A stretch of 64,000 nt of DNA. It comes from Pseudanabaena sp. PCC 7367 (GTDB taxonomy: Bacteria > Cyanobacteriota > Cyanobacteriia > Pseudanabaenales > Pseudanabaenaceae). The notes under the pieces were generated by a model. The model saw only the letters and a program-made list of their open reading frames with translations, did no database searches and had not been told where the DNA came from. The translations under genes and the position numbers were made by a program. Shown here piece after piece: positions 1 through 64,000 of this stretch; the first letter of the stretch is position 1; the number at the start of each line of letters is the position of its first letter. Location of the stretch: NCBI RefSeq assembly GCF_000317065.1, contig NC_019701.1, positions 2,075,001 to 2,139,000 of the forward strand. The letters run 5' to 3'.

Positions 1-830
1 CGACCCATTTCCTGCGATAGCAGCTTGGTGGTTTTTTTGATCCGCGAGATTGTCTCATAGAGGTGAACTGGCAATCGGATCGTGCGGGATTGGTCAGCGA
101 TCGCGCGGGTGATCGCCTGCCTGATCCACCAGGTAGCATAGGTAGAGAACTTGTAGCCCTTTTCATGATCAAACTTTTCAGCGGCACGAATCAAGCCCAG
201 GCTGCCCTCTTGAATTAAGTCCTGGAATGACAGACCCCGATTCATATATTTCTTGGCGATCGAAACTACCAGTCGCAGGTTCGATTGCACCATTTTATCC
301 TTGGCGCGGCGACCCTCATACAAACGGCGACGGAAGCGGGGCAGCGGCATATCTACCTTCACCGCCCAATCGGAATCGCTGACCTCTTCGGGATCATCTA
401 AACCCATCTCATTGGCTAATTCTTCGCGCTGTTGCTCTAATTCCAACAAATCAGCGATCTTACGGGCTAGTTCAATTTCTTCGTCGGCTCTGAGGAGGCG
501 AATCCGACCAATTTCCTGCAAATAGAGGCGAATTGAGTCTTCGGTATAATGCTTCTTCTTGGTTTGGGTAGCCCGTTTGCGGGTAGTTTTTTTAGCTGCT
601 TTGGCTTGAGTTGCTGCTTGCTCATCGCTGATCGCATCTGCTTCTGCCTGGGCAGCCTTATCGCCATTATCAGTACTCACGGAATTATCATCCTCCTTAG
701 CAACGTGAAGAATATTATCTCCATCATCATGAACTAGATCATTGATCTTTGCGGCTGCGGCTTGTTCAACTTTGTCATCGCCAGGAGTTATAACATCTGA
801 GTCTGAGTAAGTGGTAATGGCTTTGCTCAT
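1..830 (-). CDS. sigA: Principal RNA polymerase sigma factor, SigA/RpoD type (C-terminal part beyond window)
   Basis: Reading from an ATG at 830 down to base 1 gives 276 residues in frame; the rest lies outside. An acidic, Ala/Lys-rich N-terminus is followed by a typical region 1.2 ([13 protein letters not shown]), then region 2 with [12 protein letters not shown], the core-binding and promoter-melting segment [23 protein letters not shown], and [19 protein letters not shown]. This is the hallmark of group 1/2 sigma-70 factors, which direct RNA polymerase to -10/-35 promoters. An AGAGGA ribosome-binding site precedes the ATG by a few bases. The long lysine-rich stretch before region 1.2 fits the cyanobacterial primary factor better than the shorter group 2 factors, but without regions 3-4 the exact paralogue is not certain. 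Confidence 0.93.
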
Positions 831-1876
831 GCCGGATTCCTCTAGCTTAGTAACTTCGGTTTGGACTGTTTTGATTGAATTTGAGCCGTACCTTAAAAAA
901 GAGATTCAATTAACAGTGAATTCAACTTAAGGGCTTGGCGCATAGTTTATTTAAGCTCAGGGCTATAGCTTAAATTGTGAAAGTGACAAGGTTTAGTTTA
1001 ACTAATTTAAGCTTAACTAATTAAACTTCATTGTTATTGTAGCGACCACTCAAATATAGCAGCGATCGACTTGGTTTTGTTTTGGCTAAGGTGCTATAGA
1101 TCTGTCGATCAATATACCTGCAATATACCTACATATCTAAATTCAAAGAATTAAACAACTAATTCATCAATTTAGGATTGGGTGTAATCAAGCTACATGA
1201 TCCCATGATCTCAAGTCTAACCAATGCGTCTGGCTCCTATGTCTAGATCATGTCTAGTTCAATTCTATCTACCATATATTTGCCATCTAGTTTGATTGAT
1301 AGCTTACGTCATGCATGAACCGGTAAATATTAATCGATCGTTAATTGCCGACTAATTATGCGATTTATGCGATCGACATAATGGCTGTGCACCTTACCAG
1401 TTCAATTAGGGCAATCAATATCTTGATCGACTTGATAGAACTGATTAACCTAAAGCATCAACAATAATCAACCAGTAAAACAACTAATGCCAACTTTGGC
1501 TAACGAACCGGTGGCAATGGTGTTATAAAGCATAAACTAGCCCGGTTTGTCTATTATAGTTAGCATTTATTTTGCCCTGTTTTGCGTTGAACGTTAGCAT
1601 GCCTGATTTGGTTGCGCTCTGGTTGGAGTTTTTACTGCAGATTCAGGGCAGTTTCTGCACCAATCTTAGCCAAACTTAATTAAGTTGGAATGCCAATATG
1701 CTGATATGTTAAGTGCGGTCTTAAATATGTGCTAATTAGATTTGTGATCCTACTCTCGTATTATTCCTTGCTAGATTGTAGCTAAAAAAATACGATCGCG
1801 GTTTAGCATAACGGCGTAACAGTCGAAATTTGGCACTTATTTTAGTCTAGACTGGGTTTACTTAACTTAATTTATT
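831..1876. other. Long intergenic region between divergent sigA and DUF2854 genes
   Basis: About 1 kb of AT-rich DNA between divergently transcribed genes, so it must hold both promoters. I see no open frame with coding character, no tRNA and no clear hairpin with a T-run. No well-spaced -35/-10 pair can be assigned with confidence. Confidence 0.6.
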
Positions 1877-2461
1877 ATGCTTGGCAAATTTTCACTGGCT
1901 TCGCTAGCCTTGGTCTTGGGCACGATCATCACAGTAATTGGCTTTGCTGCCTATGTCAGTGGTAATTCTACTTTAAATCTAATTGGGTTTTTCTATGGCA
2001 TTCCCATTCTCTTAGGTGGCTTAGCGCTGAAATCCGCTGAAATTAAACCAGCTCAGTTTATTAAGGAAACGAAGGCAGCGATCGCACAACTGCGCCAGGA
2101 TACGGCAACCGATACCCAAAAGCAAATTCTTAAGGATGTGACCCGCTATCGCTATGGGATTGAAGCCCATCTGGATGTGGTGCTAGAAAAACTGGGTTTG
2201 AGCCCCACCGATCAAGAACGCCCGGTTTTGTTGGGGGTTTATGAAGAAGCGGCAGCAACCCAGGAGCAAGCAGATCGCAATGGTGCCTATACCCTGGTGT
2301 TGCGGTTTGAATCACCATTGATCGGCTGGGAAACTTGGCAGCAAAAGCAAGAAAAATTCACTAAGTTTTTTGGCCCTGGCATTGTCGCCGATCTTACTCA
2401 ACCAGAAGACAAGGTCGTCGATCTTAAGCTGGTCAGAGACATGGGTAGTGAAGCGGCTTAG
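1877..2461 (+). CDS. DUF2854 family membrane protein
   Basis: 194 residues. Two hydrophobic segments (about residues 7-27 and 33-50) form a membrane hairpin at the N-terminus. They are followed by a soluble domain with the pattern YRYGIEAHLDVVLEKLGLSP and a conserved FESPLIGWETW segment. The order and motifs match DUF2854, a family confined to cyanobacteria and plastids and thought to be thylakoid-associated; its biochemical role is not known to me. It begins a run of three plus-strand genes (51-bp and 13-bp gaps) that is probably co-transcribed with the TsaC-like and zinc-ribbon genes. Confidence 0.85.
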   Translation: MLGKFSLASLALVLGTIITVIGFAAYVSGNSTLNLIGFFYGIPILLGGLALKSAEIKPAQFIKETKAAIAQLRQDTATDTQKQILKDVTRYRYGIEAHLDVVLEKLGLSPTDQERPVLLGVYEEAAATQEQADRNGAYTLVLRFESPLIGWETWQQKQEKFTKFFGPGIVADLTQPEDKVVDLKLVRDMGSEAA

Positions 2462-2512
2462 GTGATATTAATTAATATTAATTGCTGATTATTAGATAGA
2501 AGCTTAAATCCT

Positions 2513-3106
2513 ATGGCATTAGTGTCAATGGCAGCTTTGGTGACAGGGGCAAGATCGGGGCAGGTGGTGAGTTTCCCCACTGATACTGTGCCAGCACTGG
2601 CAGCGATCGGCGATCGGGCTAGTTCTATCTATAAACTTAAGGATCGCCCCAGCCATAAGCCGTTGATTTTAATGGCGGCGCAATTAACTGATTTTTTGAG
2701 CTTTATTGATCCTGCCCTAGAGCCCCAGACGATCGATAAATTTGCCCAGCTAGCAGAAAAGCATTGGCCAGGAGCCCTGACAATTATTTTGCCCGCCAGT
2801 GAATTGGGGCGGAGCTTGAATGTGAATATGACCACGATCGGGATGCGGATTCCGGCTGATCCAGTGGCGATCGCCATTTTGCAGCAGACAGGCCCCTTGC
2901 TAACTACCAGTGCCAACCTTAGTGGTGCTGCGCCGATCGATACAACCGCTGCGATCGCCGCCCAATTTCCCACGGTTTTAGCGCTGGGCGAGATTCCTGA
3001 CACCTATGATCCAAATATAGTTACAGGCAGCGGCCAACCCTCGACTGTTATAGAATGGTCAAACTCTGGCTGGTTGGTGCGGCGGCAAGGCCAGATTGCA
3101 ATTTAA
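2513..3106 (+). CDS. Threonylcarbamoyl-AMP synthase-like protein (TsaC/YrdC/Sua5 family)
   Basis: 197 residues, the length of single-domain YrdC/TsaC proteins. The nucleotide and threonine-binding signatures are present: FPTDT (21-25), the basic segment KLKDRPSHKPL (41-51), HWPGALT (84-90) and SANLSG (133-138). The family makes threonylcarbamoyl-AMP from threonine, bicarbonate and ATP, the first step of t6A formation at position 37 of ANN-decoding tRNAs. Cyanobacteria may carry a second, longer Sua5-type copy, so I give no symbol. It lies 13 bp before the zinc-ribbon gene, probably in one transcript. Confidence 0.85.
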   Translation: MALVSMAALVTGARSGQVVSFPTDTVPALAAIGDRASSIYKLKDRPSHKPLILMAAQLTDFLSFIDPALEPQTIDKFAQLAEKHWPGALTIILPASELGRSLNVNMTTIGMRIPADPVAIAILQQTGPLLTTSANLSGAAPIDTTAAIAAQFPTVLALGEIPDTYDPNIVTGSGQPSTVIEWSNSGWLVRRQGQIAI

Positions 3107-3119
3107 TTAAGCGGAATCT

Positions 3120-3704
3120 ATGCGCTGTCCCAAACAAAAAAACACCGAATTAGTTGCCAGTAAATTAGATGGCGATCTCAAATGTAGCCATTGTGAAAGT
3201 TGTCAGGGGCATTGGTTGTCGGCGGATGACTATGAAACCTGGCGATCGCAGCAGGAGAAGCCAAAGAAGCCCCTATCGGGTTTAGATTTTGATTTGGAAT
3301 TCCAGCCCTCTGAGTATGATGCCAAGGCAGGACTATGCCCCGAATGTGGTAGCTATTTGGCTCGCACTCGCATCGATCTCAAGCAGCCCTTTTATCTAGA
3401 GCGTTGCGCTGGTTGCGGTGGCATGTGGCTCGATCGCGGTGAGTGGGAAACCATTAAAAAACTAAATTTGCACGTGGTACTACCCCATGTCTTTTCTAGT
3501 CAGTGGCAAATTGTGATGCGCGAGATGTTGCAGACAGAACATGAACGCCAGGCAGTGATTGAGAAATTGGGCAAAGACCTGGCCGAGCAGCTATTTAAAC
3601 TAACTGATGCGATCGAAAGCCATGAGCATGGCGACTTCGCGGCTGCATATATTATGCGTCGGTTCGATCGGGATAAGTATTTAGATCTCAACCTAAATAG
3701 CTAA
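3120..3704 (+). CDS. TFIIB-type zinc-ribbon protein
   Basis: 194 residues with two zinc-ribbon-like segments. The first, near the N-terminus (RCPKQ...KCSHCESCQGHWLS), has lost one cysteine of its first knuckle. The second, near residues 75-110, is complete, with CPECG and RCAGCGGMWLDRGE. CxxCgGxWLD is the signature of the zf-TFIIB family, which is structural and of undefined function in bacteria. The rest is helical and charged. The start is an ATG 13 bp after the TsaC-like gene. No catalytic residues are visible. Confidence 0.8.
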   Translation: MRCPKQKNTELVASKLDGDLKCSHCESCQGHWLSADDYETWRSQQEKPKKPLSGLDFDLEFQPSEYDAKAGLCPECGSYLARTRIDLKQPFYLERCAGCGGMWLDRGEWETIKKLNLHVVLPHVFSSQWQIVMREMLQTEHERQAVIEKLGKDLAEQLFKLTDAIESHEHGDFAAAYIMRRFDRDKYLDLNLNS

Positions 3705-3882
3705 GCAGATAGTAGCTAGTGCATCTTTAAGAAACTTCTTTTGCCTCAATAGCCAATGGATTCAATGGATTCAATGGATCCAATCGGTCAGATTACTATT
3801 ACTACTTGCCCAACACCTCGATTGAACTAGCACTGAGGCGATCGCATAAATACTAATAAACTAATAAATAAACTCATAAAGA

Positions 3883-4245
3883 TTAAAAATCATCATCATA
3901 ACCACCGCCGCTATTCTCATTATCCCGGCGGGAGCCCAGTAATTCCAAGCGATTGACCAGAATAATTGGCTTTTGGCGATCTTCGCCGGTGGAGCGATCC
4001 TGCCAGCGATCGAGCTTGAGTGAGCCAGTAATGCCAATTAGCTTGCCCTTTTTGACATAATTAGCCGCGACTTCAGCGGTTCTACCCCACATTTCTAATT
4101 CAAACCAATCCGGTGGTTCGTCTCGATTGCGCGATCGCCGATCGACTGCCAATGAAACACTACATTTCACTGAACCAGACTCAAAATATTTAACATCTGG
4201 GTCTCTACCGGTGCGTCCCACCAGATTGATCAAATTCAGGCTCAT
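3883..4245 (-). CDS. ssb: Single-stranded DNA-binding protein
   Basis: 120 residues. The N-terminal OB-fold (about 1-105) carries the family pattern NLINLVGRTGRDPDVKYFESG, WFELEMWGRTAEVAANYVKKG and GSLKLDRW. The tail is short, glycine-rich and acidic, ending YDDDF; the terminal phenylalanine after aspartates is the part that recruits repair and replication partners, although the usual DDIPF form is altered. It coats single-stranded DNA in replication, recombination and repair. It stands alone, convergent with the zinc-ribbon gene. Confidence 0.93.
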   Translation of the reverse strand: MSLNLINLVGRTGRDPDVKYFESGSVKCSVSLAVDRRSRNRDEPPDWFELEMWGRTAEVAANYVKKGKLIGITGSLKLDRWQDRSTGEDRQKPIILVNRLELLGSRRDNENSGGGYDDDF

Positions 4246-4998
4246 AACTGTGTTACCTAGCTAAAATAAGTACGTTTATATTTAGAATTATAGCCGCCAA
4301 ATAATATTAGTTCAAAAATCAATTTTAATGACTTTACCATTTTTGGCGATATTGTAAGCCAATAAAATCACAAATGCCTGGGTTGAGACTGCCATGCTGT
4401 AACCTTTGACATGAAGTTTGACATCAAGATCGATCGCCTAGATCCAAAATAGCTGCAACCAAGCACAATCACGTATAAATATTGCTGATTATAAATATTG
4501 CTGATTAATATCAATCTGTCACAATACCTCACTTGAAAAATACTAGCTTTAACGCTAACTATGGCAATTAGCTTAGCGATCGCTTAATTTTAATGCGACT
4601 ATAGCTTAGTGCTAACTCAGCTTGTGATCAAGTTTCCTTCAGCTAAGGTTGGTTTAATTGGGACAAGGGACAATGATTGCTTAGTCTTAGTTCTAGCTTA
4701 TAAGCCTAGCTCGTGGACTAATGGACTAGTGTTTATAGTTACCCAATTATGCTTAAGCCTGATTGCTATTTAATTTAGTGTTGGGTGCAATTCAACTAGC
4801 TAAGCAGTTTGGTGATTTGCGCTGATTTGTAAGATCCATAGTCAGTTCTAGGGATTGAGCGATTACTACCATGACAGCCTTGGTGTAGCGTTCTATGCTT
4901 GGGGATAAAGTGCGCTAATCGCATTAGATTAACTATTATTTTTTGCAATTGGCTAGATGGTTTCTAAGGAAAGGACAGGATAGGAAAAAGTAAGAGAT
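4246..4998. other. Intergenic region with a short tandem duplication
   Basis: About 750 bases between divergent ssb and the first ABM gene. Near 4485-4520 the block ataaatattgctgatt occurs twice in tandem. No convincing small gene or RNA is seen. Confidence 0.55.
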
Positions 4999-5511
4999 AT
5001 GCCTAGAATTATGAATTACAAATCTATCTCGCCAATTCGTAAGGTTTGCGATCGCCGTCGTCGTATTTTGGCAGCAGGTCTAGCGATCGCCTCTAGTTTT
5101 GGGATCGGTTTGAATGTAGCAAAAATTGCCAATGCCGAAGTAATAGCGCAAGCGCAATCAAATCAGAAAATCAAACAAGTTGAAAAGACTAACTTTAGTG
5201 GTTTATTGGTGATCCTGGCCGCCAGATTCAAAATTAAGCCAGAAAAGCGCGAAGATTTTTTAGCCCTGGCCGAGGAAGCGATCGCCCGCACCCAAGAAGA
5301 ACCAGGCGTAATCAGCTATAACCTGTTTGAAGACCCCAACGAGCCTAATTCATTTATTTTCTTTGAGCAGTGGAAAAGCCGTAAATCTTTGGATGTGCAT
5401 CTAGAAGCAGATTATACGGCTAGATTATTGGCCAGGTTTGGCGATTTTGTTGATTCGGAACCAAGCACTAAGGTTTATCGAGTGCAGAGCATTGATTTTG
5501 TACTGGATTAA
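4999..5511 (+). CDS. Exported ABM-domain protein (antibiotic biosynthesis monooxygenase-like), copy 1
   Basis: 170 residues. The N-terminus has a run of arginines (DRRRRIL), a hydrophobic stretch and an ANA-like cleavage site near residue 46, a Sec or possibly Tat signal. The mature part is a single ABM domain of about 100 residues: ILAARFKIKPEKREDFLALAEEAI, then EEPGVISYNLFEDPNEPNSFIFFEQW, ending in ...HLEADYTARLLARF. ABM domains are dimeric ferredoxin-like folds, found in quinol monooxygenases such as YgiN and in LsrG. Known members are mostly cytosolic, so an exported copy is unusual. It is followed by a diverged duplicate 84 bp downstream. Confidence 0.8.
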   Translation: MPRIMNYKSISPIRKVCDRRRRILAAGLAIASSFGIGLNVAKIANAEVIAQAQSNQKIKQVEKTNFSGLLVILAARFKIKPEKREDFLALAEEAIARTQEEPGVISYNLFEDPNEPNSFIFFEQWKSRKSLDVHLEADYTARLLARFGDFVDSEPSTKVYRVQSIDFVLD

Positions 5512-5595
5512 ATTGGCATGAGCATGATTGCCTGATTTTAGAGTCGATTACGTGGAAATCAAATTAAGTTAATTTCTTGAGGTTGACCATTAACT

Positions 5596-6147
5596 ATGTC
5601 TGTAAATTTCGATCGCCTGGCTGAATTATCTACACGTCAATCCCCTATTCAATTATTCACCAGAACTATGTTGCTTAAAACTGGCCTGAAAGGATTGATT
5701 AGCATTTTTAGTGTAGGGATACTGACGTTAATTCCTGGCATAGTCAACGCCCAAGCCCCACTGGAATATGAGCTGAACCATCAGGATATTAACAATCGAG
5801 CGGCTGTTACCAAAACTAAACAGGCATTCAGTGGCTTGCCGATCGTGGTGGCGGTGATGGCCAAGGTGCCGCCAGAGAATGAAGCTGCGTTTATGGCGAT
5901 CGCCACCAAGACCAAAGAACTCGCCGCCGATGATATTGGCATTCTTAGCTATGATTTTTATAAACAGCACAACACCGAAGATCTATATTTGATTTTCATT
6001 GAAGTGTCGAGCCGTAAGGCGCTCAATAAGCACCTGGACACCGATCATGCCCAGGAATTTATGGCCCAGCTCGATCGGCTTGTATCTGAGCCAGTGAGCA
6101 GTCGAGTTTTCACGATCCGTGGCACTGATTTTGTGTTGGGTTTCTAG
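5596..6147 (+). CDS. Exported ABM-domain protein, copy 2
   Basis: 183 residues. A hydrophobic N-terminal segment (about 32-50) ends at a VNAQA signal-peptidase site. The mature domain parallels copy 1: VVAVMAKVPPENEAAFMAIATK, GILSYDFYKQHNTEDLYLIFIE, and HLDTDHAQEFMAQLDRL, ending with the shared R-x-x-x-FVL finish. This is a tandem duplication followed by divergence. The stop codon is only three bases before the start of the DUF92 gene, so the two are probably translationally coupled. The substrate is unknown; quinols are a reasonable guess from the family. Confidence 0.78.
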   Translation: MSVNFDRLAELSTRQSPIQLFTRTMLLKTGLKGLISIFSVGILTLIPGIVNAQAPLEYELNHQDINNRAAVTKTKQAFSGLPIVVAVMAKVPPENEAAFMAIATKTKELAADDIGILSYDFYKQHNTEDLYLIFIEVSSRKALNKHLDTDHAQEFMAQLDRLVSEPVSSRVFTIRGTDFVLGF

Positions 6148-6150
6148 GTT

Positions 6151-6894
6151 ATGAGCATGACCCAGTGGCTAATTGCGATCGGCTTAAATAGTGTGATTGG
6201 TGGCATCGCGCTAGCACTACCCAAAAAAGTGCTTACCACCGCTGGCATTATTCATGCCTGGGGGTTGGGAATTATTTTATGGGGTTGCTTGGGGTGGCGT
6301 GGCTATGTGTTGATGGTGCTCTATTTAATCATTGGCTCGGCAGTTACCTTTGTGGGTAAAGACATTAAAACCGCCAAGGGGATTGCGGAAAAACGCGATG
6401 GTGCCAGAGGGCCGGAAAATCTCTGGGGTTCGGCGGCAACGGGGGCAGTTTGTGCGATCGCCTATGTTTTGCTACCCAATCCGCTTTGGTTGCTGGCCTA
6501 TGTGGCGAGTATTGCCACCAAGTTAGCAGATACTACTGCCAGTGAAATTGGTAAAGCCTATGGCAAAACCACCATCTTGATTACTAACTTTTCGTTGGTG
6601 CCGGCTGGAACCGAGGGGGCAGTTAGCCTCGAGGGTACTTTAGCTGGTGTTTTGGCATCGCTGATCATTGCGGCGATCGCCTATGGCATAGCTCTAATTG
6701 GCCAGCCGCTTGAATTGCTCTGGTGTGTGCTGGCGGCGCTGATTGCCACCACTGCGGAAAGTTGGATTGGCGCAACTTTACAATCAAAGTGGGATTGGCT
6801 TACCAATGAGGTAGTTAATGGCATTAATACTACAATCGGGGCGATCGCGGCGGTATTGCTATCACTGTTAGCAAGTTTGATTAGGCAAGTTTGA
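6151..6894 (+). CDS. DUF92 / VTE6-like phytyl-phosphate kinase family membrane protein
   Basis: 247 residues, about six or seven membrane helices. It carries the TIGR00297/DUF92 signatures: an N-terminal NSVIGGIALALPKKVLTTAG, the cytosolic KRDGARGPENLWGSAATGA, KLADTTASEIGKAYGKTT and PAGTEGAVSLEGTLAG, and EVVNGINTTIGA. In plants and Synechocystis the family member VTE6 phosphorylates phytyl phosphate to phytyl diphosphate, recycling chlorophyll-derived phytol into tocopherol and phylloquinone. The gene starts three bases after the second ABM gene. Its stop codon falls inside a 14-bp tandem repeat. The exact substrate here is inferred from family. Confidence 0.85.
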   Translation: MSMTQWLIAIGLNSVIGGIALALPKKVLTTAGIIHAWGLGIILWGCLGWRGYVLMVLYLIIGSAVTFVGKDIKTAKGIAEKRDGARGPENLWGSAATGAVCAIAYVLLPNPLWLLAYVASIATKLADTTASEIGKAYGKTTILITNFSLVPAGTEGAVSLEGTLAGVLASLIIAAIAYGIALIGQPLELLWCVLAALIATTAESWIGATLQSKWDWLTNEVVNGINTTIGAIAAVLLSLLASLIRQV

Positions 6895-6912
6895 TTAGGC
6901 AAGTTTGATTGG
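6871..6912. repeat. Three tandem copies of a 14-bp unit across the stop codon of the DUF92 gene
   Basis: The unit gcaagtttgattag is at 6871-6884 and 6885-6898, with a one-base variant at 6899-6912. The TGA stop (6892-6894) lies within copy 2. The repeat length is not a multiple of three, so changes in copy number could alter the last residues. Confidence 0.9.
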
Positions 6913-7514
6913 GCAAATTCACTTGGTTTAGGGATCTAGACTCCATCCAGGTTATGATGTGTCAGATTGTATTTGCGGTCTTTTTAACTATTTAACTAAT
7001 AGCTAAAACCATCACTAACTAATCACTAATTAATATTGAGACCGATTTAGCAATTAGCAGCTTGATTGTGGCGATCCTTGAATTTAGGTGTATTTCTCCA
7101 TATCCAGGGTATAGCGATAATCCAGATTTGAACTGCTTGGGGGATGGCAAAGTAGGTTTAGTGGCGATCGCCATGAAAATATGGTTGATCAGTTTGCCTC
7201 TTTCTGAATCGCCAGCGATAATCAATGTCATACTATGAATGCTATTAATATGAGTGTGATTAAGTGGCAATATGGGGTAAATAGTAATATTGAATGTCTA
7301 GCGCTTGATCAATTCAGCCAGATGCTTAGTGATTAATATAAGTGATTAATTAAAATAAGAAATATTAACTACTAGGTTTGGTGATGATTAAATCATCCAA
7401 TTGACGATCAAGTTAATGACAAAAATTAATGACCAAAAAAATATTAGACATTGCCATGTGCTCTTTTCTGTAGTTTAGTGTTTTAGCAAGATTTTAGGTT
7501 AGCCTGACTTTTCC
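6895..7514. other. Intergenic region, no gene seen
   Basis: About 620 bases before the Crp/Fnr gene. A minus-strand frame at 7019-7270 has no recognisable domain and poor coding character, so I do not call it. The 3' part is very AT-rich and presumably contains the regulator's promoter. Confidence 0.5.
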
Positions 7515-8198
7515 ATGCAAACTGATACCTTCAGTGATATATTCCCTCTGTTTGATGCGGCGGACTCCGAGACCCTGGAATGGTTGCTCTCGGTGGCGGT
7601 CGAGCGCGATTACCCACCCGGTAGGGCAGTTTTGATGGAAGATGCCTGGGGGAATGCGGTTTATTTTATTGTGTCTGGTTGGGTGAAGGTGCGCCATATT
7701 CGCGGCCAGGATGCGATCACCTTGGCGGTACTGAGTCAGGGGGATTTCTTTGGCGAGATGGCGATCTTAGATGAATCACCACGATCGACCGATGTGGTGG
7801 CCTATACGCCGGTCAGACTATTGAGCATCCCCGCCCAGCGCTTTATTCAATTTTTGTTCAAAGACTCCCAGTTGCATCATCGTATGTTGCAGTTAATGGT
7901 GCGACGACTACGCAAGGCCAACCAGCGATCGCAAATGCGTCAGGAAGCCCCGGCGGTCAGGATCGCCAGAGTCCTAGTCAGTCTTGCCGATACCTACGGC
8001 AGCGCTACTGATACAGGCGTAGAAATATGTAACCTGCCCGATCAAGATGTGGCTGATCTTTCCAGCGTCAGCGAGGATGAATCGGTGAAGGTGATGGACA
8101 AGCTGCGTGAAAAGGGCTGGATTGAAGTGAATGAAAAAGAACACACCATGACGATCGTCAATACTAAACAAATGCAGCAATTGGCTGGTGGTAGGTAG
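7515..8198 (+). CDS. Crp/Fnr family transcriptional regulator
   Basis: 227 residues. The N-terminal cyclic-nucleotide-binding fold (about 15-120) includes a phosphate-binding-cassette-like FFGEMAILDESPRSTDVVA, where E and R-S/T match residues that bind cAMP in Crp. A dimerisation helix (LHHRMLQLMVRRLRKANQRSQ) follows. The C-terminal winged helix (about 150-220) is recognisable through DLPDQDVADLSSVSEDESVKVMDKLREKGWI. The regulon cannot be read from the sequence. It is not NtcA by its motifs; a SyCRP-type regulator is possible. The gene stands alone on the plus strand. Confidence 0.85.
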   Translation: MQTDTFSDIFPLFDAADSETLEWLLSVAVERDYPPGRAVLMEDAWGNAVYFIVSGWVKVRHIRGQDAITLAVLSQGDFFGEMAILDESPRSTDVVAYTPVRLLSIPAQRFIQFLFKDSQLHHRMLQLMVRRLRKANQRSQMRQEAPAVRIARVLVSLADTYGSATDTGVEICNLPDQDVADLSSVSEDESVKVMDKLREKGWIEVNEKEHTMTIVNTKQMQQLAGGR

Positions 8199-8246
8199 TT
8201 GTAGGTATTTAAAGTTTGAATTTGTCTCAAACAGTAATTCAATAAT

Positions 8247-9299
8247 TTAAAACAAACTAAGCTGGGTTGGTGTAGTTGCAACTAATTCATGCCAGGGTAG
8301 GGGCGGGATCTGAACCTGAGCAGTTTCTAGCATCTTTTGAAAATGGGCAGCATTGTGGGGCGATCGCTCCTCGATCGGGCAATGCACAAAGAAATAAACT
8401 TCTTTATTGGCGCTCAGCCATTGATCCACATAATTAACCCACTCCGCCAGAAAGGGTTGGTTATGTTCTAGTTGTGGGTGGCTGATGAAGCGGATCAGGG
8501 TAAATTCACTGGTGATGATTGGTTGCAGCGGTAAATTGGGTTTGCGGCGCTCCTGCTGTACCTGTTGCATTAATTTCTGGCCATCGGCATTTTGATAAAT
8601 TGGCCGCGAATCCAGCAATACTCGACCGATGCCTAAATGCTGCAATAGCTCGGTCAGGCGATCGCTGTGGGGCGAGATATACCAATCGCGGTGTCTGACT
8701 TCAACGGCAAGTTGTAATTTAGGCGATCGGTTCGATTTAGATATCTGCGACTTGTCAATTGGCTTGATTATGTTTTGATCGCAGTTGGCTTTAGAAGTTG
8801 GGGGAGAATTGGCAATAGTTCGATCGCCATGCTCAATTTCTTCTAATTCGCTCGAATCTTTTACACTGCTGCGATTAACTTCTCCCTGCAGATCTTGACC
8901 ATTGAACCTGACCAGGGCGGTTAAGAATGTTTGCAGATCCTTCAGCTCCGCAGGGCTATAGCTTGGTGGTAATTGAATAAAAATAACCCCCAACCGATCG
9001 CCCAGTTGTTGCATTAGCTCAATGAATACGATCGCCGATTCGATTGTATTAGCCAGCAAACCATTGTGGGTGATCTGGCGTGGTAATTTGGGGCAAAACT
9101 TGAACCCATCTGGCGTTTGTGCTTTCCACTTGCCGATCGTGGCCGGATCGGGAATATGGTAAAAGGTGGTGTTACCCTCCACGGCCATAAATCTTTGGCC
9201 ATAGAGGTTTAAAAATTCGCTGGCAGGACTTTTGGCGGGATAAAAATCCCCGACCCAGCCCTTGTAAGCCCAGACTGCCGCACCGATCCTGAAGTTCAT
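8247..9299 (-). CDS. DUF72 (YecE-like) family protein
   Basis: 350 residues, a TIM-barrel-like family. Visible signatures are NFRIGAAVWAYKGWVGDFYP at the N-terminus, FMAVEGNTTFYHIP, FCPKLPRQITHNG, LGVIFIQLPPSYSP, and the C-terminal YFFVHCPIEERSPHNAAHF with a PTQLSLF ending. Most DUF72 proteins have 240-290 residues; here about 55 charged, polar residues (roughly 145-200) are inserted between LQGEVN and LQLAVEVRHRDWY. The family is sometimes linked to DNA metabolism, but its activity is unknown. The gene converges on the Crp/Fnr gene with a 48-bp gap. Confidence 0.88.
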   Translation of the reverse strand: MNFRIGAAVWAYKGWVGDFYPAKSPASEFLNLYGQRFMAVEGNTTFYHIPDPATIGKWKAQTPDGFKFCPKLPRQITHNGLLANTIESAIVFIELMQQLGDRLGVIFIQLPPSYSPAELKDLQTFLTALVRFNGQDLQGEVNRSSVKDSSELEEIEHGDRTIANSPPTSKANCDQNIIKPIDKSQISKSNRSPKLQLAVEVRHRDWYISPHSDRLTELLQHLGIGRVLLDSRPIYQNADGQKLMQQVQQERRKPNLPLQPIITSEFTLIRFISHPQLEHNQPFLAEWVNYVDQWLSANKEVYFFVHCPIEERSPHNAAHFQKMLETAQVQIPPLPWHELVATTPTQLSLF

Positions 9300-9698
9300 A
9301 TTGGCGATGGTTGGTTAATTTGTTTAGGTTAGATTAGTTAATTGAGATTTTAATTCTGAATCATAATTCTGAATATTGATCCTAATATCGATCTAAGCAC
9401 TGTTCCAAAGCATTATGATTGATGATTGAGTCAGTGGCGATCGCCAACGGATTAAAATATCCAAAGGACAGAAAGGGGTTCTAAAATTAGATAATTTAAA
9501 AGCTTGGTTATATCAATTAATCATTAAGCAATTCAAACTAAGTAGCTTAGATTAATTCATCACTGGCCTGGAATTAAAATCACTGACGCGATTGATTGCC
9601 CATATGCCAGAATTTGCATTAATGACATCGAAATCATCTAGAGCATCAACGGCACAAGTTGCACTTCCCAGCGGAGGTCAAAGCGTGGAGGAAACCCG
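9300..9698. other. Intergenic region; a 33-codon frame overlaps the next start
   Basis: About 400 AT-rich bases. A short frame starting at the ATG at 9604 ends at 9702, overlapping the start codon of the next gene as ATGGTAA. It may be a leader peptide or chance; nothing in its sequence is recognisable. A strong GGAGG lies 6-7 bases before the 9699 ATG. Confidence 0.4.
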
Positions 9699-12512
9699 AT
9701 GGTAACCAGAATATTCCTGTGTGATGAGCGCACTGAGCCCGACATTCGGCTCTATATCAAGGAGGCGATCGAAGATATTGCCCAGGGTGAGCGTTATATC
9801 ATTACCTGGAGTTGCTCTAATGTGCAATCGATTAAGGTGGGGGATAAGGCCTATTTCCAGCGAGTGGGGTTTGCACCAGAGGGTTATTTTGCCCACGGGG
9901 AGGTGGTAGCTGCCGATCGGGAATATCAACTGCGACTCAAATATCCGCGCTACCGCGATCTTTCTGAAGCCTACGACATTGACTTTTATCCAAACAATTT
10001 TCGGGTCTGGGTGGCCTGGGATTCTTGCACCGACTACGATCGCCCCCTGCCGATTGATGACCTGCGCCAAAAATCTCAGTTTCGGGGTGCTTTTTTTGAT
10101 GCGCCCGACAGCGGCGTAGTGTTCAAGGAGCAATATGTACCCCGTCTCGATCGCGCCTGGGATCGCCATTCCCTCAATACTGCCCGCCAGGGTAAAGCGA
10201 TTCGCCTGGTAGATATTTATTATGCCTGGGCTCAAGAAGATGCGCAGCAGGGCTTTAACGAAGAAGCGCTGGATAATTATGCCTTGGCGATCGCCACCCA
10301 GCCTGACTACATTCGCGCTTACATTGGCAGGGGGAATTTATATTACGGGCTCAATGAATATGACAATGCGATCGCTGATTACAGTGCGGCAACGGCAATT
10401 CGCTCCAAGCTGGCTAAAATCGCTTTCTATCAACGGGGGCTCACCTACGCCAAATTAGGGCAGCAAGAAAAGGCGGCGGCTGACTATAACGAAGCGTTGC
10501 AGATTGATTTTGAATATCCAGAAGCGCATTTTGGGTTGGCAAATAGCTTGTTTAAGCTGAAGGAATTTGAAAAATCAGTGGCCAGCTATACCCAGGCGCT
10601 GAATTTTAATCCCGATCAGATCCAGGCCTATTATCGGCGCGGCCGCTGTTATTTTGTGCTCAAGCAGTTAAACAAAGCGATCGCAGACTATACCGAGGCG
10701 ATCGTCCTCAAGCCCGACTATGCCGATGCTTTCTATTATCGAGCCGTGGCCTATTCGCAACCGGAACTTGGTCAAGACCGGCAGGCAATCAATGATCTAG
10801 AAAAAGCCGCCCAACTCTATCGGGAGCAAAGCCGCCTCGATCGCTACGATCGCGCCGCTGATTTGCTGGAAACGATCGCCATCACGGCCAAAGAAAAAGC
10901 CCAACAAAAGGCTCAAGCTGCCCAGTCGGATTTATCAGCGCCATCAACGAGTTCCAGTAAGCAGGCCACTGATTCAGAAATGAGACGATCAACCCGGCCA
11001 ACTCAACCACCTCAATCTACAACTACGGCCAATCCTGCTCAAAGGGTGACTAATGCGCCCAATACACCCAGTGCACCCAGTACACCGAGTCGATCGAACC
11101 GCGATCGCAGTGAAAATGACGAAAATCGACGTACCTCTAGAACCACTGGTATTAATAGAGTTGACGATCGCCCTGCCCAACCAGAGCCTCGCGTTGTGCC
11201 CCAGGCAAATGCCGAAGCTGACTTAGCTGCCAGTGTAGACAAGATCGAGCCAGAGATTACGGCAACCGCATATACCCCCGCTTCACCAGAGGAGGTTTGG
11301 GGAGATGAAAGTGAAACAGGTGAACAGGGTGAGGTTACAGCAACCGCAGGTTCAGATTCGCAGACCAATGTCACCGATCGAGATGCATTTAGCGCACAAG
11401 GAACAGACTTGTTCAGCGATCGGCTTGCCCAAATGGATGCTAAGCCAGATCGGGTTGAGCCAGATACTGCCGAAGTGCAATCAGAAGTGCAATCAGAAGT
11501 GCAATTAACTGATGCGGGGTTAGCTAAGGCTATTAATCAGAATGTGCCAGATTCAAAAGATTCAGGTGATTCATCAGATCCAGCAGCTCAGCTAGAGAAT
11601 CAGCCAAATCCAACTGAGGCGATCGCCATGCCTGCCAGCGGTGGCCTTGAAACTGATAATGAGAGCGATCCAGAACCCTGGTCATTAGCGCAATCAGATG
11701 CAGATGAGTTAGAAGATCAAGAGCAATCCAATGAATTTGCCTGGCTAGAGCAAGAGCTAACCGTTGGTGCGGATAATATCGCTACGCCATCCCAAGCGGT
11801 GGATGAACAGATTGAAGATCGATCGGATTATTTAGCTGATTATTTGACCGATGGCAATGATGCTCAAAGCACCTCTACGGCAGAGCAAACTGTCAAAGGT
11901 AAGAGCGATCGGCCAATTACTAACAGCTATGCTTCCCAAACTGATTCAGCGCCAGAGCTAGCCCAGCAAAATAAACCAAGTGAAAATATTGCAAATCCTG
12001 AGCCAATAGCCGCGATCGCACCGGAAGTTACGCAGCCCGATGAAGCGATCGAAGTAACACCAATTGAAGTAACTAAAACAAAGCCAGCAACAACTCCTGC
12101 TCCTGCCCCTGCTAGGCGGATTGAATTTGCCGACTTTGCCGATGAATTGCCAATCAAAACCGGCAACTATGATGCGATCGAACGGGCGGCTTTGGTAATC
12201 ATCACCAGCCAATATATTCGGGATGGTTGGTCGGTGCGATCGGTGGAAAAAAGTAAGCGCGGCTATGATCTAGCTTGCCGTAAAGATGGCATCCGCGAGG
12301 ATGTTTCGGTGCGGGGTGTGGCTGGACGGAATCCCACCTTTGAGCTGAATTCCGATGAGATTAGGGAAGCGGAATATAATGATAATTTTGTGTTGTGGGT
12401 GGTAAGTTCAGCCCTGGGGAACTATGCCTGTCAACGCTGGTCGGGTAGTGAGATTCTGGTGGACTTTGATCTTAAACCAATGAGTTTTGTGGCCAAACCA
12501 AAGACGGAATAG
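9699..12512 (+). CDS. EVE-like / TPR / disordered / DUF3883-like multidomain protein
   Basis: 937 residues in four parts. Residues ~15-155 resemble an EVE/PUA-like domain (WSCSNVQSIKVGDKAYFQRVG, EGYFAHGEVV, a late SGVVFKEQYVPRLDRAW). Residues ~165-400 are tetratricopeptide repeats (YIRAYIGRGNLYYGLNEYDNAIADYS and five or more like it). Residues ~400-810 are low-complexity Ser/Thr/Glu/Asp/Pro sequence. Residues ~820-935 resemble the DUF3883 (NO VEIN C-terminal) fold, with ERAALVIITSQYIRDGWSV and GYDLACRK. DUF3883 proteins usually have a nuclease-like VEVKG; here it is VSVRG (S870, R872), so catalysis is doubtful although D857 is kept. EVE domains read modified bases. A role in sensing modified nucleic acid is inference. 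It has a strong GGAGG ribosome-binding site. Confidence 0.7.
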   Translation: MVTRIFLCDERTEPDIRLYIKEAIEDIAQGERYIITWSCSNVQSIKVGDKAYFQRVGFAPEGYFAHGEVVAADREYQLRLKYPRYRDLSEAYDIDFYPNNFRVWVAWDSCTDYDRPLPIDDLRQKSQFRGAFFDAPDSGVVFKEQYVPRLDRAWDRHSLNTARQGKAIRLVDIYYAWAQEDAQQGFNEEALDNYALAIATQPDYIRAYIGRGNLYYGLNEYDNAIADYSAATAIRSKLAKIAFYQRGLTYAKLGQQEKAAADYNEALQIDFEYPEAHFGLANSLFKLKEFEKSVASYTQALNFNPDQIQAYYRRGRCYFVLKQLNKAIADYTEAIVLKPDYADAFYYRAVAYSQPELGQDRQAINDLEKAAQLYREQSRLDRYDRAADLLETIAITAKEKAQQKAQAAQSDLSAPSTSSSKQATDSEMRRSTRPTQPPQSTTTANPAQRVTNAPNTPSAPSTPSRSNRDRSENDENRRTSRTTGINRVDDRPAQPEPRVVPQANAEADLAASVDKIEPEITATAYTPASPEEVWGDESETGEQGEVTATAGSDSQTNVTDRDAFSAQGTDLFSDRLAQMDAKPDRVEPDTAEVQSEVQSEVQLTDAGLAKAINQNVPDSKDSGDSSDPAAQLENQPNPTEAIAMPASGGLETDNESDPEPWSLAQSDADELEDQEQSNEFAWLEQELTVGADNIATPSQAVDEQIEDRSDYLADYLTDGNDAQSTSTAEQTVKGKSDRPITNSYASQTDSAPELAQQNKPSENIANPEPIAAIAPEVTQPDEAIEVTPIEVTKTKPATTPAPAPARRIEFADFADELPIKTGNYDAIERAALVIITSQYIRDGWSVRSVEKSKRGYDLACRKDGIREDVSVRGVAGRNPTFELNSDEIREAEYNDNFVLWVVSSALGNYACQRWSGSEILVDFDLKPMSFVAKPKTE

Positions 12513-12613
12513 CTAGTTGGAATTGAGCTACAGGCGATCGCCAAACATCAGTGTAAACACCAGTAAACATTAGTAAGCTCAGCAATCGCCATGATTTAGG
12601 TATTGAGTGGTTC

Positions 12614-14155
12614 CTATGGTGCGATCGTAAAATCTGCATCACAAACCTTGCGCGCTCTGGTTAACTCTGGTTCCTGCCAGGCGAAGGCAAAATGTGAGAT
12701 CGAATTGACCTGCGGCGTGGCCTGACGGATCGCCACCATTTGTTTTTCCAAAGAAGGGCGATTGGGTAAATCTTGCCCCCACAGGCCAGCTAATACGGGA
12801 CTGACCTTAGTGCTACTTGGCGCAAGTTGTAGCACTCGCTTGACCTGATCGACAATGCAATCAGCACGCCCACATACCGCATAGGACATGGGATGCCATT
12901 CGATCGAGGCGGGGAAACTATGCCAGGGTTGCAAGCGAGAATCAAAGCCACTGCGCAAGGGGCGATTGCCCTCTGGGAAGAACACTGCTCCGGCGGGAAT
13001 ACCCTGCGCTTGAACTGGTTCGGTGGCTGCCAGCAAATGGAACACCACACCACTGAACGCATGGGAAACACTCAATCGCCATAGTTCGCGTTGCAGGCCA
13101 GGTTGGAGCGATGCGGCGCTGGGATTTTCTGCTTTGCTGGGGCTGCTGCCCTGCCAGAGTGGTTCTTTCTCATTGGGATATTGACCCTGCACGGTCACCA
13201 CATCATTCACGCTGATATAGCCTTTGTCCAGAAAGCGACGCATTAATTCGCGGCCTTGATTATTGCTTGCTCGCTGCAAAAAAGCCTGTTGCGAAGCAGT
13301 GCCATAGATCCACATATCGCGCACATTACTGACGATCGATTTATCGCCAATTCCCTGCTTGTAGCGCACATAGTCAAACAGCACCCCATCGGGATTCCGT
13401 TTCAGCACCTCGGCCAACAATACTTGCATGTCATACCTGGCGATCGGGTTGTAGGGGTCAATGAAGGCCTGATCGGTGGTGGCAGTAGTACCGGTAATAT
13501 TTTTAAGATTGGCTTCACCAATTTCCTGGGTGGTTTGCCCCTGATGATTGCGAGCTAAGACCTGCTGGCGATCGCTGCGTTGCGAATAGGAATAGCCATA
13601 GTTGAGGGTAAACAGCCAGGCATAAACCTTCAAGCCACGTTTTTGACCCTTTTCGATCGCTAAGGCAAATAAATCGGCGTTTTCCTGACCTTCTCCCCAC
13701 ACCACCGACGGCCAAACGGTGGGATTATCAGCAACCGGCAACAACACCTGACCATCGGAAAACACTTCCACATACACCTGGTTATAGCCTTGATCTACCA
13801 GTCGATCCATCAATGCATCCATCGCACCTGGGCGTAAATCACAGGGATAGAGCCGGAGCCAGATCGCCTGGGTTTGTGGCCAATTTTGATTGCGACATTG
13901 CTTTAAATATTGGGCATGTTGCTTAACTAGGGCTTGATATTGCTGCTCTGCGGCGGGGTCACCGTTGGCGATCGCCCGTTGTAATAGCTCGCGCTTTTGG
14001 GCTGCTTGGTCGGGATTGAGTTGGCAAAATGCGCCCAGTTGATTGGGGCTAAGGGCTTGGGCAGTGGGGGAAAAGAATTGCCCAGCACTATTGATCAAAA
14101 GTACGCTAACGAAGGCGATCGCGGCAAGAGTAGGCTTAAAGCGAAGATGAACCAT
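12614..14155 (-). CDS. Secreted family 10 glycosyl hydrolase-like protein (GHL10/DUF187 type)
   Basis: About 513 residues from the ATG at 14155; a TTG five codons upstream is also open. The signal peptide (VHLRFKPTLAAIAFVSVLL...AQA) precedes a helical linker, then a TIM-barrel catalytic-like domain: IWLRLYPCDLRPGAMDALMDRLVDQGYNQVYVEVFSDG, RGLKVYAWLFTLNYGY, FIDPYNPIARYDMQ and DGVLFDYVRYK. These match the GHL10 family, which acts on extracellular or cell-wall polysaccharides. The substrate cannot be told. It is convergent with the 937-residue gene. Confidence 0.85.
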   Translation of the reverse strand: MVHLRFKPTLAAIAFVSVLLINSAGQFFSPTAQALSPNQLGAFCQLNPDQAAQKRELLQRAIANGDPAAEQQYQALVKQHAQYLKQCRNQNWPQTQAIWLRLYPCDLRPGAMDALMDRLVDQGYNQVYVEVFSDGQVLLPVADNPTVWPSVVWGEGQENADLFALAIEKGQKRGLKVYAWLFTLNYGYSYSQRSDRQQVLARNHQGQTTQEIGEANLKNITGTTATTDQAFIDPYNPIARYDMQVLLAEVLKRNPDGVLFDYVRYKQGIGDKSIVSNVRDMWIYGTASQQAFLQRASNNQGRELMRRFLDKGYISVNDVVTVQGQYPNEKEPLWQGSSPSKAENPSAASLQPGLQRELWRLSVSHAFSGVVFHLLAATEPVQAQGIPAGAVFFPEGNRPLRSGFDSRLQPWHSFPASIEWHPMSYAVCGRADCIVDQVKRVLQLAPSSTKVSPVLAGLWGQDLPNRPSLEKQMVAIRQATPQVNSISHFAFAWQEPELTRARKVCDADFTIAP

Positions 14156-14504
14156 GAAGTCTAGCGGCAATTAGAGTGGCAATGGTGAGGATTGAGAAAT
14201 AAAAGTGAACTATTTGATTATTTGAGAATATTTGGGGCAAACAGGCGCAACGATCGAATTGCATTGATCCTGCTAGTGCTTACTAGTGCTTATGATGTGG
14301 ATCAGTGAAATTATGTGCAATTATGTGCCATTTCGGTATTCAGTATTCAGTATTCAATATCAATATATGGTAGCTGTTGATCGCGGATTTGAGTCAAGTT
14401 GGGGCGATCGCTAGCAGTGATAGATATTTAGATTTCATTGCTGAATCACTATATGATCAAGATACGATCGCATAAATGGCAAATTATGAGCCATAAAGGA
14501 AATA

Positions 14505-14684
14505 ATGCCTATGTCTAGAATGGCTAGAAATAACAAGCTTGGCTCAGAAAAGCGGCCAATCCTGATTAATAAATCCAGAAAAAATCAGACTAAATATTTG
14601 GCTTTGTTTTTGTGGGGGCTGGCGGTGGTGATGATGCCCCTGGCGGCGATCAGTCCGGTGTTTTATCTGTTGAAGTTGTTCTAA
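14505..14684 (+). CDS. Small single-pass membrane protein (59 residues), unrecognised
   Basis: An ATG at 14505 (second ATG at 14511) follows an AAGGA ribosome-binding site by six bases. The product has a basic polar N-terminal half (about 30 residues rich in Arg, Lys and Asn) and one strong hydrophobic helix (LALFLWGLAVVMMPLAAISPVFYLL), ending KLF. The charge pattern suggests the N-terminus stays in the cytoplasm. I do not recognise a family. Good start signal and sharp topology argue that it is real. Confidence 0.5.
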   Translation: MPMSRMARNNKLGSEKRPILINKSRKNQTKYLALFLWGLAVVMMPLAAISPVFYLLKLF

Positions 14685-14860
14685 CTTCAAAGGCACTTAC
14701 AAGATTGAAATCATGCTTTCGTTACCTAAATTATTTAAGTAAAGTTGAAAATTCTCTGGAAACGCCTGTGTAAATATCTGTAAATATCTGTGAATATGAT
14801 GTAGCCTTAAGTTAATGCACTTTATAAAAGCTATAGACTTTATTGACGAAATTCACACAC

Positions 14861-15097
14861 TGACCTTCCCCCCAAAGTGGCCCCCCAAAAGTGGACAGTT
14901 AGTTTAAGCGGTTTGTTCTAGAGCAAACCATATGCTGAGGGTATGCGCTGCCCCAGAGCAGCCGCTAAAGCCGTCAATCCTAATCCTAATTGAGTACGCA
15001 GATGTTCAGATGTTCAGATGTTCAGCCATCGACCAACCTACTGCCCGTCTAGAGAGCAGGTCAATTGCGGAGTGTCCATTTTTTCGAGACAGGGTCA
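14861..15097. mobile_element. Degenerate insertion-sequence remnant or MITE-like element
   Basis: The segment starts TGACC and ends GGTCA. The two ends share an inverted AAAA-TGGACA core (AAAAGTGGACAG inward on the left; AAAAAATGGACACTCC on the reversed right end), a pattern seen at the tips of IS3/IS481-like elements. It has no intact transposase. Near 15001-15025 atgttcag is repeated three times. The right end lies only two bases beyond the stop codon of the Hpt gene. No clear target duplication is seen. Confidence 0.4.
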
Positions 15098-15099
15098 AT

Positions 15100-16236
15100 T
15101 TAACCGATCTCACATTCCGCCAGCTTCGCCATAAACGCCTCCACCTGGCCACGCAACTCATCCGCATTAGAATCCTTGGCCTTATCCCAGGCCGCTAACC
15201 ACACTGGGGCTGGCAAATGGCCTTCTGGAGCTACATTACGATCGAACGCCACATCCGCAGTCCTGATCCAAGAACCACGGGTACGCCAACCGAGGCGATC
15301 GCCAAAATCCTTCCAGCTCTGGGTCGCCTTATCTTCTTCGACCACCGCGCCAAAAATACTACTGATATCATCATCCGCCGAGGTAGATGCCGCCACCGTC
15401 TCTGGTGGTAGCAATTGCCGCAGTTGCTCCGATGCCTTAATTTGATCCGCCTTCTGAGCCAACACAAGCTCCTGGGCTTGCTTCACCTCTTTAATTACGA
15501 TCGGTGCCAGGGCGCGATAGGAATTATTTTGATTACTCACCGCTCCTTTGACAGCCTGGACTGTCTCTCGCCATTGCTTCAGCTCAAATTGCTCACCAGC
15601 CTTATAGAGTTGATCGCAGATTGCTTGCAGATTTTGCCGACTGGTGGGGCGATCGGGTTGTTTGAAGAGTTGCAACATATCCCGCAACTTCATTGGCACA
15701 TCGGTTTGGAAGAACATCGCCATTGCCCTGGCCTCATCCGAGCTTTTGCCCATTGGCGCTGTGGCCATCGTTTGTTTAGGCATAGTGGCAGTAGCGGCAG
15801 CAACCGGTTGTTCAACTTCCCTTGCTTCCAACCGAGCGCGTAGCTTCTTAAAAATCGGCTCCGCATCCGCCAGAATCGAATCACCCACCTCCTGACTCAG
15901 GCCATAGGGGCCCTGGAGTTGATCTAATAAATCCTGCAACTTATCAAAGGCGCTAAGAAATAGGGTTTGCAGATCTTGATCCACATTCATATTTTTGGTG
16001 TCGCGCAGCACCTTAAAATAATCTTCCAGGTTATGGGCAGTACGTTGCACACTGCCGATCCCCAGCATCGCTGCCCCCCCTTTGATTGAATGGGCAGCCC
16101 GAAACACCTCGTTGATCGCTTCCGGATCAGACATCATATCCTGAATATTCAGCAACCCCTGTTCGATCGTATTCAGGTGATCACGGGCTTCTTCAATGAA
16201 GTAACCCATTATCTGCTTTTGCTTTTCTGGATCCAT
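15100..16236 (-). CDS. Hpt phosphotransfer protein carrying the C-terminal half of a GUN4 domain
   Basis: 378 residues. Residues 1-105 are a histidine phosphotransfer domain with AAHSIKGGAAMLG; His49 is the expected phosphoacceptor. A linker and an all-helical middle region (about 165-275) follow, which I do not recognise. Residues ~306-342 (SWKDFGDRLGWRTRGSW ... APEGHLP) match the second half of the GUN4 porphyrin-binding domain. The first half is absent here but ends the upstream protein, 85 bp away. There is no kinase or receiver domain, so a partner histidine kinase must act in trans. The pair is probably co-transcribed and may work as a complex; this is inference. Confidence 0.82.
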   Translation of the reverse strand: MDPEKQKQIMGYFIEEARDHLNTIEQGLLNIQDMMSDPEAINEVFRAAHSIKGGAAMLGIGSVQRTAHNLEDYFKVLRDTKNMNVDQDLQTLFLSAFDKLQDLLDQLQGPYGLSQEVGDSILADAEPIFKKLRARLEAREVEQPVAAATATMPKQTMATAPMGKSSDEARAMAMFFQTDVPMKLRDMLQLFKQPDRPTSRQNLQAICDQLYKAGEQFELKQWRETVQAVKGAVSNQNNSYRALAPIVIKEVKQAQELVLAQKADQIKASEQLRQLLPPETVAASTSADDDISSIFGAVVEEDKATQSWKDFGDRLGWRTRGSWIRTADVAFDRNVAPEGHLPAPVWLAAWDKAKDSNADELRGQVEAFMAKLAECEIG

Positions 16237-16321
16237 GGTGCAGCCCTCGACTAGCTTGGTAATTTGGCGATATTCTGGCGATCGAACTTAAGATACTTAA
16301 GATTTAGAAGATTTATGAGTA

Positions 16322-16939
16322 TTAGCCTTTATTAGCCTGGAAACTCTTATAGGCACTGCTTTGGACACTGAACCCAAACCGTCCCTGGCTGTAGCCGCGC
16401 CACAGCTGATCGATCGTTTGGAGATCCTGGCATGGCAATTGACTAATATCATCCGGTGAGAGATAGCTGCCTTTATTTTTATGCAAAGCCAGACACATCA
16501 CATTCCAGGTTTCTTGGTTTGCTTCTTGCCAATTACCATCCATGAGTAAATCCTTGAGGCGAGAATAGTCTACCCCTGCCGCAGAAGGCAGTTTGGTCGG
16601 CGTGGCCGTTGGCGTTGAAACTGGTTCAGCAGGGACAGATACGGGAGCGATCGCCCCTGTTGGCGCAGGTGCAGGGCGTTTAAACTTCAGCGTCATAGCG
16701 CCACTAGCTGCACCATCACCTAGCAAAACAAGCTGCCCCTCAGCCGTAATTCTAACCGCGACCGCGATCTCATCTAGTTGCAGATCGCCATTACTGCCAG
16801 CACTTTGGCCAATTTGCTCAACCAGACTAACCAGATGAGCAAGATTTTGTTTTAATACCTGGGCATCAATACTGCTTACCTCTGGCTGATCATTAGCGTT
16901 GTTGAGGCTGGTTTGGATCAAAAATTCTTCGCTTTGCAT
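16322..16939 (-). CDS. Protein ending in the N-terminal half of a GUN4 domain
   Basis: 205 residues. Residues ~50-90 (LQLDEIAVAVRITAEGQLVL...MTLKFKR) vaguely resemble the small Pepco/trypsin-co-occurring domain. A Pro/Ala/Thr linker (about 90-120) leads to residues 122-200: GVDYSRLKDLLMDGNWQEAN, LPCQDLQTIDQLW and GRFGFSVQ, which match the first half of GUN4. The protein stops at QANKG, where GUN4 would continue with its W-x-x-(F)G-x-x-(I/L)GW segment; that segment is at the end of the next protein. GUN4 binds protoporphyrins and stimulates Mg-chelatase, but GUN4-like domains also occur in signalling proteins. Translation is probably sequential from this gene into the Hpt gene. Confidence 0.78.
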   Translation of the reverse strand: MQSEEFLIQTSLNNANDQPEVSSIDAQVLKQNLAHLVSLVEQIGQSAGSNGDLQLDEIAVAVRITAEGQLVLLGDGAASGAMTLKFKRPAPAPTGAIAPVSVPAEPVSTPTATPTKLPSAAGVDYSRLKDLLMDGNWQEANQETWNVMCLALHKNKGSYLSPDDISQLPCQDLQTIDQLWRGYSQGRFGFSVQSSAYKSFQANKG

Positions 16940-17943
16940 GACTTACTCTGCTAGTAGGTTTGGGTTAGTCCTGGGGGGCGTAATACCACAATACATTTAG
17001 AGTGAATTAATCTAGTATTGAGGATCTCTTAGAACTAGCTTTTGAATTATTCAAGTCAAATTAAGCCTTAAGTCTAAATCTGCATTTCGATCGCCAGGAT
17101 GCAAGTCCTCAACTTCGATCGATTTAGCCTAGCAATTCAACTTAGATAAACTTAGATAATTAGATAACTTAGGATATTCAAGATAGATTTAGGTTGGCAA
17201 CTATTGCAGATGCCAGAAGTAACAGAAATACCTGCTAATCACCACTTTGTGCATAATTGGCCACCCGATTAAGGCAATGACTAGGGCAATTAATAATTCA
17301 ATTGATAAATAGCGACTAGATTATAGTTGTAATCGCTTTAATTTAGATTAGTCAATAATCAAATTCAATCAATTATTGATGAGATTTTAGCAGCGATCGC
17401 AAATTTTAGCGTCGCGCTAATGTACTGTTTGTTGGTTTGCATGATTTAGCTGACTGCCCCCCTTTTCTTATCTCTAACTTCTCTAACTCACGTTAATTAA
17501 GTAAACTAGTTAATTAGCCAGGTTAACAACCAACCTGATTAAACTGGTAACAATGAATTAAGTAAATTAGACTTATTACTTAACTTATACTTTTTATACT
17601 TTAGGTATCTAATAGGTGTCTAAATTACTGTCTTATTAGCTATCTAAGTTGCGATTGCGATCGTGATCAGCCCTTGACAGCAATGCATTTGGGCAAATCG
17701 ATCGCCCTGATTATTCATTTTATTCAGGTGTATGTTCAGTAATTACGAATCTCACCTGTTGGGCAACTATTGCTAAACTATTAATCCGATGATCCTCGTG
17801 GCCTGAATTTACTCAAAATCAACCCAGAATCATCATACCCATTCACACAAGCCCAGATAACTAACTCCTGTAAGTAGAAGCGTTGAGTTTTAGTTGCATA
17901 ATGCACTGCTCAATGTCTTTTAATTTATCGCACATAAAGCACT
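16940..17943. other. Long intergenic region, no gene seen
   Basis: About 1 kb of AT-rich DNA between divergent genes, so both promoters are here. Only very short frames occur (under 20 codons, for example near 17682). No tRNA-like or strong hairpin structure is visible. Confidence 0.55.
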
Positions 17944-19113
17944 ATGCTCAATCCCGACCTTACCACTGTTCAACTCAACCAGGAAGAGTATGAACGCTAT
18001 TCGCGGCATTTGATTCTGCCTGAAGTTGGCGTTGAAGGACAAAAGAAACTAAAGGCGGCCAGCGTCCTTTGTATTGGTACTGGTGGCCTGGGTTCGCCCT
18101 TGCTGCTCTATCTAGCTGCCGCTGGTGTTGGCCGCATTGGGATCGTTGATTTTGATGTGGTTGATGCTTCTAATATGCAGCGTCAAGTGATCCATTCCAC
18201 ATCCACGATCGGCAAGCTCAAGATCGAATCCGCCAAACACCGCATCCATGAGATCAACCCCCATTGTCAGGTTGACCTCTATAATGCCCGGCTTAGCTCC
18301 GAAAATGCGCTGGAGATTATGGAGCCCTATGACGTGATCGTCGATGGCACTGATAATTTCCCCACCCGCTATCTGGTCAATGATGCCTGTGTATTGTTGA
18401 ACAAGCCAAATGTCTATGGCTCGATCTTCCGGTTTGAAGGCCAAGCCACAGTATTTAACTATGAAGGTGGCCCCAACTACCGCGATCTCTATCCCGAACC
18501 ACCGCCACCAGGTTTGGTTCCTTCCTGCGCCGAGGGTGGGGTATTGGGAATCTTGCCCGGTCTGATCGGTGTGATCCAGGCCACTGAAACGGTCAAGATT
18601 ATTTTGGGTGTGGGTACTACGCTCAGCGGTCGGTTACTGCTCTATGATTCTTTGAATATGAGCTTTAGGGAACTGAAACTGCGCCCCAATCCGGTGCGCC
18701 CAGTGATCGAGAAGCTAATTGATTATCAAGAGTTCTGCGGTATTCCCCAAGCCGCTGCGGCAAAAGCAGCCGAGCCTCAGCTACCGGAAATGACTGTGCA
18801 AGAGTTGAAACAAATTCTTGACAATGGTGCAGAGGATTACTTGATTGTGGATGTGCGCAATCCCCACGAGTGGGAAATTGGCAAAATCCCTGGCACAGTC
18901 CTGGTGCCATTACCAGAAATTGAAAATGGCGATGGGGTTGGCAAAATTAAATCGATGCTAAATGGTCATAAACTGATTGCCCATTGCAAGATGGGTGGCC
19001 GATCGGCAAAGGCATTGGGAATCCTCAAGGAGGAAGGGATCGAAGGAATTAATGTCAAAGGTGGCATTGCTGCCTGGAGCGAGCAAATCGATCCATCGGT
19101 GCCTAAATATTAA
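17944..19113 (+). CDS. moeB: Molybdopterin-synthase adenylyltransferase MoeB with C-terminal rhodanese domain
   Basis: 389 residues. The ThiF/MoeB adenylation domain occupies ~1-260, with the nucleotide loop GTGGLGSPLLLYLAAAGVG, then IVDFDVVDASNMQRQV, DGTDNFPTRYLVND and the PSCAEGGVLG loop. A rhodanese domain (~285-387) has an active-site loop HCKMGGRS, with Cys348 expected to carry persulfide. The enzyme activates the C-terminal glycine of MoaD-type sulfur carriers; the rhodanese part supplies sulfur. The paired zinc cysteines of E. coli MoeB are not conserved here. A dual role in thiamine sulfur transfer is possible. Confidence 0.9.
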   Translation: MLNPDLTTVQLNQEEYERYSRHLILPEVGVEGQKKLKAASVLCIGTGGLGSPLLLYLAAAGVGRIGIVDFDVVDASNMQRQVIHSTSTIGKLKIESAKHRIHEINPHCQVDLYNARLSSENALEIMEPYDVIVDGTDNFPTRYLVNDACVLLNKPNVYGSIFRFEGQATVFNYEGGPNYRDLYPEPPPPGLVPSCAEGGVLGILPGLIGVIQATETVKIILGVGTTLSGRLLLYDSLNMSFRELKLRPNPVRPVIEKLIDYQEFCGIPQAAAAKAAEPQLPEMTVQELKQILDNGAEDYLIVDVRNPHEWEIGKIPGTVLVPLPEIENGDGVGKIKSMLNGHKLIAHCKMGGRSAKALGILKEEGIEGINVKGGIAAWSEQIDPSVPKY

Positions 19114-19273
19114 GCCCTAGGCCAATTATTCACCGCTGATTCACTACAAGAACACGATCGTAATGGTTCAAGCCATAGACTACTTAGTCCTAAGCGATCG
19201 CAATCCTGCATTTTTAGTGTGGGTGAATACTAAATTAAGGCTGAAGATGTATTAGGCTTTAAAGATTAGGTAA

Positions 19274-20324
19274 GGCGTTGTTGCATAAAAGAAACGGAGC
19301 GGTAGGTTATGGTACGTTTTAACTACCATGAAAAAACCCCCACAATACCGCGTCCGCAACTGGCAAGAGTATAACAAAAGCCTCAAACAGAGAGGAAGTC
19401 TAATTTTCTGGATTAGCAAGGAGGCAATAGAGATGTGGCTAGAGCCAGAGCGATCCGGCAACAGAGGCGCATCAAACAGATACAGTGACCAAGCGATTGC
19501 GACGATTGCGATGCTCAAGAGCATATATGGATTGGCAGGCAGACAAGTCACCGGTTTGGTCGAATCATTATTTACCCTGATGAACATAGACTTACCGGTG
19601 CCAGACCACAGCACAGTTTCAAGACGGATGGGCAAATTAGCGATCGAGTTACCCCATCAAAAGACTCAGGCAGCGAGACATGTGGTGGTTGATAGCACCG
19701 GCGTGAAAGTTTACGGAGAGGGAGAGTGGAAAACGCGTCAGCATGGCATAGGTAAGCGTCGCACCTGGCGTAAAATTCATCTGGGCGTAGATGAGTCAAG
19801 CGGTGAAATTCTTGCGGCAGCGGTTACCAGCAACCAATATCATGATGGCCAAATTCTACCTGAACTGCTTAATCAGATTGAGGATGAAATTAAGCAAGTA
19901 TCTGGGGATGGTGCGTATGACCATCGTGACTGTTATGATGCAATCTCTGCTAGACAAGCCCAGTCAGTAATTCCACCACGCAAAAATGCCAAAATTTGGC
20001 AACATGGCAATTGTAAAGCACCACCGCATCCGCGTGACCAAAATTTACGGCGCATCCGTAAGGTTGGTCGTGCCAAGTGGAAACGAGAGACTGGCTATCA
20101 TCGGCGCTCACTGGCAGAGACTACTATGTTTAGATTGAAGACTATTTTTGGCGGTAAGTTACGCTCACGAAATTTTGATAATCAAGCGGTGGAGCTGTTT
20201 TTACAGTGCGTGGCTCTTAATCGTATGATGATGCTATGCAAGCCTGATTCTTACCTGGTTGAAGACTAAATTGGAGAATCTTGGCAGGAGTATTGTCCCT
20301 TTCTTCGATTCATGCAACAAAGCC
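19274..20324 (+). mobile_element. Complete IS5-family element, IS903 group (1051 bp)
   Basis: Terminal inverted repeats are visible: GGCGTTGTTGCATAAA at the left and, on the other strand, GGCTTTGTTGCATGAA at the right; IS903 itself begins GGCTTTGTTG. The element is flanked by a perfect 9-bp direct repeat, ATTAGGTAA, at 19265-19273 and 20325-20333, the target-duplication size of the IS903 group. One intact transposase gene fills it. It sits between moeB and what looks like moeB's terminator (20348-20379). Confidence 0.93.
19328..20269 (+). CDS. IS903-group (IS5 family) DDE transposase
   Basis: 313 residues, close to the 307 of IS903. The DDE residues sit in VVDSTGVKVYG (D), VSGDGAYDHRDCYDAI (D) and YHRRSLAETTMFRLK (E, the Y-R-E motif of the IS4/IS5 superfamily). 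The N-terminus (NWQEYNKSLKQRGSLIFWISKEAIEMW) is typical of the group. No frameshift or premature stop is present, so it may be active. The ATG is 54 bp inside the left end of the element. Confidence 0.93.
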   Translation: MKKPPQYRVRNWQEYNKSLKQRGSLIFWISKEAIEMWLEPERSGNRGASNRYSDQAIATIAMLKSIYGLAGRQVTGLVESLFTLMNIDLPVPDHSTVSRRMGKLAIELPHQKTQAARHVVVDSTGVKVYGEGEWKTRQHGIGKRRTWRKIHLGVDESSGEILAAAVTSNQYHDGQILPELLNQIEDEIKQVSGDGAYDHRDCYDAISARQAQSVIPPRKNAKIWQHGNCKAPPHPRDQNLRRIRKVGRAKWKRETGYHRRSLAETTMFRLKTIFGGKLRSRNFDNQAVELFLQCVALNRMMMLCKPDSYLVED

Positions 20325-20347
20325 ATTAGGTAATATCAATAATCTTG

Positions 20348-20379
20348 CGCTGGCAAAGTCTTAAATGGTTCTGCCAGCG
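20348..20379 (+). terminator. Hairpin terminator downstream of moeB, beyond the IS insertion
   Basis: A perfect 8-bp stem (CGCTGGCA at 20348-20355, TGCCAGCG at 20372-20379) is followed by TTTGTTTTG on the plus strand. Before the IS arrived it would have lain about 180 bases after the moeB stop. It may also act on the convergent menG transcript. Confidence 0.6.
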
Positions 20380-20409
20380 TTTGTTTTGCTGATGCGTTTT
20401 TGATCTGTT

Positions 20410-21159
20410 TTATTTGGTTAACACCAGTACCCCCATCAAGGTATTAGCGATCGCATAGTGCTTAGCCTGCGTGAATCCAGCCGCCAATCCTAATTGCACC
20501 TGCTCTTTGTCCAGCGGGAAACGCTCCAGACTGGGCATAATATAGGCATATTCTGCTTCCATGCCCTGATTTTTGGCGATCGGCACCACAATATGATCTA
20601 AATAAAATTGCTGGAATTTGGCTGCAATCGGATTTTCGGTGCGGTTGAAATCCAAAATTGCGGCGATCGCCCCCGGTTTTAAAACTCGCTGTAACTCCGC
20701 CAGGCATTTACTTATATTGGTCACATTGCGCAGCCCATAGGCGATCGTTGCGCCATCAAAATAGCGATCGGCAAAGGGCAAATCCAGGGCATCCCCTTCT
20801 TGCCAGATTAAACAATTACCAATTGGTGGTGGCAGTTCGCAGGTACGTTCCGCAGCGATCGCCAACTGCTCGCAGGCAAAATCCACTCCGATCACTTTGC
20901 CAGCCGGTGCAACCCGCTTAGCCAGGAGCATTGCCACATCACCACTACCACAACAAAGATCCAAGAATTTATCACCTGGCTGGGGCTGAGCCCAATTTAC
21001 TGCCATTTTTTTCCAAACCCGATGCTGTCCCAAACTCAACCAATCATTGAGCTGGTCATATACTGGCGCGATTCGATCGAAGATCTGGCGTACTTCACTG
21101 GCCTGGGGCTTATCTTTAGCATCAGTAGCATCAGTTGTCTTATTGATGAGGTTGGTCAT
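20410..21159 (-). CDS. menG: Demethylnaphthoquinone/menaquinone methyltransferase (MenG/UbiE family)
   Basis: 249 residues. SAM-binding motif I is FLDLCCGSGDVAMLLA (about 65-80). Family signatures are APVYDQLNDWLSLGQHRVWK, GDALDLPFADRYFDGATIAYGLRNV and FPLDKEQVQ near the C-terminus. In cyanobacteria this enzyme C-methylates demethylphylloquinone, the last step in making the photosystem I quinone A1. It is convergent with moeB, and the IS element has inserted into the shared intergenic space. Confidence 0.92.
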   Translation of the reverse strand: MTNLINKTTDATDAKDKPQASEVRQIFDRIAPVYDQLNDWLSLGQHRVWKKMAVNWAQPQPGDKFLDLCCGSGDVAMLLAKRVAPAGKVIGVDFACEQLAIAAERTCELPPPIGNCLIWQEGDALDLPFADRYFDGATIAYGLRNVTNISKCLAELQRVLKPGAIAAILDFNRTENPIAAKFQQFYLDHIVVPIAKNQGMEAEYAYIMPSLERFPLDKEQVQLGLAAGFTQAKHYAIANTLMGVLVLTK

Positions 21160-21346
21160 AAAACTACCTGACTATTTTAATTCCAATGGCTATTTAGATC
21201 CTTGATATGCGGCTATGATATGCAGCTATCCTTAGAACCTTGATTGAGGCCGCTTGCACGTCTTTGGATCTCAGCTCACCACATCCAGGCTGATTAGCAA
21301 AAGCAGATGAGAGCCTTTTGGTTGCACATCAGATCTAAGCATATAG

Positions 21347-22552
21347 CTACAACTGCACCATATTGGTGTATTCAGTTAATAGCTCATCATAGGTCAAACT
21401 ATCCTCACTGGTTTGCGGACTCCAAAGCAACTCCAACACCGCAATATGATCTGATTCGATCGCGGCAATTTTCTCCAATGCCTTTTGCAACATTTCCGGC
21501 GATCGCACTTCTTCGTACAGGGCGCGATCGTGCTCGGTGCCCAATAATATAGTCACCACAATATATGCCGCTGGAGCATCATCAGCATATTGGTTGATCT
21601 CTTTGGTACTCAGTGAGCCATTGACCTTACTCAGGGTTTCGGCGCTGAAGTTTTTGCGCTCGGCGATCGACAACTGATTAAACACTGACTCGGCATTATC
21701 CCTGGGTAATACATCCGAGGTAGCTAGCACATGGGACCAATGCTCGGAGTTGCGGAGCAAGGCTAAGACTGCTTCTTGCAATAGCTCGGCGCGGCCTGAT
21801 TCCGTGCCAGTATCAATCCGGGTCACCAACTCAGTCAATTGGGTTTGTAGATCATCGGCAGTTGCCAGCAGCGCCACTTGCAGCTTGCTAATCGTGACTG
21901 TCTCAGGATCGATCGCGGCTGGCGCAATAACACTATGCCCATTATTAGATTTATTCGACTTGCCGAACAAAATTAAAGCGGCGATCGCCCCTGGCGGCAG
22001 CAACAACCAGAACATACTAATACCGCCACCGCCGCCATTGGGATTACTGGGACTGCGGTTAGTATTGCGATCTGGACTATTACTACTGCTACTATTGCGA
22101 TCGTTATTAGTATTATTGCTAGACGGCGATCGGGATGGACTGGGACTGCTGGTCGGCTCACTAGTAGGATTGCTACTGGGTTTACTATTACTACGGTTAG
22201 GTGAAGGTGAACTGGTGGGGGTTGATTTCTTAAACGAACCACTACGATCGCGCCCAGCGGAGCTACGGGCATAGGCAGATTGGTCTAGATTAATTAAATT
22301 AGCTAGTTGCTCTAGTCTGGCTAACTTTGATTTTTGGGATTTTGAGGCCAATATCTGGGGCGATCGCTCAGTGTGCTCAGTGTACTCAGTGTGCTCAGTT
22401 TCACTAGTCTCATTAATTTGACCAGTTGCCCAAAAGTTATCCCGATACATGCCCATATGCTCGCTTGCTCTGGTTATGCCGATCGGCACAATATCAAGGC
22501 AGAAATAAGCCAGAAGAGTAGCTAGGAAAAGTTTAAGTTTAGGTTGACGCAT
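21347..22552 (-). CDS. DUF1517 family exported/membrane protein
   Basis: 401 residues. An N-terminal hydrophobic signal (KLFLATLLAYFCLDIVPIGITRAS) is followed by a low-complexity Ser/Asn/Pro region (about 105-170) and a glycine-rich stretch. A membrane helix follows (SMFWLLLPPGAIAALILFG). The C-terminal DUF1517 domain shows ISKLQVALLATADDLQTQLTELV, the paired AAYIVVTILLGTEHDR and LWSPQTSEDSLTYDELL. DUF1517 occurs in cyanobacteria and plastids; its role is undefined. The N-terminal part contains tandem CAGTGT(G/A)CT repeats at the DNA level (about 22370-22400). Confidence 0.85.
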   Translation of the reverse strand: MRQPKLKLFLATLLAYFCLDIVPIGITRASEHMGMYRDNFWATGQINETSETEHTEYTEHTERSPQILASKSQKSKLARLEQLANLINLDQSAYARSSAGRDRSGSFKKSTPTSSPSPNRSNSKPSSNPTSEPTSSPSPSRSPSSNNTNNDRNSSSSNSPDRNTNRSPSNPNGGGGGISMFWLLLPPGAIAALILFGKSNKSNNGHSVIAPAAIDPETVTISKLQVALLATADDLQTQLTELVTRIDTGTESGRAELLQEAVLALLRNSEHWSHVLATSDVLPRDNAESVFNQLSIAERKNFSAETLSKVNGSLSTKEINQYADDAPAAYIVVTILLGTEHDRALYEEVRSPEMLQKALEKIAAIESDHIAVLELLWSPQTSEDSLTYDELLTEYTNMVQL

Positions 22553-22626
22553 GATGGTTAAGATTTACCCGATTGGGTTAAACTTTATTACATAAGTGTT
22601 TACAGTGTTTTAGGATAAATTTACTC

Positions 22627-22734
22627 GTGGTTGAACCAATTCTTGTCGGCATTGCCCTCGGCCTAGTTTTTATTACTCTAGCTGGTTTATTTTTTGCTGC
22701 CTATCAGCAGTATCGCCGCGATCCGATGGCCTAA
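22627..22734 (+). CDS. petG: Cytochrome b6f complex subunit V, PetG
   Basis: A 35-residue protein starting at GTG (22627): initiator, then [21 protein letters not shown], followed by [13 protein letters not shown]. This matches the known PetG pattern VEPLLxGIVLGLxxVTLAGLFxAAYxQY almost position for position. PetG is a single membrane helix needed to assemble and stabilise the cytochrome b6f complex in thylakoids. It is divergent from the DUF1517 gene with only a 74-bp gap. AGGA lies about 14 bases before the GTG, rather far. No other b6f genes are nearby. Confidence 0.93.
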
Positions 22735-23215
22735 AAATTTTTCTACTGTTTAGATCTAATCGATATATTCGGCATCTATAAATTAAATAGTTTTAAGTCT
22801 TGCTTAAATAACCCTAAGTCTGCCGCTTTGATTGCAACTAACTCCCTCAAGCTAAAAGCATCGTGCTTTGCTCAGGATTTAGCCTTCAAGTTGGCAGCTT
22901 GTTTTTGAATAATTTTATTCGTTAAACAGATAGTTTTTAATTGTAGTGGTCTAGAAGTTAGGGCTTTTAGCAAAAGACTCTTAATTCGGGCGTGATTCTA
23001 TGACCGCATATCATTAACATATGTATGATTAACTGAATTATTTCTATCGCTGGCGATCTACAGGATCTAATCTGATATTCAAATCTTTGAGCTGGGTTAG
23101 GTAGATACTCAAAGGCTTAGATACTCAAAGGCTTAGAGTCTGAATAGAATAAGCAAACTCCATAAAGGCTTGAGATGATCGCCCTCATCATCATTTGTTA
23201 GTGCTTAGAATCAGT
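22735..23215. other. Intergenic region with a direct repeat
   Basis: About 480 bases. The block tagatactcaaaggct occurs twice in a row near 23101-23135. A small hairpin (AAAGCA tcg TGCTTT, 22855-22869) lacks a following T-run. No gene is seen. Confidence 0.5.
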
Positions 23216-23770
23216 TTAAGTTGCCAACACCAAACCCACAATCCCACCGATCGCCAACCCCAACATGGCATCAACACCCAGAATCAAAAAAGCTTGATTA
23301 TTATTAATGTCACTAAATTGGCTGCGGGTCATCTCTAGCTTAGCCCAAGCCCAGGCCGTCACGGCAGGCAACGCCACCGAAAGCGGCAACACCAGAAAAC
23401 CAGGCATCGAGCCATACATGGAAATTACGATCGCAATTGCATGGGTAAGCGTGGCATAGATAGTATTACTGACTGGGAATATAAAAATCATGGCGATCGC
23501 AATCAACAGCGCCACCGCGATCGGCCAAAACCCCGAAGCCAGAAATAATGCTGCCAGGGCTGCCGAGAAAAGCAGCAACATAAATCCTGCTGCGGTAATT
23601 TGTTTTTGCTCGGTTAAAAGCCAGGCCAAAGCACCAGCCACAGGAGCCGAGAGCGCAAATAGCCAGGCCAACCACAAAGTAGCAAAGGCGGTCAACAAAC
23701 AGCCAATGATGGCATAGGCAATAAATAGAATGCTCAGGGGCAGGTAAGGCAGTTTGGAAACGTTGGGCAT
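23216..23770 (-). CDS. Polytopic membrane protein, unrecognised
   Basis: 184 residues, very hydrophobic, with about six predicted membrane helices: the first near 12-32 (LSILFIAYAIIGCLLTAF) and the last near 163-183 (AMLGLAIGGIVGLVLA). The only long polar loop is around 140-160 (KLEMTRSQFSDINNNQA). No transporter motif, Walker site or metal-ligand cluster is visible. Length and clean topology support a real gene. It lies 119 bases downstream of the histidine kinase on the same strand, so it could share its transcript. Confidence 0.65.
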   Translation of the reverse strand: MPNVSKLPYLPLSILFIAYAIIGCLLTAFATLWLAWLFALSAPVAGALAWLLTEQKQITAAGFMLLLFSAALAALFLASGFWPIAVALLIAIAMIFIFPVSNTIYATLTHAIAIVISMYGSMPGFLVLPLSVALPAVTAWAWAKLEMTRSQFSDINNNQAFLILGVDAMLGLAIGGIVGLVLAT

Positions 23771-23889
23771 GGCAAGCTAGCAGTCACAGCAAAAGAGCAG
23801 GTCATGCTTACCACACTAACCACAGTGAAGCAAGGTGTATTTATGATTGGTGGCTACCAAAGCAAGCTGAAGGCCAACAGCACACAAGA

Positions 23890-25434
23890 TCACAACAAGT
23901 ATTCTGGCTCTGTTTTGGGATTACTCAGTGACTTAATTGCCTGAGTAGGCAGCACGATCGAAAACTTGGTACCCACCCCAACTTCGCTTTCCACCTCAAT
24001 TTTGCCACCATGTAGCTCCACACATTTCTTGACGATCGCCAACCCCAACCCAGTGCCCTTAATATTGCCAACATTCTTACTGCGATAAAAGGCTTCAAAT
24101 AGCCTGGGTAAATCAGCTTCTGAGATGCCAATGCCTTGATCTTCCACCACAAAATTAGCTTTATCTTCGTAGCAATGCAAGGTTAAATTGACGCTATGGT
24201 TTTTGGGTGAATATTTAGCAGCATTGGAAATCAGGTTGCTCAGAATGTGTCGAATCAGATTTTCATCCATTTCTACGATCGAATTGTTAAATTCACCCAT
24301 CAACTGGATCGGGTTGCGATCGCCCAGTGACATCTGAAAGCTATCTACCAACTCCTGACAGAAATCTCCTAGTTTGAGCGGTTTGGGTTGATAATGCAGC
24401 GCCTTGGCCTCCGCCTTATTAAGCAACAACAGATCATCTAACATATTGACCATTTCTGAAACAGAAGCAAAAATACGCTGATAATATTTACCTCTTTTCT
24501 CATCCGTGAGGAGGCGCTGTCCATTTAGCAGCTCCGCAGAAAGATTAATTGTGGTTAGTGGCGTGCGGAATTCATGGGAAACGGCGGAGATAAAACCGGT
24601 CTTGAGCTGGTTGAGTTCCTTCTCCGCTTGCAGAGCCCTAATAATATCTGCTTCTGCCTGTTTGCGATCGCTAATATCCCTTGCCTCTGCGATCAACATT
24701 TGCACGCGGTGTTGCTCATCCTGAAGTGGCTTCAGCGAAAAATCAACCCAGACCTGCTGCCCATCACCATCGAGCAACTGGACTTCATCGCGCACAAATC
24801 CCCCTTTTGCCACACTGCGCACCGCATCTTCGAGCCAGTCTTGATAAACGCGATTATCCTGCCAGAATCTTAAATCCCACAACTTAAGACCCAACACCGC
24901 TGCTAATGAGGCGCAACAGAAGTTAAGGGCTTTTTGATTAGCGGCACGGATAATTCCCGTGGGCGAGAGCAAAAACATCGATTGGAAGGTTTGATCAAAT
25001 GCACCTCGGAATTTTTCTTCACTGGCACGAAGCTGATTCAAAAATTGGCTGCGTTCGATCGCATAGCGGATTGTTCGTTCCAGCAACTTGGGGATAATTT
25101 GCCCTTTGACCAAATAGTCTTGCACCCCAACATTGAGCGCCCGCAGCGCCGTCTCATCGCTATCATCAGAAGTCAAAACCACCACTGGGGTGGCTGGTGC
25201 ATGGGCATTAATGGCATTAATTGTGTCTAAGCCGTCTGAGTCGGGCAAAGACAGATCCAGCAACACAACATCAAAATTGATATCCTCACGCGCCAAGAAA
25301 TCGATCGCTGCCGCCATGGTGGGCGCATGTTCTACCTGGCCATCTGGGATCAGGTTCTGCAAGGCCCTACGCCATAGCAGTGCATCACTGGGACTATCTT
25401 CCACTAACAGGATCGTGATCGGGGTGCTCGACAT
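23890..25434 (-). CDS. Hybrid histidine kinase: N-terminal receiver, PAS, HisKA, HATPase
   Basis: 514 residues, soluble. The receiver (about 7-122) has ILLVEDSPSDA and LLDLSLPDSDG with Asp60 as phosphoacceptor. A PAS domain with PAC tail follows (about 138-258). The HisKA box is FISAVSHEFRTPLTTI with His287. The ATPase part has N (HILSNLISNAAKYS), G1 (VEDQGIGISEADLPRLFEAFYR) and G2 (GTGLGLAIVKK) boxes. A receiver before the kinase suggests it takes phosphate or a binding signal from another system. No response regulator gene is adjacent. The signal is unknown. Confidence 0.92.
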   Translation of the reverse strand: MSSTPITILLVEDSPSDALLWRRALQNLIPDGQVEHAPTMAAAIDFLAREDINFDVVLLDLSLPDSDGLDTINAINAHAPATPVVVLTSDDSDETALRALNVGVQDYLVKGQIIPKLLERTIRYAIERSQFLNQLRASEEKFRGAFDQTFQSMFLLSPTGIIRAANQKALNFCCASLAAVLGLKLWDLRFWQDNRVYQDWLEDAVRSVAKGGFVRDEVQLLDGDGQQVWVDFSLKPLQDEQHRVQMLIAEARDISDRKQAEADIIRALQAEKELNQLKTGFISAVSHEFRTPLTTINLSAELLNGQRLLTDEKRGKYYQRIFASVSEMVNMLDDLLLLNKAEAKALHYQPKPLKLGDFCQELVDSFQMSLGDRNPIQLMGEFNNSIVEMDENLIRHILSNLISNAAKYSPKNHSVNLTLHCYEDKANFVVEDQGIGISEADLPRLFEAFYRSKNVGNIKGTGLGLAIVKKCVELHGGKIEVESEVGVGTKFSIVLPTQAIKSLSNPKTEPEYLL

Positions 25435-26206
25435 GAGCCTGACCTTAGAATAAATAAACAGGACTATACTGAGTCTGGCTAATCGTTACAGCCATTGGCG
25501 GGTAAAATCTTTTACCTCTTTGCCCAACACACCACAATAGATTGAAACTGAGGAACAGCTAATTAGCCGGGGAAAATCTAAAGCCAATGATGAGCAGAAA
25601 TTGCAAAAGTGTATCGATCGAGTATATAAAATAATGCAGCAAGCTAGCAGCTTAATTAAATGGTTTTTATTAAATGGTTTTTTGCTTTTTCGATTTTCCA
25701 GGCAGTCTTGCGGTTAAACGCAGATCTGCTAGTGACTTGCTTGTAGCCTGTGTTGCAATAGAAAAGTTCTAGGACTCTTATTCTATCGTTGTTTAATTAG
25801 TTGCTTTACTAATATTGCCCTTTATTGCCCTTAAACTAAGCTATTTCAACCAAAGCCAGTAGCTAAATGATTAATGAGCACAGTTGCCAGCTTCCCCTTT
25901 GTTCATGTTTGTGCATTTCGCGTAACTTGCCGACCAAACCAGTACGATCGCAACTATAACTCAGTTAGCCAAGCACCAGTAATGGCAAGTAGGTAATGGC
26001 AAGTAAGTAATGGCAGATTAGATTTAGTTAGGCTAGACTAATTAGACTGCACAACTTGAAACTTTGTGCCTTGGCACATTTGGCACATGTAATCATATCT
26101 GGCCATAGGATCAAGACTGAATCAAGATTTTTTGATTAAGAATCCTTAGCTTCTATATCACTACCCTAATTTTTATATCCCTGACTGTACTGAACTGAGT
26201 CTAATC
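25435..26206. other. Intergenic region with tandem duplications
   Basis: About 770 bases between divergent genes. A 13-bp block gtaatggcaagta is partly triplicated near 25979-26015, and taaatggtttttat is doubled near 25658-25685. No coding frame or RNA is recognised. Confidence 0.5.
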
Positions 26207-27535
26207 ATGTTAGAAACCCTCAAACCAACCATTGCGATCGCCCATCTAGGCTGCGAAAAAAACCGTGTTGATACTGAACATATGTTGGGGTTATTAGTCC
26301 AGGCAGGTTATGGCGTTGATAGCAATGAAGACCTCGCCGACTATGTGATCGTTAATACTTGCAGCTTTATTGAAGAAGCCCGCCAGGAATCGGTACGCAC
26401 CCTGGTAGAACTAGCCGAAGCAGGTAAACGGGTGGTGATCGCTGGCTGTCTGGCTCAGCACTTTCAATCGGAATTGTTGGCGGAAATCCCCGAAGCAGTG
26501 GCGCTGGTTGGTACTGGTGACTACCATAAAATTGTGGAGGTGATCGAGCGCGCTGAAACTGGCGAACGGGTTGAGGAAATTTCCACCGAGCCAACCTATA
26601 TCGCCGATGAAACCGTACCCCGCTATCGCACCACCAACCAATCGGTGGCCTATGTGCGGGTTGCGGAAGGTTGTGATTATCGCTGTGCCTTTTGCATCAT
26701 TCCCCATTTGCGCGGTAACCAACGCTCCAGGTCGATCGAATCGATCGTGGCCGAAGCTCAACAATTGGCCGCCGAAGGGGTCAAAGAAATAGTCTTAATT
26801 TCCCAGATCACCACCAACTATGGCGTAGATATCTATGGCCAACCCAAACTGGCCGAGTTGCTAATCGCCCTGGGTGAGGTAGATATCCCCTGGGTGCGAA
26901 TGCATTATGCCTATCCGACGGGGCTCACACCTAAAGTGCTCAAAGCGATTCAGAATACGCCAAATATATTGCCCTACTTGGATCTACCATTGCAACATGC
27001 CGATCCCGATGTGTTGCGCAGTATGAATCGCCCCTGGCAGGGACGGGTCAATCACAAAATTATTGACAACATTAAGGCGGCCATGCCCGATGCCGTATTG
27101 CGCACTACTTTCATTGTGGGCTTTCCTGGCGAAACCGAGGCTCAATTCCAACGTTTACTAGAGTTTGTTAAACGCCATCAGTTCGATCATGTGGGGGCAT
27201 TTACTTTTTCGGCCGAAGCGGGTACAGCCGCCTATGATCTGCCCAATCAAATCCCAGAAGAAGTCAAACAAGCCCGGCGAGATGCCCTGATGGCGGTGCA
27301 ACAGGAAATATCCCTGCGCCGGAACCAAGCAGAGATCGGCAAAGTAGTTTCGGTATTGATCGAGCAAGAAAACCCCAATACCGGTGCATTGGTGGGTCGA
27401 TCGCCCCGATTTGCGCCCGAAGTGGATGGTTTGGTTTATTTAAAAGATCCCGATCGTAAAGCAGCCCTGGGCGATCTACTCTCCGTAAAAATCACCGCCG
27501 CCGATCACTATGATCTTTTTGGTGAACTAGTTTAA
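26207..27535 (+). CDS. rimO: Ribosomal protein S12 methylthiotransferase RimO
   Basis: 442 residues. The N-terminal UPF0004 domain has [18 protein letters not shown] and [14 protein letters not shown], with cysteines for the auxiliary [4Fe-4S] cluster. The radical-SAM core has [20 protein letters not shown] (CxxxCxxC). A TRAM domain closes the protein (about 375-440). RimO adds a methylthio group to Asp89 of ribosomal protein S12; [10 protein letters not shown] and the SRS motif separate it from the tRNA enzyme MiaB. It stands alone. Confidence 0.95.
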
Positions 27536-27922
27536 TGTCATCTCAGAACCGAAGAGATTAGTTGATCAATGGTTGATCAATGTAAGCAAAATTTCTCTGG
27601 TAGCAAGATTCAAAATAACCCTATCCCTGGTTAGGCAAGTCTTGATAGTTGCTCTAGCTGGGATATGTCAATCGTTCTATTCGCAAGGCTTTGCAAGTAT
27701 CACAACAGAAAACTGCTGATTATTTGATTAAGCGGAAACTTGATGGATCGCAATTCTGAGCCATATGCTTGGATCGCAAAGTTTATGATTGCTATATCCC
27801 AAAATCCAGCGATAGGATACGATGATGAAAATAGGATTGCATTTATGACTACTTTGTTAAGTCTTTGTGTAGTCAAAACCTCAAGCTAAAAATCCAAAGC
27901 CTGAAGTAGAGCCAAACAAACT
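27536..27922. other. Intergenic region before the V-ATPase genes
   Basis: About 390 bases. It should hold the promoter for the ntpI-ntpK-sbcD transcript, but I cannot assign -35/-10 boxes securely. No gene is seen. Confidence 0.5.
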
Positions 27923-29770
27923 ATGTCGATCGTTCCGCTCAAAAAAGTGACCCTGGCTGGCATCGCCCACGAAAAAAACACTGTGATGCAATCGCTCCAG
28001 GAACTAGGTGTATTACATCTGATTGATATTTCTCCCCAGCCGATGGCACAAGCTCCATCTGATCCATTCAAGCGCAATCGTGAAGCGATCGCCTATCTTG
28101 AATCATGCAGTATCAGGCAAAGAGCCCTGCGCCGTCATCCACAGCACTTTGATGCCGATAAAATCATTGATCAGGTAATAGCAACCAAACGAAAATCTCA
28201 AGAGCTGACCGACGCGATTGAAAATACCGAGAAACAACTAGATTTACTCAAGCCCTGGGGAAATTTCAAACTACCATCCCCTGAAGATTTGAAGGGTTTG
28301 CAGCTATTTTTCTATGTGGTGGCTGGAAGCGAGTCTGGGAAATCCTACACCACAATCAAAAAAGCGGCGCTACCCCATCAGATCGTCAATCGAGATAATA
28401 GCTGCTTGTACGTGGTGGTAATTAGCGATCGACAACCAGACCTGCCAGGAATCTCGCCAGTGGCAGTCCCCCATCTTTCGGCAAGTGAATTAGAAGAGCA
28501 TTTAGACGAATTACTTGATCAAAAAGATAGCAATCGCACCCATCGAATTGGCCTAACCCGCTATATAAATTTACTGCGCGAGCACCTGGGTGAAGCACTC
28601 GACGATCGTGATTTGAATATGGCTTCCTGCCAGACCTATGATGATTCCGGTTTGTTTGCGCTCCAGGGTTGGTGCCCGATCGGTGTGATTGAACGGGTTG
28701 AGGTACTAGCAGAACAGTTGGCATTGGCGATCGAAATTATTGAGCCCGCCCCCGACGAAGAACCACCGACCCAGCTTCAGAATAATGAAACCTGGATTGG
28801 GCCCGGTGAAGATCTGGTGTCCTTTTATAATGTGCCCAATTATCACACCTGGGATCCTTCCTGGTTGGTCTATTTCAGCTTCATTATTTTCTTTGGCATG
28901 ATTGTCAATGATGCTGGCTATGGCTTTGTGATGCTGGGGATCACCTTTTTCTTCCGTGGTGCAATGATTAAAGGTGGCATGCGGCGGCTGTTTCGGATGA
29001 TGTTGGCGTTGTCTCTTTGTACGATCGCCTATGGCGTGTTGGGTGGCGCTTACTTTGGCCTTACGCCACCGGATAGTAATTTCCTCAGCAAATTGCGCTG
29101 GTTTGATGGCCTAGACCTGGCGAATTTAAATACCATGATGTGGGTATCGATCCTGATTGGCTGTGTGCATATTTGCTTTGCCAATGTAATTAGTGCCTAT
29201 AATAATCGCCGCAGCCAGAAAGCGATCGCCCATGTGGGTTGGATCATTGCGATCAGCTCGGCTTTTGCCGCCTGGCATGTGACCGCTTCAGCATTTAGCA
29301 TCGAAGGTACTGGCCTGACCCAGGTGTTTTATACGGGCATTGCGATCGGCATGGGTCTGGTGTTTTTGTTTAACCAACCCGCACCCATGACCGGCAAAGG
29401 CTTGTTTCAGCGTTTTACTGGCGGCTTGCAGGGGGTATTTGATATCACCAAAGCTTTCAGTGATGTGTTGAGCTATTTGCGCTTGTTTGCGCTGGGGCTG
29501 GCTGGTGGCTATCTGGCGATCACCTTTAATAATCTGGCTCAAGATGCCAATGATCTGGGCAGTTTTGGCTTTATCCTGTCAATTTTAATTATTATTTTGG
29601 GGCATACGGTCAATTTTGCCCTAGCGATCATGAGTGGCGTGATTCATGGCCTGCGCCTTAATTTCATTGAGATGTATAGCTGGAGCATTGAAGGAGAAGG
29701 TAAAGTTTTCAGCCCATTCAAAAAAAATGTCAAAGCTAGTCAGGAGCAGCCGAGCGCAACAAATCGCTAG
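27923..29770 (+). CDS. ntpI: V/A-type ATP synthase subunit I (a-like membrane subunit)
   Basis: 615 residues, normal for bacterial V-type subunit I (600-660). The cytosolic N-terminal half opens with the signature IVPLKKVTLAGIAHEKNTVMQSLQELGVLHLID and is rich in coiled coil. From about residue 310 seven or eight membrane helices follow. The essential arginine is in DVLSYLRLFALGLAG, and the C-terminal GLRLNFIEMYSWSIEGEGKVFSPF motif is intact. The subunit forms the ion half-channels beside the K ring. Subunit K follows after 227 bases; no catalytic-head subunits lie in the window. Confidence 0.92.
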   Translation: MSIVPLKKVTLAGIAHEKNTVMQSLQELGVLHLIDISPQPMAQAPSDPFKRNREAIAYLESCSIRQRALRRHPQHFDADKIIDQVIATKRKSQELTDAIENTEKQLDLLKPWGNFKLPSPEDLKGLQLFFYVVAGSESGKSYTTIKKAALPHQIVNRDNSCLYVVVISDRQPDLPGISPVAVPHLSASELEEHLDELLDQKDSNRTHRIGLTRYINLLREHLGEALDDRDLNMASCQTYDDSGLFALQGWCPIGVIERVEVLAEQLALAIEIIEPAPDEEPPTQLQNNETWIGPGEDLVSFYNVPNYHTWDPSWLVYFSFIIFFGMIVNDAGYGFVMLGITFFFRGAMIKGGMRRLFRMMLALSLCTIAYGVLGGAYFGLTPPDSNFLSKLRWFDGLDLANLNTMMWVSILIGCVHICFANVISAYNNRRSQKAIAHVGWIIAISSAFAAWHVTASAFSIEGTGLTQVFYTGIAIGMGLVFLFNQPAPMTGKGLFQRFTGGLQGVFDITKAFSDVLSYLRLFALGLAGGYLAITFNNLAQDANDLGSFGFILSILIIILGHTVNFALAIMSGVIHGLRLNFIEMYSWSIEGEGKVFSPFKKNVKASQEQPSATNR

Positions 29771-29997
29771 AAAATATGTAGATGAGATGGTACATAAAGT
29801 GCCTAAAATGATAGATGGTTTGGATTTAGCTTTAATCAGATTTAGTTAGATTTAATTAGATTTGCAAAAAAAATAGACTTGTCAGATTGAGCCGATCGCC
29901 ATAGCGCAGGTTTATATGCTGCTGTGCTAACAAGCGACAGGTTGGCTGATGAGATATACGGTTGAGGAAATTTAAAACTTAGATAGGGACATTACTC

Positions 29998-30465
29998 GTG
30001 GATTCAGACTCAATTTTTTTAGGCCTTGGCTATATCGGTCTTATTGCCACTATGGGCTGTGGCATTATTGGTAGCTGTATTGGTTGTGCGATCGCAGGCT
30101 TGGCGGCTGATGGCGCAATGTTGGAAACTGAATCGGGACACGGTCGTTTCCTGGGCGTGGTGGCGATGCCTTCCAGCCAATCGATCTATGGCATTGTGTT
30201 GATGTTTATCTTGCGCGGTAGCGTCTCGGCAGATACTGGCGTGGGTGTACTTGGAATCGGTATTCTTTCTGGGCTTGCCTTCATGTTCAGCGCTATCTAT
30301 CAAGGTCAATGCTGCGCGATGGCGATCAATGTTTCTAAGAGCAAGCCGGAGATTTTTGCTAAGTCCCTGGTCTCGGCTGGGATCGTGGAAGGGTTTGCAA
30401 TCTTTATGCTGGCCTTTGCATTGGTGCTCAATCAGGGTCTAGCTGCTGCTACTAATGCTGGTTAG
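29998..30465 (+). CDS. ntpK: V/A-type ATP synthase subunit K (rotor ring proteolipid)
   Basis: 155 residues from a GTG start, four membrane helices as a doubled c-subunit, the standard length for NtpK. The carboxylate that binds the ion is Glu131 (GIVEGFAIF). Two glutamines, Gln61 (PSSQSIYG) and Gln102 (IYQGQ), align by motif with the Na+ ligands Gln65 and Gln110 of Enterococcus hirae NtpK; Ser60 matches Thr64. This pattern predicts Na+ rather than H+ transport. Only the second hairpin keeps the glutamate, so the ring has half the ion sites per helix, as in other V-type rings. Confidence 0.93.
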   Translation: MDSDSIFLGLGYIGLIATMGCGIIGSCIGCAIAGLAADGAMLETESGHGRFLGVVAMPSSQSIYGIVLMFILRGSVSADTGVGVLGIGILSGLAFMFSAIYQGQCCAMAINVSKSKPEIFAKSLVSAGIVEGFAIFMLAFALVLNQGLAAATNAG

Positions 30466-30510
30466 TTAATTACACAATAGTTATTAGATTAAGAATAGGC
30501 ACGAGATACC

Positions 30511-31659
30511 ATGCGGTTAGTTCATCTAGCGGATTTACACCTGGGATTTCGTGCCTATAGTCGTACTACCAGTGTGGGCATCAATCGCCGTGAGGCTGAT
30601 GTGTCCCAGGCCTTTCAAAAAGCTCTCCAAGCCACGATCGAACTGGCTCCAGATTTACTGTTGATCGCTGGGGATGTATTCCATGTACCACGACCCGGTA
30701 ATTTGGCGGTCATCGAAGCTCAAAAACAACTGGCAAAATTTTGCTATGCCAGTGCAACAGAAGTGGTAATTATTGCCGGGAATCACGAATCAGTGCGCAC
30801 ATCTGATAGTCGCTGTATTCTGGAATTACTGGCCTTGATCCCACAGGTAAGGGTTGTTGCCAATAAGCCAGAAGCGATCGAGATAACTGGTCGAGATGGC
30901 GATCGCGCCAAAGTATTTTGTCTGCCCCACAATTCCCTGGAGCAGGCTCAAGATTTAATCATCAAACCCGATCCAGAGTTTAAATATAACCTGGTGATGC
31001 TACATGGCACCGTCGATAACAATCGGATCAATGATTACGGTGGCTATGATGTTCCAGCCAAACTCCTAAACTTGCAGTGGGATTATGTCGCATGTGGCCA
31101 TTACCATAGCTACACCAACCTGGGTAATAACGCCTTTTATGCTGGGGCGATCGAACGCACTAGCAATGACATCTGGAAAGAAGCGGGCGAAGACAAGGGC
31201 TTGATTGAGTTTGATTTAGCCACGCATAAACATAAATTTCATGCCCTGAAGGGACTCAGAGAAACGATCGACCTGCCCACGATTGATGCCAAAGGCTTAG
31301 AGGCAAACGAGATCAACCAAAAGATCGCCGCGCAAGCAGCGCAAGCTGAAATTAAAAATAAAATTGTGCGCCAACGGGTAGATAACCTACCGCGATCGGT
31401 ACAACGGCAACTGGACTATCGCCAAATTCGCACCTTTCAAGCCGAAGCCGTGCATTATTTATTCGCACCACGATCGCCTGAATCATCAGTGAACCAGGCA
31501 GATGGCGATTATGCTGACCAGAATGAGCCGCGATCGAACCAGGTTAGCTTAGCCGAAGAGGCCACCAACTTTCTACAAAAACGCGACCTACCAGCCGATG
31601 TAGACCGCGATCAGTTTGTAGCCAGGGGCGTTGCTTACTTAAAAACAGAGTCCCCGTAG
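30511..31659 (+). CDS. SbcD/Mre11-like metallophosphoesterase (DNA repair exonuclease family)
   Basis: 382 residues. The phosphoesterase motifs are in order: HLADLHLG (Asp8, His10), LLIAGDVFH, IIAGNHES, LHGTVDN and GHYHSY. These bind two Mn ions. In SbcD/Mre11 the domain has 3'-5' exonuclease and endonuclease activity together with the SbcC/Rad50 ATPase. No sbcC is nearby, and the C-terminal region (about 250-382) is charged and of unclear fold. The gene begins 45 bases after ntpK and is probably in the same transcript. A non-repair phosphoesterase is possible. Confidence 0.85.
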   Translation: MRLVHLADLHLGFRAYSRTTSVGINRREADVSQAFQKALQATIELAPDLLLIAGDVFHVPRPGNLAVIEAQKQLAKFCYASATEVVIIAGNHESVRTSDSRCILELLALIPQVRVVANKPEAIEITGRDGDRAKVFCLPHNSLEQAQDLIIKPDPEFKYNLVMLHGTVDNNRINDYGGYDVPAKLLNLQWDYVACGHYHSYTNLGNNAFYAGAIERTSNDIWKEAGEDKGLIEFDLATHKHKFHALKGLRETIDLPTIDAKGLEANEINQKIAAQAAQAEIKNKIVRQRVDNLPRSVQRQLDYRQIRTFQAEAVHYLFAPRSPESSVNQADGDYADQNEPRSNQVSLAEEATNFLQKRDLPADVDRDQFVARGVAYLKTESP

Positions 31660-32131
31660 TTTTTGTAAGTGCGCTGATTGTTTAGTAGGTGGTTGAGAGT
31701 TCTAAATCTCGATCAATTCAGTTCAATCCGACATTCCGCGGTTTACTTTGGAAAATCAATAATTAAATTGATGATGCAATCCCAAAGCCCTTATTACCAC
31801 GTAGCTTGGTCAATTTCACAAGAAAACAAGAGAACTGACTTAAGACTGATAAGCATATATACTGGCTCATAATAATTTGTCCAAATGCCATATATAGAGT
31901 TTTAGATTGTTTGGGGTACTACATATAGCGTCAATATTTAATTGATCAATTTCGTTTTATAAGCGCGGAATGTGGGTTCAATCGGCTCAATTGTTTCATT
32001 AACTACAAGAATAAGCGGTAGTAGTAGTCCACCACAATAAATTTGATGCTTAATTTGCGATTGTGATAACTCTTTTGCAAGAGTGCGACCAATCATAATT
32101 AACGTAGTCGAGTAGTAGACCTTTAATGTAA
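31660..32131. other. Intergenic region between convergent genes
   Basis: About 470 bases between the converging sbcD-like gene and the 32132-32899 gene. A 64-codon plus-strand frame (31678-31872) has no recognisable features and I leave it out. The last third is copy 1 of a dispersed ~105-bp repeat (32018-32121). Confidence 0.55.
32018..32121. repeat. Dispersed ~105-bp repeat, copy 1 (MITE-like)
   Basis: It shares the left end TAGTAGTCCACCA and the right end TCATAATTAA...GTCGAGTAGTAG with copies at 51093-51198 and 56713-56812. The interior is variable. The ends are imperfect inverted repeats of each other over about 26 bases. It lies just 3' of the stop codon of the adjoining minus-strand gene. 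Confidence 0.65.
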
Positions 32132-32899
32132 CTAATATAGTCTGGGGCTGGGCGCAACACGTGGTGCGATCGGCACTGGGAATTGAGTGGGCGGGCAGAT
32201 TAGTTTTTCCACTAGCATCGTGTCAGCCTGAGCCTGTTGCCATAGCAAAACCAAAGCACGTTTTTGCTCCGAAGTGGGCACATATTCAACCACCTCACGG
32301 CGAGTAATTCTTACTCTGGTTTTCAGCCAGGGTCTGGGATAGCGGCGCAACACTTCAGTCACATCCGGCAAGATGCCTTCAACATTGCGAGGTTTGGGAT
32401 ATTTTTGCAGCACCGCCTTCACCGATGCCATATTTTCATTACAGAAAAACTCATTGGTCAACAGCTCTGAGCAATCGTCCCAAAACTGCAAAGCTAGCTG
32501 GTGATGGGCGATCGCCGATGACATTGGTAATAGCAAGGGCGAATTAGGAGCCAGGATTCTGGCCTTTTCCATCAACAATCGGGCGCGTTCGACCGCGATC
32601 GCATATTCGCGCATCGAAACTTCAGCATCAAGGGGCGACTGAATCGCCAACAGAGCCATTGCCGCATCAATCTCAGCAGCTAAAGGCTGATCAAAGCGAT
32701 CGGTCTGATCGGCATAGTGATAAATGAACTTACCCCATTGATCAAAATAGGGCGAATCACCGGCGATCGCACTGCCAGCGGCGGCAAACATAGCAATACT
32801 GCCACTCAGCGCACCAATGAATTTTGCGATCAAGCTAAATTTGGATTTGGATTTAGCGATGGGTTTAGCTATAGTTTTAAACTGGAAAATTTTTTGCAT
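32132..32899 (-). CDS. Exported protein, unrecognised
   Basis: 255 residues. A basic N-terminus and hydrophobic stretch (SLIAKFIGALSGSIAMFAAAGSAIAGDS) end in an AIA cleavage site near residue 46. The mature part is helical, with paired Ala/Leu-rich segments (EIDAAMALLAIQSPLDAE, YAIAVERARLLMEKARILAPNSP) that could form a helical-hairpin or TPR-like fold, and a proline-rich end. Three cysteines (two close together in FCN and DDC) are present. I cannot name a family. Confidence 0.65.
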   Translation of the reverse strand: MQKIFQFKTIAKPIAKSKSKFSLIAKFIGALSGSIAMFAAAGSAIAGDSPYFDQWGKFIYHYADQTDRFDQPLAAEIDAAMALLAIQSPLDAEVSMREYAIAVERARLLMEKARILAPNSPLLLPMSSAIAHHQLALQFWDDCSELLTNEFFCNENMASVKAVLQKYPKPRNVEGILPDVTEVLRRYPRPWLKTRVRITRREVVEYVPTSEQKRALVLLWQQAQADTMLVEKLICPPTQFPVPIAPRVAPSPRLY

Positions 32900-33694
32900 A
32901 GGATGTTACTTGCTCCGAAACGCTGCCATAAGCAAACCTGCCGATCGAAATCTAATCTTAGATCTCGCTCAAGCTCAATTAGTCAATATGTTTAGGGAAT
33001 ATAGTTTAGAGACTATATAAATATATTCAGATATTCAGTTAGATATTTAGATTAGTAGAAGAATTTAGTGAATAGGTGACTTGCAAAAATCTAATTTGCT
33101 CCGAAAGAGCCCTAGATTGACCTTAAATTGGTACTTTTCTGCAAGTGGTTAAATTGTGAAGCGCCACCCCTAATATAAAAATCATACAACTTACTGCCCG
33201 CAAAAAACAGTTAAGCCCATGATCAACTTGATAATCAACTTGCGGATTAAGACCAGATTCAGGCTCAGATCACCAATTATTCTGGCCTGATTGGAACTGT
33301 CAATTGCTAATTATTGATCAGGGCAAATTAGCCATAAAATTTAGAGCCCTGACAACTTTAAACCTGGTTTGCCCAACTGCCCCAGCAAGGCCATTTAATT
33401 CTCCCTGCATGATATGTTTACTGAATCAAGATCTAGTTTGATTCTATGGTCTTTAGTGGCAATTAAAAGTCGGATTTAGCCGCTAATTTTGACGGATCAA
33501 ATCACCAAATTGCCTACATAGCCGATTTTAGTGTTTAAATTTATTAAATTCTGGCTCATTTAAGCCTGAGCGATCGTCGCAAGCCCTAACTAACCGTCGG
33601 CAGAACTTTACCTGAAATGCCGATAGTTTGCTCTTTAATCGTAGCGATCGCTATTCAAATCATGTGAAAACAAGAAATCATTAATATTCAAATC
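32900..33694. other. Long intergenic region, no gene seen
   Basis: About 800 AT-rich bases between divergent genes. No frame over 60 codons that looks coding and no RNA gene is recognised. Confidence 0.55.
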
Positions 33695-34609
33695 ATGAAC
33701 CGTCCTTCCAATCGACCTAAACAGCCCGATCGCTCCGATCGACCAGAGCGCCCCCGCCGCCCGCCGCTCAATCATCCCCAAAGAATCCATCAGCCTGGCG
33801 AACAACTGCCAGAAATTACAGGTGAATCGCCAACTAAGGCCAAGCCTCGTCAAAACGCAGCCCCACTAAACCAATTTGCCGAAGAAAACGATGCGACTGG
33901 GTTTGGTGAATGGATTGAGCATAATTCCTATAGCCTGGTTACCTGGATTGGCTATGGTTTGCTGGGGCTTGCCTTGATTGACTTTACCTTCACCCTGGTG
34001 CCACCACGATTATTTGATCCAGGCTGGCAATTGGATGCAGTCGGCCAATTGGTGGGCAAAGTGTGGGCACCACTGCTGGGAATGATGCTGATCTTTTTTC
34101 GGGGTCGAGGCCGGATTGGCGAACTGGAAATCAAAATTTTGGGCTGGGTTTCCTGGATTCCGATGATCTTTGCAGTTGTCTATTTACTTTTAATTCCCAG
34201 CACTGTAGCAAATTCATATCGGCTGGATAAGAACAACCGCGACCAGGCAAATACCCAATTGGTGCAACGCACCCAGCAGATTAGTCAGCTTGAGACAACT
34301 CTGGCAGAGGCTAATACCGCCCAAGAAGTAGGTATAGTGGTGGCGCAAGTCAATCGTTTACCTGGCATTCCCCGGATCGAGCCTGATCAAGTTGAACCAC
34401 TCAAACAAGAATTACTAGAGCAATTAGCTGCGCAGAAAGTGGCGGTTGAAACTACCACCAATACCAATATTGCGATCAGCCAAAAGAAGCTATTAAAAAA
34501 TGCAGTGCGGCAGGTAATCTCCACTCTGCTTGCTGGACTATTGTTTCTCAAAATTTGGCAGCTTAGCAATTGGGCCAGACAATATAGCAACGTTGTCCGT
34601 AATCAGTAG
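33695..34609 (+). CDS. HpsJ-like family membrane protein, copy 1
   Basis: 304 residues. A proline- and arginine-rich cytosolic N-terminus (about 1-70) is followed by two membrane helices (YSLVTWIGYGLLGLALIDF; VGKVWAPLLGMMLIFF) and a third (ILGWVSWIPMIFAVVYLLL). Then comes a coiled coil (about 170-255) and a fourth helix (ISTLLAGLLFLKIW). The PPRLF...W...VGKVWAPLLGM pattern is that of the HpsJ family. HpsJ was found in the hormogonium polysaccharide and motility loci of filamentous cyanobacteria. A paralogue lies 457 bases downstream. Confidence 0.75.
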   Translation: MNRPSNRPKQPDRSDRPERPRRPPLNHPQRIHQPGEQLPEITGESPTKAKPRQNAAPLNQFAEENDATGFGEWIEHNSYSLVTWIGYGLLGLALIDFTFTLVPPRLFDPGWQLDAVGQLVGKVWAPLLGMMLIFFRGRGRIGELEIKILGWVSWIPMIFAVVYLLLIPSTVANSYRLDKNNRDQANTQLVQRTQQISQLETTLAEANTAQEVGIVVAQVNRLPGIPRIEPDQVEPLKQELLEQLAAQKVAVETTTNTNIAISQKKLLKNAVRQVISTLLAGLLFLKIWQLSNWARQYSNVVRNQ

Positions 34610-34633
34610 TTAATCAGTAGTCAATCAGTAGTT
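34601..34633. repeat. Three tandem copies of an 11-bp unit across the stop codon of the first hpsJ-like gene
   Basis: Unit aatcagtagt(t/c) at 34601-34611, 34612-34622 and 34623-34633. The TAG stop (34607-34609) lies in copy 1. Confidence 0.9.
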
Positions 34634-35066
34634 TGGAATTGCGATCGGATTTTAGCTGCAGATCCACCTCTCATATTACCGCTCTAGCCCATGATGGACA
34701 GGGGTTATGGAGTTTACGTGCTTGCATCAAGATCTACTTACTGCTAGCCACAATATGGTCTAGGTAGTATATTAATTAAACCTAAGCACATTGTCTTAAG
34801 TGTTATGGCGTAGCTGTTTGTTCATGTGATTCGCTTTGCCTATTACCCTGAACCTTAAATCAGGGCATGTGAACAAGATTTACTAACTAATGCTAACCAA
34901 ATCGTAGATAGGCATTTGGGGCGCATAAGTGTAAATAATTCTAGATGCTGGGTGACTAGAGTAATGCTTTTACAAGGCATGTCCAGTTATTAATCCAAGT
35001 GTTAATTGGACAGCTTATGCAGCTCTAAATACATTAGGCAAGCGTAAACATCCTTGATTAATAATC
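34610..35066. other. Intergenic region between the two hpsJ-like genes
   Basis: About 460 bases, starting with the 11-bp tandem repeat. No coding frame is seen. The size suggests the second copy has its own promoter. Confidence 0.5.
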
Positions 35067-35951
35067 ATGAGTCAATCCAATCACACCGGCCAGCCAATGA
35101 CTCAGAACGGCATGGCGATCGGCAAGCCCACCTCCCTGACTCCAAACAGAATCACAACTAAATCTAGACCTAAAAGTAAAACATTTCTGGATCAGGATAA
35201 TCTAAACCAAGATAGCAATGAATCTTCAAGGTTTAAAGAATGGGTCGAAAATAGCTCAAGTAATCTGGTGGCACTGGTTGGCTATAGTTTGCTGGGTTTA
35301 GCCCTGGTGGATTTTGGCGATACTTTATTACCCCCTCGCCTATTTGATCAAAACTGGCAATACCAAACGATCGCGCTGGTGGCAGGAAAAGTGTGGGCTC
35401 CATTGTTGGGGATGCTACTGGTTTTTTTCCGGCGGGGTCATAAACTCCGTCGCGCCGAAGTAAGGTTATTGAGCTTTTTATCCTGGCTCTGTCTGGTCAT
35501 CTCGATCGCCTATTTTTTACTCATCCCCCTGGCAATTAATAATGCTTTTCGGATTGACCATCGCAACAATACCCAAGCAAATGCCCAGGTGCTACAGCAG
35601 TCTGCAGATATTACTACTATGCAAGAGCAAGTGCTGGCAGCTAAAACCCCCCAGGAAATTGGTGCATTGTATGCCACAGTCAATCGATTGCCTGGGATTC
35701 CGCAACTAGAAAATCCGCAGGCAACCAGACAGCAAATGCTTGATGCCTTGGCTCAAACTGACGCAAGTATTCAGGTAAACTCCGAAGCAAATATTAAAAT
35801 TGCCCAAAGGGGATTGATCAAAAATACGCTGCGGGTAGTGCTAACTACTGCGATCGCTGGCTTTGCGTTTCTGGGCATCTGGCAGCAGAGTAAATGGGTG
35901 CGTCAGTATCGTAGTACACGGAAATCTAGTGAGGTAGGTAGGTTATTATGA
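35067..35951 (+). CDS. HpsJ-like family membrane protein, copy 2
   Basis: 294 residues, the same architecture as copy 1: a polar N-terminus, then SNLVALVGYSLLGLALVDF, PPRLFDQNWQ, VAGKVWAPLLGMLLVFF, a third helix (LLSFLSWLCLVISIAYFLL), a coiled coil containing VNRLPGIPQLE (copy 1 has VNRLPGIPRIE), and a final helix. The two genes are a tandem duplication with considerable divergence outside the helices. Paralogues may form a hetero-oligomer; that is inference. Confidence 0.75.
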   Translation: MSQSNHTGQPMTQNGMAIGKPTSLTPNRITTKSRPKSKTFLDQDNLNQDSNESSRFKEWVENSSSNLVALVGYSLLGLALVDFGDTLLPPRLFDQNWQYQTIALVAGKVWAPLLGMLLVFFRRGHKLRRAEVRLLSFLSWLCLVISIAYFLLIPLAINNAFRIDHRNNTQANAQVLQQSADITTMQEQVLAAKTPQEIGALYATVNRLPGIPQLENPQATRQQMLDALAQTDASIQVNSEANIKIAQRGLIKNTLRVVLTTAIAGFAFLGIWQQSKWVRQYRSTRKSSEVGRLL

Positions 35952-36018
35952 GCAACGTAACCGCATACTATGCATTTATCTACTAAGCCAGAGCTTTATA
36001 TGTTTGTTTGCTTTGACT

Positions 36019-36049
36019 TAACATTATGTTCACCAGACTCATAATGTTA
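36019..36049. repeat. Perfect 10-bp inverted repeat with 11-base loop
   Basis: TAACATTATG (36019-36028) and CATAATGTTA (36040-36049) are exact reverse complements. It lies 68 bases after the second hpsJ-like stop and 140 bases before the next gene. There is no clean T-run, so it could be an operator for a dimeric regulator or a weak terminator. Confidence 0.6.
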
Positions 36050-36189
36050 TTGAGTTTTAAAAATTGACATTTGGCGCATTGCAATAAATAGAAAGAATGC
36101 TATGTTATTGTGGTGAGTGATTGCACGGATTCGATACTTAGATCCAACTGAACTAGCTATTGCGTTTGACACAGGAATTTAACGGAAAC

Positions 36190-36816
36190 ATGGAATTAAT
36201 GAAGAACGCCTTGAAGTTAGCCTGCACTGCAGCGATCGCTGGGGGAATTACTAGTGTTGCAATGCCTGCATCTGCCCTGGACTACATCATGAGTGGTGAG
36301 TTTGATCAGGGTGGCAGCTCCGGCACTGTATCTGGACTTCTTAGTGCTGTTGATCAAGGTGGCGGTAATATTCAGGTTGATTGGACTTTCACTGTGGGTG
36401 CTGGTGTTTCCTCAACGATCTCTGGCAATCAGGCAATGGGGCCAAGTACCTATACATTCTCTGGGATCCTGCCTCAATTTGGTCAGGCCATTGACGATAC
36501 TACGGTTGTAGGTGGTGCTCCGCCTGCGGCTGGTAATTATGAAATTTCAACTAGTGTTTTTGCCAACTGGGGTCAGTTGTCTTCTAACCATATTACCTAT
36601 TTCTGGTCAGGGGATGAAACAAATGACACAACTGGCGCAACTCGGTTTACGGGCACAACACCTCCTGACACCCTAGTTCTAACTCCTGTACCATTTGAAT
36701 TTAGCCCCGCAGTTGGCTTGGCCTTGTTTGGTGGTTTGTTTGCCGCTGACCAAATCCGCAGAAAAAAGAAAAAAGGTAACTCCGTGGTACTTAGCGAAGA
36801 GAAAGTAACCGCCTAG
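36190..36816 (+). CDS. Exported protein with C-terminal sorting/anchor signal (PFE-CTERM-like)
   Basis: About 208 residues from the ATG at 36190 (ATG at 36199 is also possible; the upstream TTG at 36160 is unlikely). The signal peptide (KNALKLACTAAIAGGITSVAMPASA) precedes a beta-rich, Gly/Ser/Thr-rich mature domain with few charges. The end is tripartite: VPFEFSPAVG, a hydrophobic helix (LALFGGLFAADQI) and a basic RRKKKKG tail. PFEFSP followed by helix and basic residues recurs at the C-termini of cyanobacterial exported proteins and recalls PEP-CTERM/exosortase signals. It is probably anchored at the cell surface. The GGAAAC before the ATG is a short-spaced ribosome site. Confidence 0.72.
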   Translation: MELMKNALKLACTAAIAGGITSVAMPASALDYIMSGEFDQGGSSGTVSGLLSAVDQGGGNIQVDWTFTVGAGVSSTISGNQAMGPSTYTFSGILPQFGQAIDDTTVVGGAPPAAGNYEISTSVFANWGQLSSNHITYFWSGDETNDTTGATRFTGTTPPDTLVLTPVPFEFSPAVGLALFGGLFAADQIRRKKKKGNSVVLSEEKVTA

Positions 36817-36899
36817 AGAGTTGGAATGCCTTTGCTTGGTCAAATGGTTAATAATTAGCTAATTACCTTTTCAGACAATAAATCTAAGTATCTTTCAAT

Positions 36900-36927
36900 G
36901 AGCCATGACTAGTTTAGGTTGTGGCTC
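36900..36927 (+). terminator. Possible weak terminator after the surface-protein gene
   Basis: GAGCCA (36900-36905) pairs with TGGCTC (36922-36927), followed by TTAGTTGTATTTAAT. The stem is short and the T-run broken. Confidence 0.35.
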
Positions 36928-37004
36928 TTAGTTGTATTTAATATATTAATTGTGTTTGTATTAATAGCGGTGAATTTTGCTGGGCTACTAGCGATCGATC
37001 GCCC

Positions 37005-38402
37005 CTACTCTTGATTAGCCGCGATCAACGCCTGAACCACCTTGTCCATCCCCACCGAGTGAGAAGCTTTGAACAACAAGCGATCGCCACTTTGGATTAG
37101 CCCTTGCAGGCGATCGATAAGCTCTTGGTGACTCTGGCAACTAATGATTAATTGTGGCGGATTCTCGCTAGCTTGAGCCGCCGCCAGGATCGCATCCGCT
37201 TCACCGTCTGCCAACACGATCAAACCATCAATCCCCAGATCGGCCACTTTTTGCCCCACCTGGCCATGTAATTCAGCGGACTTAGTGCCCAACTCCTTCA
37301 TTGTGCCCAAGATTGCCCAGCGGCGTTTGGCGGTTGTGGCGGCGAGTAGCTCTAGTGCAGCGATCGTGGCTTCGGGCGAGGCATTATAAGTCTCATCCAA
37401 AATTGTAATATCGCTGGTGAGGTGATGAATTTGCGATCGGCCTGAGGGCATATCTGGTCGGATTGGGGTTTGGCTAATGATCTGCCAATCCAGTCCCAGG
37501 GCTTTGAGCGTGGCCAACCCCGCCAAAAAATTCAGGGCATTATGTCTGCCGACCAGCGGCAATTGCCACCTGCGATCGCCAATACTCAAGGTATTGCCCT
37601 GCCAATCACCCCGCACATCACCACTATTTAAACCATAGGTAATTACCTGTCCTGACCAGACCTGGGCGGCGGTATCGAGCAGCAATTGATCTTCGGCATT
37701 TAAGACCGCAATTCCATCAGTGGGCATCTCTGCCAATAGCTCGCATTTAGCCTGGGCGATCGCCTGTTTTGAACCCAGTCGGCCAATGTGCGCGGTGCCA
37801 ATATTGGTAATTACCCCCACCTTGGGGCTGGCCATTTGCGACAATCGCGCAATCTCACCCAGGCCACGCATGGCCATTTCCACCACCGCAAAATCATGTA
37901 GCTCTGGATCGATCGCCAGCAGGGTATGCGCCACACCAATATCATTGTTGTAATTGGCATAGTTTTTATGCACCTGTTTACCAGGTCTAACATACAAGCC
38001 TAGTAAAGCGGCGATCAACTCCTTGGTAGTGGTTTTACCCGCAGAGCCGGTGATCGCTACGATCGGCACACCAGTTGCAGCACACCACCATTGGGCTAAA
38101 TCCTGATAGGCTCTGAGTGTGTCGGTTACGACCAGTTGAGCGATCGGTTGCCCCTGTTGATCTACCACCATCTCGATCGGGTGATTTACCACCACCGCCA
38201 CTGCCCCCTGGGCGATCGCACTGCCCACAAACCGATGCCCATCAAAATTTTCCCCTTGTAAGGCCACAAATAACTGACCGGGCTTAATCTGGCGACTATC
38301 GGTACTAATCCCCTGAATAACTTGGCCATTGGTAGGCTTGCTCTCAACCACAACCGCATTCATGGCCTCGGCTGCTTGCGCGATCGTGCAACTAAATGTC
38401 AT
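37005..38402 (-). CDS. murF: UDP-N-acetylmuramoyl-tripeptide--D-alanyl-D-alanine ligase MurF
   Basis: 465 residues from the ATG at 38402 (a GTG two codons upstream is also in frame). The three Mur-ligase domains are present: N-terminal substrate binding with ISTDSRQIKPGQLFVAL and GENFDGHRF; ATPase with GSAGKTTTKELIAALL, YNNDIGVAHTLL and the conserved E in VVEMAMRG; C-terminal with LDETYNASPEA and ILGTMKELG. MurF adds D-Ala-D-Ala to UDP-MurNAc-tripeptide, the last cytosolic step of the peptidoglycan stem. It stands apart from other mur genes. Confidence 0.95.
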   Translation of the reverse strand: MTFSCTIAQAAEAMNAVVVESKPTNGQVIQGISTDSRQIKPGQLFVALQGENFDGHRFVGSAIAQGAVAVVVNHPIEMVVDQQGQPIAQLVVTDTLRAYQDLAQWWCAATGVPIVAITGSAGKTTTKELIAALLGLYVRPGKQVHKNYANYNNDIGVAHTLLAIDPELHDFAVVEMAMRGLGEIARLSQMASPKVGVITNIGTAHIGRLGSKQAIAQAKCELLAEMPTDGIAVLNAEDQLLLDTAAQVWSGQVITYGLNSGDVRGDWQGNTLSIGDRRWQLPLVGRHNALNFLAGLATLKALGLDWQIISQTPIRPDMPSGRSQIHHLTSDITILDETYNASPEATIAALELLAATTAKRRWAILGTMKELGTKSAELHGQVGQKVADLGIDGLIVLADGEADAILAAAQASENPPQLIISCQSHQELIDRLQGLIQSGDRLLFKASHSVGMDKVVQALIAANQE

Positions 38403-38408
38403 TACCAC

Positions 38409-38791
38409 CGATTTACTTACATTTTTATTTACGTCGTTTAGCTAGTTTATTTATGCTAACTGAATATGCCACTGGAATATTGCCAGTAAATGATTTACAA
38501 TCGCACACGAAACGAGCACCTCTTAAATATATCTATCTAAGTATCTAGATATCTAGATATCTAGGAAATAGAACTCTTGCCAAAGTCCAGGCTCGAAACG
38601 AGAGCATCACGATCTCTGTCGCTATTGGAGCATTTAGGCAAGCCAACTAATATCTAGCCCCCAAATCAATAACTTCCGCCTCATCTAGCAACTCGATTCG
38701 GGCTAAGGTAAATAAACTAGCATTGGCCGATCGCTCATTCAACCTCACTATTCGCTGCCTTTTTTGACCGCATTCACATCCTTTTAATCCT
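38409..38791. other. Intergenic region with a repeated palindrome
   Basis: About 380 bases between divergent murF and the DUF3352 gene. Near 38537-38564 the palindromic unit atatctag is repeated about three times. No gene is seen; promoters for both genes must be here. Confidence 0.5.
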
Positions 38792-40672
38792 ATGGCTGAT
38801 AACAGCGCCAACGAATCACCGAAGCGATCGCCACGTCCGCGCAACCCATCAAAACGCAAGAAAAGTAATGCCACATTGCCAATCCTGGCCGCTGCTGGTG
38901 CCGCAGTTGTAGCGATCGGTGGGGCAATCGCCTATTTTGGTTTCTGGCGGAAACCGGAACCAATCCAGGGCTTGATGGCGATCGCCAAAGTGATTCCCCA
39001 GGAAGCGCATCTCTTGATTGCATTCAACACTGAATCGCGTCCCTGGCAAAAACTAAGTCAATTTGGTACGCCGGAATCGCAAAAATTGTTCAGCCAAACG
39101 ATGGAGCAATCGCCCCTGCATCGTCTGCTTGAGCAAAGTCAGGCAGATTTCGATCGGGATGTTAAACCCTGGCTGGGTGGTGATATTGTGACCGCTCTGG
39201 TGCCCGATCCAGAAAACCCCAACAATCCTCCAGGAACTCTGGTGGTTACCACTGTTACTAATCACAATCAGGCCGCCGAATTTTTAGGGCAATATCGATC
39301 GGCCTTGGCTGCCCAGGGAGCCAACTTTACCACCAAAGAATATAAAGGTGCGGCCTATTTTGAAGCCACCACCCGCGATCCTAATGTATTTGTAATCACC
39401 GCCAGCCTTGGTAAAGACTATGTGGCGATCGCCAACTCGCCAGATTTGATTGAGCGGGTATTTGATACCTATGCCGGTGAGCAGAACGCTCTGGCAGAAA
39501 AGCCCAACTTTCGCTATGTCGATCGCCTGGAACAAACCGAAACAATGCCCGAAAGCCTGGCGAAGGTCTATTTAGATGGTTCGATCGCAGTAGAGTTTTT
39601 AGGCTCCCAGGCACGGATTGACCTGAGTGAACCGGTTTTATCCCACTCGCGTAGCCAAATTGATGCAATTACGATCGCCGTGGGCTTGCAAAAAGAAGGC
39701 ATCCGCGCCGTAATGCACAACCATCGCCAGAATCCCAACAGCTTCATTGATAATTCTGGGGTAGACAATCAAGAATCTGTACCCTTCACCGATAGCCTGT
39801 CTAGTGAAACTACCGCAACCGCAACTGAGACTGAAGCTGAAGCTGAATCCAGTGAGCCAGAGTCAAGTAGTGGCAATGAAGCGATCGCCAACGCAGAAGT
39901 GCTCAAGCTATTACCGCAAGAAACTTTCTTTGTGGTCAATGGCACTAACCTAAAGCAATCCTGGCAGAAGCTAGTTGAGCAATCGGGCGACAATCCTGCC
40001 TCAAGCGCTATTATTGACCAGCTCAGGGAACAGGCCGCAAACTTGTCTTTTTTGGATTTAGAAGAAGATATCCTCGCCTGGATGGATGGTGAATTTGCGA
40101 TCGCGGCGCTGCCCATTACCCAGGGTGCGCTTGCTAATGCCGGGTTTGGGCTCACTGTTTTGATCCAAACTAGTGATCCAGAGGCCAGCGACACTTTCCT
40201 ACAAGAATTAAACACCGTCGCCGAAACCGCTGCGGGGGGATTGTTACCCCAAAGGATCGAATTGGGCACAGAGACTATTGGCGATCGGGAGCTAACCACC
40301 TGGCAAGCTGATGCCGCCAAAGTAGCTACGGTCGGTTATGCCAGCGAAGACTATATCTTCTGGACCACTGGCGATCTGGCCAAGCAATTCATCCCACCGC
40401 CCACTGGTTCTTTGCCCGAAAGCAGTGAATTTAAAATTCGCACTACTGCCCTGCCGACTGATAATCAAGGCTATTTTTATTTAAATGTATCTTCGGCGCT
40501 GGTATTGATGGATAAGATTTTTCCCAACGAGGTCAAATCCAGTGGTGGTTATATCCAGGCCAGGATTGTGCTCGATGCAATTCGGGGGATCGCCGTCACC
40601 AATACTGTGATCGATGATTACACCAGTCGGTTTGATTTCTTAATCACGCTCAAACCGACACCAGGTAATTAG
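38792..40672 (+). CDS. DUF3352 family membrane-anchored protein
   Basis: 626 residues. A basic, Pro/Ser-rich cytosolic N-terminus and one helix (about 29-48, LPILAAAGAAVVAIGGAIAYF) anchor it, with the bulk outside the cytosol. The family pattern is IPQEAHLLIAFNTESRPWQKLSQFGTPESQKLF, DVKPWLGGDIVTALVPDP and YVDRLEQTETMPESLAKVYLD. A Glu/Ser/Thr-rich acidic linker (about 340-370) splits two related halves; the second half repeats the pattern (LPQETFFVVNGTN, EDILAWMDGEFAIA). The function is unknown. Two short frames follow closely on the same strand. Confidence 0.85.
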   Translation: MADNSANESPKRSPRPRNPSKRKKSNATLPILAAAGAAVVAIGGAIAYFGFWRKPEPIQGLMAIAKVIPQEAHLLIAFNTESRPWQKLSQFGTPESQKLFSQTMEQSPLHRLLEQSQADFDRDVKPWLGGDIVTALVPDPENPNNPPGTLVVTTVTNHNQAAEFLGQYRSALAAQGANFTTKEYKGAAYFEATTRDPNVFVITASLGKDYVAIANSPDLIERVFDTYAGEQNALAEKPNFRYVDRLEQTETMPESLAKVYLDGSIAVEFLGSQARIDLSEPVLSHSRSQIDAITIAVGLQKEGIRAVMHNHRQNPNSFIDNSGVDNQESVPFTDSLSSETTATATETEAEAESSEPESSSGNEAIANAEVLKLLPQETFFVVNGTNLKQSWQKLVEQSGDNPASSAIIDQLREQAANLSFLDLEEDILAWMDGEFAIAALPITQGALANAGFGLTVLIQTSDPEASDTFLQELNTVAETAAGGLLPQRIELGTETIGDRELTTWQADAAKVATVGYASEDYIFWTTGDLAKQFIPPPTGSLPESSEFKIRTTALPTDNQGYFYLNVSSALVLMDKIFPNEVKSSGGYIQARIVLDAIRGIAVTNTVIDDYTSRFDFLITLKPTPGN

Positions 40673-40677
40673 GCATT

Positions 40678-40776
40678 ATGGTCATGAAAACTAATGAAAA
40701 TCAAATCAGGTTTTCACCCGATCGCATTACCCTGATAGATGAGGCAGGCAATCGATCGCTATGGCACGATTAAAAG
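40678..40776 (+). CDS. Possible 32-residue small protein, uncertain
   Basis: A frame from ATG (40678), five bases after the DUF3352 stop, encodes MVMKTNENQIRF...SLWHD. It ends 28 bases before the next small gene. The position suggests translational coupling, but no family is recognised and length alone proves nothing. It could be a relic of a longer gene. Confidence 0.25.
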
Positions 40777-40804
40777 CATATTAAACCAACACGGGAAGAC
40801 CAAA

Positions 40805-41023
40805 ATGGACTATCTAGACCAGGATATTTGGCAAGGTGATGATCTAGAAGCGACCTTTGTAAAAGATTTTTTGATTGTTGAACTGGGCTTAAAGCTTGGT
40901 GTAGACTTTTCCTTCACCGCTGATGAAATGCTGCTCAGCCAAAAGTCATTTCTGGCCATGCTGGCGGCGATCCCCGATGAGGATGCCAAAGAAATGATCA
41001 TGTCAATGAAGGTGATCGATTAG
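40805..41023 (+). CDS. Small acidic protein (72 residues), unrecognised
   Basis: I start at the ATG at 40805 because GGGAAG lies seven bases upstream; an open frame extends to an ATG at 40739. The product is acidic and mostly helical: MDYLDQDIWQGDDLEATFVKD, then a hydrophobic-charged helix and PDEDAKEMIMSMKVID. No signal peptide, membrane helix or known domain is present. It follows the DUF3352 gene by about 130 bases and is probably in its transcript. Confidence 0.5.
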   Translation: MDYLDQDIWQGDDLEATFVKDFLIVELGLKLGVDFSFTADEMLLSQKSFLAMLAAIPDEDAKEMIMSMKVID

Positions 41024-41204
41024 AAACCGCTTGAGCTTGTAGCCTTATCGATCGCGCTGCTAATTTAACCCGTTAATGAGTAAATGCGATCAATGATGTT
41101 CGATGAAGGGCATGGAAACATCTAAGCAAAATCCGATCGGCATAGAGTAAATCCAAGCCCTGCTTGAGAAATTTGCTAAATTAGCAATAGTCGTAACTGT
41201 TCCC

Positions 41205-41297
41205 AAGTCTGATAGTTAGTTTTGCTAACTCCTCAATTTAACTAAACTTACAGAACCTAAACCCCAAATGCCGGCAAGCTACTTGTCGGTGTTTTTA
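41205..41297 (+). ncRNA. Candidate small RNA ending in a hairpin terminator
   Basis: A 5' hairpin (AGTTAG 41214-41219, loop TTTTG, CTAACT 41225-41230) runs into ACTCCTCA (41228-41235), an unpaired A-rich stretch and then the terminator at 41271-41296. Yfr1, a cyanobacterial sRNA, has the same layout with ACTCCTCACAC in the middle, but here the motif is incomplete. No coding frame fits. It may simply be the 3' untranslated end of the upstream gene. Confidence 0.3.
41271..41296 (+). terminator. Rho-independent terminator
   Basis: CCGGCAAG (41271-41278), a three-base loop, and CTTGTCGG (41282-41289) form an 8-bp stem with one G-T pair, followed by TGTTTTTATT. It faces the plus strand and lies just beyond the 3' end of the hicB-like gene on the other strand. 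Confidence 0.7.
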
Positions 41298-41305
41298 TTG
41301 TTCGG

Positions 41306-41551
41306 CTAAATAATATGAACTTGCTGCTGATTGCGATCGACTATTGGCACAGGCAATTGCTCACCATTGGCCTGCATGTCCTTTACCACAAATTCAACCA
41401 ACGCTACAATGCCGACAAAGGCAGCCTGACGATCTGGGTCTAAGTAAGACAAGCTAGGGAATTCCTCGCAAAGTCCCACAAATTCCTGGTCTGCTGCTGA
41501 CCAGATTGTTTTATACATATATTTATACATATAGGGGTCAATATTAATCAT
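41306..41551 (-). CDS. HicB-like antitoxin, truncated
   Basis: 81 residues. Residues ~10-70 match HicB: YKTIWSAADQEFVGLCEEFPSLSYLDPDRQAAFVGIVALVEFVVKDMQANGEQLPVP. HicB proteins bind and neutralise the HicA mRNA nuclease and carry a C-terminal RHH or HTH DNA-binding domain of 30-60 residues. Here the protein ends at VDRNQQQVHII, with no DNA-binding part. I find no hicA in the 265 bases upstream or the region downstream. The start has a short duplication (MYKYMYK). It is probably an orphan remnant or a solitary HicB-like protein. Confidence 0.75.
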   Translation of the reverse strand: MINIDPYMYKYMYKTIWSAADQEFVGLCEEFPSLSYLDPDRQAAFVGIVALVEFVVKDMQANGEQLPVPIVDRNQQQVHII

Positions 41552-41816
41552 TCTCTAATTATCAAACTCTAAATTTATAGAATCATGGCAAACCTACTCA
41601 ACCAGTTCGGCAATTTTGTTATTACCTTCTCTAGCATCTTGCGATCGCTTAAATACTCGAATTAGGTTGCTTTAGTCTCTCTCTTGCCAAGCTACAAAAA
41701 CAACAATAGCTTTAGTTTTTATGTAAAAGTTTGCAACTATGAATTTATGGGTTTATATTGCAGCATAACAAGCATCAGAATCATAAGCATCTAGATTGAG
41801 CAGAGCGTGAAGCCCT

Positions 41817-44800
41817 ATGGAGAGTTGGGAGTTTTTACTGCAAAAAAGGGGTGATAAATCCTGGTTGCCGTTGGAAGTACCAACGGTGGAAATCCTGGAG
41901 GGTCAATATCGGCTCGCCGCTAAGTCTAGCTTCCTGGAATCACCGATCGGCATTCAAATCCGCTATAGCCCTAGCGATGAGGTTGGTTATCAACCTTTAC
42001 AGCAAAAGCTCTCCAAGCGCACCAATGCCGAAGGGCTGCTAATTGTTACGCCCTACAACCACCTCACCCCTGGCACCTGGCAGATATTTTGCTTCGCGCT
42101 CGAAACCGCCACTGCAGGCCAAAAGCCCTGGTCAACCAGCATTCGGTTTGATGTATTGCCAATTTCACCGGAGTTGGCGATCGAGCTGCAACTTAATCAC
42201 CCCGATTGGGAGACTAGTCATCCAGTTGGTGAAAGTGAGCAGTTGGGCGGCATAGATGTGATGGGCGATCTTGAGCCTCAACCAGCAGTCTCCACGCCGG
42301 GCGATCGCTTAAGAAAATTTAGAGGGGAAGAATCAATATCAGGATCAAGCTCAGCGGCTAATGCTGGCGATCAGCCTGAAGTGAGTATTGCGCTGGATCA
42401 GGATTTAGGCTTTGACCTCGATCGCAATGACCGCGATATGCAAGATGCAAGTCAAAATCTGGCGGCATCACCTAACCAAGCAATTGATGCTTCAACAGAT
42501 GCTGCAACAGATGCGGTTGCCGAATTAACCAACCAAGAAGAACTAGACAACCAGACCGATGATTTGGCAGATGATTTAGCAATCGAAAATGAGACTGCCC
42601 TGCCATCCCAACTGCTCAGTCTAGACCAAAGCCAATTTTTGATTTCTGCTGGGCAAACATTGCAGATTACAGGGTTGGCCTATGTACCTGGCACGATCGA
42701 CATAAATCTCAAAGATCCCAGCGATCTCAGTGATTTAGCCAATGCCAGTATTGATATTAATATTGATATTAATTATGAGCTTGATAACGATCCAGCAACG
42801 CAGAGCGAGCCACCGTTTCCGTTTAGCTGCGCGGTGGAAATACCAGATCTAGAGCAATCCCAGGTGATGATCGGTGAGGTGCGCTTACATCCTGGCGATC
42901 TTGATTTGGAACTAGCCAGCGAAGTAGAGCAAAAATATTTAACTCACCAACCAATTACCGTCACCTATCAGTCTGCCAATTTGTTGGCCGAAGCTGCCCA
43001 AGCCGCTGCAGCGATCGCTGATTTTGCGGAAGCCACCCAAACGGAGGCAGATTTAGCGGCAAATGCAGCCAGCTCAGATGTGCCTACACCGATCGAAGCG
43101 GCTACCGCTACCCTCAAGGAGGAACCACTTGCTACTCAGCCACTTAATTTACCGCTTAGCCCTAGCGTAACTGATGTAACCAGTTCAAGTAGTTCAGCTT
43201 CAAATGCTCAAAATCAAGCGCATCAAGATTTAGCCCCCACGGCGGAACAATTAGCAGCAGAGGTAAAAGACCAAACAGCAGCATCCCAATCGCCCGAATC
43301 GCCCCAATTGTCCCAATTGTCCGATCGCAAACCTTTAGCCATCCCTGAGTTACCCCAAATTGCGCGCCAAAACCAAGCCGCTAAACAGCGTCAAGCTGCT
43401 GCCAACGCTAATCAAAGTTCAACCACAGGCTCAAATCAAATTGATCTACCCCATTTGCCACCCCCACCTAATCAGGATCAGCCTGAAACTGAAGAATCTT
43501 CTCAGCCGCTACCACAAGAGCAACAACCTCAACAAACCCAGCAGTTTGAAGATATTTGGGGTGTGCAAACATCACCACCAGAATCACAAATTCAACCGCC
43601 TCAACAATCTCAGCCAATCCAGCCGCAACCAGCATCCAGCTTAGCCCAGCCAGCCTTGCCAAAGCTCTCTAAGCCAGGGAATCAACCGATCGCACCAGCA
43701 CCAACCGATCCATTGACTGCCGCTCAATCTGGTTTAGAAGATTCTGGAATTGAAAATCTAGATGAATATTCCCAAGCGCAAGCAAAAGACGACACTGAAA
43801 CATCTGAATTGAGCTATGGGTTTGAAGAAGACGAGCCCCAATATTCCTTTGAAGATCCCCATGACTTTGATGATCCAGCGATCGCCATTAGTTCTGATGC
43901 GCTGGAATTCTGGGAAGACGCAATGCGATCGCCTGATCCTCTGTCCCTAGCCGATACGCCGGAGGAGTTACTAGCGATTCCGGAAATTCGCGGGATTAGT
44001 GATTTTAGGGACGATGAGGGCCTAGATCGTGCTGATTTAGAGTCGGCTGATCCTGAATTAGATATTAGCTTTGACCTCAATCGAGTACCAAATTTAGACG
44101 AGCAAAGCAAGCAACCAGAAGAGCATGATCGCGGTGATCTAAGCGATTTAACAGATTCAATAGATTCAATTACAGATGTTGTGGTAGATCGAGCCGCAGA
44201 GCTTGAGCAGGATGCGGCAGAACCAGCATCTTCTTCGCCATCACCTGACCAAGTTGAAACGGAGTCAGATTCTGAACAGGCAAACAAGCAAGGTTTGGGC
44301 GATCGTTTTCTTTCTAAGTTACAAATTTTTTCCCAGGGCGACCAAGAGCAAGAAACCCAAGATGATGATCGCTCAAAGCAATTAGAGCAATCTGGGCAAC
44401 TAACTCAACCACCTAAGGAAGACTCAGAAGCATCACAAAGCGGCAAGATAATCACACCACCACCAGCAGATTTTGCGATTAGCGATCGTGATGTGGGTGA
44501 TCGCAATGATGATGTCTCTGCCCCTGTGATTGAATCAGCCCAAATGGCTCACGAGGATACCACCAGTGCCATAGATGACTTATTCCCTGGTGAAGATTTC
44601 GATCGGGCTCAAATTCCCTCTGAACCTGCCAGCTCAATCGAGGCAGCCGATCCCAAGCTAGAAGAACTTTCCAACGAGCTAGAGCAGATGTTGATCGATA
44701 CCGATCGCCAAGCCACAAACTTGGATCAATCTAGCCAATCCGGTGAAAATGAGCAAGCTGCCCCCGAATCCAACCAAGCCCCCCAGCGGGTTGCGTCAAC

Positions 44801-45557
44801 CTCAGGCAATCAGCCCTTGTCAGCCCAGCAATTGAGTCGATCGCAGGAATTTGATGAGATCGTAGTTGATGATCCAACCTTGATGCCGCAATCTCAACAG
44901 TTGGGCATGAATCACAACAGCGATCGGCAAGAAACCACGCGGCCAGGCCAGGCAATCCCAACAGGAAATCAAACAATGAATCCATCCCATCAGCAGCAAT
45001 CACCTAGGATTACTAGCAGAGGAACTCAATCAAATCCACCCCAGCAAAGCTCGCCACCAACTAACCAGGGCGCTGCCGTTGGTAATCTAAATAATCTAAA
45101 TAATCCAAATAATCCAGCCAATCAAGTTAATCGTAATTATGGTAATCAAAATGCCAATGCTGCGAATGTGCCCAAGCTGGCCGAGCATGAACTGGTGCCA
45201 CGACCAAGCCTGGAGGTTGATGAGCAAAACCTAACGGCTGGTGTGCCTGTATTAGTTAGGGTCAAACTAGCGGCGATCGCGCCACGGCTGGCAGTTAAAA
45301 TCTGGGTCAAAGATTGTCAAACTCGCTCCCTGGTAGATGGCCCTCGCTGGCTGTTTGACTTTGCCACGATCGAAGATGGCAGCCAGGTTACCAGCCAAAC
45401 CCATATCACGCTCCCATTGGGCAGCATGGAAGTTGCCTTCGAGGCGATCGCGGTGGAAATGCTGACTCAGCGAGAAAGCCATAAAGCCCGACTCACCCGA
45501 TCGGTCACACCGCCCAATATGGGCAACCAAGCCCCGATCGATTTTGATTTGCCTTAA
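41817..45557 (+). CDS. Large acidic, mostly disordered protein (1246 residues), unrecognised
   Basis: The N-terminal ~125 residues look folded and beta-rich (WEFLLQKRGDKSWLPLEV, GTWQIFCFALETA), as do the C-terminal ~115 (RPSLEVDEQNLTAGVPVLVRVKLAAIAPRLAVKIWVKD to SHKARLTRSV); both may be immunoglobulin-like. A smaller folded island lies at ~260-390. Between them are ~800 residues rich in Gln, Ser, Asp, Glu, Pro and Ala with SQSP, QPQQ and NLNNLNNPNN runs. There is no signal peptide. Such proteins can be scaffolds or condensate formers, but I do not name a function. It is the largest gene in the window. Confidence 0.75.
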   Translation: MESWEFLLQKRGDKSWLPLEVPTVEILEGQYRLAAKSSFLESPIGIQIRYSPSDEVGYQPLQQKLSKRTNAEGLLIVTPYNHLTPGTWQIFCFALETATAGQKPWSTSIRFDVLPISPELAIELQLNHPDWETSHPVGESEQLGGIDVMGDLEPQPAVSTPGDRLRKFRGEESISGSSSAANAGDQPEVSIALDQDLGFDLDRNDRDMQDASQNLAASPNQAIDASTDAATDAVAELTNQEELDNQTDDLADDLAIENETALPSQLLSLDQSQFLISAGQTLQITGLAYVPGTIDINLKDPSDLSDLANASIDINIDINYELDNDPATQSEPPFPFSCAVEIPDLEQSQVMIGEVRLHPGDLDLELASEVEQKYLTHQPITVTYQSANLLAEAAQAAAAIADFAEATQTEADLAANAASSDVPTPIEAATATLKEEPLATQPLNLPLSPSVTDVTSSSSSASNAQNQAHQDLAPTAEQLAAEVKDQTAASQSPESPQLSQLSDRKPLAIPELPQIARQNQAAKQRQAAANANQSSTTGSNQIDLPHLPPPPNQDQPETEESSQPLPQEQQPQQTQQFEDIWGVQTSPPESQIQPPQQSQPIQPQPASSLAQPALPKLSKPGNQPIAPAPTDPLTAAQSGLEDSGIENLDEYSQAQAKDDTETSELSYGFEEDEPQYSFEDPHDFDDPAIAISSDALEFWEDAMRSPDPLSLADTPEELLAIPEIRGISDFRDDEGLDRADLESADPELDISFDLNRVPNLDEQSKQPEEHDRGDLSDLTDSIDSITDVVVDRAAELEQDAAEPASSSPSPDQVETESDSEQANKQGLGDRFLSKLQIFSQGDQEQETQDDDRSKQLEQSGQLTQPPKEDSEASQSGKIITPPPADFAISDRDVGDRNDDVSAPVIESAQMAHEDTTSAIDDLFPGEDFDRAQIPSEPASSIEAADPKLEELSNELEQMLIDTDRQATNLDQSSQSGENEQAAPESNQAPQRVASTSGNQPLSAQQLSRSQEFDEIVVDDPTLMPQSQQLGMNHNSDRQETTRPGQAIPTGNQTMNPSHQQQSPRITSRGTQSNPPQQSSPPTNQGAAVGNLNNLNNPNNPANQVNRNYGNQNANAANVPKLAEHELVPRPSLEVDEQNLTAGVPVLVRVKLAAIAPRLAVKIWVKDCQTRSLVDGPRWLFDFATIEDGSQVTSQTHITLPLGSMEVAFEAIAVEMLTQRESHKARLTRSVTPPNMGNQAPIDFDLP

Positions 45558-45783
45558 AATTCACCCAACTAAAAAAGCGCAACAAAACTATACAATCGGT
45601 AATCTGGTGTCTTATACTACAAAAGGCAGTTTACTCAAATTAGCTGCCACAGCTTGATGAGCGAATTAAAACCAATAAATAAAGTAAGCCGCGTTGACTG
45701 GCAACTGAGAAAGGCTAATTAAAACTAATTTATTAAACTTACTTAAATTTTTATAGGTGACACAACAGCTGGGGAGTGTAAAC

Positions 45784-46731
45784 ATGCAGCAGACAGGGAA
45801 AGCCCTGACTGTACCAATCGAATACATGGGGCCGCCAAAGGGGTTTAATCCAACTTTGGCTCTGTTCTTTGGCTCGATCGGGCTATTGATAATTTCTACG
45901 ACGGGTTACTGGGCATGGAATTGGCCTAACTGGTGTGTATTCTTTGCAAATTTTGTTTCTTTATATGTGTTGGGCACGGTGATTCATGATGCCTCGCACG
46001 GGGTGGCTCACCGCGATCGAGCCATTAATGCCGCTGTGGGTCATGTTTCTGCGGTGTTGCAGGGATTTGTTTATCCTGTTTTTACGCGGGTACATATGCA
46101 GCACCATGCCAATGTTAATGATCCAGAGAATGATCCAGACCATTTTGTCTCCACCGGCGGCCCATTGTGGTTGATCGCGGTCAGGTTTTTCTACCACGAA
46201 GTATTTTTCTTTCAGCGAAAGCTGTGGCGTAAGTTTGAGCTATGGGAATGGGCAATCTCACGCGGCATATTAGTTACGGTTCTATCTGCTGGCTATTACT
46301 TTGGCTTTCTGGGCTACATCATGAATTTCTGGTTTTGTCCGGCGGCAATCATGGGTCTGGCCTTGGGCTTGTTTTTTGACTATCTGCCCCATCGCCCTTT
46401 CAAAGCACGCGATCGCTGGAAGAATGCCAGAGTCTATCCAAGTTGGCTTTTGAATATTTTATTGCTTGGCCAAAACTACCATCTGGTGCATCATCTCTGG
46501 CCTTCTGTACCCTGGTACAGCTACCGACCGGCCTATCTTAAAATGAAGCCATTACTAGATCAAAAGGAGTCGCCGCAGAGCTTGGAATTGCTCAAAATGC
46601 CTGACTTTACTGGCTTTGTGTACGATATATTTCTGGGCATTCGCTTTCATGGCAAAAAGCAAGAAACGCATAATGCTGAAAAAATAAACAAACCAGAGTT
46701 GGAAAGTGAATTAACCAACTCTGAGCATTAA
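45784..46731 (+). CDS. crtR: Beta-carotene hydroxylase CrtR
   Basis: 315 residues from the ATG at 45784; GGGGAG lies nine bases before it, so I prefer it to the in-frame GTG at 45757. Four or five membrane helices and the di-iron histidine clusters of the fatty-acid-desaturase-like hydroxylases are present: HDASHGVAH, HMQHHANVNDPENDPDH, PHRP and YHLVHHLWP. CrtR hydroxylates the beta-rings of carotenoids to give zeaxanthin (and myxoxanthophyll intermediates) in the membranes. A terminator follows at 46776-46805. It is monocistronic. Confidence 0.95.
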   Translation: MQQTGKALTVPIEYMGPPKGFNPTLALFFGSIGLLIISTTGYWAWNWPNWCVFFANFVSLYVLGTVIHDASHGVAHRDRAINAAVGHVSAVLQGFVYPVFTRVHMQHHANVNDPENDPDHFVSTGGPLWLIAVRFFYHEVFFFQRKLWRKFELWEWAISRGILVTVLSAGYYFGFLGYIMNFWFCPAAIMGLALGLFFDYLPHRPFKARDRWKNARVYPSWLLNILLLGQNYHLVHHLWPSVPWYSYRPAYLKMKPLLDQKESPQSLELLKMPDFTGFVYDIFLGIRFHGKKQETHNAEKINKPELESELTNSEH

Positions 46732-46775
46732 ACATCTAAATAAGACCAAAAATATAAGACAAAACAAAATAAGTA

Positions 46776-46805
46776 AGGCTCCTGATCAGCAATTATCGGG
46801 AGCCT
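46776..46805 (+). terminator. Rho-independent terminator after crtR
   Basis: AGGCTCCTGAT (46776-46786) and ATCGGGAGCCT (46795-46805) form an 11-bp stem with one G-T pair and an 8-base loop, followed by AATTTATTGATTATTTTATTT. It lies 45 bases after the crtR stop. Confidence 0.75.
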
Positions 46806-47126
46806 AATTTATTGATTATTTTATTTATAGTTTTAACTTGTTTAGTGAAAGTCTCGACTAGCTGGATCACCTGAGTTCGATCGATTTTGCTTCCCTTTAG
46901 CTTGCCATTACCAGTAGTTACCGGATAAATCTATTACGACTTTAGCGATCGTTCGTGATCAAACTGTTGTTGCATAAGATCAAAGAATTAGTAGCTGCTT
47001 GACCGATGAGCAGGATGTTGATCGCAAACCCCTCATAAGCCCCCCATTAATTAAGCATTGGTAATTAATTAAAGCTACTAACTTAATAACTTAAATCACT
47101 GAACTACTAAGCTGGAGAGCTTGATT
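46806..47126. other. Intergenic region between convergent genes
   Basis: About 320 bases without a coding frame. Nothing beyond AT-rich DNA is seen. Confidence 0.5.
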
Positions 47127-47510
47127 TTATTCAGGTTTTTCAGACTGCTCAGCATCTACTTCCAATCCTAGCTGAGTTTCATTAATATCATCTTTGGTCT
47201 CAGTAACTGGTTGCGAAGAGACCGCAAAACTTTGCTCCAAAACCATCCGCGTTTCCATTCCCTTGAGGAAATAACCAGTCATCATCGCCGATCCCAGGAG
47301 GCTGGATAGATTCTCACGATCGGTAGTAATGCTGATATCAAAATGCTGAGGAGGTAGAACGCCAACCAGGCTTTGGATATTTTGGGAGATGATTTGACGA
47401 ACTTCGGGGCTGATCGACTGCGCTACCTCTGCTAACGCCTCTGGCGATTGCTCTTGCATATATGCCAACAAGCGATTGTTATTAGCATCCATGTTGCGCA
47501 CTTCAAACAT
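47127..47510 (-). CDS. DUF760 family protein
   Basis: 127 residues. The core LLAYMQEQSPEALAEVAQSISPEVRQIISQNIQSLVGVLPPQHFDISITTDRENLSSLLGSAMMTGYFLKGMETRM is the DUF760 pattern of cyanobacteria and chloroplasts. It is soluble and helical. In plants some DUF760 proteins are substrates of chloroplast proteases; the bacterial role is not known to me. An AGGAG site lies ten bases before the ATG. The acidic tail (from about residue 105) is variable. Confidence 0.85.
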   Translation of the reverse strand: MFEVRNMDANNNRLLAYMQEQSPEALAEVAQSISPEVRQIISQNIQSLVGVLPPQHFDISITTDRENLSSLLGSAMMTGYFLKGMETRMVLEQSFAVSSQPVTETKDDINETQLGLEVDAEQSEKPE

Positions 47511-48116
47511 TGTTGGTAACTCCTAAATGTTGCTGTAGGACTCTACTTTAATATATTGTCACATACTAGACACTGTGCTGTAACCGTATCTGTGGGGGTG
47601 GTAAACCGAATGCTAACAATTCTTTTCCGTCTTTATAGGTTCTTTCCCATCTTTATAGGTATCAAGATATATATCTAGCAGGTGTCACATATGCCACACC
47701 CTAACACATGTTGGTTAACCGTTTCGTTCGTGTAACCCAATCCGATCGCTAAGCTTGCCTAATCTCTGAGTAAATCATCGGCATCGGACGATCGGCATTG
47801 GATCAGCAGTGGTTAAATAATTTACTTGAGCTTGGGGCAAATGCATGGTGGTAATAGCTAGATCACTAGATCAGCGAGAGATCAGCGGCATTAATTTAGA
47901 TCTTAGATCTGCTAACCAACAAAGCTTATCCAGATTGGCATCTCAATTATTTGCATAATCAGCGATCGCATCTTCAAATTTATGATTCAATCCGCAATGT
48001 AATGTAGAACTTGATCAGAAATATACATGCAAATAGACCATAACTTTGTGATTCTGGTCACATTGAGGCGTGATGATAGCATTGAAAACATTATCAATAT
48101 TACGATGCACAGGCCA
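47511..48116. other. Intergenic region, no gene seen
   Basis: About 600 bases. The block (c/t)tttataggt is repeated near 47625-47665. No coding frame or RNA is recognised. Confidence 0.5.
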
Positions 48117-48554
48117 TTAACCTAATTGGATTGCCTTTTGCTGCATAGTCTTAAACACATTAAAAAAGCCATTCGCCCGTGAAGGAGTGAGGCTCACCGC
48201 TAGCCCAGTATCTTTAATAAAATCCGGGTTAAGCTCGGCGATCGCTTCAGTGCTCAGGCCATTTAGCGCCGTGGCCAAAAAGCCCACAAATCCTTTACTA
48301 ATCAAGGCATCAGATTCACCCTGATAAACAACCTTGCCATTTTGATCCAGGCTAGCGGTCACATATACCTGGGATACACAACCTGGCACCTTGTTTTCAG
48401 GCAACTTAGCCGATTCCGGGAATGCAGCCAACTTCTGCCCATACAAAATCAACTGTTCATAGCGTTGCTTGGGATCACTCAGGCGCTGAAACCGCTTCAA
48501 GAGGCGATCGATTGATTCTGGGAGTTGGGACGCAGTGGATTGAACTTCTTGCAT
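48117..48554 (-). CDS. sufE: SufE family sulfur acceptor protein
   Basis: 145 residues, the usual length. LLKRFQRLSDPKQRYEQLILYGQKL leads to the active-site loop KVPGCVSQVYV, where Cys59 takes persulfide from the cysteine desulfurase SufS. ALISKGFVGFLATALNGLSTEAI and the C-terminal LTPSRANGFFNVFKTMQQKA are also typical. SufE activates SufS in Fe-S cluster assembly. No suf partners are near. Confidence 0.94.
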   Translation of the reverse strand: MQEVQSTASQLPESIDRLLKRFQRLSDPKQRYEQLILYGQKLAAFPESAKLPENKVPGCVSQVYVTASLDQNGKVVYQGESDALISKGFVGFLATALNGLSTEAIAELNPDFIKDTGLAVSLTPSRANGFFNVFKTMQQKAIQLG

Positions 48555-49132
48555 AGATATTAAGGATGAAGCTGAAGTTAGGTCTAATGGTCAAAAGAGC
48601 CGCTGTTTTACCGATCAAGTGCTCGCCTGCAGACTAAATTACGGCCACCAGCTTTTCCTCTAGTCTAGCCTGAGTTGGGGCATATGTAATGGGTCGATCA
48701 ACCGGGTGGGTCAGATTGAAGACTATTTCCTACCTTAGATAGAGGGTGATTATTTGGCGGCAAGTTTGTTATTAAGGAACAATTACAATTACCTGCCGTC
48801 AACCGCAGAGTCTTAAAACCCAATTACGAAAAATTACCAGATTAGGAACTTTGGGTTAGAATTGCTGCCAACTAACTATGATTGCCACAGTTACTGAAAT
48901 ATATGGAGTCAATCCAAGATTCAGTGCGATCGTCCTGATTGTCTTTGCTAAGCAATCGCCAGAAACAGTTAGTGAATATTGAATATATTGAATATTGATA
49001 TTAAATATTGATATTAAATAATTAGCTAATTTGCTCTCACTCAGATTGAGCCAATCGTTAATATCTGAGATCTGAGGCTAAATCCAAAACTAGGTTATCT
49101 AAACCAGCCCCATCAACCGGAATCCATCAACC
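48555..49132. other. Intergenic region with tandem AT repeats
   Basis: About 580 bases between divergent genes. Near 48977-49022 gaatattga and aaatattgatatt units are doubled. No gene is recognised. Confidence 0.5.
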
Positions 49133-50932
49133 ATGAAAGCTTATCGAAATCGAGTTTTTGCCGTTCTGGCAAGTGTTGCGATCGCTGTTACCTGTGGTGT
49201 TGAAAGCGCTATCAGTGTACCGCTGCAGCAGGAGGGTAGCCAAATCCGACTCAATGGCCAACCGTGGAATGGGAAATGGATCAGGCGGCTGGAAGATGGC
49301 CAACAACAAATCTTTGTGCAGGAAAACTGGCTTGATGGCGCTTTGGGGCTAGAGTTGCTCGACTCCAATCGCGCCGATGAACAGCGGGTTAAGTGGTTCT
49401 CGGTGCCATTTTTCACTGAAGTAGCCTTCGATCGGCCAATCCAACAGCGCTACCTCAGCATCGATCAATTTGGTGGCCAATGGCGCACCGAAATCGATGG
49501 CAGTACCTTGAATATTTTTACACCAGATGTGAACTTGCAAGCGATCCGGCGGGGCAAGCAAGAGTGGGGCGATCGGGTCGTGATTGATCTGAACAATCGC
49601 ACTCCCTGGCAGGTGCAACAGCAGGAAAACACGATTAATCTGATTATTGCGGCTGAAGCCTTACCCAGTCTGCTGACCGAAGTGGATACCACAAAGGGCA
49701 ACTTGGTCGAAGCACTGAGCATTCAAAGCCGTAACAAACAAACGATCCTACGGATTCGCACCACTGAACCCGCTGAGGCTGTGGTGGAAACCCTCAGTGA
49801 TCCAGAACGGATTGTGGTGGATATTCGCCGCGATCGCCCACCCACCGAGCAAAACATTGTTTGGGCAACCGGGCTACGTCATCGGCGGCAAATTGTAGCC
49901 TTGCCAAATCCCAATGTGAAATCGGAGCAAGATCCGCAAACCCTGGATTTTACAGTTACTTCGCTCCTGGTCGATCTCAGCCAGCCGGGCGTAAATATGC
50001 GGCCAATTTGGAGCAGTCCTAGCGGTATGTTTGGCACCAGCACCCTGAAAACAATGGCGCAGCAGTGGCAGGCAACCGCAGCGATCAACGGTGGCTTTTT
50101 TAACCGCGATCGTAAGCTGCCAGTCAGCCCGATTAAATATAACCATCAATGGATGGCTGGCCCAGTTTTGCAACGTGGCGTGGTGGCTTGGAATGATGAT
50201 GGCTCGGTTTTGATGGATCGGCTCGAATTTGCCGAAGAACTCACCACCTCTAATCAGAAAACAATTAAACTTTCCCATCTCAATAGTGGCTATGTGCAAC
50301 AGGGCGTAGCTCGATATACGGCCAACTGGGGCGAAACCTACACCACCCTGACCGATAATGAAGTGTTGATTATTGTTACCGGCGATCGGGTTACATCTCA
50401 GTTTCAGGCGGCCAAGGCTGGCGAGAGCAAAATTGCAATTCCCCGCAATGGCTATTTACTGGTGGCCCGCAAATCAGCGGATCTGGCGACTGAATTGGCC
50501 ACTGGCACCCAACTGCGGGGCAGAACAATCATTAGTCCCAATACCTTTACCAATTACGCCCATGTGATCGGGGCTGGGCCATTGCTGCTCAAAAATGGGA
50601 AGCCAGTGCTCAACGCTAAGCTGGAACAATTTCGCCCCCCCTTTGATACCCAGGGTGCATCCCGCAGTGCGATCGCCACCACTGGTGAGTCGGGCAAATT
50701 GATCCTGGCTACGATCGAAGCTTCCGGCGATGGCAAACTGCCTAGCCTGGCCCAAACTGCCAAAATTTTGCAGCAAATGGGTGCGGTAGATGCTTTGAAT
50801 CTAGATGGTGGCGGTTCTACCAGCATATATCTGGGCGGGAATATGCTCAATCGTGCCCCCGATCGAATCGCACCAATTCATAATGGCATTGGTGTATTTG
50901 TCCAGCCAGTGCAATCAAAGAATGAGTTCTAG
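49133..50932 (+). CDS. Exported phosphodiester glycosidase family protein
   Basis: 599 residues. The signal peptide (FAVLASVAIAVTCGVESAIS) is followed by a beta-rich N-terminal half with an AMIN-like segment (LVEALSIQSRNKQTILRIRTTEPAEAVVE). The C-terminal ~300 residues show the phosphodiester glycosidase (NAGPA/DUF2233) motifs: AAINGGFFNRDRKLPVSPI, IGAGPLLLKNGK, and near the end DALNLDGGGSTSIYLGG. The family removes GlcNAc from GlcNAc-1-phosphate diesters or acts on related cell-wall sugars. AMIN domains bind peptidoglycan, so an envelope role is likely. Its stop codon adjoins a 15-bp tandem repeat. Confidence 0.87.
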   Translation: MKAYRNRVFAVLASVAIAVTCGVESAISVPLQQEGSQIRLNGQPWNGKWIRRLEDGQQQIFVQENWLDGALGLELLDSNRADEQRVKWFSVPFFTEVAFDRPIQQRYLSIDQFGGQWRTEIDGSTLNIFTPDVNLQAIRRGKQEWGDRVVIDLNNRTPWQVQQQENTINLIIAAEALPSLLTEVDTTKGNLVEALSIQSRNKQTILRIRTTEPAEAVVETLSDPERIVVDIRRDRPPTEQNIVWATGLRHRRQIVALPNPNVKSEQDPQTLDFTVTSLLVDLSQPGVNMRPIWSSPSGMFGTSTLKTMAQQWQATAAINGGFFNRDRKLPVSPIKYNHQWMAGPVLQRGVVAWNDDGSVLMDRLEFAEELTTSNQKTIKLSHLNSGYVQQGVARYTANWGETYTTLTDNEVLIIVTGDRVTSQFQAAKAGESKIAIPRNGYLLVARKSADLATELATGTQLRGRTIISPNTFTNYAHVIGAGPLLLKNGKPVLNAKLEQFRPPFDTQGASRSAIATTGESGKLILATIEASGDGKLPSLAQTAKILQQMGAVDALNLDGGGSTSIYLGGNMLNRAPDRIAPIHNGIGVFVQPVQSKNEF

Positions 50933-50961
50933 TTCTAATAAAATGAGTTCTAATAAAATAC
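50932..50961. repeat. Two tandem copies of a 15-bp unit at the glycosidase stop codon
   Basis: gttctaataaaatga at 50932-50946 and its near copy at 50947-50961, with a partial copy (gagttct) inside the last codons. The TAG stop (50930-50932) touches the first unit. Confidence 0.8.
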
Positions 50962-51422
50962 TATAGTTTGTTCCAGAAAAGAGAATGATTAGCGATCGGC
51001 ATCGATCAAAATAGCCGCAGGATCTTGCTGTCAACTTTGCTAAAATAGCTACTAATCAACCCCGAAAATGATGATGATTGCTGACTTGCATCTAGTAGTA
51101 GTCCACCACATAGGATTTGATGGTCAACTGGCGCTCTAGACATCTGTCTTGCTCGATTGAAAGCCATCATAATTACCGTGGTCGGGTAGTAGTTACTCTG
51201 TCTGGATTGCGAGCCCTCATATTTAAATTGGTCGAGTAATACTGATCTTAATTTTCAAGATTGTCACTTTGTTGATTCGTTTAGCCCCAGTGCTTACGGA
51301 ACTTAACCGGCTTAATGCTGGCTCAACTTTACGGGTCTTTCTCTGGGCATATACATTTTGACCCCTGGTGTAGTAATCTAGAAAACCGAATTAATTTTAA
51401 AATTAATTTAACTAAGCATCAT
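50962..51422. other. Intergenic region before tRNA-Thr
   Basis: About 460 bases holding copy 2 of the dispersed repeat (51093-51198) and a further partial right end at about 51205-51245. No coding frame is seen. Confidence 0.55.
51093..51198. repeat. Dispersed ~105-bp repeat, copy 2 (MITE-like)
   Basis: Left end TAGTAGTAGTCCACCACA, right end CATCATAATTACCGTGGTCG followed by GGTAGTAG. A second right-end-like block (GCGAGCCCTCATA...GGTCGAGTAATAC) follows, so this copy is extended or nested. Reversing the right end gives TTATGATG-type matches to the left end. Confidence 0.65.
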
Positions 51423-51494
51423 GCTGGTGTAGCTCAGTGGTAGAGCAGCGGTTTTGTAAACCGCCGGTCGCAAGTTCGAATCTTGTCACCAGCT
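51423..51494 (+). tRNA. tRNA-Thr (anticodon UGU)
   Basis: 72 bases without an encoded CCA. The acceptor stem GCTGGTG pairs with CACCAGC; the D arm is GCTC-AGTGGTA-GAGC; the anticodon stem GCGGT/ACCGC encloses TTTGTAA with TGT at 51455-51457; the T arm is CAAG-TTCGAAT-CTTG with a short variable loop. U34 decodes ACA and other ACN codons. Threonine tRNAs are among the ANN-decoding species modified with t6A, which depends on the TsaC-type enzyme at 2.5 kb. Confidence 0.97.
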
Positions 51495-51848
51495 TTAAAC
51501 TAATTAATGGCCAATCAATGTAAGCCCACCAGATCAGAAGAAGCGATCGATCGGCAATATGCCCCTGAGCTTACTTTCTTTACGCCATAGTCACATTTTT
51601 CCTGCTTGACCAAATTAATTCAATCAAACATAAAAGCAGGCTGCGCCGTACCAGACAATATAGCGATTTTCGATTTACTGAAGTATAAATACCCTGTCGA
51701 TCGTTGTACCTACGGCATAATTGATACGCTACCCATATGCAAACTGCTATATTTGAGAACTTTAAATTGACAGGGCAAGCACCCTACCTGCTGTAGATTG
51801 AGCTGATTTGGTAGGCAAAATTTTGTAGCCAAATATGGCGAAGCCTAG
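51495..51848. other. Intergenic region after tRNA-Thr
   Basis: About 350 bases, with no gene, second tRNA or strong hairpin seen. Confidence 0.5.
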
Positions 51849-52403
51849 CTAAGCTTTTTTAACTTCCTTGGTCTCTTTTGTCTCTGGGCTTTGAGCCTGA
51901 CCATTATTGGGCTTAGCGGCCTTCGATTGGATTGTGAGTACCGAACAAGGCGCATGGTGCAACACATAGTTACTAACACTGCCCAAAATCAATTCACTCA
52001 AGCCAGAATGCCCACGTCTGCCTACCACGATCAAATCCGCTGCCCAGGTTTGCGCCAATTTGCAGATCGCGCGGCCAGGACTACCGGAAGCCTGGGTAAA
52101 TTCAGTTTTGACCCCAACAGCACTAGATTGGTCAGTATAAAAATGTAGACTTTCCAAGCATCTGTCTTCATAGGACTTCCACTGCTGACGGAACCGATCG
52201 CCATTGGCATCGGGTGGCAAAATGCCTGGATAGTAGCCCAACTCAGATACAGCGATTAAATCCGGTGCGCCTTCTTCTTCTAAGGACAACACATGAAGCA
52301 GCATCATATCGGCTTGATTCAGCTTGGCCAAATCTAGCGCTGCGGCAAATACTCGATCGCCATTTGCTGACATATCGATCGCTACCAGGATTTTATTAAA
52401 CAT
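51849..52403 (-). CDS. Universal stress protein, UspA family
   Basis: 184 residues from the ATG at 52403, chosen because GGGGGT lies seven bases upstream; other in-frame ATGs exist at 52409 and 52418. The fold's signatures are MFNKILVAIDMSANGDRVF at the N-terminus and the ATP-binding motif GRRGHSGLSELILGSVSNYVLHHAPCSVL near residues 135-163, matching G-x2-G-x9-G-(S/T). Nucleotide binding is therefore likely. A lysine/threonine tail follows. The stress to which it answers cannot be read. Confidence 0.92.
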   Translation of the reverse strand: MFNKILVAIDMSANGDRVFAAALDLAKLNQADMMLLHVLSLEEEGAPDLIAVSELGYYPGILPPDANGDRFRQQWKSYEDRCLESLHFYTDQSSAVGVKTEFTQASGSPGRAICKLAQTWAADLIVVGRRGHSGLSELILGSVSNYVLHHAPCSVLTIQSKAAKPNNGQAQSPETKETKEVKKA

Positions 52404-52547
52404 AGCCATGACCCCCATCAATCTTATGTGAAACAACTAACTAGCTCTAATTATATTGTCTCTTGCTGTTAAGGTTTGTGGCTAAGATCCGCAGGAATAT
52501 CTACTAAAAATTAATAAATTTGCACTAAAGTACATAGAACCCCAAAT

Positions 52548-53039
52548 TTAGGCAGTAACGCGATCGCCTGTGTTAGCGGGAGCTGCTTCCAAGGATTTAA
52601 TCGTGTCCAGAGCCTGATCGACATGGGCTTGGAAATCTAGCATTGAGTCATAGATATGCTTGACCACGCCATTGCGATCGATTACATAGGTAACCCGCCC
52701 TGGCAAAACCCACATAGTTTTGGGCACGCCAAATAAATTTCTGACGTGATTGTCAGGATCACTCAACAAGGTAAAAGGCAGATCATATTTACCAGCAAAC
52801 TGCTGATGGGACTGAGCCGAGTCAGCGCTAATGCCAATTACTTCTGCACCTGCCGCCTGAAAAACATCGTAGCGATCTCTAAATGCGCAGGATTCCTTGG
52901 TACAACCAGGGGTATTATCCTTGGGGTAAAAATACAAAACAATACTTTTTTGACCAAGTAAGTCACCCAGATTAAAACGCTCACCAGTTTGGGAAACGAG
53001 TGTAAAATCTGGAGCCCGATCGCCGATCGAAATTGCCAT
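52548..53039 (-). CDS. Peroxiredoxin Q / bacterioferritin comigratory protein
   Basis: 163 residues. The thioredoxin fold starts APDFTLVSQTGERFNLGDLLG. The active site YPKDNTPGCTKESCAFRD holds the peroxidatic Cys46 and resolving Cys51, spaced as in atypical two-cysteine PrxQ/BCP. It reduces hydrogen peroxide and alkyl peroxides with thioredoxin. GISADSAQSHQQFAGKYDLPFTLLSDP and the VTYVIDRNG strand are also typical. It is upstream of usp on the same strand with a 144-base gap. Confidence 0.94.
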   Translation of the reverse strand: MAISIGDRAPDFTLVSQTGERFNLGDLLGQKSIVLYFYPKDNTPGCTKESCAFRDRYDVFQAAGAEVIGISADSAQSHQQFAGKYDLPFTLLSDPDNHVRNLFGVPKTMWVLPGRVTYVIDRNGVVKHIYDSMLDFQAHVDQALDTIKSLEAAPANTGDRVTA

Positions 53040-53590
53040 AATTAATATCCTCTCTTTTAATAAGTCCTTTAATAATTCCTTTGTATATCTTTCTGTTTTG
53101 AGCTGATTGCCTTAGCTAGCCTGAGTTGAATTAAGCTAAGCAGTTAAGCAGCTACTAAGAGATATTTCTTGCTAAATCTCAATGCCTGGAGAAAACTGGT
53201 AAAAAACATTGTTTGTCTATCGATTCAACCCTGGCTCACATTACTAATCGCAAAACAGAGATCTCAATTAGAACCTGGTCATTAGCAATATGCTTGATTA
53301 ACTAAGCTCAATTAATCTCAAAGATCAAAGATTACAAGCATTTTGAACAATACTTTTACCCGATCGCATTCTGGTTAGAACTCGGCTGAGAAACTGCCCA
53401 AAGCGGGATTTGAGAATGGTTTAGGGGTAATCAATTTTTCTATGTTGCAATGCTACAGCAGGTCAATATACTTAGTCGTCATCTGATTGGGATAGTTGGG
53501 CATCACCTTTAAGAGAGAATAAAAGTGTCTGGATCTAGTGCAAAATACTTATAAAGTCAGGCTCGACCATAAGTAAATATCAATATATCA
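53040..53590. other. Intergenic region, no gene seen
   Basis: About 550 bases between divergent prxQ and queA, with both promoters expected. No coding frame or RNA is recognised. Confidence 0.5.
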
Positions 53591-54661
53591 ATGTCATCGA
53601 TCGACCATCGCCTTAGCAGCTACGACTATGAACTACCCCCAGAGTTCATTGCCCAAAATCCCTGTGTACCGAGGGATCGATCGCGCCTGATGTGCATTGA
53701 TGTGCAGCGCCAGATTAGCGATCGGCATTTTTTTGAACTGCCCCAATTTTTGCAACCAGGGGATTTACTGGTGCTGAATAACACCAAAGTGATTCCGGCG
53801 CGGCTCTATGGCCACAAAGAAACAGGCACGGCAGTAGAAATCCTGTTGACCGAACCATTGGCGGCGGCAAATTGCTGGACAGCATTGGTCAAGCCCGGTA
53901 AGCGGTTCAAGCTGGGTAGCAAAATTATTTTTTCCGAGCAACTCAGCGCCGAAGTGGTGGACTATGACCCGGAAACCAGGGGGCGCAAGCTGCAATTTTA
54001 TTTAAAGGGGATTGATTCTCTTGATCAGGCGATCGCCAATTTGGGGCAAGTGCCTTTCCCGCCCTATGTCACAGCATCACAGGCCACCGCCGATCAATAC
54101 CAAACCATCTATGCCAAAACCCCTGGCGCGATCGCTGCACCTACGGCTGGTTTGCATTTCACGCCAGAATTATTGCAACAACTCAGCGATCTTGGCGTAG
54201 CTCAAACCCAGATTACTTTGCATGTGGGGATTGGTACGTTTCGACCCGTGGAAACCGAAGACATTACCCAGCACGAGATCCACAGTGAATGGCTAGAGGT
54301 GAATGAGGCGGCGATCGCTAAAATCAAGGCAACCAAGGCCAATGGTGGTCGGGTAATTGGCATAGGAACTACGGTGGCGCGATCGCTGGAAAGCAGTAAG
54401 TTCAAGCCCTATCGCGGCAAAACCAATTTGATGATCTATCCTGGCTATGAATGGCAGGTACTAGATGGATTGATCACTAATTTTCATTTGCCCAAGTCCA
54501 GTTTGCTGATGCTGGTGGCCTCGTTTCTGGGCGAAGATGGTCGGCAGTTTTTGCTGGATGCCTATGCGCGGGCGATTACTCAGGGCTATCGCTTCTATTC
54601 CTTTGGCGATGCTATGCTAATTTGGCGATCGCATAACTCCACACCCCTAACCGATACTTGA
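53591..54661 (+). CDS. queA: S-adenosylmethionine:tRNA ribosyltransferase-isomerase QueA
   Basis: 356 residues, full length. YDYELPPEFIAQNPCVPRDRSRLM opens the protein. FFELPQFLQPGDLLVLNNTKVIPARLYG, PFPPYV, YAKTPGAIAAPTAGLHFT, THLHVGIGTFRPV-like sequence and the C-terminal LITNFHLPKSSLLMLVASF are diagnostic. It adds the epoxycyclopentane ring to preQ1 in the wobble position of tRNAs with GUN anticodons during queuosine synthesis. It is followed by bolA after 130 bases. Confidence 0.96.
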   Translation: MSSIDHRLSSYDYELPPEFIAQNPCVPRDRSRLMCIDVQRQISDRHFFELPQFLQPGDLLVLNNTKVIPARLYGHKETGTAVEILLTEPLAAANCWTALVKPGKRFKLGSKIIFSEQLSAEVVDYDPETRGRKLQFYLKGIDSLDQAIANLGQVPFPPYVTASQATADQYQTIYAKTPGAIAAPTAGLHFTPELLQQLSDLGVAQTQITLHVGIGTFRPVETEDITQHEIHSEWLEVNEAAIAKIKATKANGGRVIGIGTTVARSLESSKFKPYRGKTNLMIYPGYEWQVLDGLITNFHLPKSSLLMLVASFLGEDGRQFLLDAYARAITQGYRFYSFGDAMLIWRSHNSTPLTDT

Positions 54662-54791
54662 GAAATCATCGTTATGCTCAGTAAGATATGTAAGATATAA
54701 AAGATCGAAAAGGGTTTAAATAGTCCCCATACCTCAAATAGCTTAGAGCTACAAAATCAAACCTTAATCTTTAAACGAAACCTTTATTACT

Positions 54792-55052
54792 ATGTCTCCA
54801 GAAGCAATCCAAGCCCTGATCGAACAAGCCCTACCCGGTGCTAGTGCCAATGTTCAAGATCCCAACCGCGATGGTCAGCACTTTGCCGCGATCGTGGTTG
54901 CCCCCCAATTTGAAGGGCTAACCATGATTAAGCAACATCGCCTGGTTAATGATGCAATCAAAGAACATCTGGACAGCGGTATGGTACATGCAATGCAACT
55001 AAAAACCTATACCCCAACCCAGTGGCAATCGATGTCGGTGCAATTGCAATAA
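54792..55052 (+). CDS. BolA family protein
   Basis: 86 residues. MSPEAIQALIEQALPGASANVQDPNRDGQHFAAIVVAPQFEGLTMIKQHRLVNDAIKEHLDSGMVHAMQLKTYTPTQW matches BolA-like proteins along its whole length, including the conserved H in GQHFAA and the R in QHRLVNDA. Such proteins bind monothiol glutaredoxins and [2Fe-2S] clusters; cyanobacterial genes often adjoin grxD, but I see no glutaredoxin here. It is the third Fe-S or redox gene in this stretch after sufE and prxQ. Confidence 0.92.
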   Translation: MSPEAIQALIEQALPGASANVQDPNRDGQHFAAIVVAPQFEGLTMIKQHRLVNDAIKEHLDSGMVHAMQLKTYTPTQWQSMSVQLQ

Positions 55053-55173
55053 TTTTGGTGGTTCCGCATAGTTCCGCATAGGTAATCATACTTGGTCGCA
55101 GAAGTAAGGCCAACGCAGGATTCCTTGGCTTAAAAAATCTTTGCTTCTATTCCTACCCATTAAGTTAAGTCAG

Positions 55174-55650
55174 ATGAACCAGCTCAAACAATTAATCAAC
55201 CATTTAGCGATCGCCGCGATCGTAATGTTTGCCCTCTTCAGCTTTGCTACACCCACCTATGCTTCAGGCGATCTCACCCGTCAGCAGCCAGTTACGCTCA
55301 ATGTGCAACTGAGCAACACTGACAATGAGTTGCACTTTTATCCCGACAAGATTAACCTCGAAACTGGCAAGCTCTATAAGTTGGTGATCACTAATCCCAG
55401 CGATCTGAAGCATTATTTCTCGTCTGAGAAGTTTGCCAGGGCGATCTACACTCGCAAGGTACAGGTAGATGATGCCGCAGGTAAAAAGATCGCCGAAGTG
55501 AAAGGCGTGGTGCGCGAGATTGAATTATTGCCCCAGGGCACTGCGGAATGGTGGTTTGTGCCAGTTAAGGCTGGTAATTTTGACGATCTCAAATGTACCG
55601 TAGCCGGACATACTGAAGCGGGAATGGTTGGTAAAGTGGTGATTAACTAA
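55174..55650 (+). CDS. Exported cupredoxin-like protein
   Basis: 158 residues from the ATG at 55174; a TTG at 55141 is in frame but less likely. The signal peptide (LNHLAIAAIVMFALF-type helix, PTYA cleavage near residue 30) precedes a beta-sandwich. The type-1 copper ligands can be placed: His80 (DLKHYFSS), Cys141, His146 and Met151 in KCTVAGHTEAGM. The loop spacing C-x4-H-x4-M is that of plastocyanin-like domains. A periplasmic or lumenal electron carrier is likely. It is not canonical plastocyanin, which is shorter between the first ligand and the cysteine. Confidence 0.85.
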   Translation: MNQLKQLINHLAIAAIVMFALFSFATPTYASGDLTRQQPVTLNVQLSNTDNELHFYPDKINLETGKLYKLVITNPSDLKHYFSSEKFARAIYTRKVQVDDAAGKKIAEVKGVVREIELLPQGTAEWWFVPVKAGNFDDLKCTVAGHTEAGMVGKVVIN

Positions 55651-55728
55651 TTTTCTCAATTTTCAAGGTTTGCCAAAGAACTAAAAAGAACTAAAAGGAC
55701 TAATTAGAGGCGATCGCAACTTGCTGCT

Positions 55729-56448
55729 CTACTGCACTTGTTCTGCTCTTTGAGCCAATTGCTGCGTAAATGCTTGATGCTCGGTTGTAGCAAGTCCCTG
55801 TTGCAAAGCGATCAACACCTTAGCCATATCCCCAGCCAAAAGCGCGATCGAATCAAGCCAGAGGCCAGGGAATACCGCTGAGCAAATCATCCCTTCTGCC
55901 TGGTCAGCCGCGATTGCTAATTGCTCATATCTGCCCCGATGCAACCGAAACCAATCGATCGCCCCATCATAGACCCGCCAGACCAAGTATTCTTGCACCT
56001 GGTTACGACGATAGACGTTGAGCTTGGCATGAAGATCGATCGAAACACTACTAGCAGCAATTTCTACAATTAATTCTGGTGCCCCTTCAATGTAATCATC
56101 GGCACTAATTTGCGATTGACCGCCTTGCTCAATTCTTAACAGGGCATCGGGTTGGGGTTCATTATCTGCGTCTAGCCTCACGGTGGCATTATCAAAACAA
56201 TCGATTCCTGGTGTAGCAGCTTGATATGTGCCTAGCCAAGTCATGATCCTGGCATGGGGTCTGCCATGAGCTGTAGCACGTAATGGTGAGGCCATATGTA
56301 CAATTCCTTCAATTAATTCCGCTTTTTTAAGCTCAGGCATCATTTCATAACGATATTCAAATTGCTCCCTGGTCAGGCGATCGCCATTTTCAAGCGGTTG
56401 CACCATCAAAGCAAAATTTTTGGCAGCACTACGAATAATCATACTCAC
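55729..56448 (-). CDS. Uma2 (DUF820) family PD-(D/E)XK-like protein
   Basis: 239 residues. The family motifs are present: FEYRYEMMPELKKAELIEGIVHMASP, HGRPHARIM, EPQPDALLRIE and the catalytic-like PELIVEIAASS followed by DLHAKLNVYRRNQVQEYLVW. Uma2 proteins are numerous in cyanobacteria and are predicted nucleases because they share the fold and the D...E-x-(K) geometry; here the third residue is A-S rather than K, with K in DLHAKL likely taking part. Their biological role is unknown. It adjoins the transposon-rich region. Confidence 0.88.
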   Translation of the reverse strand: MSMIIRSAAKNFALMVQPLENGDRLTREQFEYRYEMMPELKKAELIEGIVHMASPLRATAHGRPHARIMTWLGTYQAATPGIDCFDNATVRLDADNEPQPDALLRIEQGGQSQISADDYIEGAPELIVEIAASSVSIDLHAKLNVYRRNQVQEYLVWRVYDGAIDWFRLHRGRYEQLAIAADQAEGMICSAVFPGLWLDSIALLAGDMAKVLIALQQGLATTEHQAFTQQLAQRAEQVQ

Positions 56449-56592
56449 CTCAAAGCTGGCTTAAAGCAATTTTCGGACTCTGGTTTAGTAATATTTTATC
56501 AAATTGTTTTTTTACTCAAAGATTGGGTAGCCAACACATGTATCCACGGCCATTAATCTGGTGTTGCACATTGATGGATGTTCAACTAGTCC

Positions 56593-56698
56593 TAGTGTTC
56601 TGTCAAAACTAAATATATGGGTAGCTCATGACTAACACATTGTGATTAGCGCCTTGCGGTCTGAATATACTCATAAATTGAAATCTGACAATCCACTA
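56593..56698. mobile_element. MITE derived from the nearby IS630-family element (about 106 bp)
   Basis: It starts TAGTGTTCTGTCAA and ends CTGACAATCCACTA, with TA at both ends. These are the same tips as the IS630 element at 57353-58573. The last 31 bases match the IS right end at 28 positions. There is no coding capacity. It probably arose by internal deletion and can be moved by the IS630 transposase. Confidence 0.85.
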
Positions 56699-56712
56699 GT
56701 CCTAATTCAGAT

Positions 56713-56812
56713 CCTAGTAGTCCACCAATTTAATTTCGCTGGATAAGCGTCGACCTAGCATCCATTAGCAAACGATCGCAGCCCTTCATAATTTTCTTTG
56801 TCGAATCCTAGA
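56713..56812. repeat. Dispersed ~105-bp repeat, copy 3 (MITE-like)
   Basis: Left end CTAGTAGTCCACCA, right end CTTCATAATT...TTGTCGAATCCTAG. It ends directly at the stop codon of the EamA gene, in the same orientation relative to the gene as copy 1. Confidence 0.6.
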
Positions 56813-57409
56813 TTAGTAAATAAACAGCAAGGTGATCCCCACGATCGCCACCATTGCGCCAAATAAAGCCCGGCCACTGATCTTTTCCCCCAACATCGCC
56901 ACGATCGGCAAAATAAAAATGGGGCTGGTTGCCCCCAGAGTCTGAGCAATACCTGCGGCGGCGTACTTTAAAGCAGTTTGTTGTAGCCAAATGCCCAGAT
57001 AGGTACTGAAAAAAGCCGCAACAAAAATCAAGCCCAGAGTGCTGGGTTTAGTAATCATGCTCAGCCATTTGCGCACCTGTCTTTGCACCATCAGCATTAA
57101 CCACAGCATCAATGTACCTGCCCCTAGCCGAAGTAAAGCACTCCACAAAGGAGAAATCTCCGCCTGGGTTAGCGCCGCGCGTGACATCACCGCACCGATC
57201 GCCTGTCCAAATACAGCAATTAAGCCAAAAACAAGCCCCCGCCAAATCTGGCCTTGGGATGGGTCTTTAGTCTGGTCTGGAGCTAGATTAGTTGGATTGA
57301 TTATCCTTTTTGGTAAACGTTCACTCACCACCCAGGTTACCCCAACCACCACTAGTGTTCTGTCAATCTTGGGTTTGTGAGTTAAGGGAAAGATGGATAA
57401 ACTATACCT

Positions 57410-57874
57410 ATGTTATCCGAGCAGTATATTATGCCTAAACGCTATATCGTCCGTTTGAGCAAGGAAGAGCGCGAAGAGCTGCAAAATCTTGTGTCTACTG
57501 GTAAGGCCGCCGCCTATAAAATCAAACATGCCAACATTCTGTTAAATATCGATATAAATGGCCAGAACTGGACAGATGCGGAAGCCGCCGCCACCTTTAG
57601 TTGCCATCGCAATACAGTAGCCAACCTGCGTCAACGATTGATTGAAGGAGGTTTAGAGTCGGCCTTGGCACGCAAACCTCGCCAAAGTGCGCCACGACCA
57701 CACGTATGTGATGGAGAGTCGGAGGCAAAGCTAATAGCCTTACGTTGTAGCGAACCACCTGCTGGTCATGCTCGCTGGACATTGCGATTGCTTGCTGATA
57801 AAGCGGTGGAGTTAGAAATTGTACCAGCTATTTGTCACGAGACCGTGCGACAAGTGCTGAAAAAAACGAACTGA
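57410..57874 (+). CDS. IS630 transposase, N-terminal frame (ORF A)
   Basis: 154 residues. It is the helix-turn-helix and linker part: KRYIVRLSKEEREELQNLV, DAEAAATFSCHRNTVANLRQRLIEGGLESAL and HARWTLRLLADKAVELEI. It ends ...QVLKKTN. The frame overlaps ORF B by 43 bases. A run of seven A (57860-57866) precedes the stop and would let ribosomes slip -1 to read ...QVLKK-NELKPHLR, the sequence that intact IS630 transposases have. So full transposase is probably made by frameshifting. Confidence 0.9.
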   Translation: MLSEQYIMPKRYIVRLSKEEREELQNLVSTGKAAAYKIKHANILLNIDINGQNWTDAEAAATFSCHRNTVANLRQRLIEGGLESALARKPRQSAPRPHVCDGESEAKLIALRCSEPPAGHARWTLRLLADKAVELEIVPAICHETVRQVLKKTN

Positions 57875-58563
57875 AACCACATCTACGTCAACAGTATGTG
57901 ATTCCACCTGAGCAAAATGCCGATTTTGTTGCTCATATGGAAGATGTACTAGAGATTTATCACCAACCCTATGATTCTAAGCATCCGGTAATTTGCATGG
58001 ATGAAAAACCGGTGCAATTGGTTAAACAAACACGCATTCCATTGCCGGCTAAATCAGGACAACCAGAGTTGGTAGATTATGAATATGAGCGCAATGGCAC
58101 CGCTAATATTTTCTTGTTTACAGAACCTTTGGCCGGTTGGCGTAAAGCAGTTGTGAGTGAACGCAGAACCTCAGTTGATTGGGCGATCGAAATTCAACGC
58201 TTACTTGAACAAGACTACGCCGATTGCGAGACTGTCATTTTGGTATGTGACAATTTGAACATTCACAAACTTGCCTCGCTCTATCAGGCCTTTGCTCCGT
58301 CCACTGCGCGTCGGTTGGTCGAACGGCTAGAAATTCACCATACGCCCAAACATGGAAGTTGGCTAAATATTGCCGAAATCGAGCTGTCTGCACTAACCCG
58401 ACAATGTCTGGATCGACGGATCCCAGATCGAGAAACTCTTGAACAAGAAACATCAGCTTGGTTCATTGAGCGTAATCATTTGCAGAAGTCGGTAGATTGG
58501 CAATTCACAACTGCAGATGCTCGTATTCGCCTTAAGCGACTTTACCCACAAATTGAAAGCTGA
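57832..58563 (+). CDS. IS630 transposase, DDE catalytic frame (ORF B)
   Basis: The open frame is 243 residues, but coding homology begins near NELKPHLRQQYVIPPEQNADFV, after the overlap, so translation is probably as a fusion from ORF A. The catalytic residues are in ICMDEKPVQL (D), VILVCDNLNIH (D) and WLNIAEIELSAL (E). No internal stops are seen. This may be the source of transposase for the 106-bp MITE. Confidence 0.9.
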   Translation: MSRDRATSAEKNELKPHLRQQYVIPPEQNADFVAHMEDVLEIYHQPYDSKHPVICMDEKPVQLVKQTRIPLPAKSGQPELVDYEYERNGTANIFLFTEPLAGWRKAVVSERRTSVDWAIEIQRLLEQDYADCETVILVCDNLNIHKLASLYQAFAPSTARRLVERLEIHHTPKHGSWLNIAEIELSALTRQCLDRRIPDRETLEQETSAWFIERNHLQKSVDWQFTTADARIRLKRLYPQIES

Positions 58564-59115
58564 CAATCCACTAGCAAGATCGCTAGCCAGTCTAGTCCAC
58601 CCAGTCGCTCGCGCAGAAATAACGTTGCCAGCACTGCAGTCAGGGGAGGCGCTAGGGCTTCTAACATAATTGTGCGTCTAGCCCCTATTTGATTGAGGGC
58701 GGCAAAGTAGGCCGTATCACCAATGCCAATCCCTACGATGCCGCTAGTCAACAATAACCAGATCGGCTTGGGTGTGGTACTGGTCATTGCAGCTAGTTCG
58801 CTCAAAGTTACTTGTACCGGGTCTATTAGCAAAATGGTGATCACTAAGCAAACGATCGCTACGATCCCCTTACTCAAGTTGAGCGCCAAGGGGCTAATTT
58901 GCCTGCCCATGCGCACATAGACGATCGATACGGCAGCCCAATGTTAGGCGACAATTACCTTGGCGTCTGGATGACGATTACTTGGCATAAAAAGATGATC
59001 GCCAGCAAGGATATGAGATCGCAAGTGGAGGTAGGCGTCAACTAGAAAAAAAGAGATCAAAACGGGAAAAAGAAAGACACTAAAGACGTTCAAACAGGAA
59101 AGTGGAACGTCAGCA

Positions 59116-60804
59116 GTGTCAGGTCAATATATAAAACAATATCAAGTGCAAGTGTACAAGAAAGCACGAGAGGTCGGCTGCAATCAAAATGAGTCAGCCG
59201 AGATTGCCGGCATATCAGTCCGTAGCGGCAGCCGTATTGAGCAAGGCAAACACCAGCCCAAGAGTAAAGGTGAGCGAGATTGGCGCACCCGCCGAGATCC
59301 GCTATCAGGAGTGTGGGAGGAAGAGCTAGAGCCAATGCTTCGACGTGAGCCTCGTCTAGAGGCGATGACATTGTATGAATATCTAGCCGAGCATTATCCA
59401 GGCCAATATGAGCAACAATTGCGTACCTTACAAAGGCGAGTGCAGGTATGGAAAAGTATCCATGGCAAACCGCAGGAGGTAATGTTTGAGATCCGCCATC
59501 AGCCCGGCGAAATGGGTCTATCAGATTTTACCGAGCTCAAACAGGTGGAAGTTACCATCAAAGGGAAACAATATGAGCACCTGCTGTACCACTACCGTCT
59601 GGCCTACAGTGGCTGGCAATATGTGCAGGTAATCGAGGGTGGCGAGAGCTTTATCGGCTTGTCTGAAGGATTACAGAATGCGCTGCATGCCTGTGGTGGT
59701 GTACCAAAGCAGCATCGCACCGATAATTTGAGTGCTGCCTATCGGAATATGGCGGGCAAACGGCATAAACCACTAACCCAATTCTATGCCGAGCTATGTG
59801 AACACTATGGCATGAGTCCAAGTCGCAATAACCCAGGCGTGGCTCATGAAAATGGCTCCATCGAATCTCCCCATGGACATTTCAAGCGCCGGTTGCGCCA
59901 AGCTCTGTATTTGCGTGGCAGCTTTGAGTTTGAGTCAGTGAGTGCATATCAAGAATTTATCGAGCAGGTGGTTGCCAAGCTCAATTGTAAATGCAGCGCC
60001 AAGTTTGCCGAGGAAAAAGTAACCCTACAACCACTACCGAGATATCGCTGTGCCGATTACGAAGAATTGACGGTGCGGGTGACCTGCCACAGCACCATTT
60101 CGGTGCGCTGCATTCTTTACACGGTGCCATCAAGACTGATTGGCAGGCAGCTGAATATTCATATCTATCACAACCGCCTGGTCGGTTATTTGGGGCAGCA
60201 ACAAGTGGTGGAACTACCCCGTTTGCGAGTACATGGGTCAGCCAAAATCCGCCGTGCTCGCTGTATTAACTACCGCCATGTAATTGATAGCCTCAGGCGT
60301 AAACCCCGTGCCTTTATTTACTGCACCTGGCAGCAAGACCTATTGCCTAATCAACAATGGCGGCAGCTGTGGCAGAGGTTACAGGCTGATTTTGAAATCG
60401 ATAATGCAGCGCGCATCATGGTTGAAGCCCTCTATATTGCTGCCAAGCACGATAGAGAAACTACAGTGGCCGACTATCTTGAAACCCAACTGCAGCAGGG
60501 CACTCTCAGCCTGAAGGCTCTACAGCAACAGTTCCTACTACCCCAGCAGCAATTGAGCGTACCTCAACTAAACGTACAACAACATTCGCTTTCAGCCTAT
60601 GACCAACTCCTCGAAACCAAACCCGAACAATACTCTGAGCCTGATACTCAAACAGCTACGACTCTCGCACATGCTCCAACATTGGCAGACTATCGAGCAG
60701 AAGGCCACCCAACAGCATTGGGCTTACGACCGGTTCTTGCTCGCTCTGTGCGAATTGGAACTGGATTATCGCCAACAGAATCGGATCAAACGAGCTCTCG
60801 CTGA
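59116..60804 (+). CDS. istA: IS21 transposase IstA
   Basis: 562 residues from a GTG. An N-terminal HTH region (KKAREVGCNQNESAEIAGISVRSGSRI) precedes an rve-type catalytic core: GLSDFTELKQVEV (D), HRTDNLSAAYRNM (D) and AHENGSIESPHGHFKRRLRQAL (E). A Mu-transposase-like C-terminal domain follows. It is longer than most IstA proteins because the last ~70 residues read through the start of istB. Together with IstB it cuts and joins the element. Confidence 0.93.
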   Translation: MSGQYIKQYQVQVYKKAREVGCNQNESAEIAGISVRSGSRIEQGKHQPKSKGERDWRTRRDPLSGVWEEELEPMLRREPRLEAMTLYEYLAEHYPGQYEQQLRTLQRRVQVWKSIHGKPQEVMFEIRHQPGEMGLSDFTELKQVEVTIKGKQYEHLLYHYRLAYSGWQYVQVIEGGESFIGLSEGLQNALHACGGVPKQHRTDNLSAAYRNMAGKRHKPLTQFYAELCEHYGMSPSRNNPGVAHENGSIESPHGHFKRRLRQALYLRGSFEFESVSAYQEFIEQVVAKLNCKCSAKFAEEKVTLQPLPRYRCADYEELTVRVTCHSTISVRCILYTVPSRLIGRQLNIHIYHNRLVGYLGQQQVVELPRLRVHGSAKIRRARCINYRHVIDSLRRKPRAFIYCTWQQDLLPNQQWRQLWQRLQADFEIDNAARIMVEALYIAAKHDRETTVADYLETQLQQGTLSLKALQQQFLLPQQQLSVPQLNVQQHSLSAYDQLLETKPEQYSEPDTQTATTLAHAPTLADYRAEGHPTALGLRPVLARSVRIGTGLSPTESDQTSSR

Positions 60805-61369
60805 GGCTAAATTACCTACTGGTAAAAGCTTTACCTCTTTCGATTTTGAACATTGCCCTAGTTTCAAATCAGCGCCACTGATCCAACTGGCACAAGATAC
60901 GGCCTGGTTGGATAGGGCCGAAAACTGCTTGCTATTTGGACCTTCCGGGGTCGGTAAAACTCATCTTGCTGCTGCGCTCGGGCGCTCGATGATTGAAATG
61001 GGCAAACGGGTTAAGTTCTTCTCGGCCTATGCTTTGCTACAACATCTACAGCAAGCCAAACTACAACTTCAGCTTGCCTCTATCCTTGCCAAACTTGACC
61101 GCTTTGATTTACTCATTATTGATGATCTTGGCTATGTCAAAAAATCTGAGGCTGAAACTTCCGTCCTGTTTGAGCTGATTGCTCATCGTTATGAACGCAA
61201 AAGCCTCATCATTACTGCTAATCAGCCTTTCTCGCAATGGGATCACATCTTTGCCGATGACATGATGACTGTTGCTGCCGTTGACCGCCTCATTCATCAT
61301 GCTCTCATTGTTGAAATTCATGCTGATAGTTTCCGTAAACGCAACGCTGTTGAGCGCTCGCAAAAATAA
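60599..61369 (+). CDS. istB: IS21 ATPase helper IstB
   Basis: 256 residues. Walker A GPSGVGKTHLAAALG, Walker B LLIIDDLGY, and the DnaA/DnaC-like AAA+ fold with SLIITANQPFSQW are present. The N-terminal LILKQLRLSHMLQHW is typical of IstB. It overlaps istA by 206 bases in another frame, which fits translational coupling in the family. IstB binds target DNA and stimulates IstA. Confidence 0.95.
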   Translation: MTNSSKPNPNNTLSLILKQLRLSHMLQHWQTIEQKATQQHWAYDRFLLALCELELDYRQQNRIKRALAEAKLPTGKSFTSFDFEHCPSFKSAPLIQLAQDTAWLDRAENCLLFGPSGVGKTHLAAALGRSMIEMGKRVKFFSAYALLQHLQQAKLQLQLASILAKLDRFDLLIIDDLGYVKKSEAETSVLFELIAHRYERKSLIITANQPFSQWDHIFADDMMTVAAVDRLIHHALIVEIHADSFRKRNAVERSQK

Positions 61370-61585
61370 TAATCGCTATCAATCCGAATCTTACTGCTCC
61401 TTGAGGTTCAACATATGCAGTTCCTTTCAGCTTAGTTTTAGTTGTCATTTGCACACGTCATTTACATCCGCTATTTGCCAAGTAATTGACGCCGTCGAAA
61501 TTGGTAATTGACATTTAACAGCCCAAATAAAGGCAGCGGTCAGGGCTGCTAATTCCCCCTTCAAGTCGGTGAATAAACTTGTCAT

Positions 61586-62078
61586 ATATATGTCATATAT
61601 ATAGTGGCTGAAGCAGAAGCCCTTACCGAGCAGCTCTATGCTAATCCTAAGCTCTAACCATATGTGAGCATTTAGGTCAGAAGTCTAGTAAATCTTTCAG
61701 CCGAGACTCATACAAGAGGTTGAATGACAGTTAAGTTGGGGTTATCGATCGCATCTTGCGATTCACTGGCAATACCTTAGAACATAGTTCTTGTCTGGCT
61801 AGCCCGAATTATGCATCAATTGCTTTAACCCTGATATTGAGTTGATATTGAGTAAATTTCAAAGAACAGACTGCTTTTTAGCCAAATCGCTGTATTTGTC
61901 TCATAGTATATGTTTTGAGGCTTTTGTTGGTTCCTCATGAATAATTGCGGTTAGGTATCCATATTGTTAAAGATTTGGTCAAAAAACGATCGCCACCAGG
62001 TTTATTTCCCAGGGCGATCGCCGTAAATTATTAATTAATTTCAATAATCTCAAATCTAAGCAGCTAGCCAAGCAAGCA
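61586..62078. other. Intergenic region: ancestral upstream region of the EamA gene
   Basis: About 490 bases between the EamA start and the chlB stop. The duplicated gtcatatata at 61581-61600 lies at the EamA start. The promoter of the EamA gene should be here. No gene is recognised. Confidence 0.5.
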
Positions 62079-63605
62079 TTAAGCGCCTACTGCTTCTTTG
62101 GCGGCGTAAAACACCTCCAGGGTGATCAAGGCAATCTTGCGATCGCGGGCAAACTTTTCAGTGTTGCGCTTCACCTTACCGCGCACAAACCCAGGCACCT
62201 TCTGGAGCAGTTCTTTGGCCTCTCGATCCCAATCCATATCTGAATCTGCCGAGATCCCCTTATGGATTACTTCCTTGGTATCATGGCCGCCAAAAATTTC
62301 CAACAGATGATCTTCCATGCCCAGGGTGAATGAGTTATAGACAAGATCTGCCACCTGGTTTGTGCCCTCATAACCCAGGAATGGCTTATAGCCGATCGGG
62401 AAATTTTGGATATGAATCGGCGCCGCAATTACCCCACAAGGAATGTTCAGGCGTTTGCCCACATGGCGTTCCATCTGGGTGCCAAAGATCGCGGCTGGTT
62501 CTGTCTTGGCGATCGCATCACCAATGTCGCCATGATTCTCCGTGACCAAAATCTCATCGCAATATTCACTGACTTCGCGGCGGAACCATTCTTCATCATA
62601 TTTGCAGTAGGTGCCAGCCCAAACCACATGAATGCCCATTTCCCTGGCCAGGACTTTGGTCATTGCGGCGGCGTGGGTGCTGTCACCAAAGACAACCGCT
62701 TTCTTGCCGGTTAGGTTCTGGCAATCGATCGATCGAGAGAACCAGGCCGCCTCGGAAACATAGAGGGTTTGGTTAGTGATGTAGTCTTCATAATCGACTT
62801 CTTGACCCATGTCATTGAGGATCTGACCGATCGCCCGAATGCAGCGTGCTGTCTCCACCACACCCATTGGCGTAATGTCCACGTAGGGCATGTCAAATTC
62901 AGTTTTTAAATATTCCGCCGTCATCAAGCCCACTTCCCGGTAGGGCACCAGATTAAACCAGGCCTTGGGCAAATCCTTCAATGTTTCCACATGAGCGCCC
63001 TGGGGAATCACCAGATTCACTTCGATCCCCAATTCTCCCATTAGCTTCTTCAGCTCAGTGCAATCGTGTTGATTGTGGAAGCCCAGGGTAGTCATGCCGA
63101 TAATATTAACCGAGGGTTTGGCGGTCTTTCCTGCTGGCAGGTTGCCGTGCTTGCGGGCTTTCTTAATATAGAACTTGATAATTTGCTGCAAGGTACGATC
63201 GGCGGCTTGTAATTCATTGACGCGGTAATGATTCACATCTGCCAGCATTACATCGCTTTTAGAATCAAGGCTAGCCTGCTCGACGAAGTTTTCCAAATCC
63301 TCTTGCAGGATGCTGGAGGTGCATGTAGGGGTGAGCACAATCAGATCTGGCTTGTCTTCTCTGTCCTTACGGGTAATGTTGTTGACCACTTTTTCACCTG
63401 ATCCACCGGCCAAGACATGGCGATCGACGACGCTGGTGGTCACGGGCGTAAAATCGCGTTCTCGCTCTAGCATGGAGCGCATCACATTAAAATAGTCATC
63501 ACCCAGGGGCGCATGCATGATCGCATGGACGTTTTTAAACGAACTGGCGATGCGAAGGGTGCCGATGTGGGCAGGCCCAGCATACATCCAATATGCTAAC
63601 TTCAT
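62079..63605 (-). CDS. chlB: Light-independent protochlorophyllide reductase subunit B
   Basis: 508 residues, full length. It starts [20 protein letters not shown] and carries [52 protein letters not shown] and [21 protein letters not shown]-terminal helical extension ends [12 protein letters not shown]. ChlB forms with ChlN the catalytic nitrogenase-like component that reduces ring D of protochlorophyllide in the dark, with ChlL as reductase. chlL and chlN are not in the window, so the genes are unlinked or beyond the edge. A pseudouridine synthase gene lies upstream on the same strand. Confidence 0.97.
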
Positions 63606-63755
63606 AGGCTTTTGCGTTTATTTGCTCGTTGCGTAGCTTTACTTCTGCTACCTAGCCTAAGGGGGTTTGCGGTGATGTGCGTGGCCTCTTAACCAATGTT
63701 TACTTTTTGACTTCTAGCGATCGGTATATATTTCTAGTTCTTTACATTGGCTCAG

Positions 63756-64000
63756 TTAGTTCGTATCAGCGTAAAGTTGCTCAACCTCCTGGGCATTCAG
63801 CAAGCGATAGCGACCAGGGGCAATATCCTTAAGTGTCAGGTTAGCGATCCCCACCCGCCGCAATTCCAACACCTCCAACCCCAAATGCTCAGCCACTCGC
63901 CGGATCTGGCGATTGCGCCCTTCTTTGATTTCCAGCTTAATCTTGCTGTTACCAGCTTCATTGGCAATAACTTTTACCTTGGCCGGCAAAGTAGGCTTGC
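63756..64000 (-). CDS. rRNA pseudouridine synthase, RsuA/RluB family (C-terminal end only)
   Basis: 81 residues up to the stop, running off the right edge. KVKVIANEAGNSKIKLEIKEGRNRQIRRVAEHLGLEVLELRRVGIANLTL is the end of the RsuA/RluB/RluE/RluF catalytic domain, where GRNRQIRR is diagnostic. The family isomerises uridine in 16S or 23S rRNA (or a single tRNA). The catalytic aspartate and any S4 domain are outside the window. It ends 150 bases upstream of the chlB start, on the same strand. Confidence 0.93.
   Translation of the reverse strand, partial: KPTLPAKVKVIANEAGNSKIKLEIKEGRNRQIRRVAEHLGLEVLELRRVGIANLTLKDIAPGRYRLLNAQEVEQLYADTN

What the first reader, a model, noticed from the sequence alone, without database searches (positions are those of the whole stretch)
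15100..16939. GUN4 domain split between two adjacent genes, with an Hpt phosphotransfer domain placed between the halves
The upstream protein (205 residues) ends with the first half of a GUN4 domain (VDYSRLKDLL to GRFGFSVQ). The next protein (378 residues) starts with an Hpt domain (His49) and, after an unknown helical region, has the second half (SWKDFGDRLGW ... APEGHLP). Neither contains the missing part. GUN4 binds porphyrins and activates Mg-chelatase; a two-piece version joined to phosphorelay could couple tetrapyrrole level to signalling. A rearrangement that broke an old gene is the alternative.
Basis: partly seen in the sequence, partly recalled or inferred. Interest (0 to 1): 0.85.

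Follow-up and report, generated by a model that had tools for sequence, protein, structure and literature searches.

The report
Two-gene split GUN4 joined to Hpt
In every sequenced member of one early-branching cyanobacterial family, a small GUN4-type domain is made in two pieces by neighbouring genes, one piece fused to a signalling phosphate-carrier (Hpt) and the other to a Pepco domain; the conservation suggests that the two proteins snap together into one signalling unit.

Summary
The 205-aa protein is Pepco plus GUN4 profile positions 2-86. The 378-aa protein is a CheA-type Hpt, a second helical bundle, a disordered linker and GUN4 positions 84-124 plus the closing helix. The same adjacent genes, same order, split at the same place, occur in all 38 genomes examined from this family (Pseudanabaenaceae, 8 genera). 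Full-length Hpt-GUN4C matches were seen in none of 352 other cyanobacterial genomes. The gap is 8-201 nt and all three relative frames occur, so no conserved read-through or frameshift joins them. Both halves are under purifying selection (dN/dS about 0.08 and 0.06-0.14; linker 0.48). Joined in silico they score as one complete GUN4 domain and form one clade beside Ser/Thr-kinase-GUN4 proteins. The N half is modelled as a GUN4 half-fold; the C half alone is not confidently folded, as expected if it needs its partner. I infer a heterodimer that tethers a PilL-type Hpt to a Pepco protein. A tetrapyrrole link is weak: the bilin motif LxNxLR is absent, and an intact GUN4 orthologue exists elsewhere in the genome. 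Assembly, phosphotransfer and ligand remain untested.

The parts
16322..16939 (-). gene 1, 205 aa: Pepco domain + linker + N-terminal half of GUN4
   Evidence: ORF; Pfam; orthologue in 38/38 family genomes
16676..16897 (-). Pepco domain (residues 15-88)
   Evidence: PF24393 E 1.2e-15, profile 34-112 of 112; modelled as strands around one long helix with pLDDT about 60-84
16337..16585 (-). GUN4 N-terminal half (residues 119-201, GUN4 profile 2-86), ends just after the RFGFSVQ helix
   Evidence: PF05419 E 2.8e-26; pLDDT 93-96 over most of it; matches Synechocystis GUN4 1y6i residues 85-176, Z 10.9, rmsd 2.4 over 89 residues
16237..16321 (-). 85-nt gap between the two genes; 8-201 nt in the 38 orthologous pairs, all three relative frames occur
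15100..16236 (-). gene 2, 378 aa: Hpt + second helical bundle + disordered linker + C-terminal half of GUN4
   Evidence: ORF; Pfam; orthologue over its full length in 38/38 family genomes and in none of 352 others
15913..16212 (-). Hpt domain of the CheA P1 type (residues 9-108); His49 codon at 16090-16092
   Evidence: PF01627 E 4.3e-19; Z 17.4 to CheA P1 1i5n; FRAAHSIKG invariant in 38/38
15457..15741 (-). second helical bundle (residues 166-260), no histidine; Hpt-like arrangement possible but not proven
   Evidence: pLDDT about 89-97; matches to Hpt chains at Z 9-10, within the range common for helical bundles; homologous to the same region of PilL-type CheA proteins
15109..15330 (-). GUN4 C-terminal half (residues 303-376): W..F.drlGWR, GHLPaPvWL and closing helix ending in a conserved Cys
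   Evidence: PF05419 profile 84-124, E 3.7e-5; own HMM positions 79-143, 41.7 bits; pLDDT about 44-71 when modelled alone

Best explanation
A family-wide, ancient two-subunit signalling module. A GUN4 gene of the Ser/Thr-kinase-GUN4 type, joined to an N-terminal Pepco domain, was interrupted in its length-variable loop (between the FGFSVQxxxY helix and the W..F..vGWR segment) by a PilL/CheA-type Hpt coding segment that fused in frame to the downstream GUN4 half. Shown: two separate proteins, Pepco-GUN4N and Hpt-bundle-GUN4C, made from adjacent genes in conserved order, both under purifying selection, with the GUN4 core residues kept in both halves. Inferred: the two GUN4 halves associate in trans into one GUN4 fold, so that the GUN4 domain now works as a heterodimerisation clamp that ties the Hpt phospho-carrier to the Pepco protein. 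Inferred, less sure: His49 is phosphorylated in trans by a CheA-type kinase, most likely that of the pil/tax3-like cluster, and passes phosphate to a PatA- or CheY-type receiver, with the Pepco-GUN4 subunit localising or gating that step. Whether the assembled GUN4 binds any tetrapyrrole is open.
For: Pair adjacent, same order, same break point in 38/38 genomes of 8 genera, kept even where the flanking RNase-ClC operon was lost. Relative frame 0, 1 or 2 and gap 8-201 nt: two polypeptides. dN/dS: Pepco 0.14, GUN4N 0.08, Hpt 0.025, bundle 0.08, GUN4C 0.14, closing helix 0.06, against 0.48 for the 140-168 linker. HMM: N half 116 bits, C half 42-45 bits, joined 168 bits as one domain covering positions 1-143; nearly additive in all 11 pairs shown. 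Hydrophobic core kept: N half 0.95 against 0.97 in intact GUN4, C half 0.88 against 0.92. Joined sequences form one clade (98/91) within a group of Ser/Thr-kinase-GUN4 proteins (99/99). AF2: N half confident and GUN4-like, C half alone not confident. Hpt is CheA P1-like and its module is one clade (96/95) among PilL-type CheA and standalone Hpt proteins. The own-genome CheA homologue lies in a receiver-CheY-CheW-MCP-CheA cluster. A separately encoded PilL Hpt piece is known in Synechocystis (Hik36/Hik43, PMC7656254).
Against: A shallow alignment (18 rows) could by itself explain the low confidence of the C half. Some C-half positions (329, 331) are eroded in the genus Pseudanabaena. dS is near saturation, so dN/dS values are rough. 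The C-half tree alone does not resolve its nearest relatives. No kinase, receiver or ligand has been linked by experiment.
Confidence: 0.66

Rival explanations
1. The two halves no longer meet. The N half has become a free-standing helical domain and the C half a degenerate tail of the Hpt protein; the genes stay together only as an operon.
For: N half alone is modelled with pLDDT above 90; C half alone scores only 24 bits in Pfam and is poorly modelled; some C-half positions are eroded in Pseudanabaena.
Against: Purifying selection on the C half and its closing helix (dN/dS 0.14 and 0.06); invariant or near-invariant GW, GH, P.PxW and Cys positions; no case of loss of either half in 38 genomes.
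Confidence: 0.2
2. A tetrapyrrole sensor: the reassembled GUN4 binds a porphyrin or bilin and its occupancy controls assembly or Hpt phosphorylation.
For: The fold is the GUN4 fold; GUN4 fusions have been proposed as sensors of photosynthetic state (PMC7159879); loss of the motif Asn abolishes bilin but not porphyrin binding in CrGUN4 (PMC10156173).
Against: LxNxLR is not kept: the window reads GHLP-APVWLA and all orthologues have non-Asn and non-Arg at those positions; the clade is made of paralogues; paralogues are proposed not to bind bilin (PMC10156173).
Confidence: 0.15
3. A recent rearrangement, assembly error or frameshift in this genome broke an intact GUN4 gene.
For: The 378-aa protein looks like a chimaera if only this genome is seen.
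Against: Same split in 38/38 genomes including closed ones; variable gap and frame; purifying selection.
Confidence: 0.01
4. The two pieces are joined after or during translation (read-through, frameshift, trans-splicing by an intein-like element) into one GUN4 with the Hpt inserted in its loop.
For: Gene order would give a single chain GUN4N-Hpt-GUN4C, and some pairs are only 8-15 nt apart.
Against: All three relative frames occur, gaps reach 201 nt, and the second gene keeps its own start codon, usually with a purine-rich ribosome-site-like stretch before it; no intein-like sequence remains at the ends, which stop 6-12 residues after the SVQ helix.
Confidence: 0.03

Closest known systems
Ser/Thr protein kinase-GUN4 fusion proteins of cyanobacteria (e.g. 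L164 Goleter apudmare, L103-L105)
   Same: Nearest intact GUN4 domains: 54-61% identity to the N half; same short loop; same clade (99/99) as the joined split domain
   Different: One polypeptide with an N-terminal kinase; no Pepco, no Hpt, no split
GUN4 proper (Synechocystis Sll0558, PDB 1y6i; Chlamydomonas and Arabidopsis GUN4)
   Same: Same fold for the N half (Z 10.9), conserved GUN4 core in both halves
   Different: Intact single chain; LxNxLR bilin motif; activates Mg-chelatase. The split form lacks the motif and is a paralogue
PilL-N/PilL-C (Hik36/Hik43) of Synechocystis
   Same: A PilL-type CheA whose Hpt part is a separate protein; the Hpt and kinase parts interact with each other and with Rre6/PilG (PMC7656254); the window Hpt module is homologous to the N-terminus of PilL-type CheA
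   Different: There a kinase is split between Hpt and catalytic core; here an unrelated small domain is split and one half is carried by the Hpt protein
Pepco + caspase-GUN4 gene pairs of cyanobacteria
   Same: Pepco and GUN4 are functionally linked there too: a standalone Pepco gene directly precedes a caspase-GUN4 gene (L176, L180, L190, L191)
   Different: Pepco is a separate 115-150 aa protein and GUN4 is intact and fused to a caspase; in the window Pepco is fused to half a GUN4 and there is no peptidase

Membership tests
GUN4 domain (PF05419), as a two-piece domain | Complete GUN4 profile, N to C | tested here: met
   Only when joined: positions 1-143, 168 bits; separately 1-82 and 79-143
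GUN4 domain (PF05419), as a two-piece domain | GUN4 fold | tested here: inconclusive
   N half Z 10.9 to 1y6i; C half not confidently modelled alone; complex not modelled
GUN4 orthologue (Mg-chelatase cofactor) | LxNxLR bilin-binding motif after GHLP | tested here: not met
   Window GHLP-APVWLA; Asn and Arg absent in the aligned orthologues
GUN4 orthologue (Mg-chelatase cofactor) | Groups with the genome's GUN4 orthologue in a tree | tested here: not met
   Split clade sits with Ser/Thr-kinase-GUN4 proteins (99/99), not with L001; L001 is a long branch
GUN4 orthologue (Mg-chelatase cofactor) | Porphyrin binding and Mg-chelatase stimulation | not testable with these tools
   needs protein
Hpt domain, CheA P1 type (PF01627) | Four/five-helix bundle with HxxKG phospho-acceptor motif | tested here: met
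   E 4.3e-19; Z 17.4 to CheA P1; HSIKG with His49 invariant in 38/38
Hpt domain, CheA P1 type (PF01627) | Accepts and passes phosphate | not testable with these tools
   needs protein
CheA / PilL kinase | Dimerisation, HATPase and CheW-like domains | tested here: not met
   Absent from the 378-aa protein; present in the own-genome homologue at C2:1478998
Pepco (PF24393) | Profile match over the curated cut-off | tested here: met
   58.4 bits against 27, profile 34-112; weaker in relatives, absent by this profile in some genera, e.g. G001, G008

The most novel reading that the evidence does not exclude
A natural, ancient split of a small sensor-type domain that works as an obligate two-protein clamp: two signalling proteins recognise each other by each carrying half of one GUN4 domain, and ligand or phosphorylation state opens or closes the clamp to control a PilL-type phosphorelay.
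Probability: 0.3. Interest if true: 0.82.

Novelty: new variant of a known kind. Interest (0 to 1): 0.66.

Why it matters
If the halves reassemble, this is a natural fragment-complementation system of great age, present in every sampled genome of a family that is an early branch of the crown cyanobacteria (PMC10156173), in which half-domains act as the recognition device between two signalling proteins. It would join GUN4-type domains, so far seen intact with kinases, caspases or TIR domains, to a CheA-type phosphorelay, and it offers a ready-made split-domain tool with 38 natural sequence pairs to test. It also shows that a gene insertion into a variable loop can split a domain without loss of function.

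Tried and rejected
Recent breakage, assembly error: rejected by 38/38 orthologous pairs. Programmed read-through or frameshift: rejected by variable frame and gap. 378-aa protein holding a full GUN4: rejected. Relaxed selection: rejected. A Mg-chelatase GUN4: not supported (no LxNxLR; separate orthologue L001). Hpt derived from the family's own CheA: the tree puts the split Hpt with CheA and standalone Hpts of other families, apart from the family's own CheA clade (98/99), so it is not a recent copy of the local CheA. Separate N-only and C-only GUN4 trees: N half groups with kinase-GUN4 (SH-aLRT 90), C half unresolved with 83 columns. Papers on GUN4 with Hpt, on Pseudanabaena GUN4 domains and on Pepco gave nothing about this pair. 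The structure search of the 378-aa model listed no GUN4 chain; its C half was of low confidence, so this says nothing.

Full report
What is there. The minus strand of 15100-16939 carries two genes, 85 nt apart. Gene 1 (205 aa) has a Pepco domain (residues 15-88) and the first 60% of GUN4 (residues 119-201, profile 2-86). Gene 2 (378 aa) has an Hpt domain (residues 9-108, His49), a second helical bundle (166-260), a low-confidence linker (about 280-302) and the rest of GUN4 (303-376; Pfam sees 84-124).

Distribution. Whole-genome searches found gene 2 over its full length in all 38 genomes of the window's family (8 genera) and gene 1 right before it in each. Of 390 cyanobacterial genomes searched with a gene 2 profile, listed full-length matches come only from those 38; in the other 352, the listed matches stop at or before profile position 336 of 369, nearly all by about 300, and lie mostly in 900-2,700-aa CheA-like proteins (the list is cut at about 150 rows by E-value, so a weaker full-length match cannot be excluded). 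A scan of 84,980 species genomes with a pattern from gene 1 returned 25 Pseudanabaenaceae-type loci, all with the pair, plus one Ser/Thr-kinase-GUN4 gene of Goleter apudmare. Named members include Pseudanabaena biceps PCC 7429, P. cinerea, P. mucicola and P. frigida.

Two proteins, not one. The gap is 8-201 nt (median 91), and the second start lies in frame 0, 1 or 2 relative to the first gene. No conserved read-through or frameshift can join them. Gene 2 keeps its own start, usually after a purine-rich stretch.

Genomic context. In all ten longer neighbourhoods examined, the gene before the pair, or before the ClC gene, encodes an RNase R/II-type protein; a ClC channel with CBS domains lies between it and the pair in eight. 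In the window's own genome the RNase lies about 48 kb away of its former neighbour site and no close ClC relative is left, yet the pair is intact. Pair adjacency therefore outlives the operon.

Selection and integrity. Pairwise dN/dS among 12 Pseudanabaena-type genomes: Pepco 0.14, GUN4N 0.08, Hpt 0.025, bundle 0.08, GUN4C 0.14, closing helix 0.06, against 0.48 for the first linker (dS near saturation, so rough). Of hydrophobic-core positions of intact GUN4 domains, the split form keeps 0.95 (N) and 0.88 (C), against 0.97 and 0.92 in the intact ones. An HMM from eight intact GUN4 domains gives 116 bits for the N half, 42-45 for the C half and 168 for the two joined, as a single match to positions 1-143; all 11 pairs shown behave alike. 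The break lies in the loop whose length varies most among intact GUN4 domains, between FGFSVQxxxY and W..F..vGWR.

Origin. Joined halves form one clade (bootstrap 98, SH-aLRT 91) in a 99/99 group with Ser/Thr-kinase-GUN4 proteins. The N half alone agrees (SH-aLRT 90); the C half alone cannot resolve it. The Hpt-bundle module forms one clade (96/95) among the N-termini of PilL-type CheA proteins and standalone Hpt proteins of other families, apart from the family's own CheA. Gene order (GUN4N, Hpt, GUN4C) is collinear with an intact GUN4. The simplest history is insertion of an Hpt coding segment into the GUN4 loop, before the family diversified. This is inference.

Structure. AF2 with 18 orthologues: GUN4N pLDDT 93-96, matching 1y6i residues 85-176 at Z 10.9 and rmsd 2.4 over 89 residues. 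Hpt pLDDT above 90, matching CheA P1 at Z 17.4. The bundle is confident but its Hpt-like matches (Z 9-10) are in the range common for helical bundles, and it has no histidine. GUN4C alone has pLDDT about 44-71, which fits a need for its partner but could also come from the shallow alignment.

Function. Shown: the components and their conservation. Inferred: the halves reassemble, making GUN4 a clamp between a Pepco protein and an Hpt protein. Pepco genes elsewhere directly precede caspase-GUN4 genes (L176, L180, L190, L191), so Pepco and GUN4 already belong to one functional circle. The Hpt lacks a kinase, so it must work in trans; the own-genome CheA homologue lies in a DUF4388-receiver, CheY, CheY, CheW, MCP, CheA cluster, and in Synechocystis a PilL Hpt piece is known to act as a separate protein (PMC7656254). 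Which kinase and receiver serve this Hpt is unknown. The tetrapyrrole idea is weakened: LxNxLR is missing and the true GUN4 is intact elsewhere; porphyrin binding is not excluded.

Verdict. A real, old, selected two-gene split of a GUN4-type domain, joined to a CheA-type Hpt; new variant of known kinds. Assembly is likely but not shown; the signalling role is a reasoned guess.

Noticed in passing
L089-L098 (ten family neighbourhoods): Conserved operon RNase R/II-type protein - ClC channel with CBS domains - Pepco/GUN4N - Hpt/GUN4C; ClC missing in L092 and L096, whole context lost in the window's genome.
   Followed up: partly
L176, L180, L190, L191: A standalone Pepco gene lies directly before a caspase-GUN4 gene, suggesting that Pepco is a partner of caspase-GUN4 proteins.
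   Followed up: partly
L187:351-2303: One protein (G004, same family) with a nucleoside phosphorylase-type domain followed by two GUN4 domains in tandem.
   Followed up: no
L006 (G000:C2:315965-316381): A 167-aa GUN4 paralogue of the own genome has an insertion between its first two helices that breaks the Pfam match into two overlapping pieces in one frame.
   Followed up: no
window 16322-16939, residue 141, and 38 orthologues: The GUN4 motif A-D-x-x-T reads A-N-x-E-T in all 38 split proteins; Asp is 88% in the intact domains compared.
   Followed up: no
window 19328-20269 (+): A 313-aa ORF that looks like an insertion-sequence transposase lies next to the region; it may relate to the local loss of the ancestral operon context.
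   Followed up: no
window 15457-15741: The second helical bundle of the Hpt protein is shared with PilL-type CheA proteins and may be a histidine-less Hpt-like domain.
   Followed up: partly
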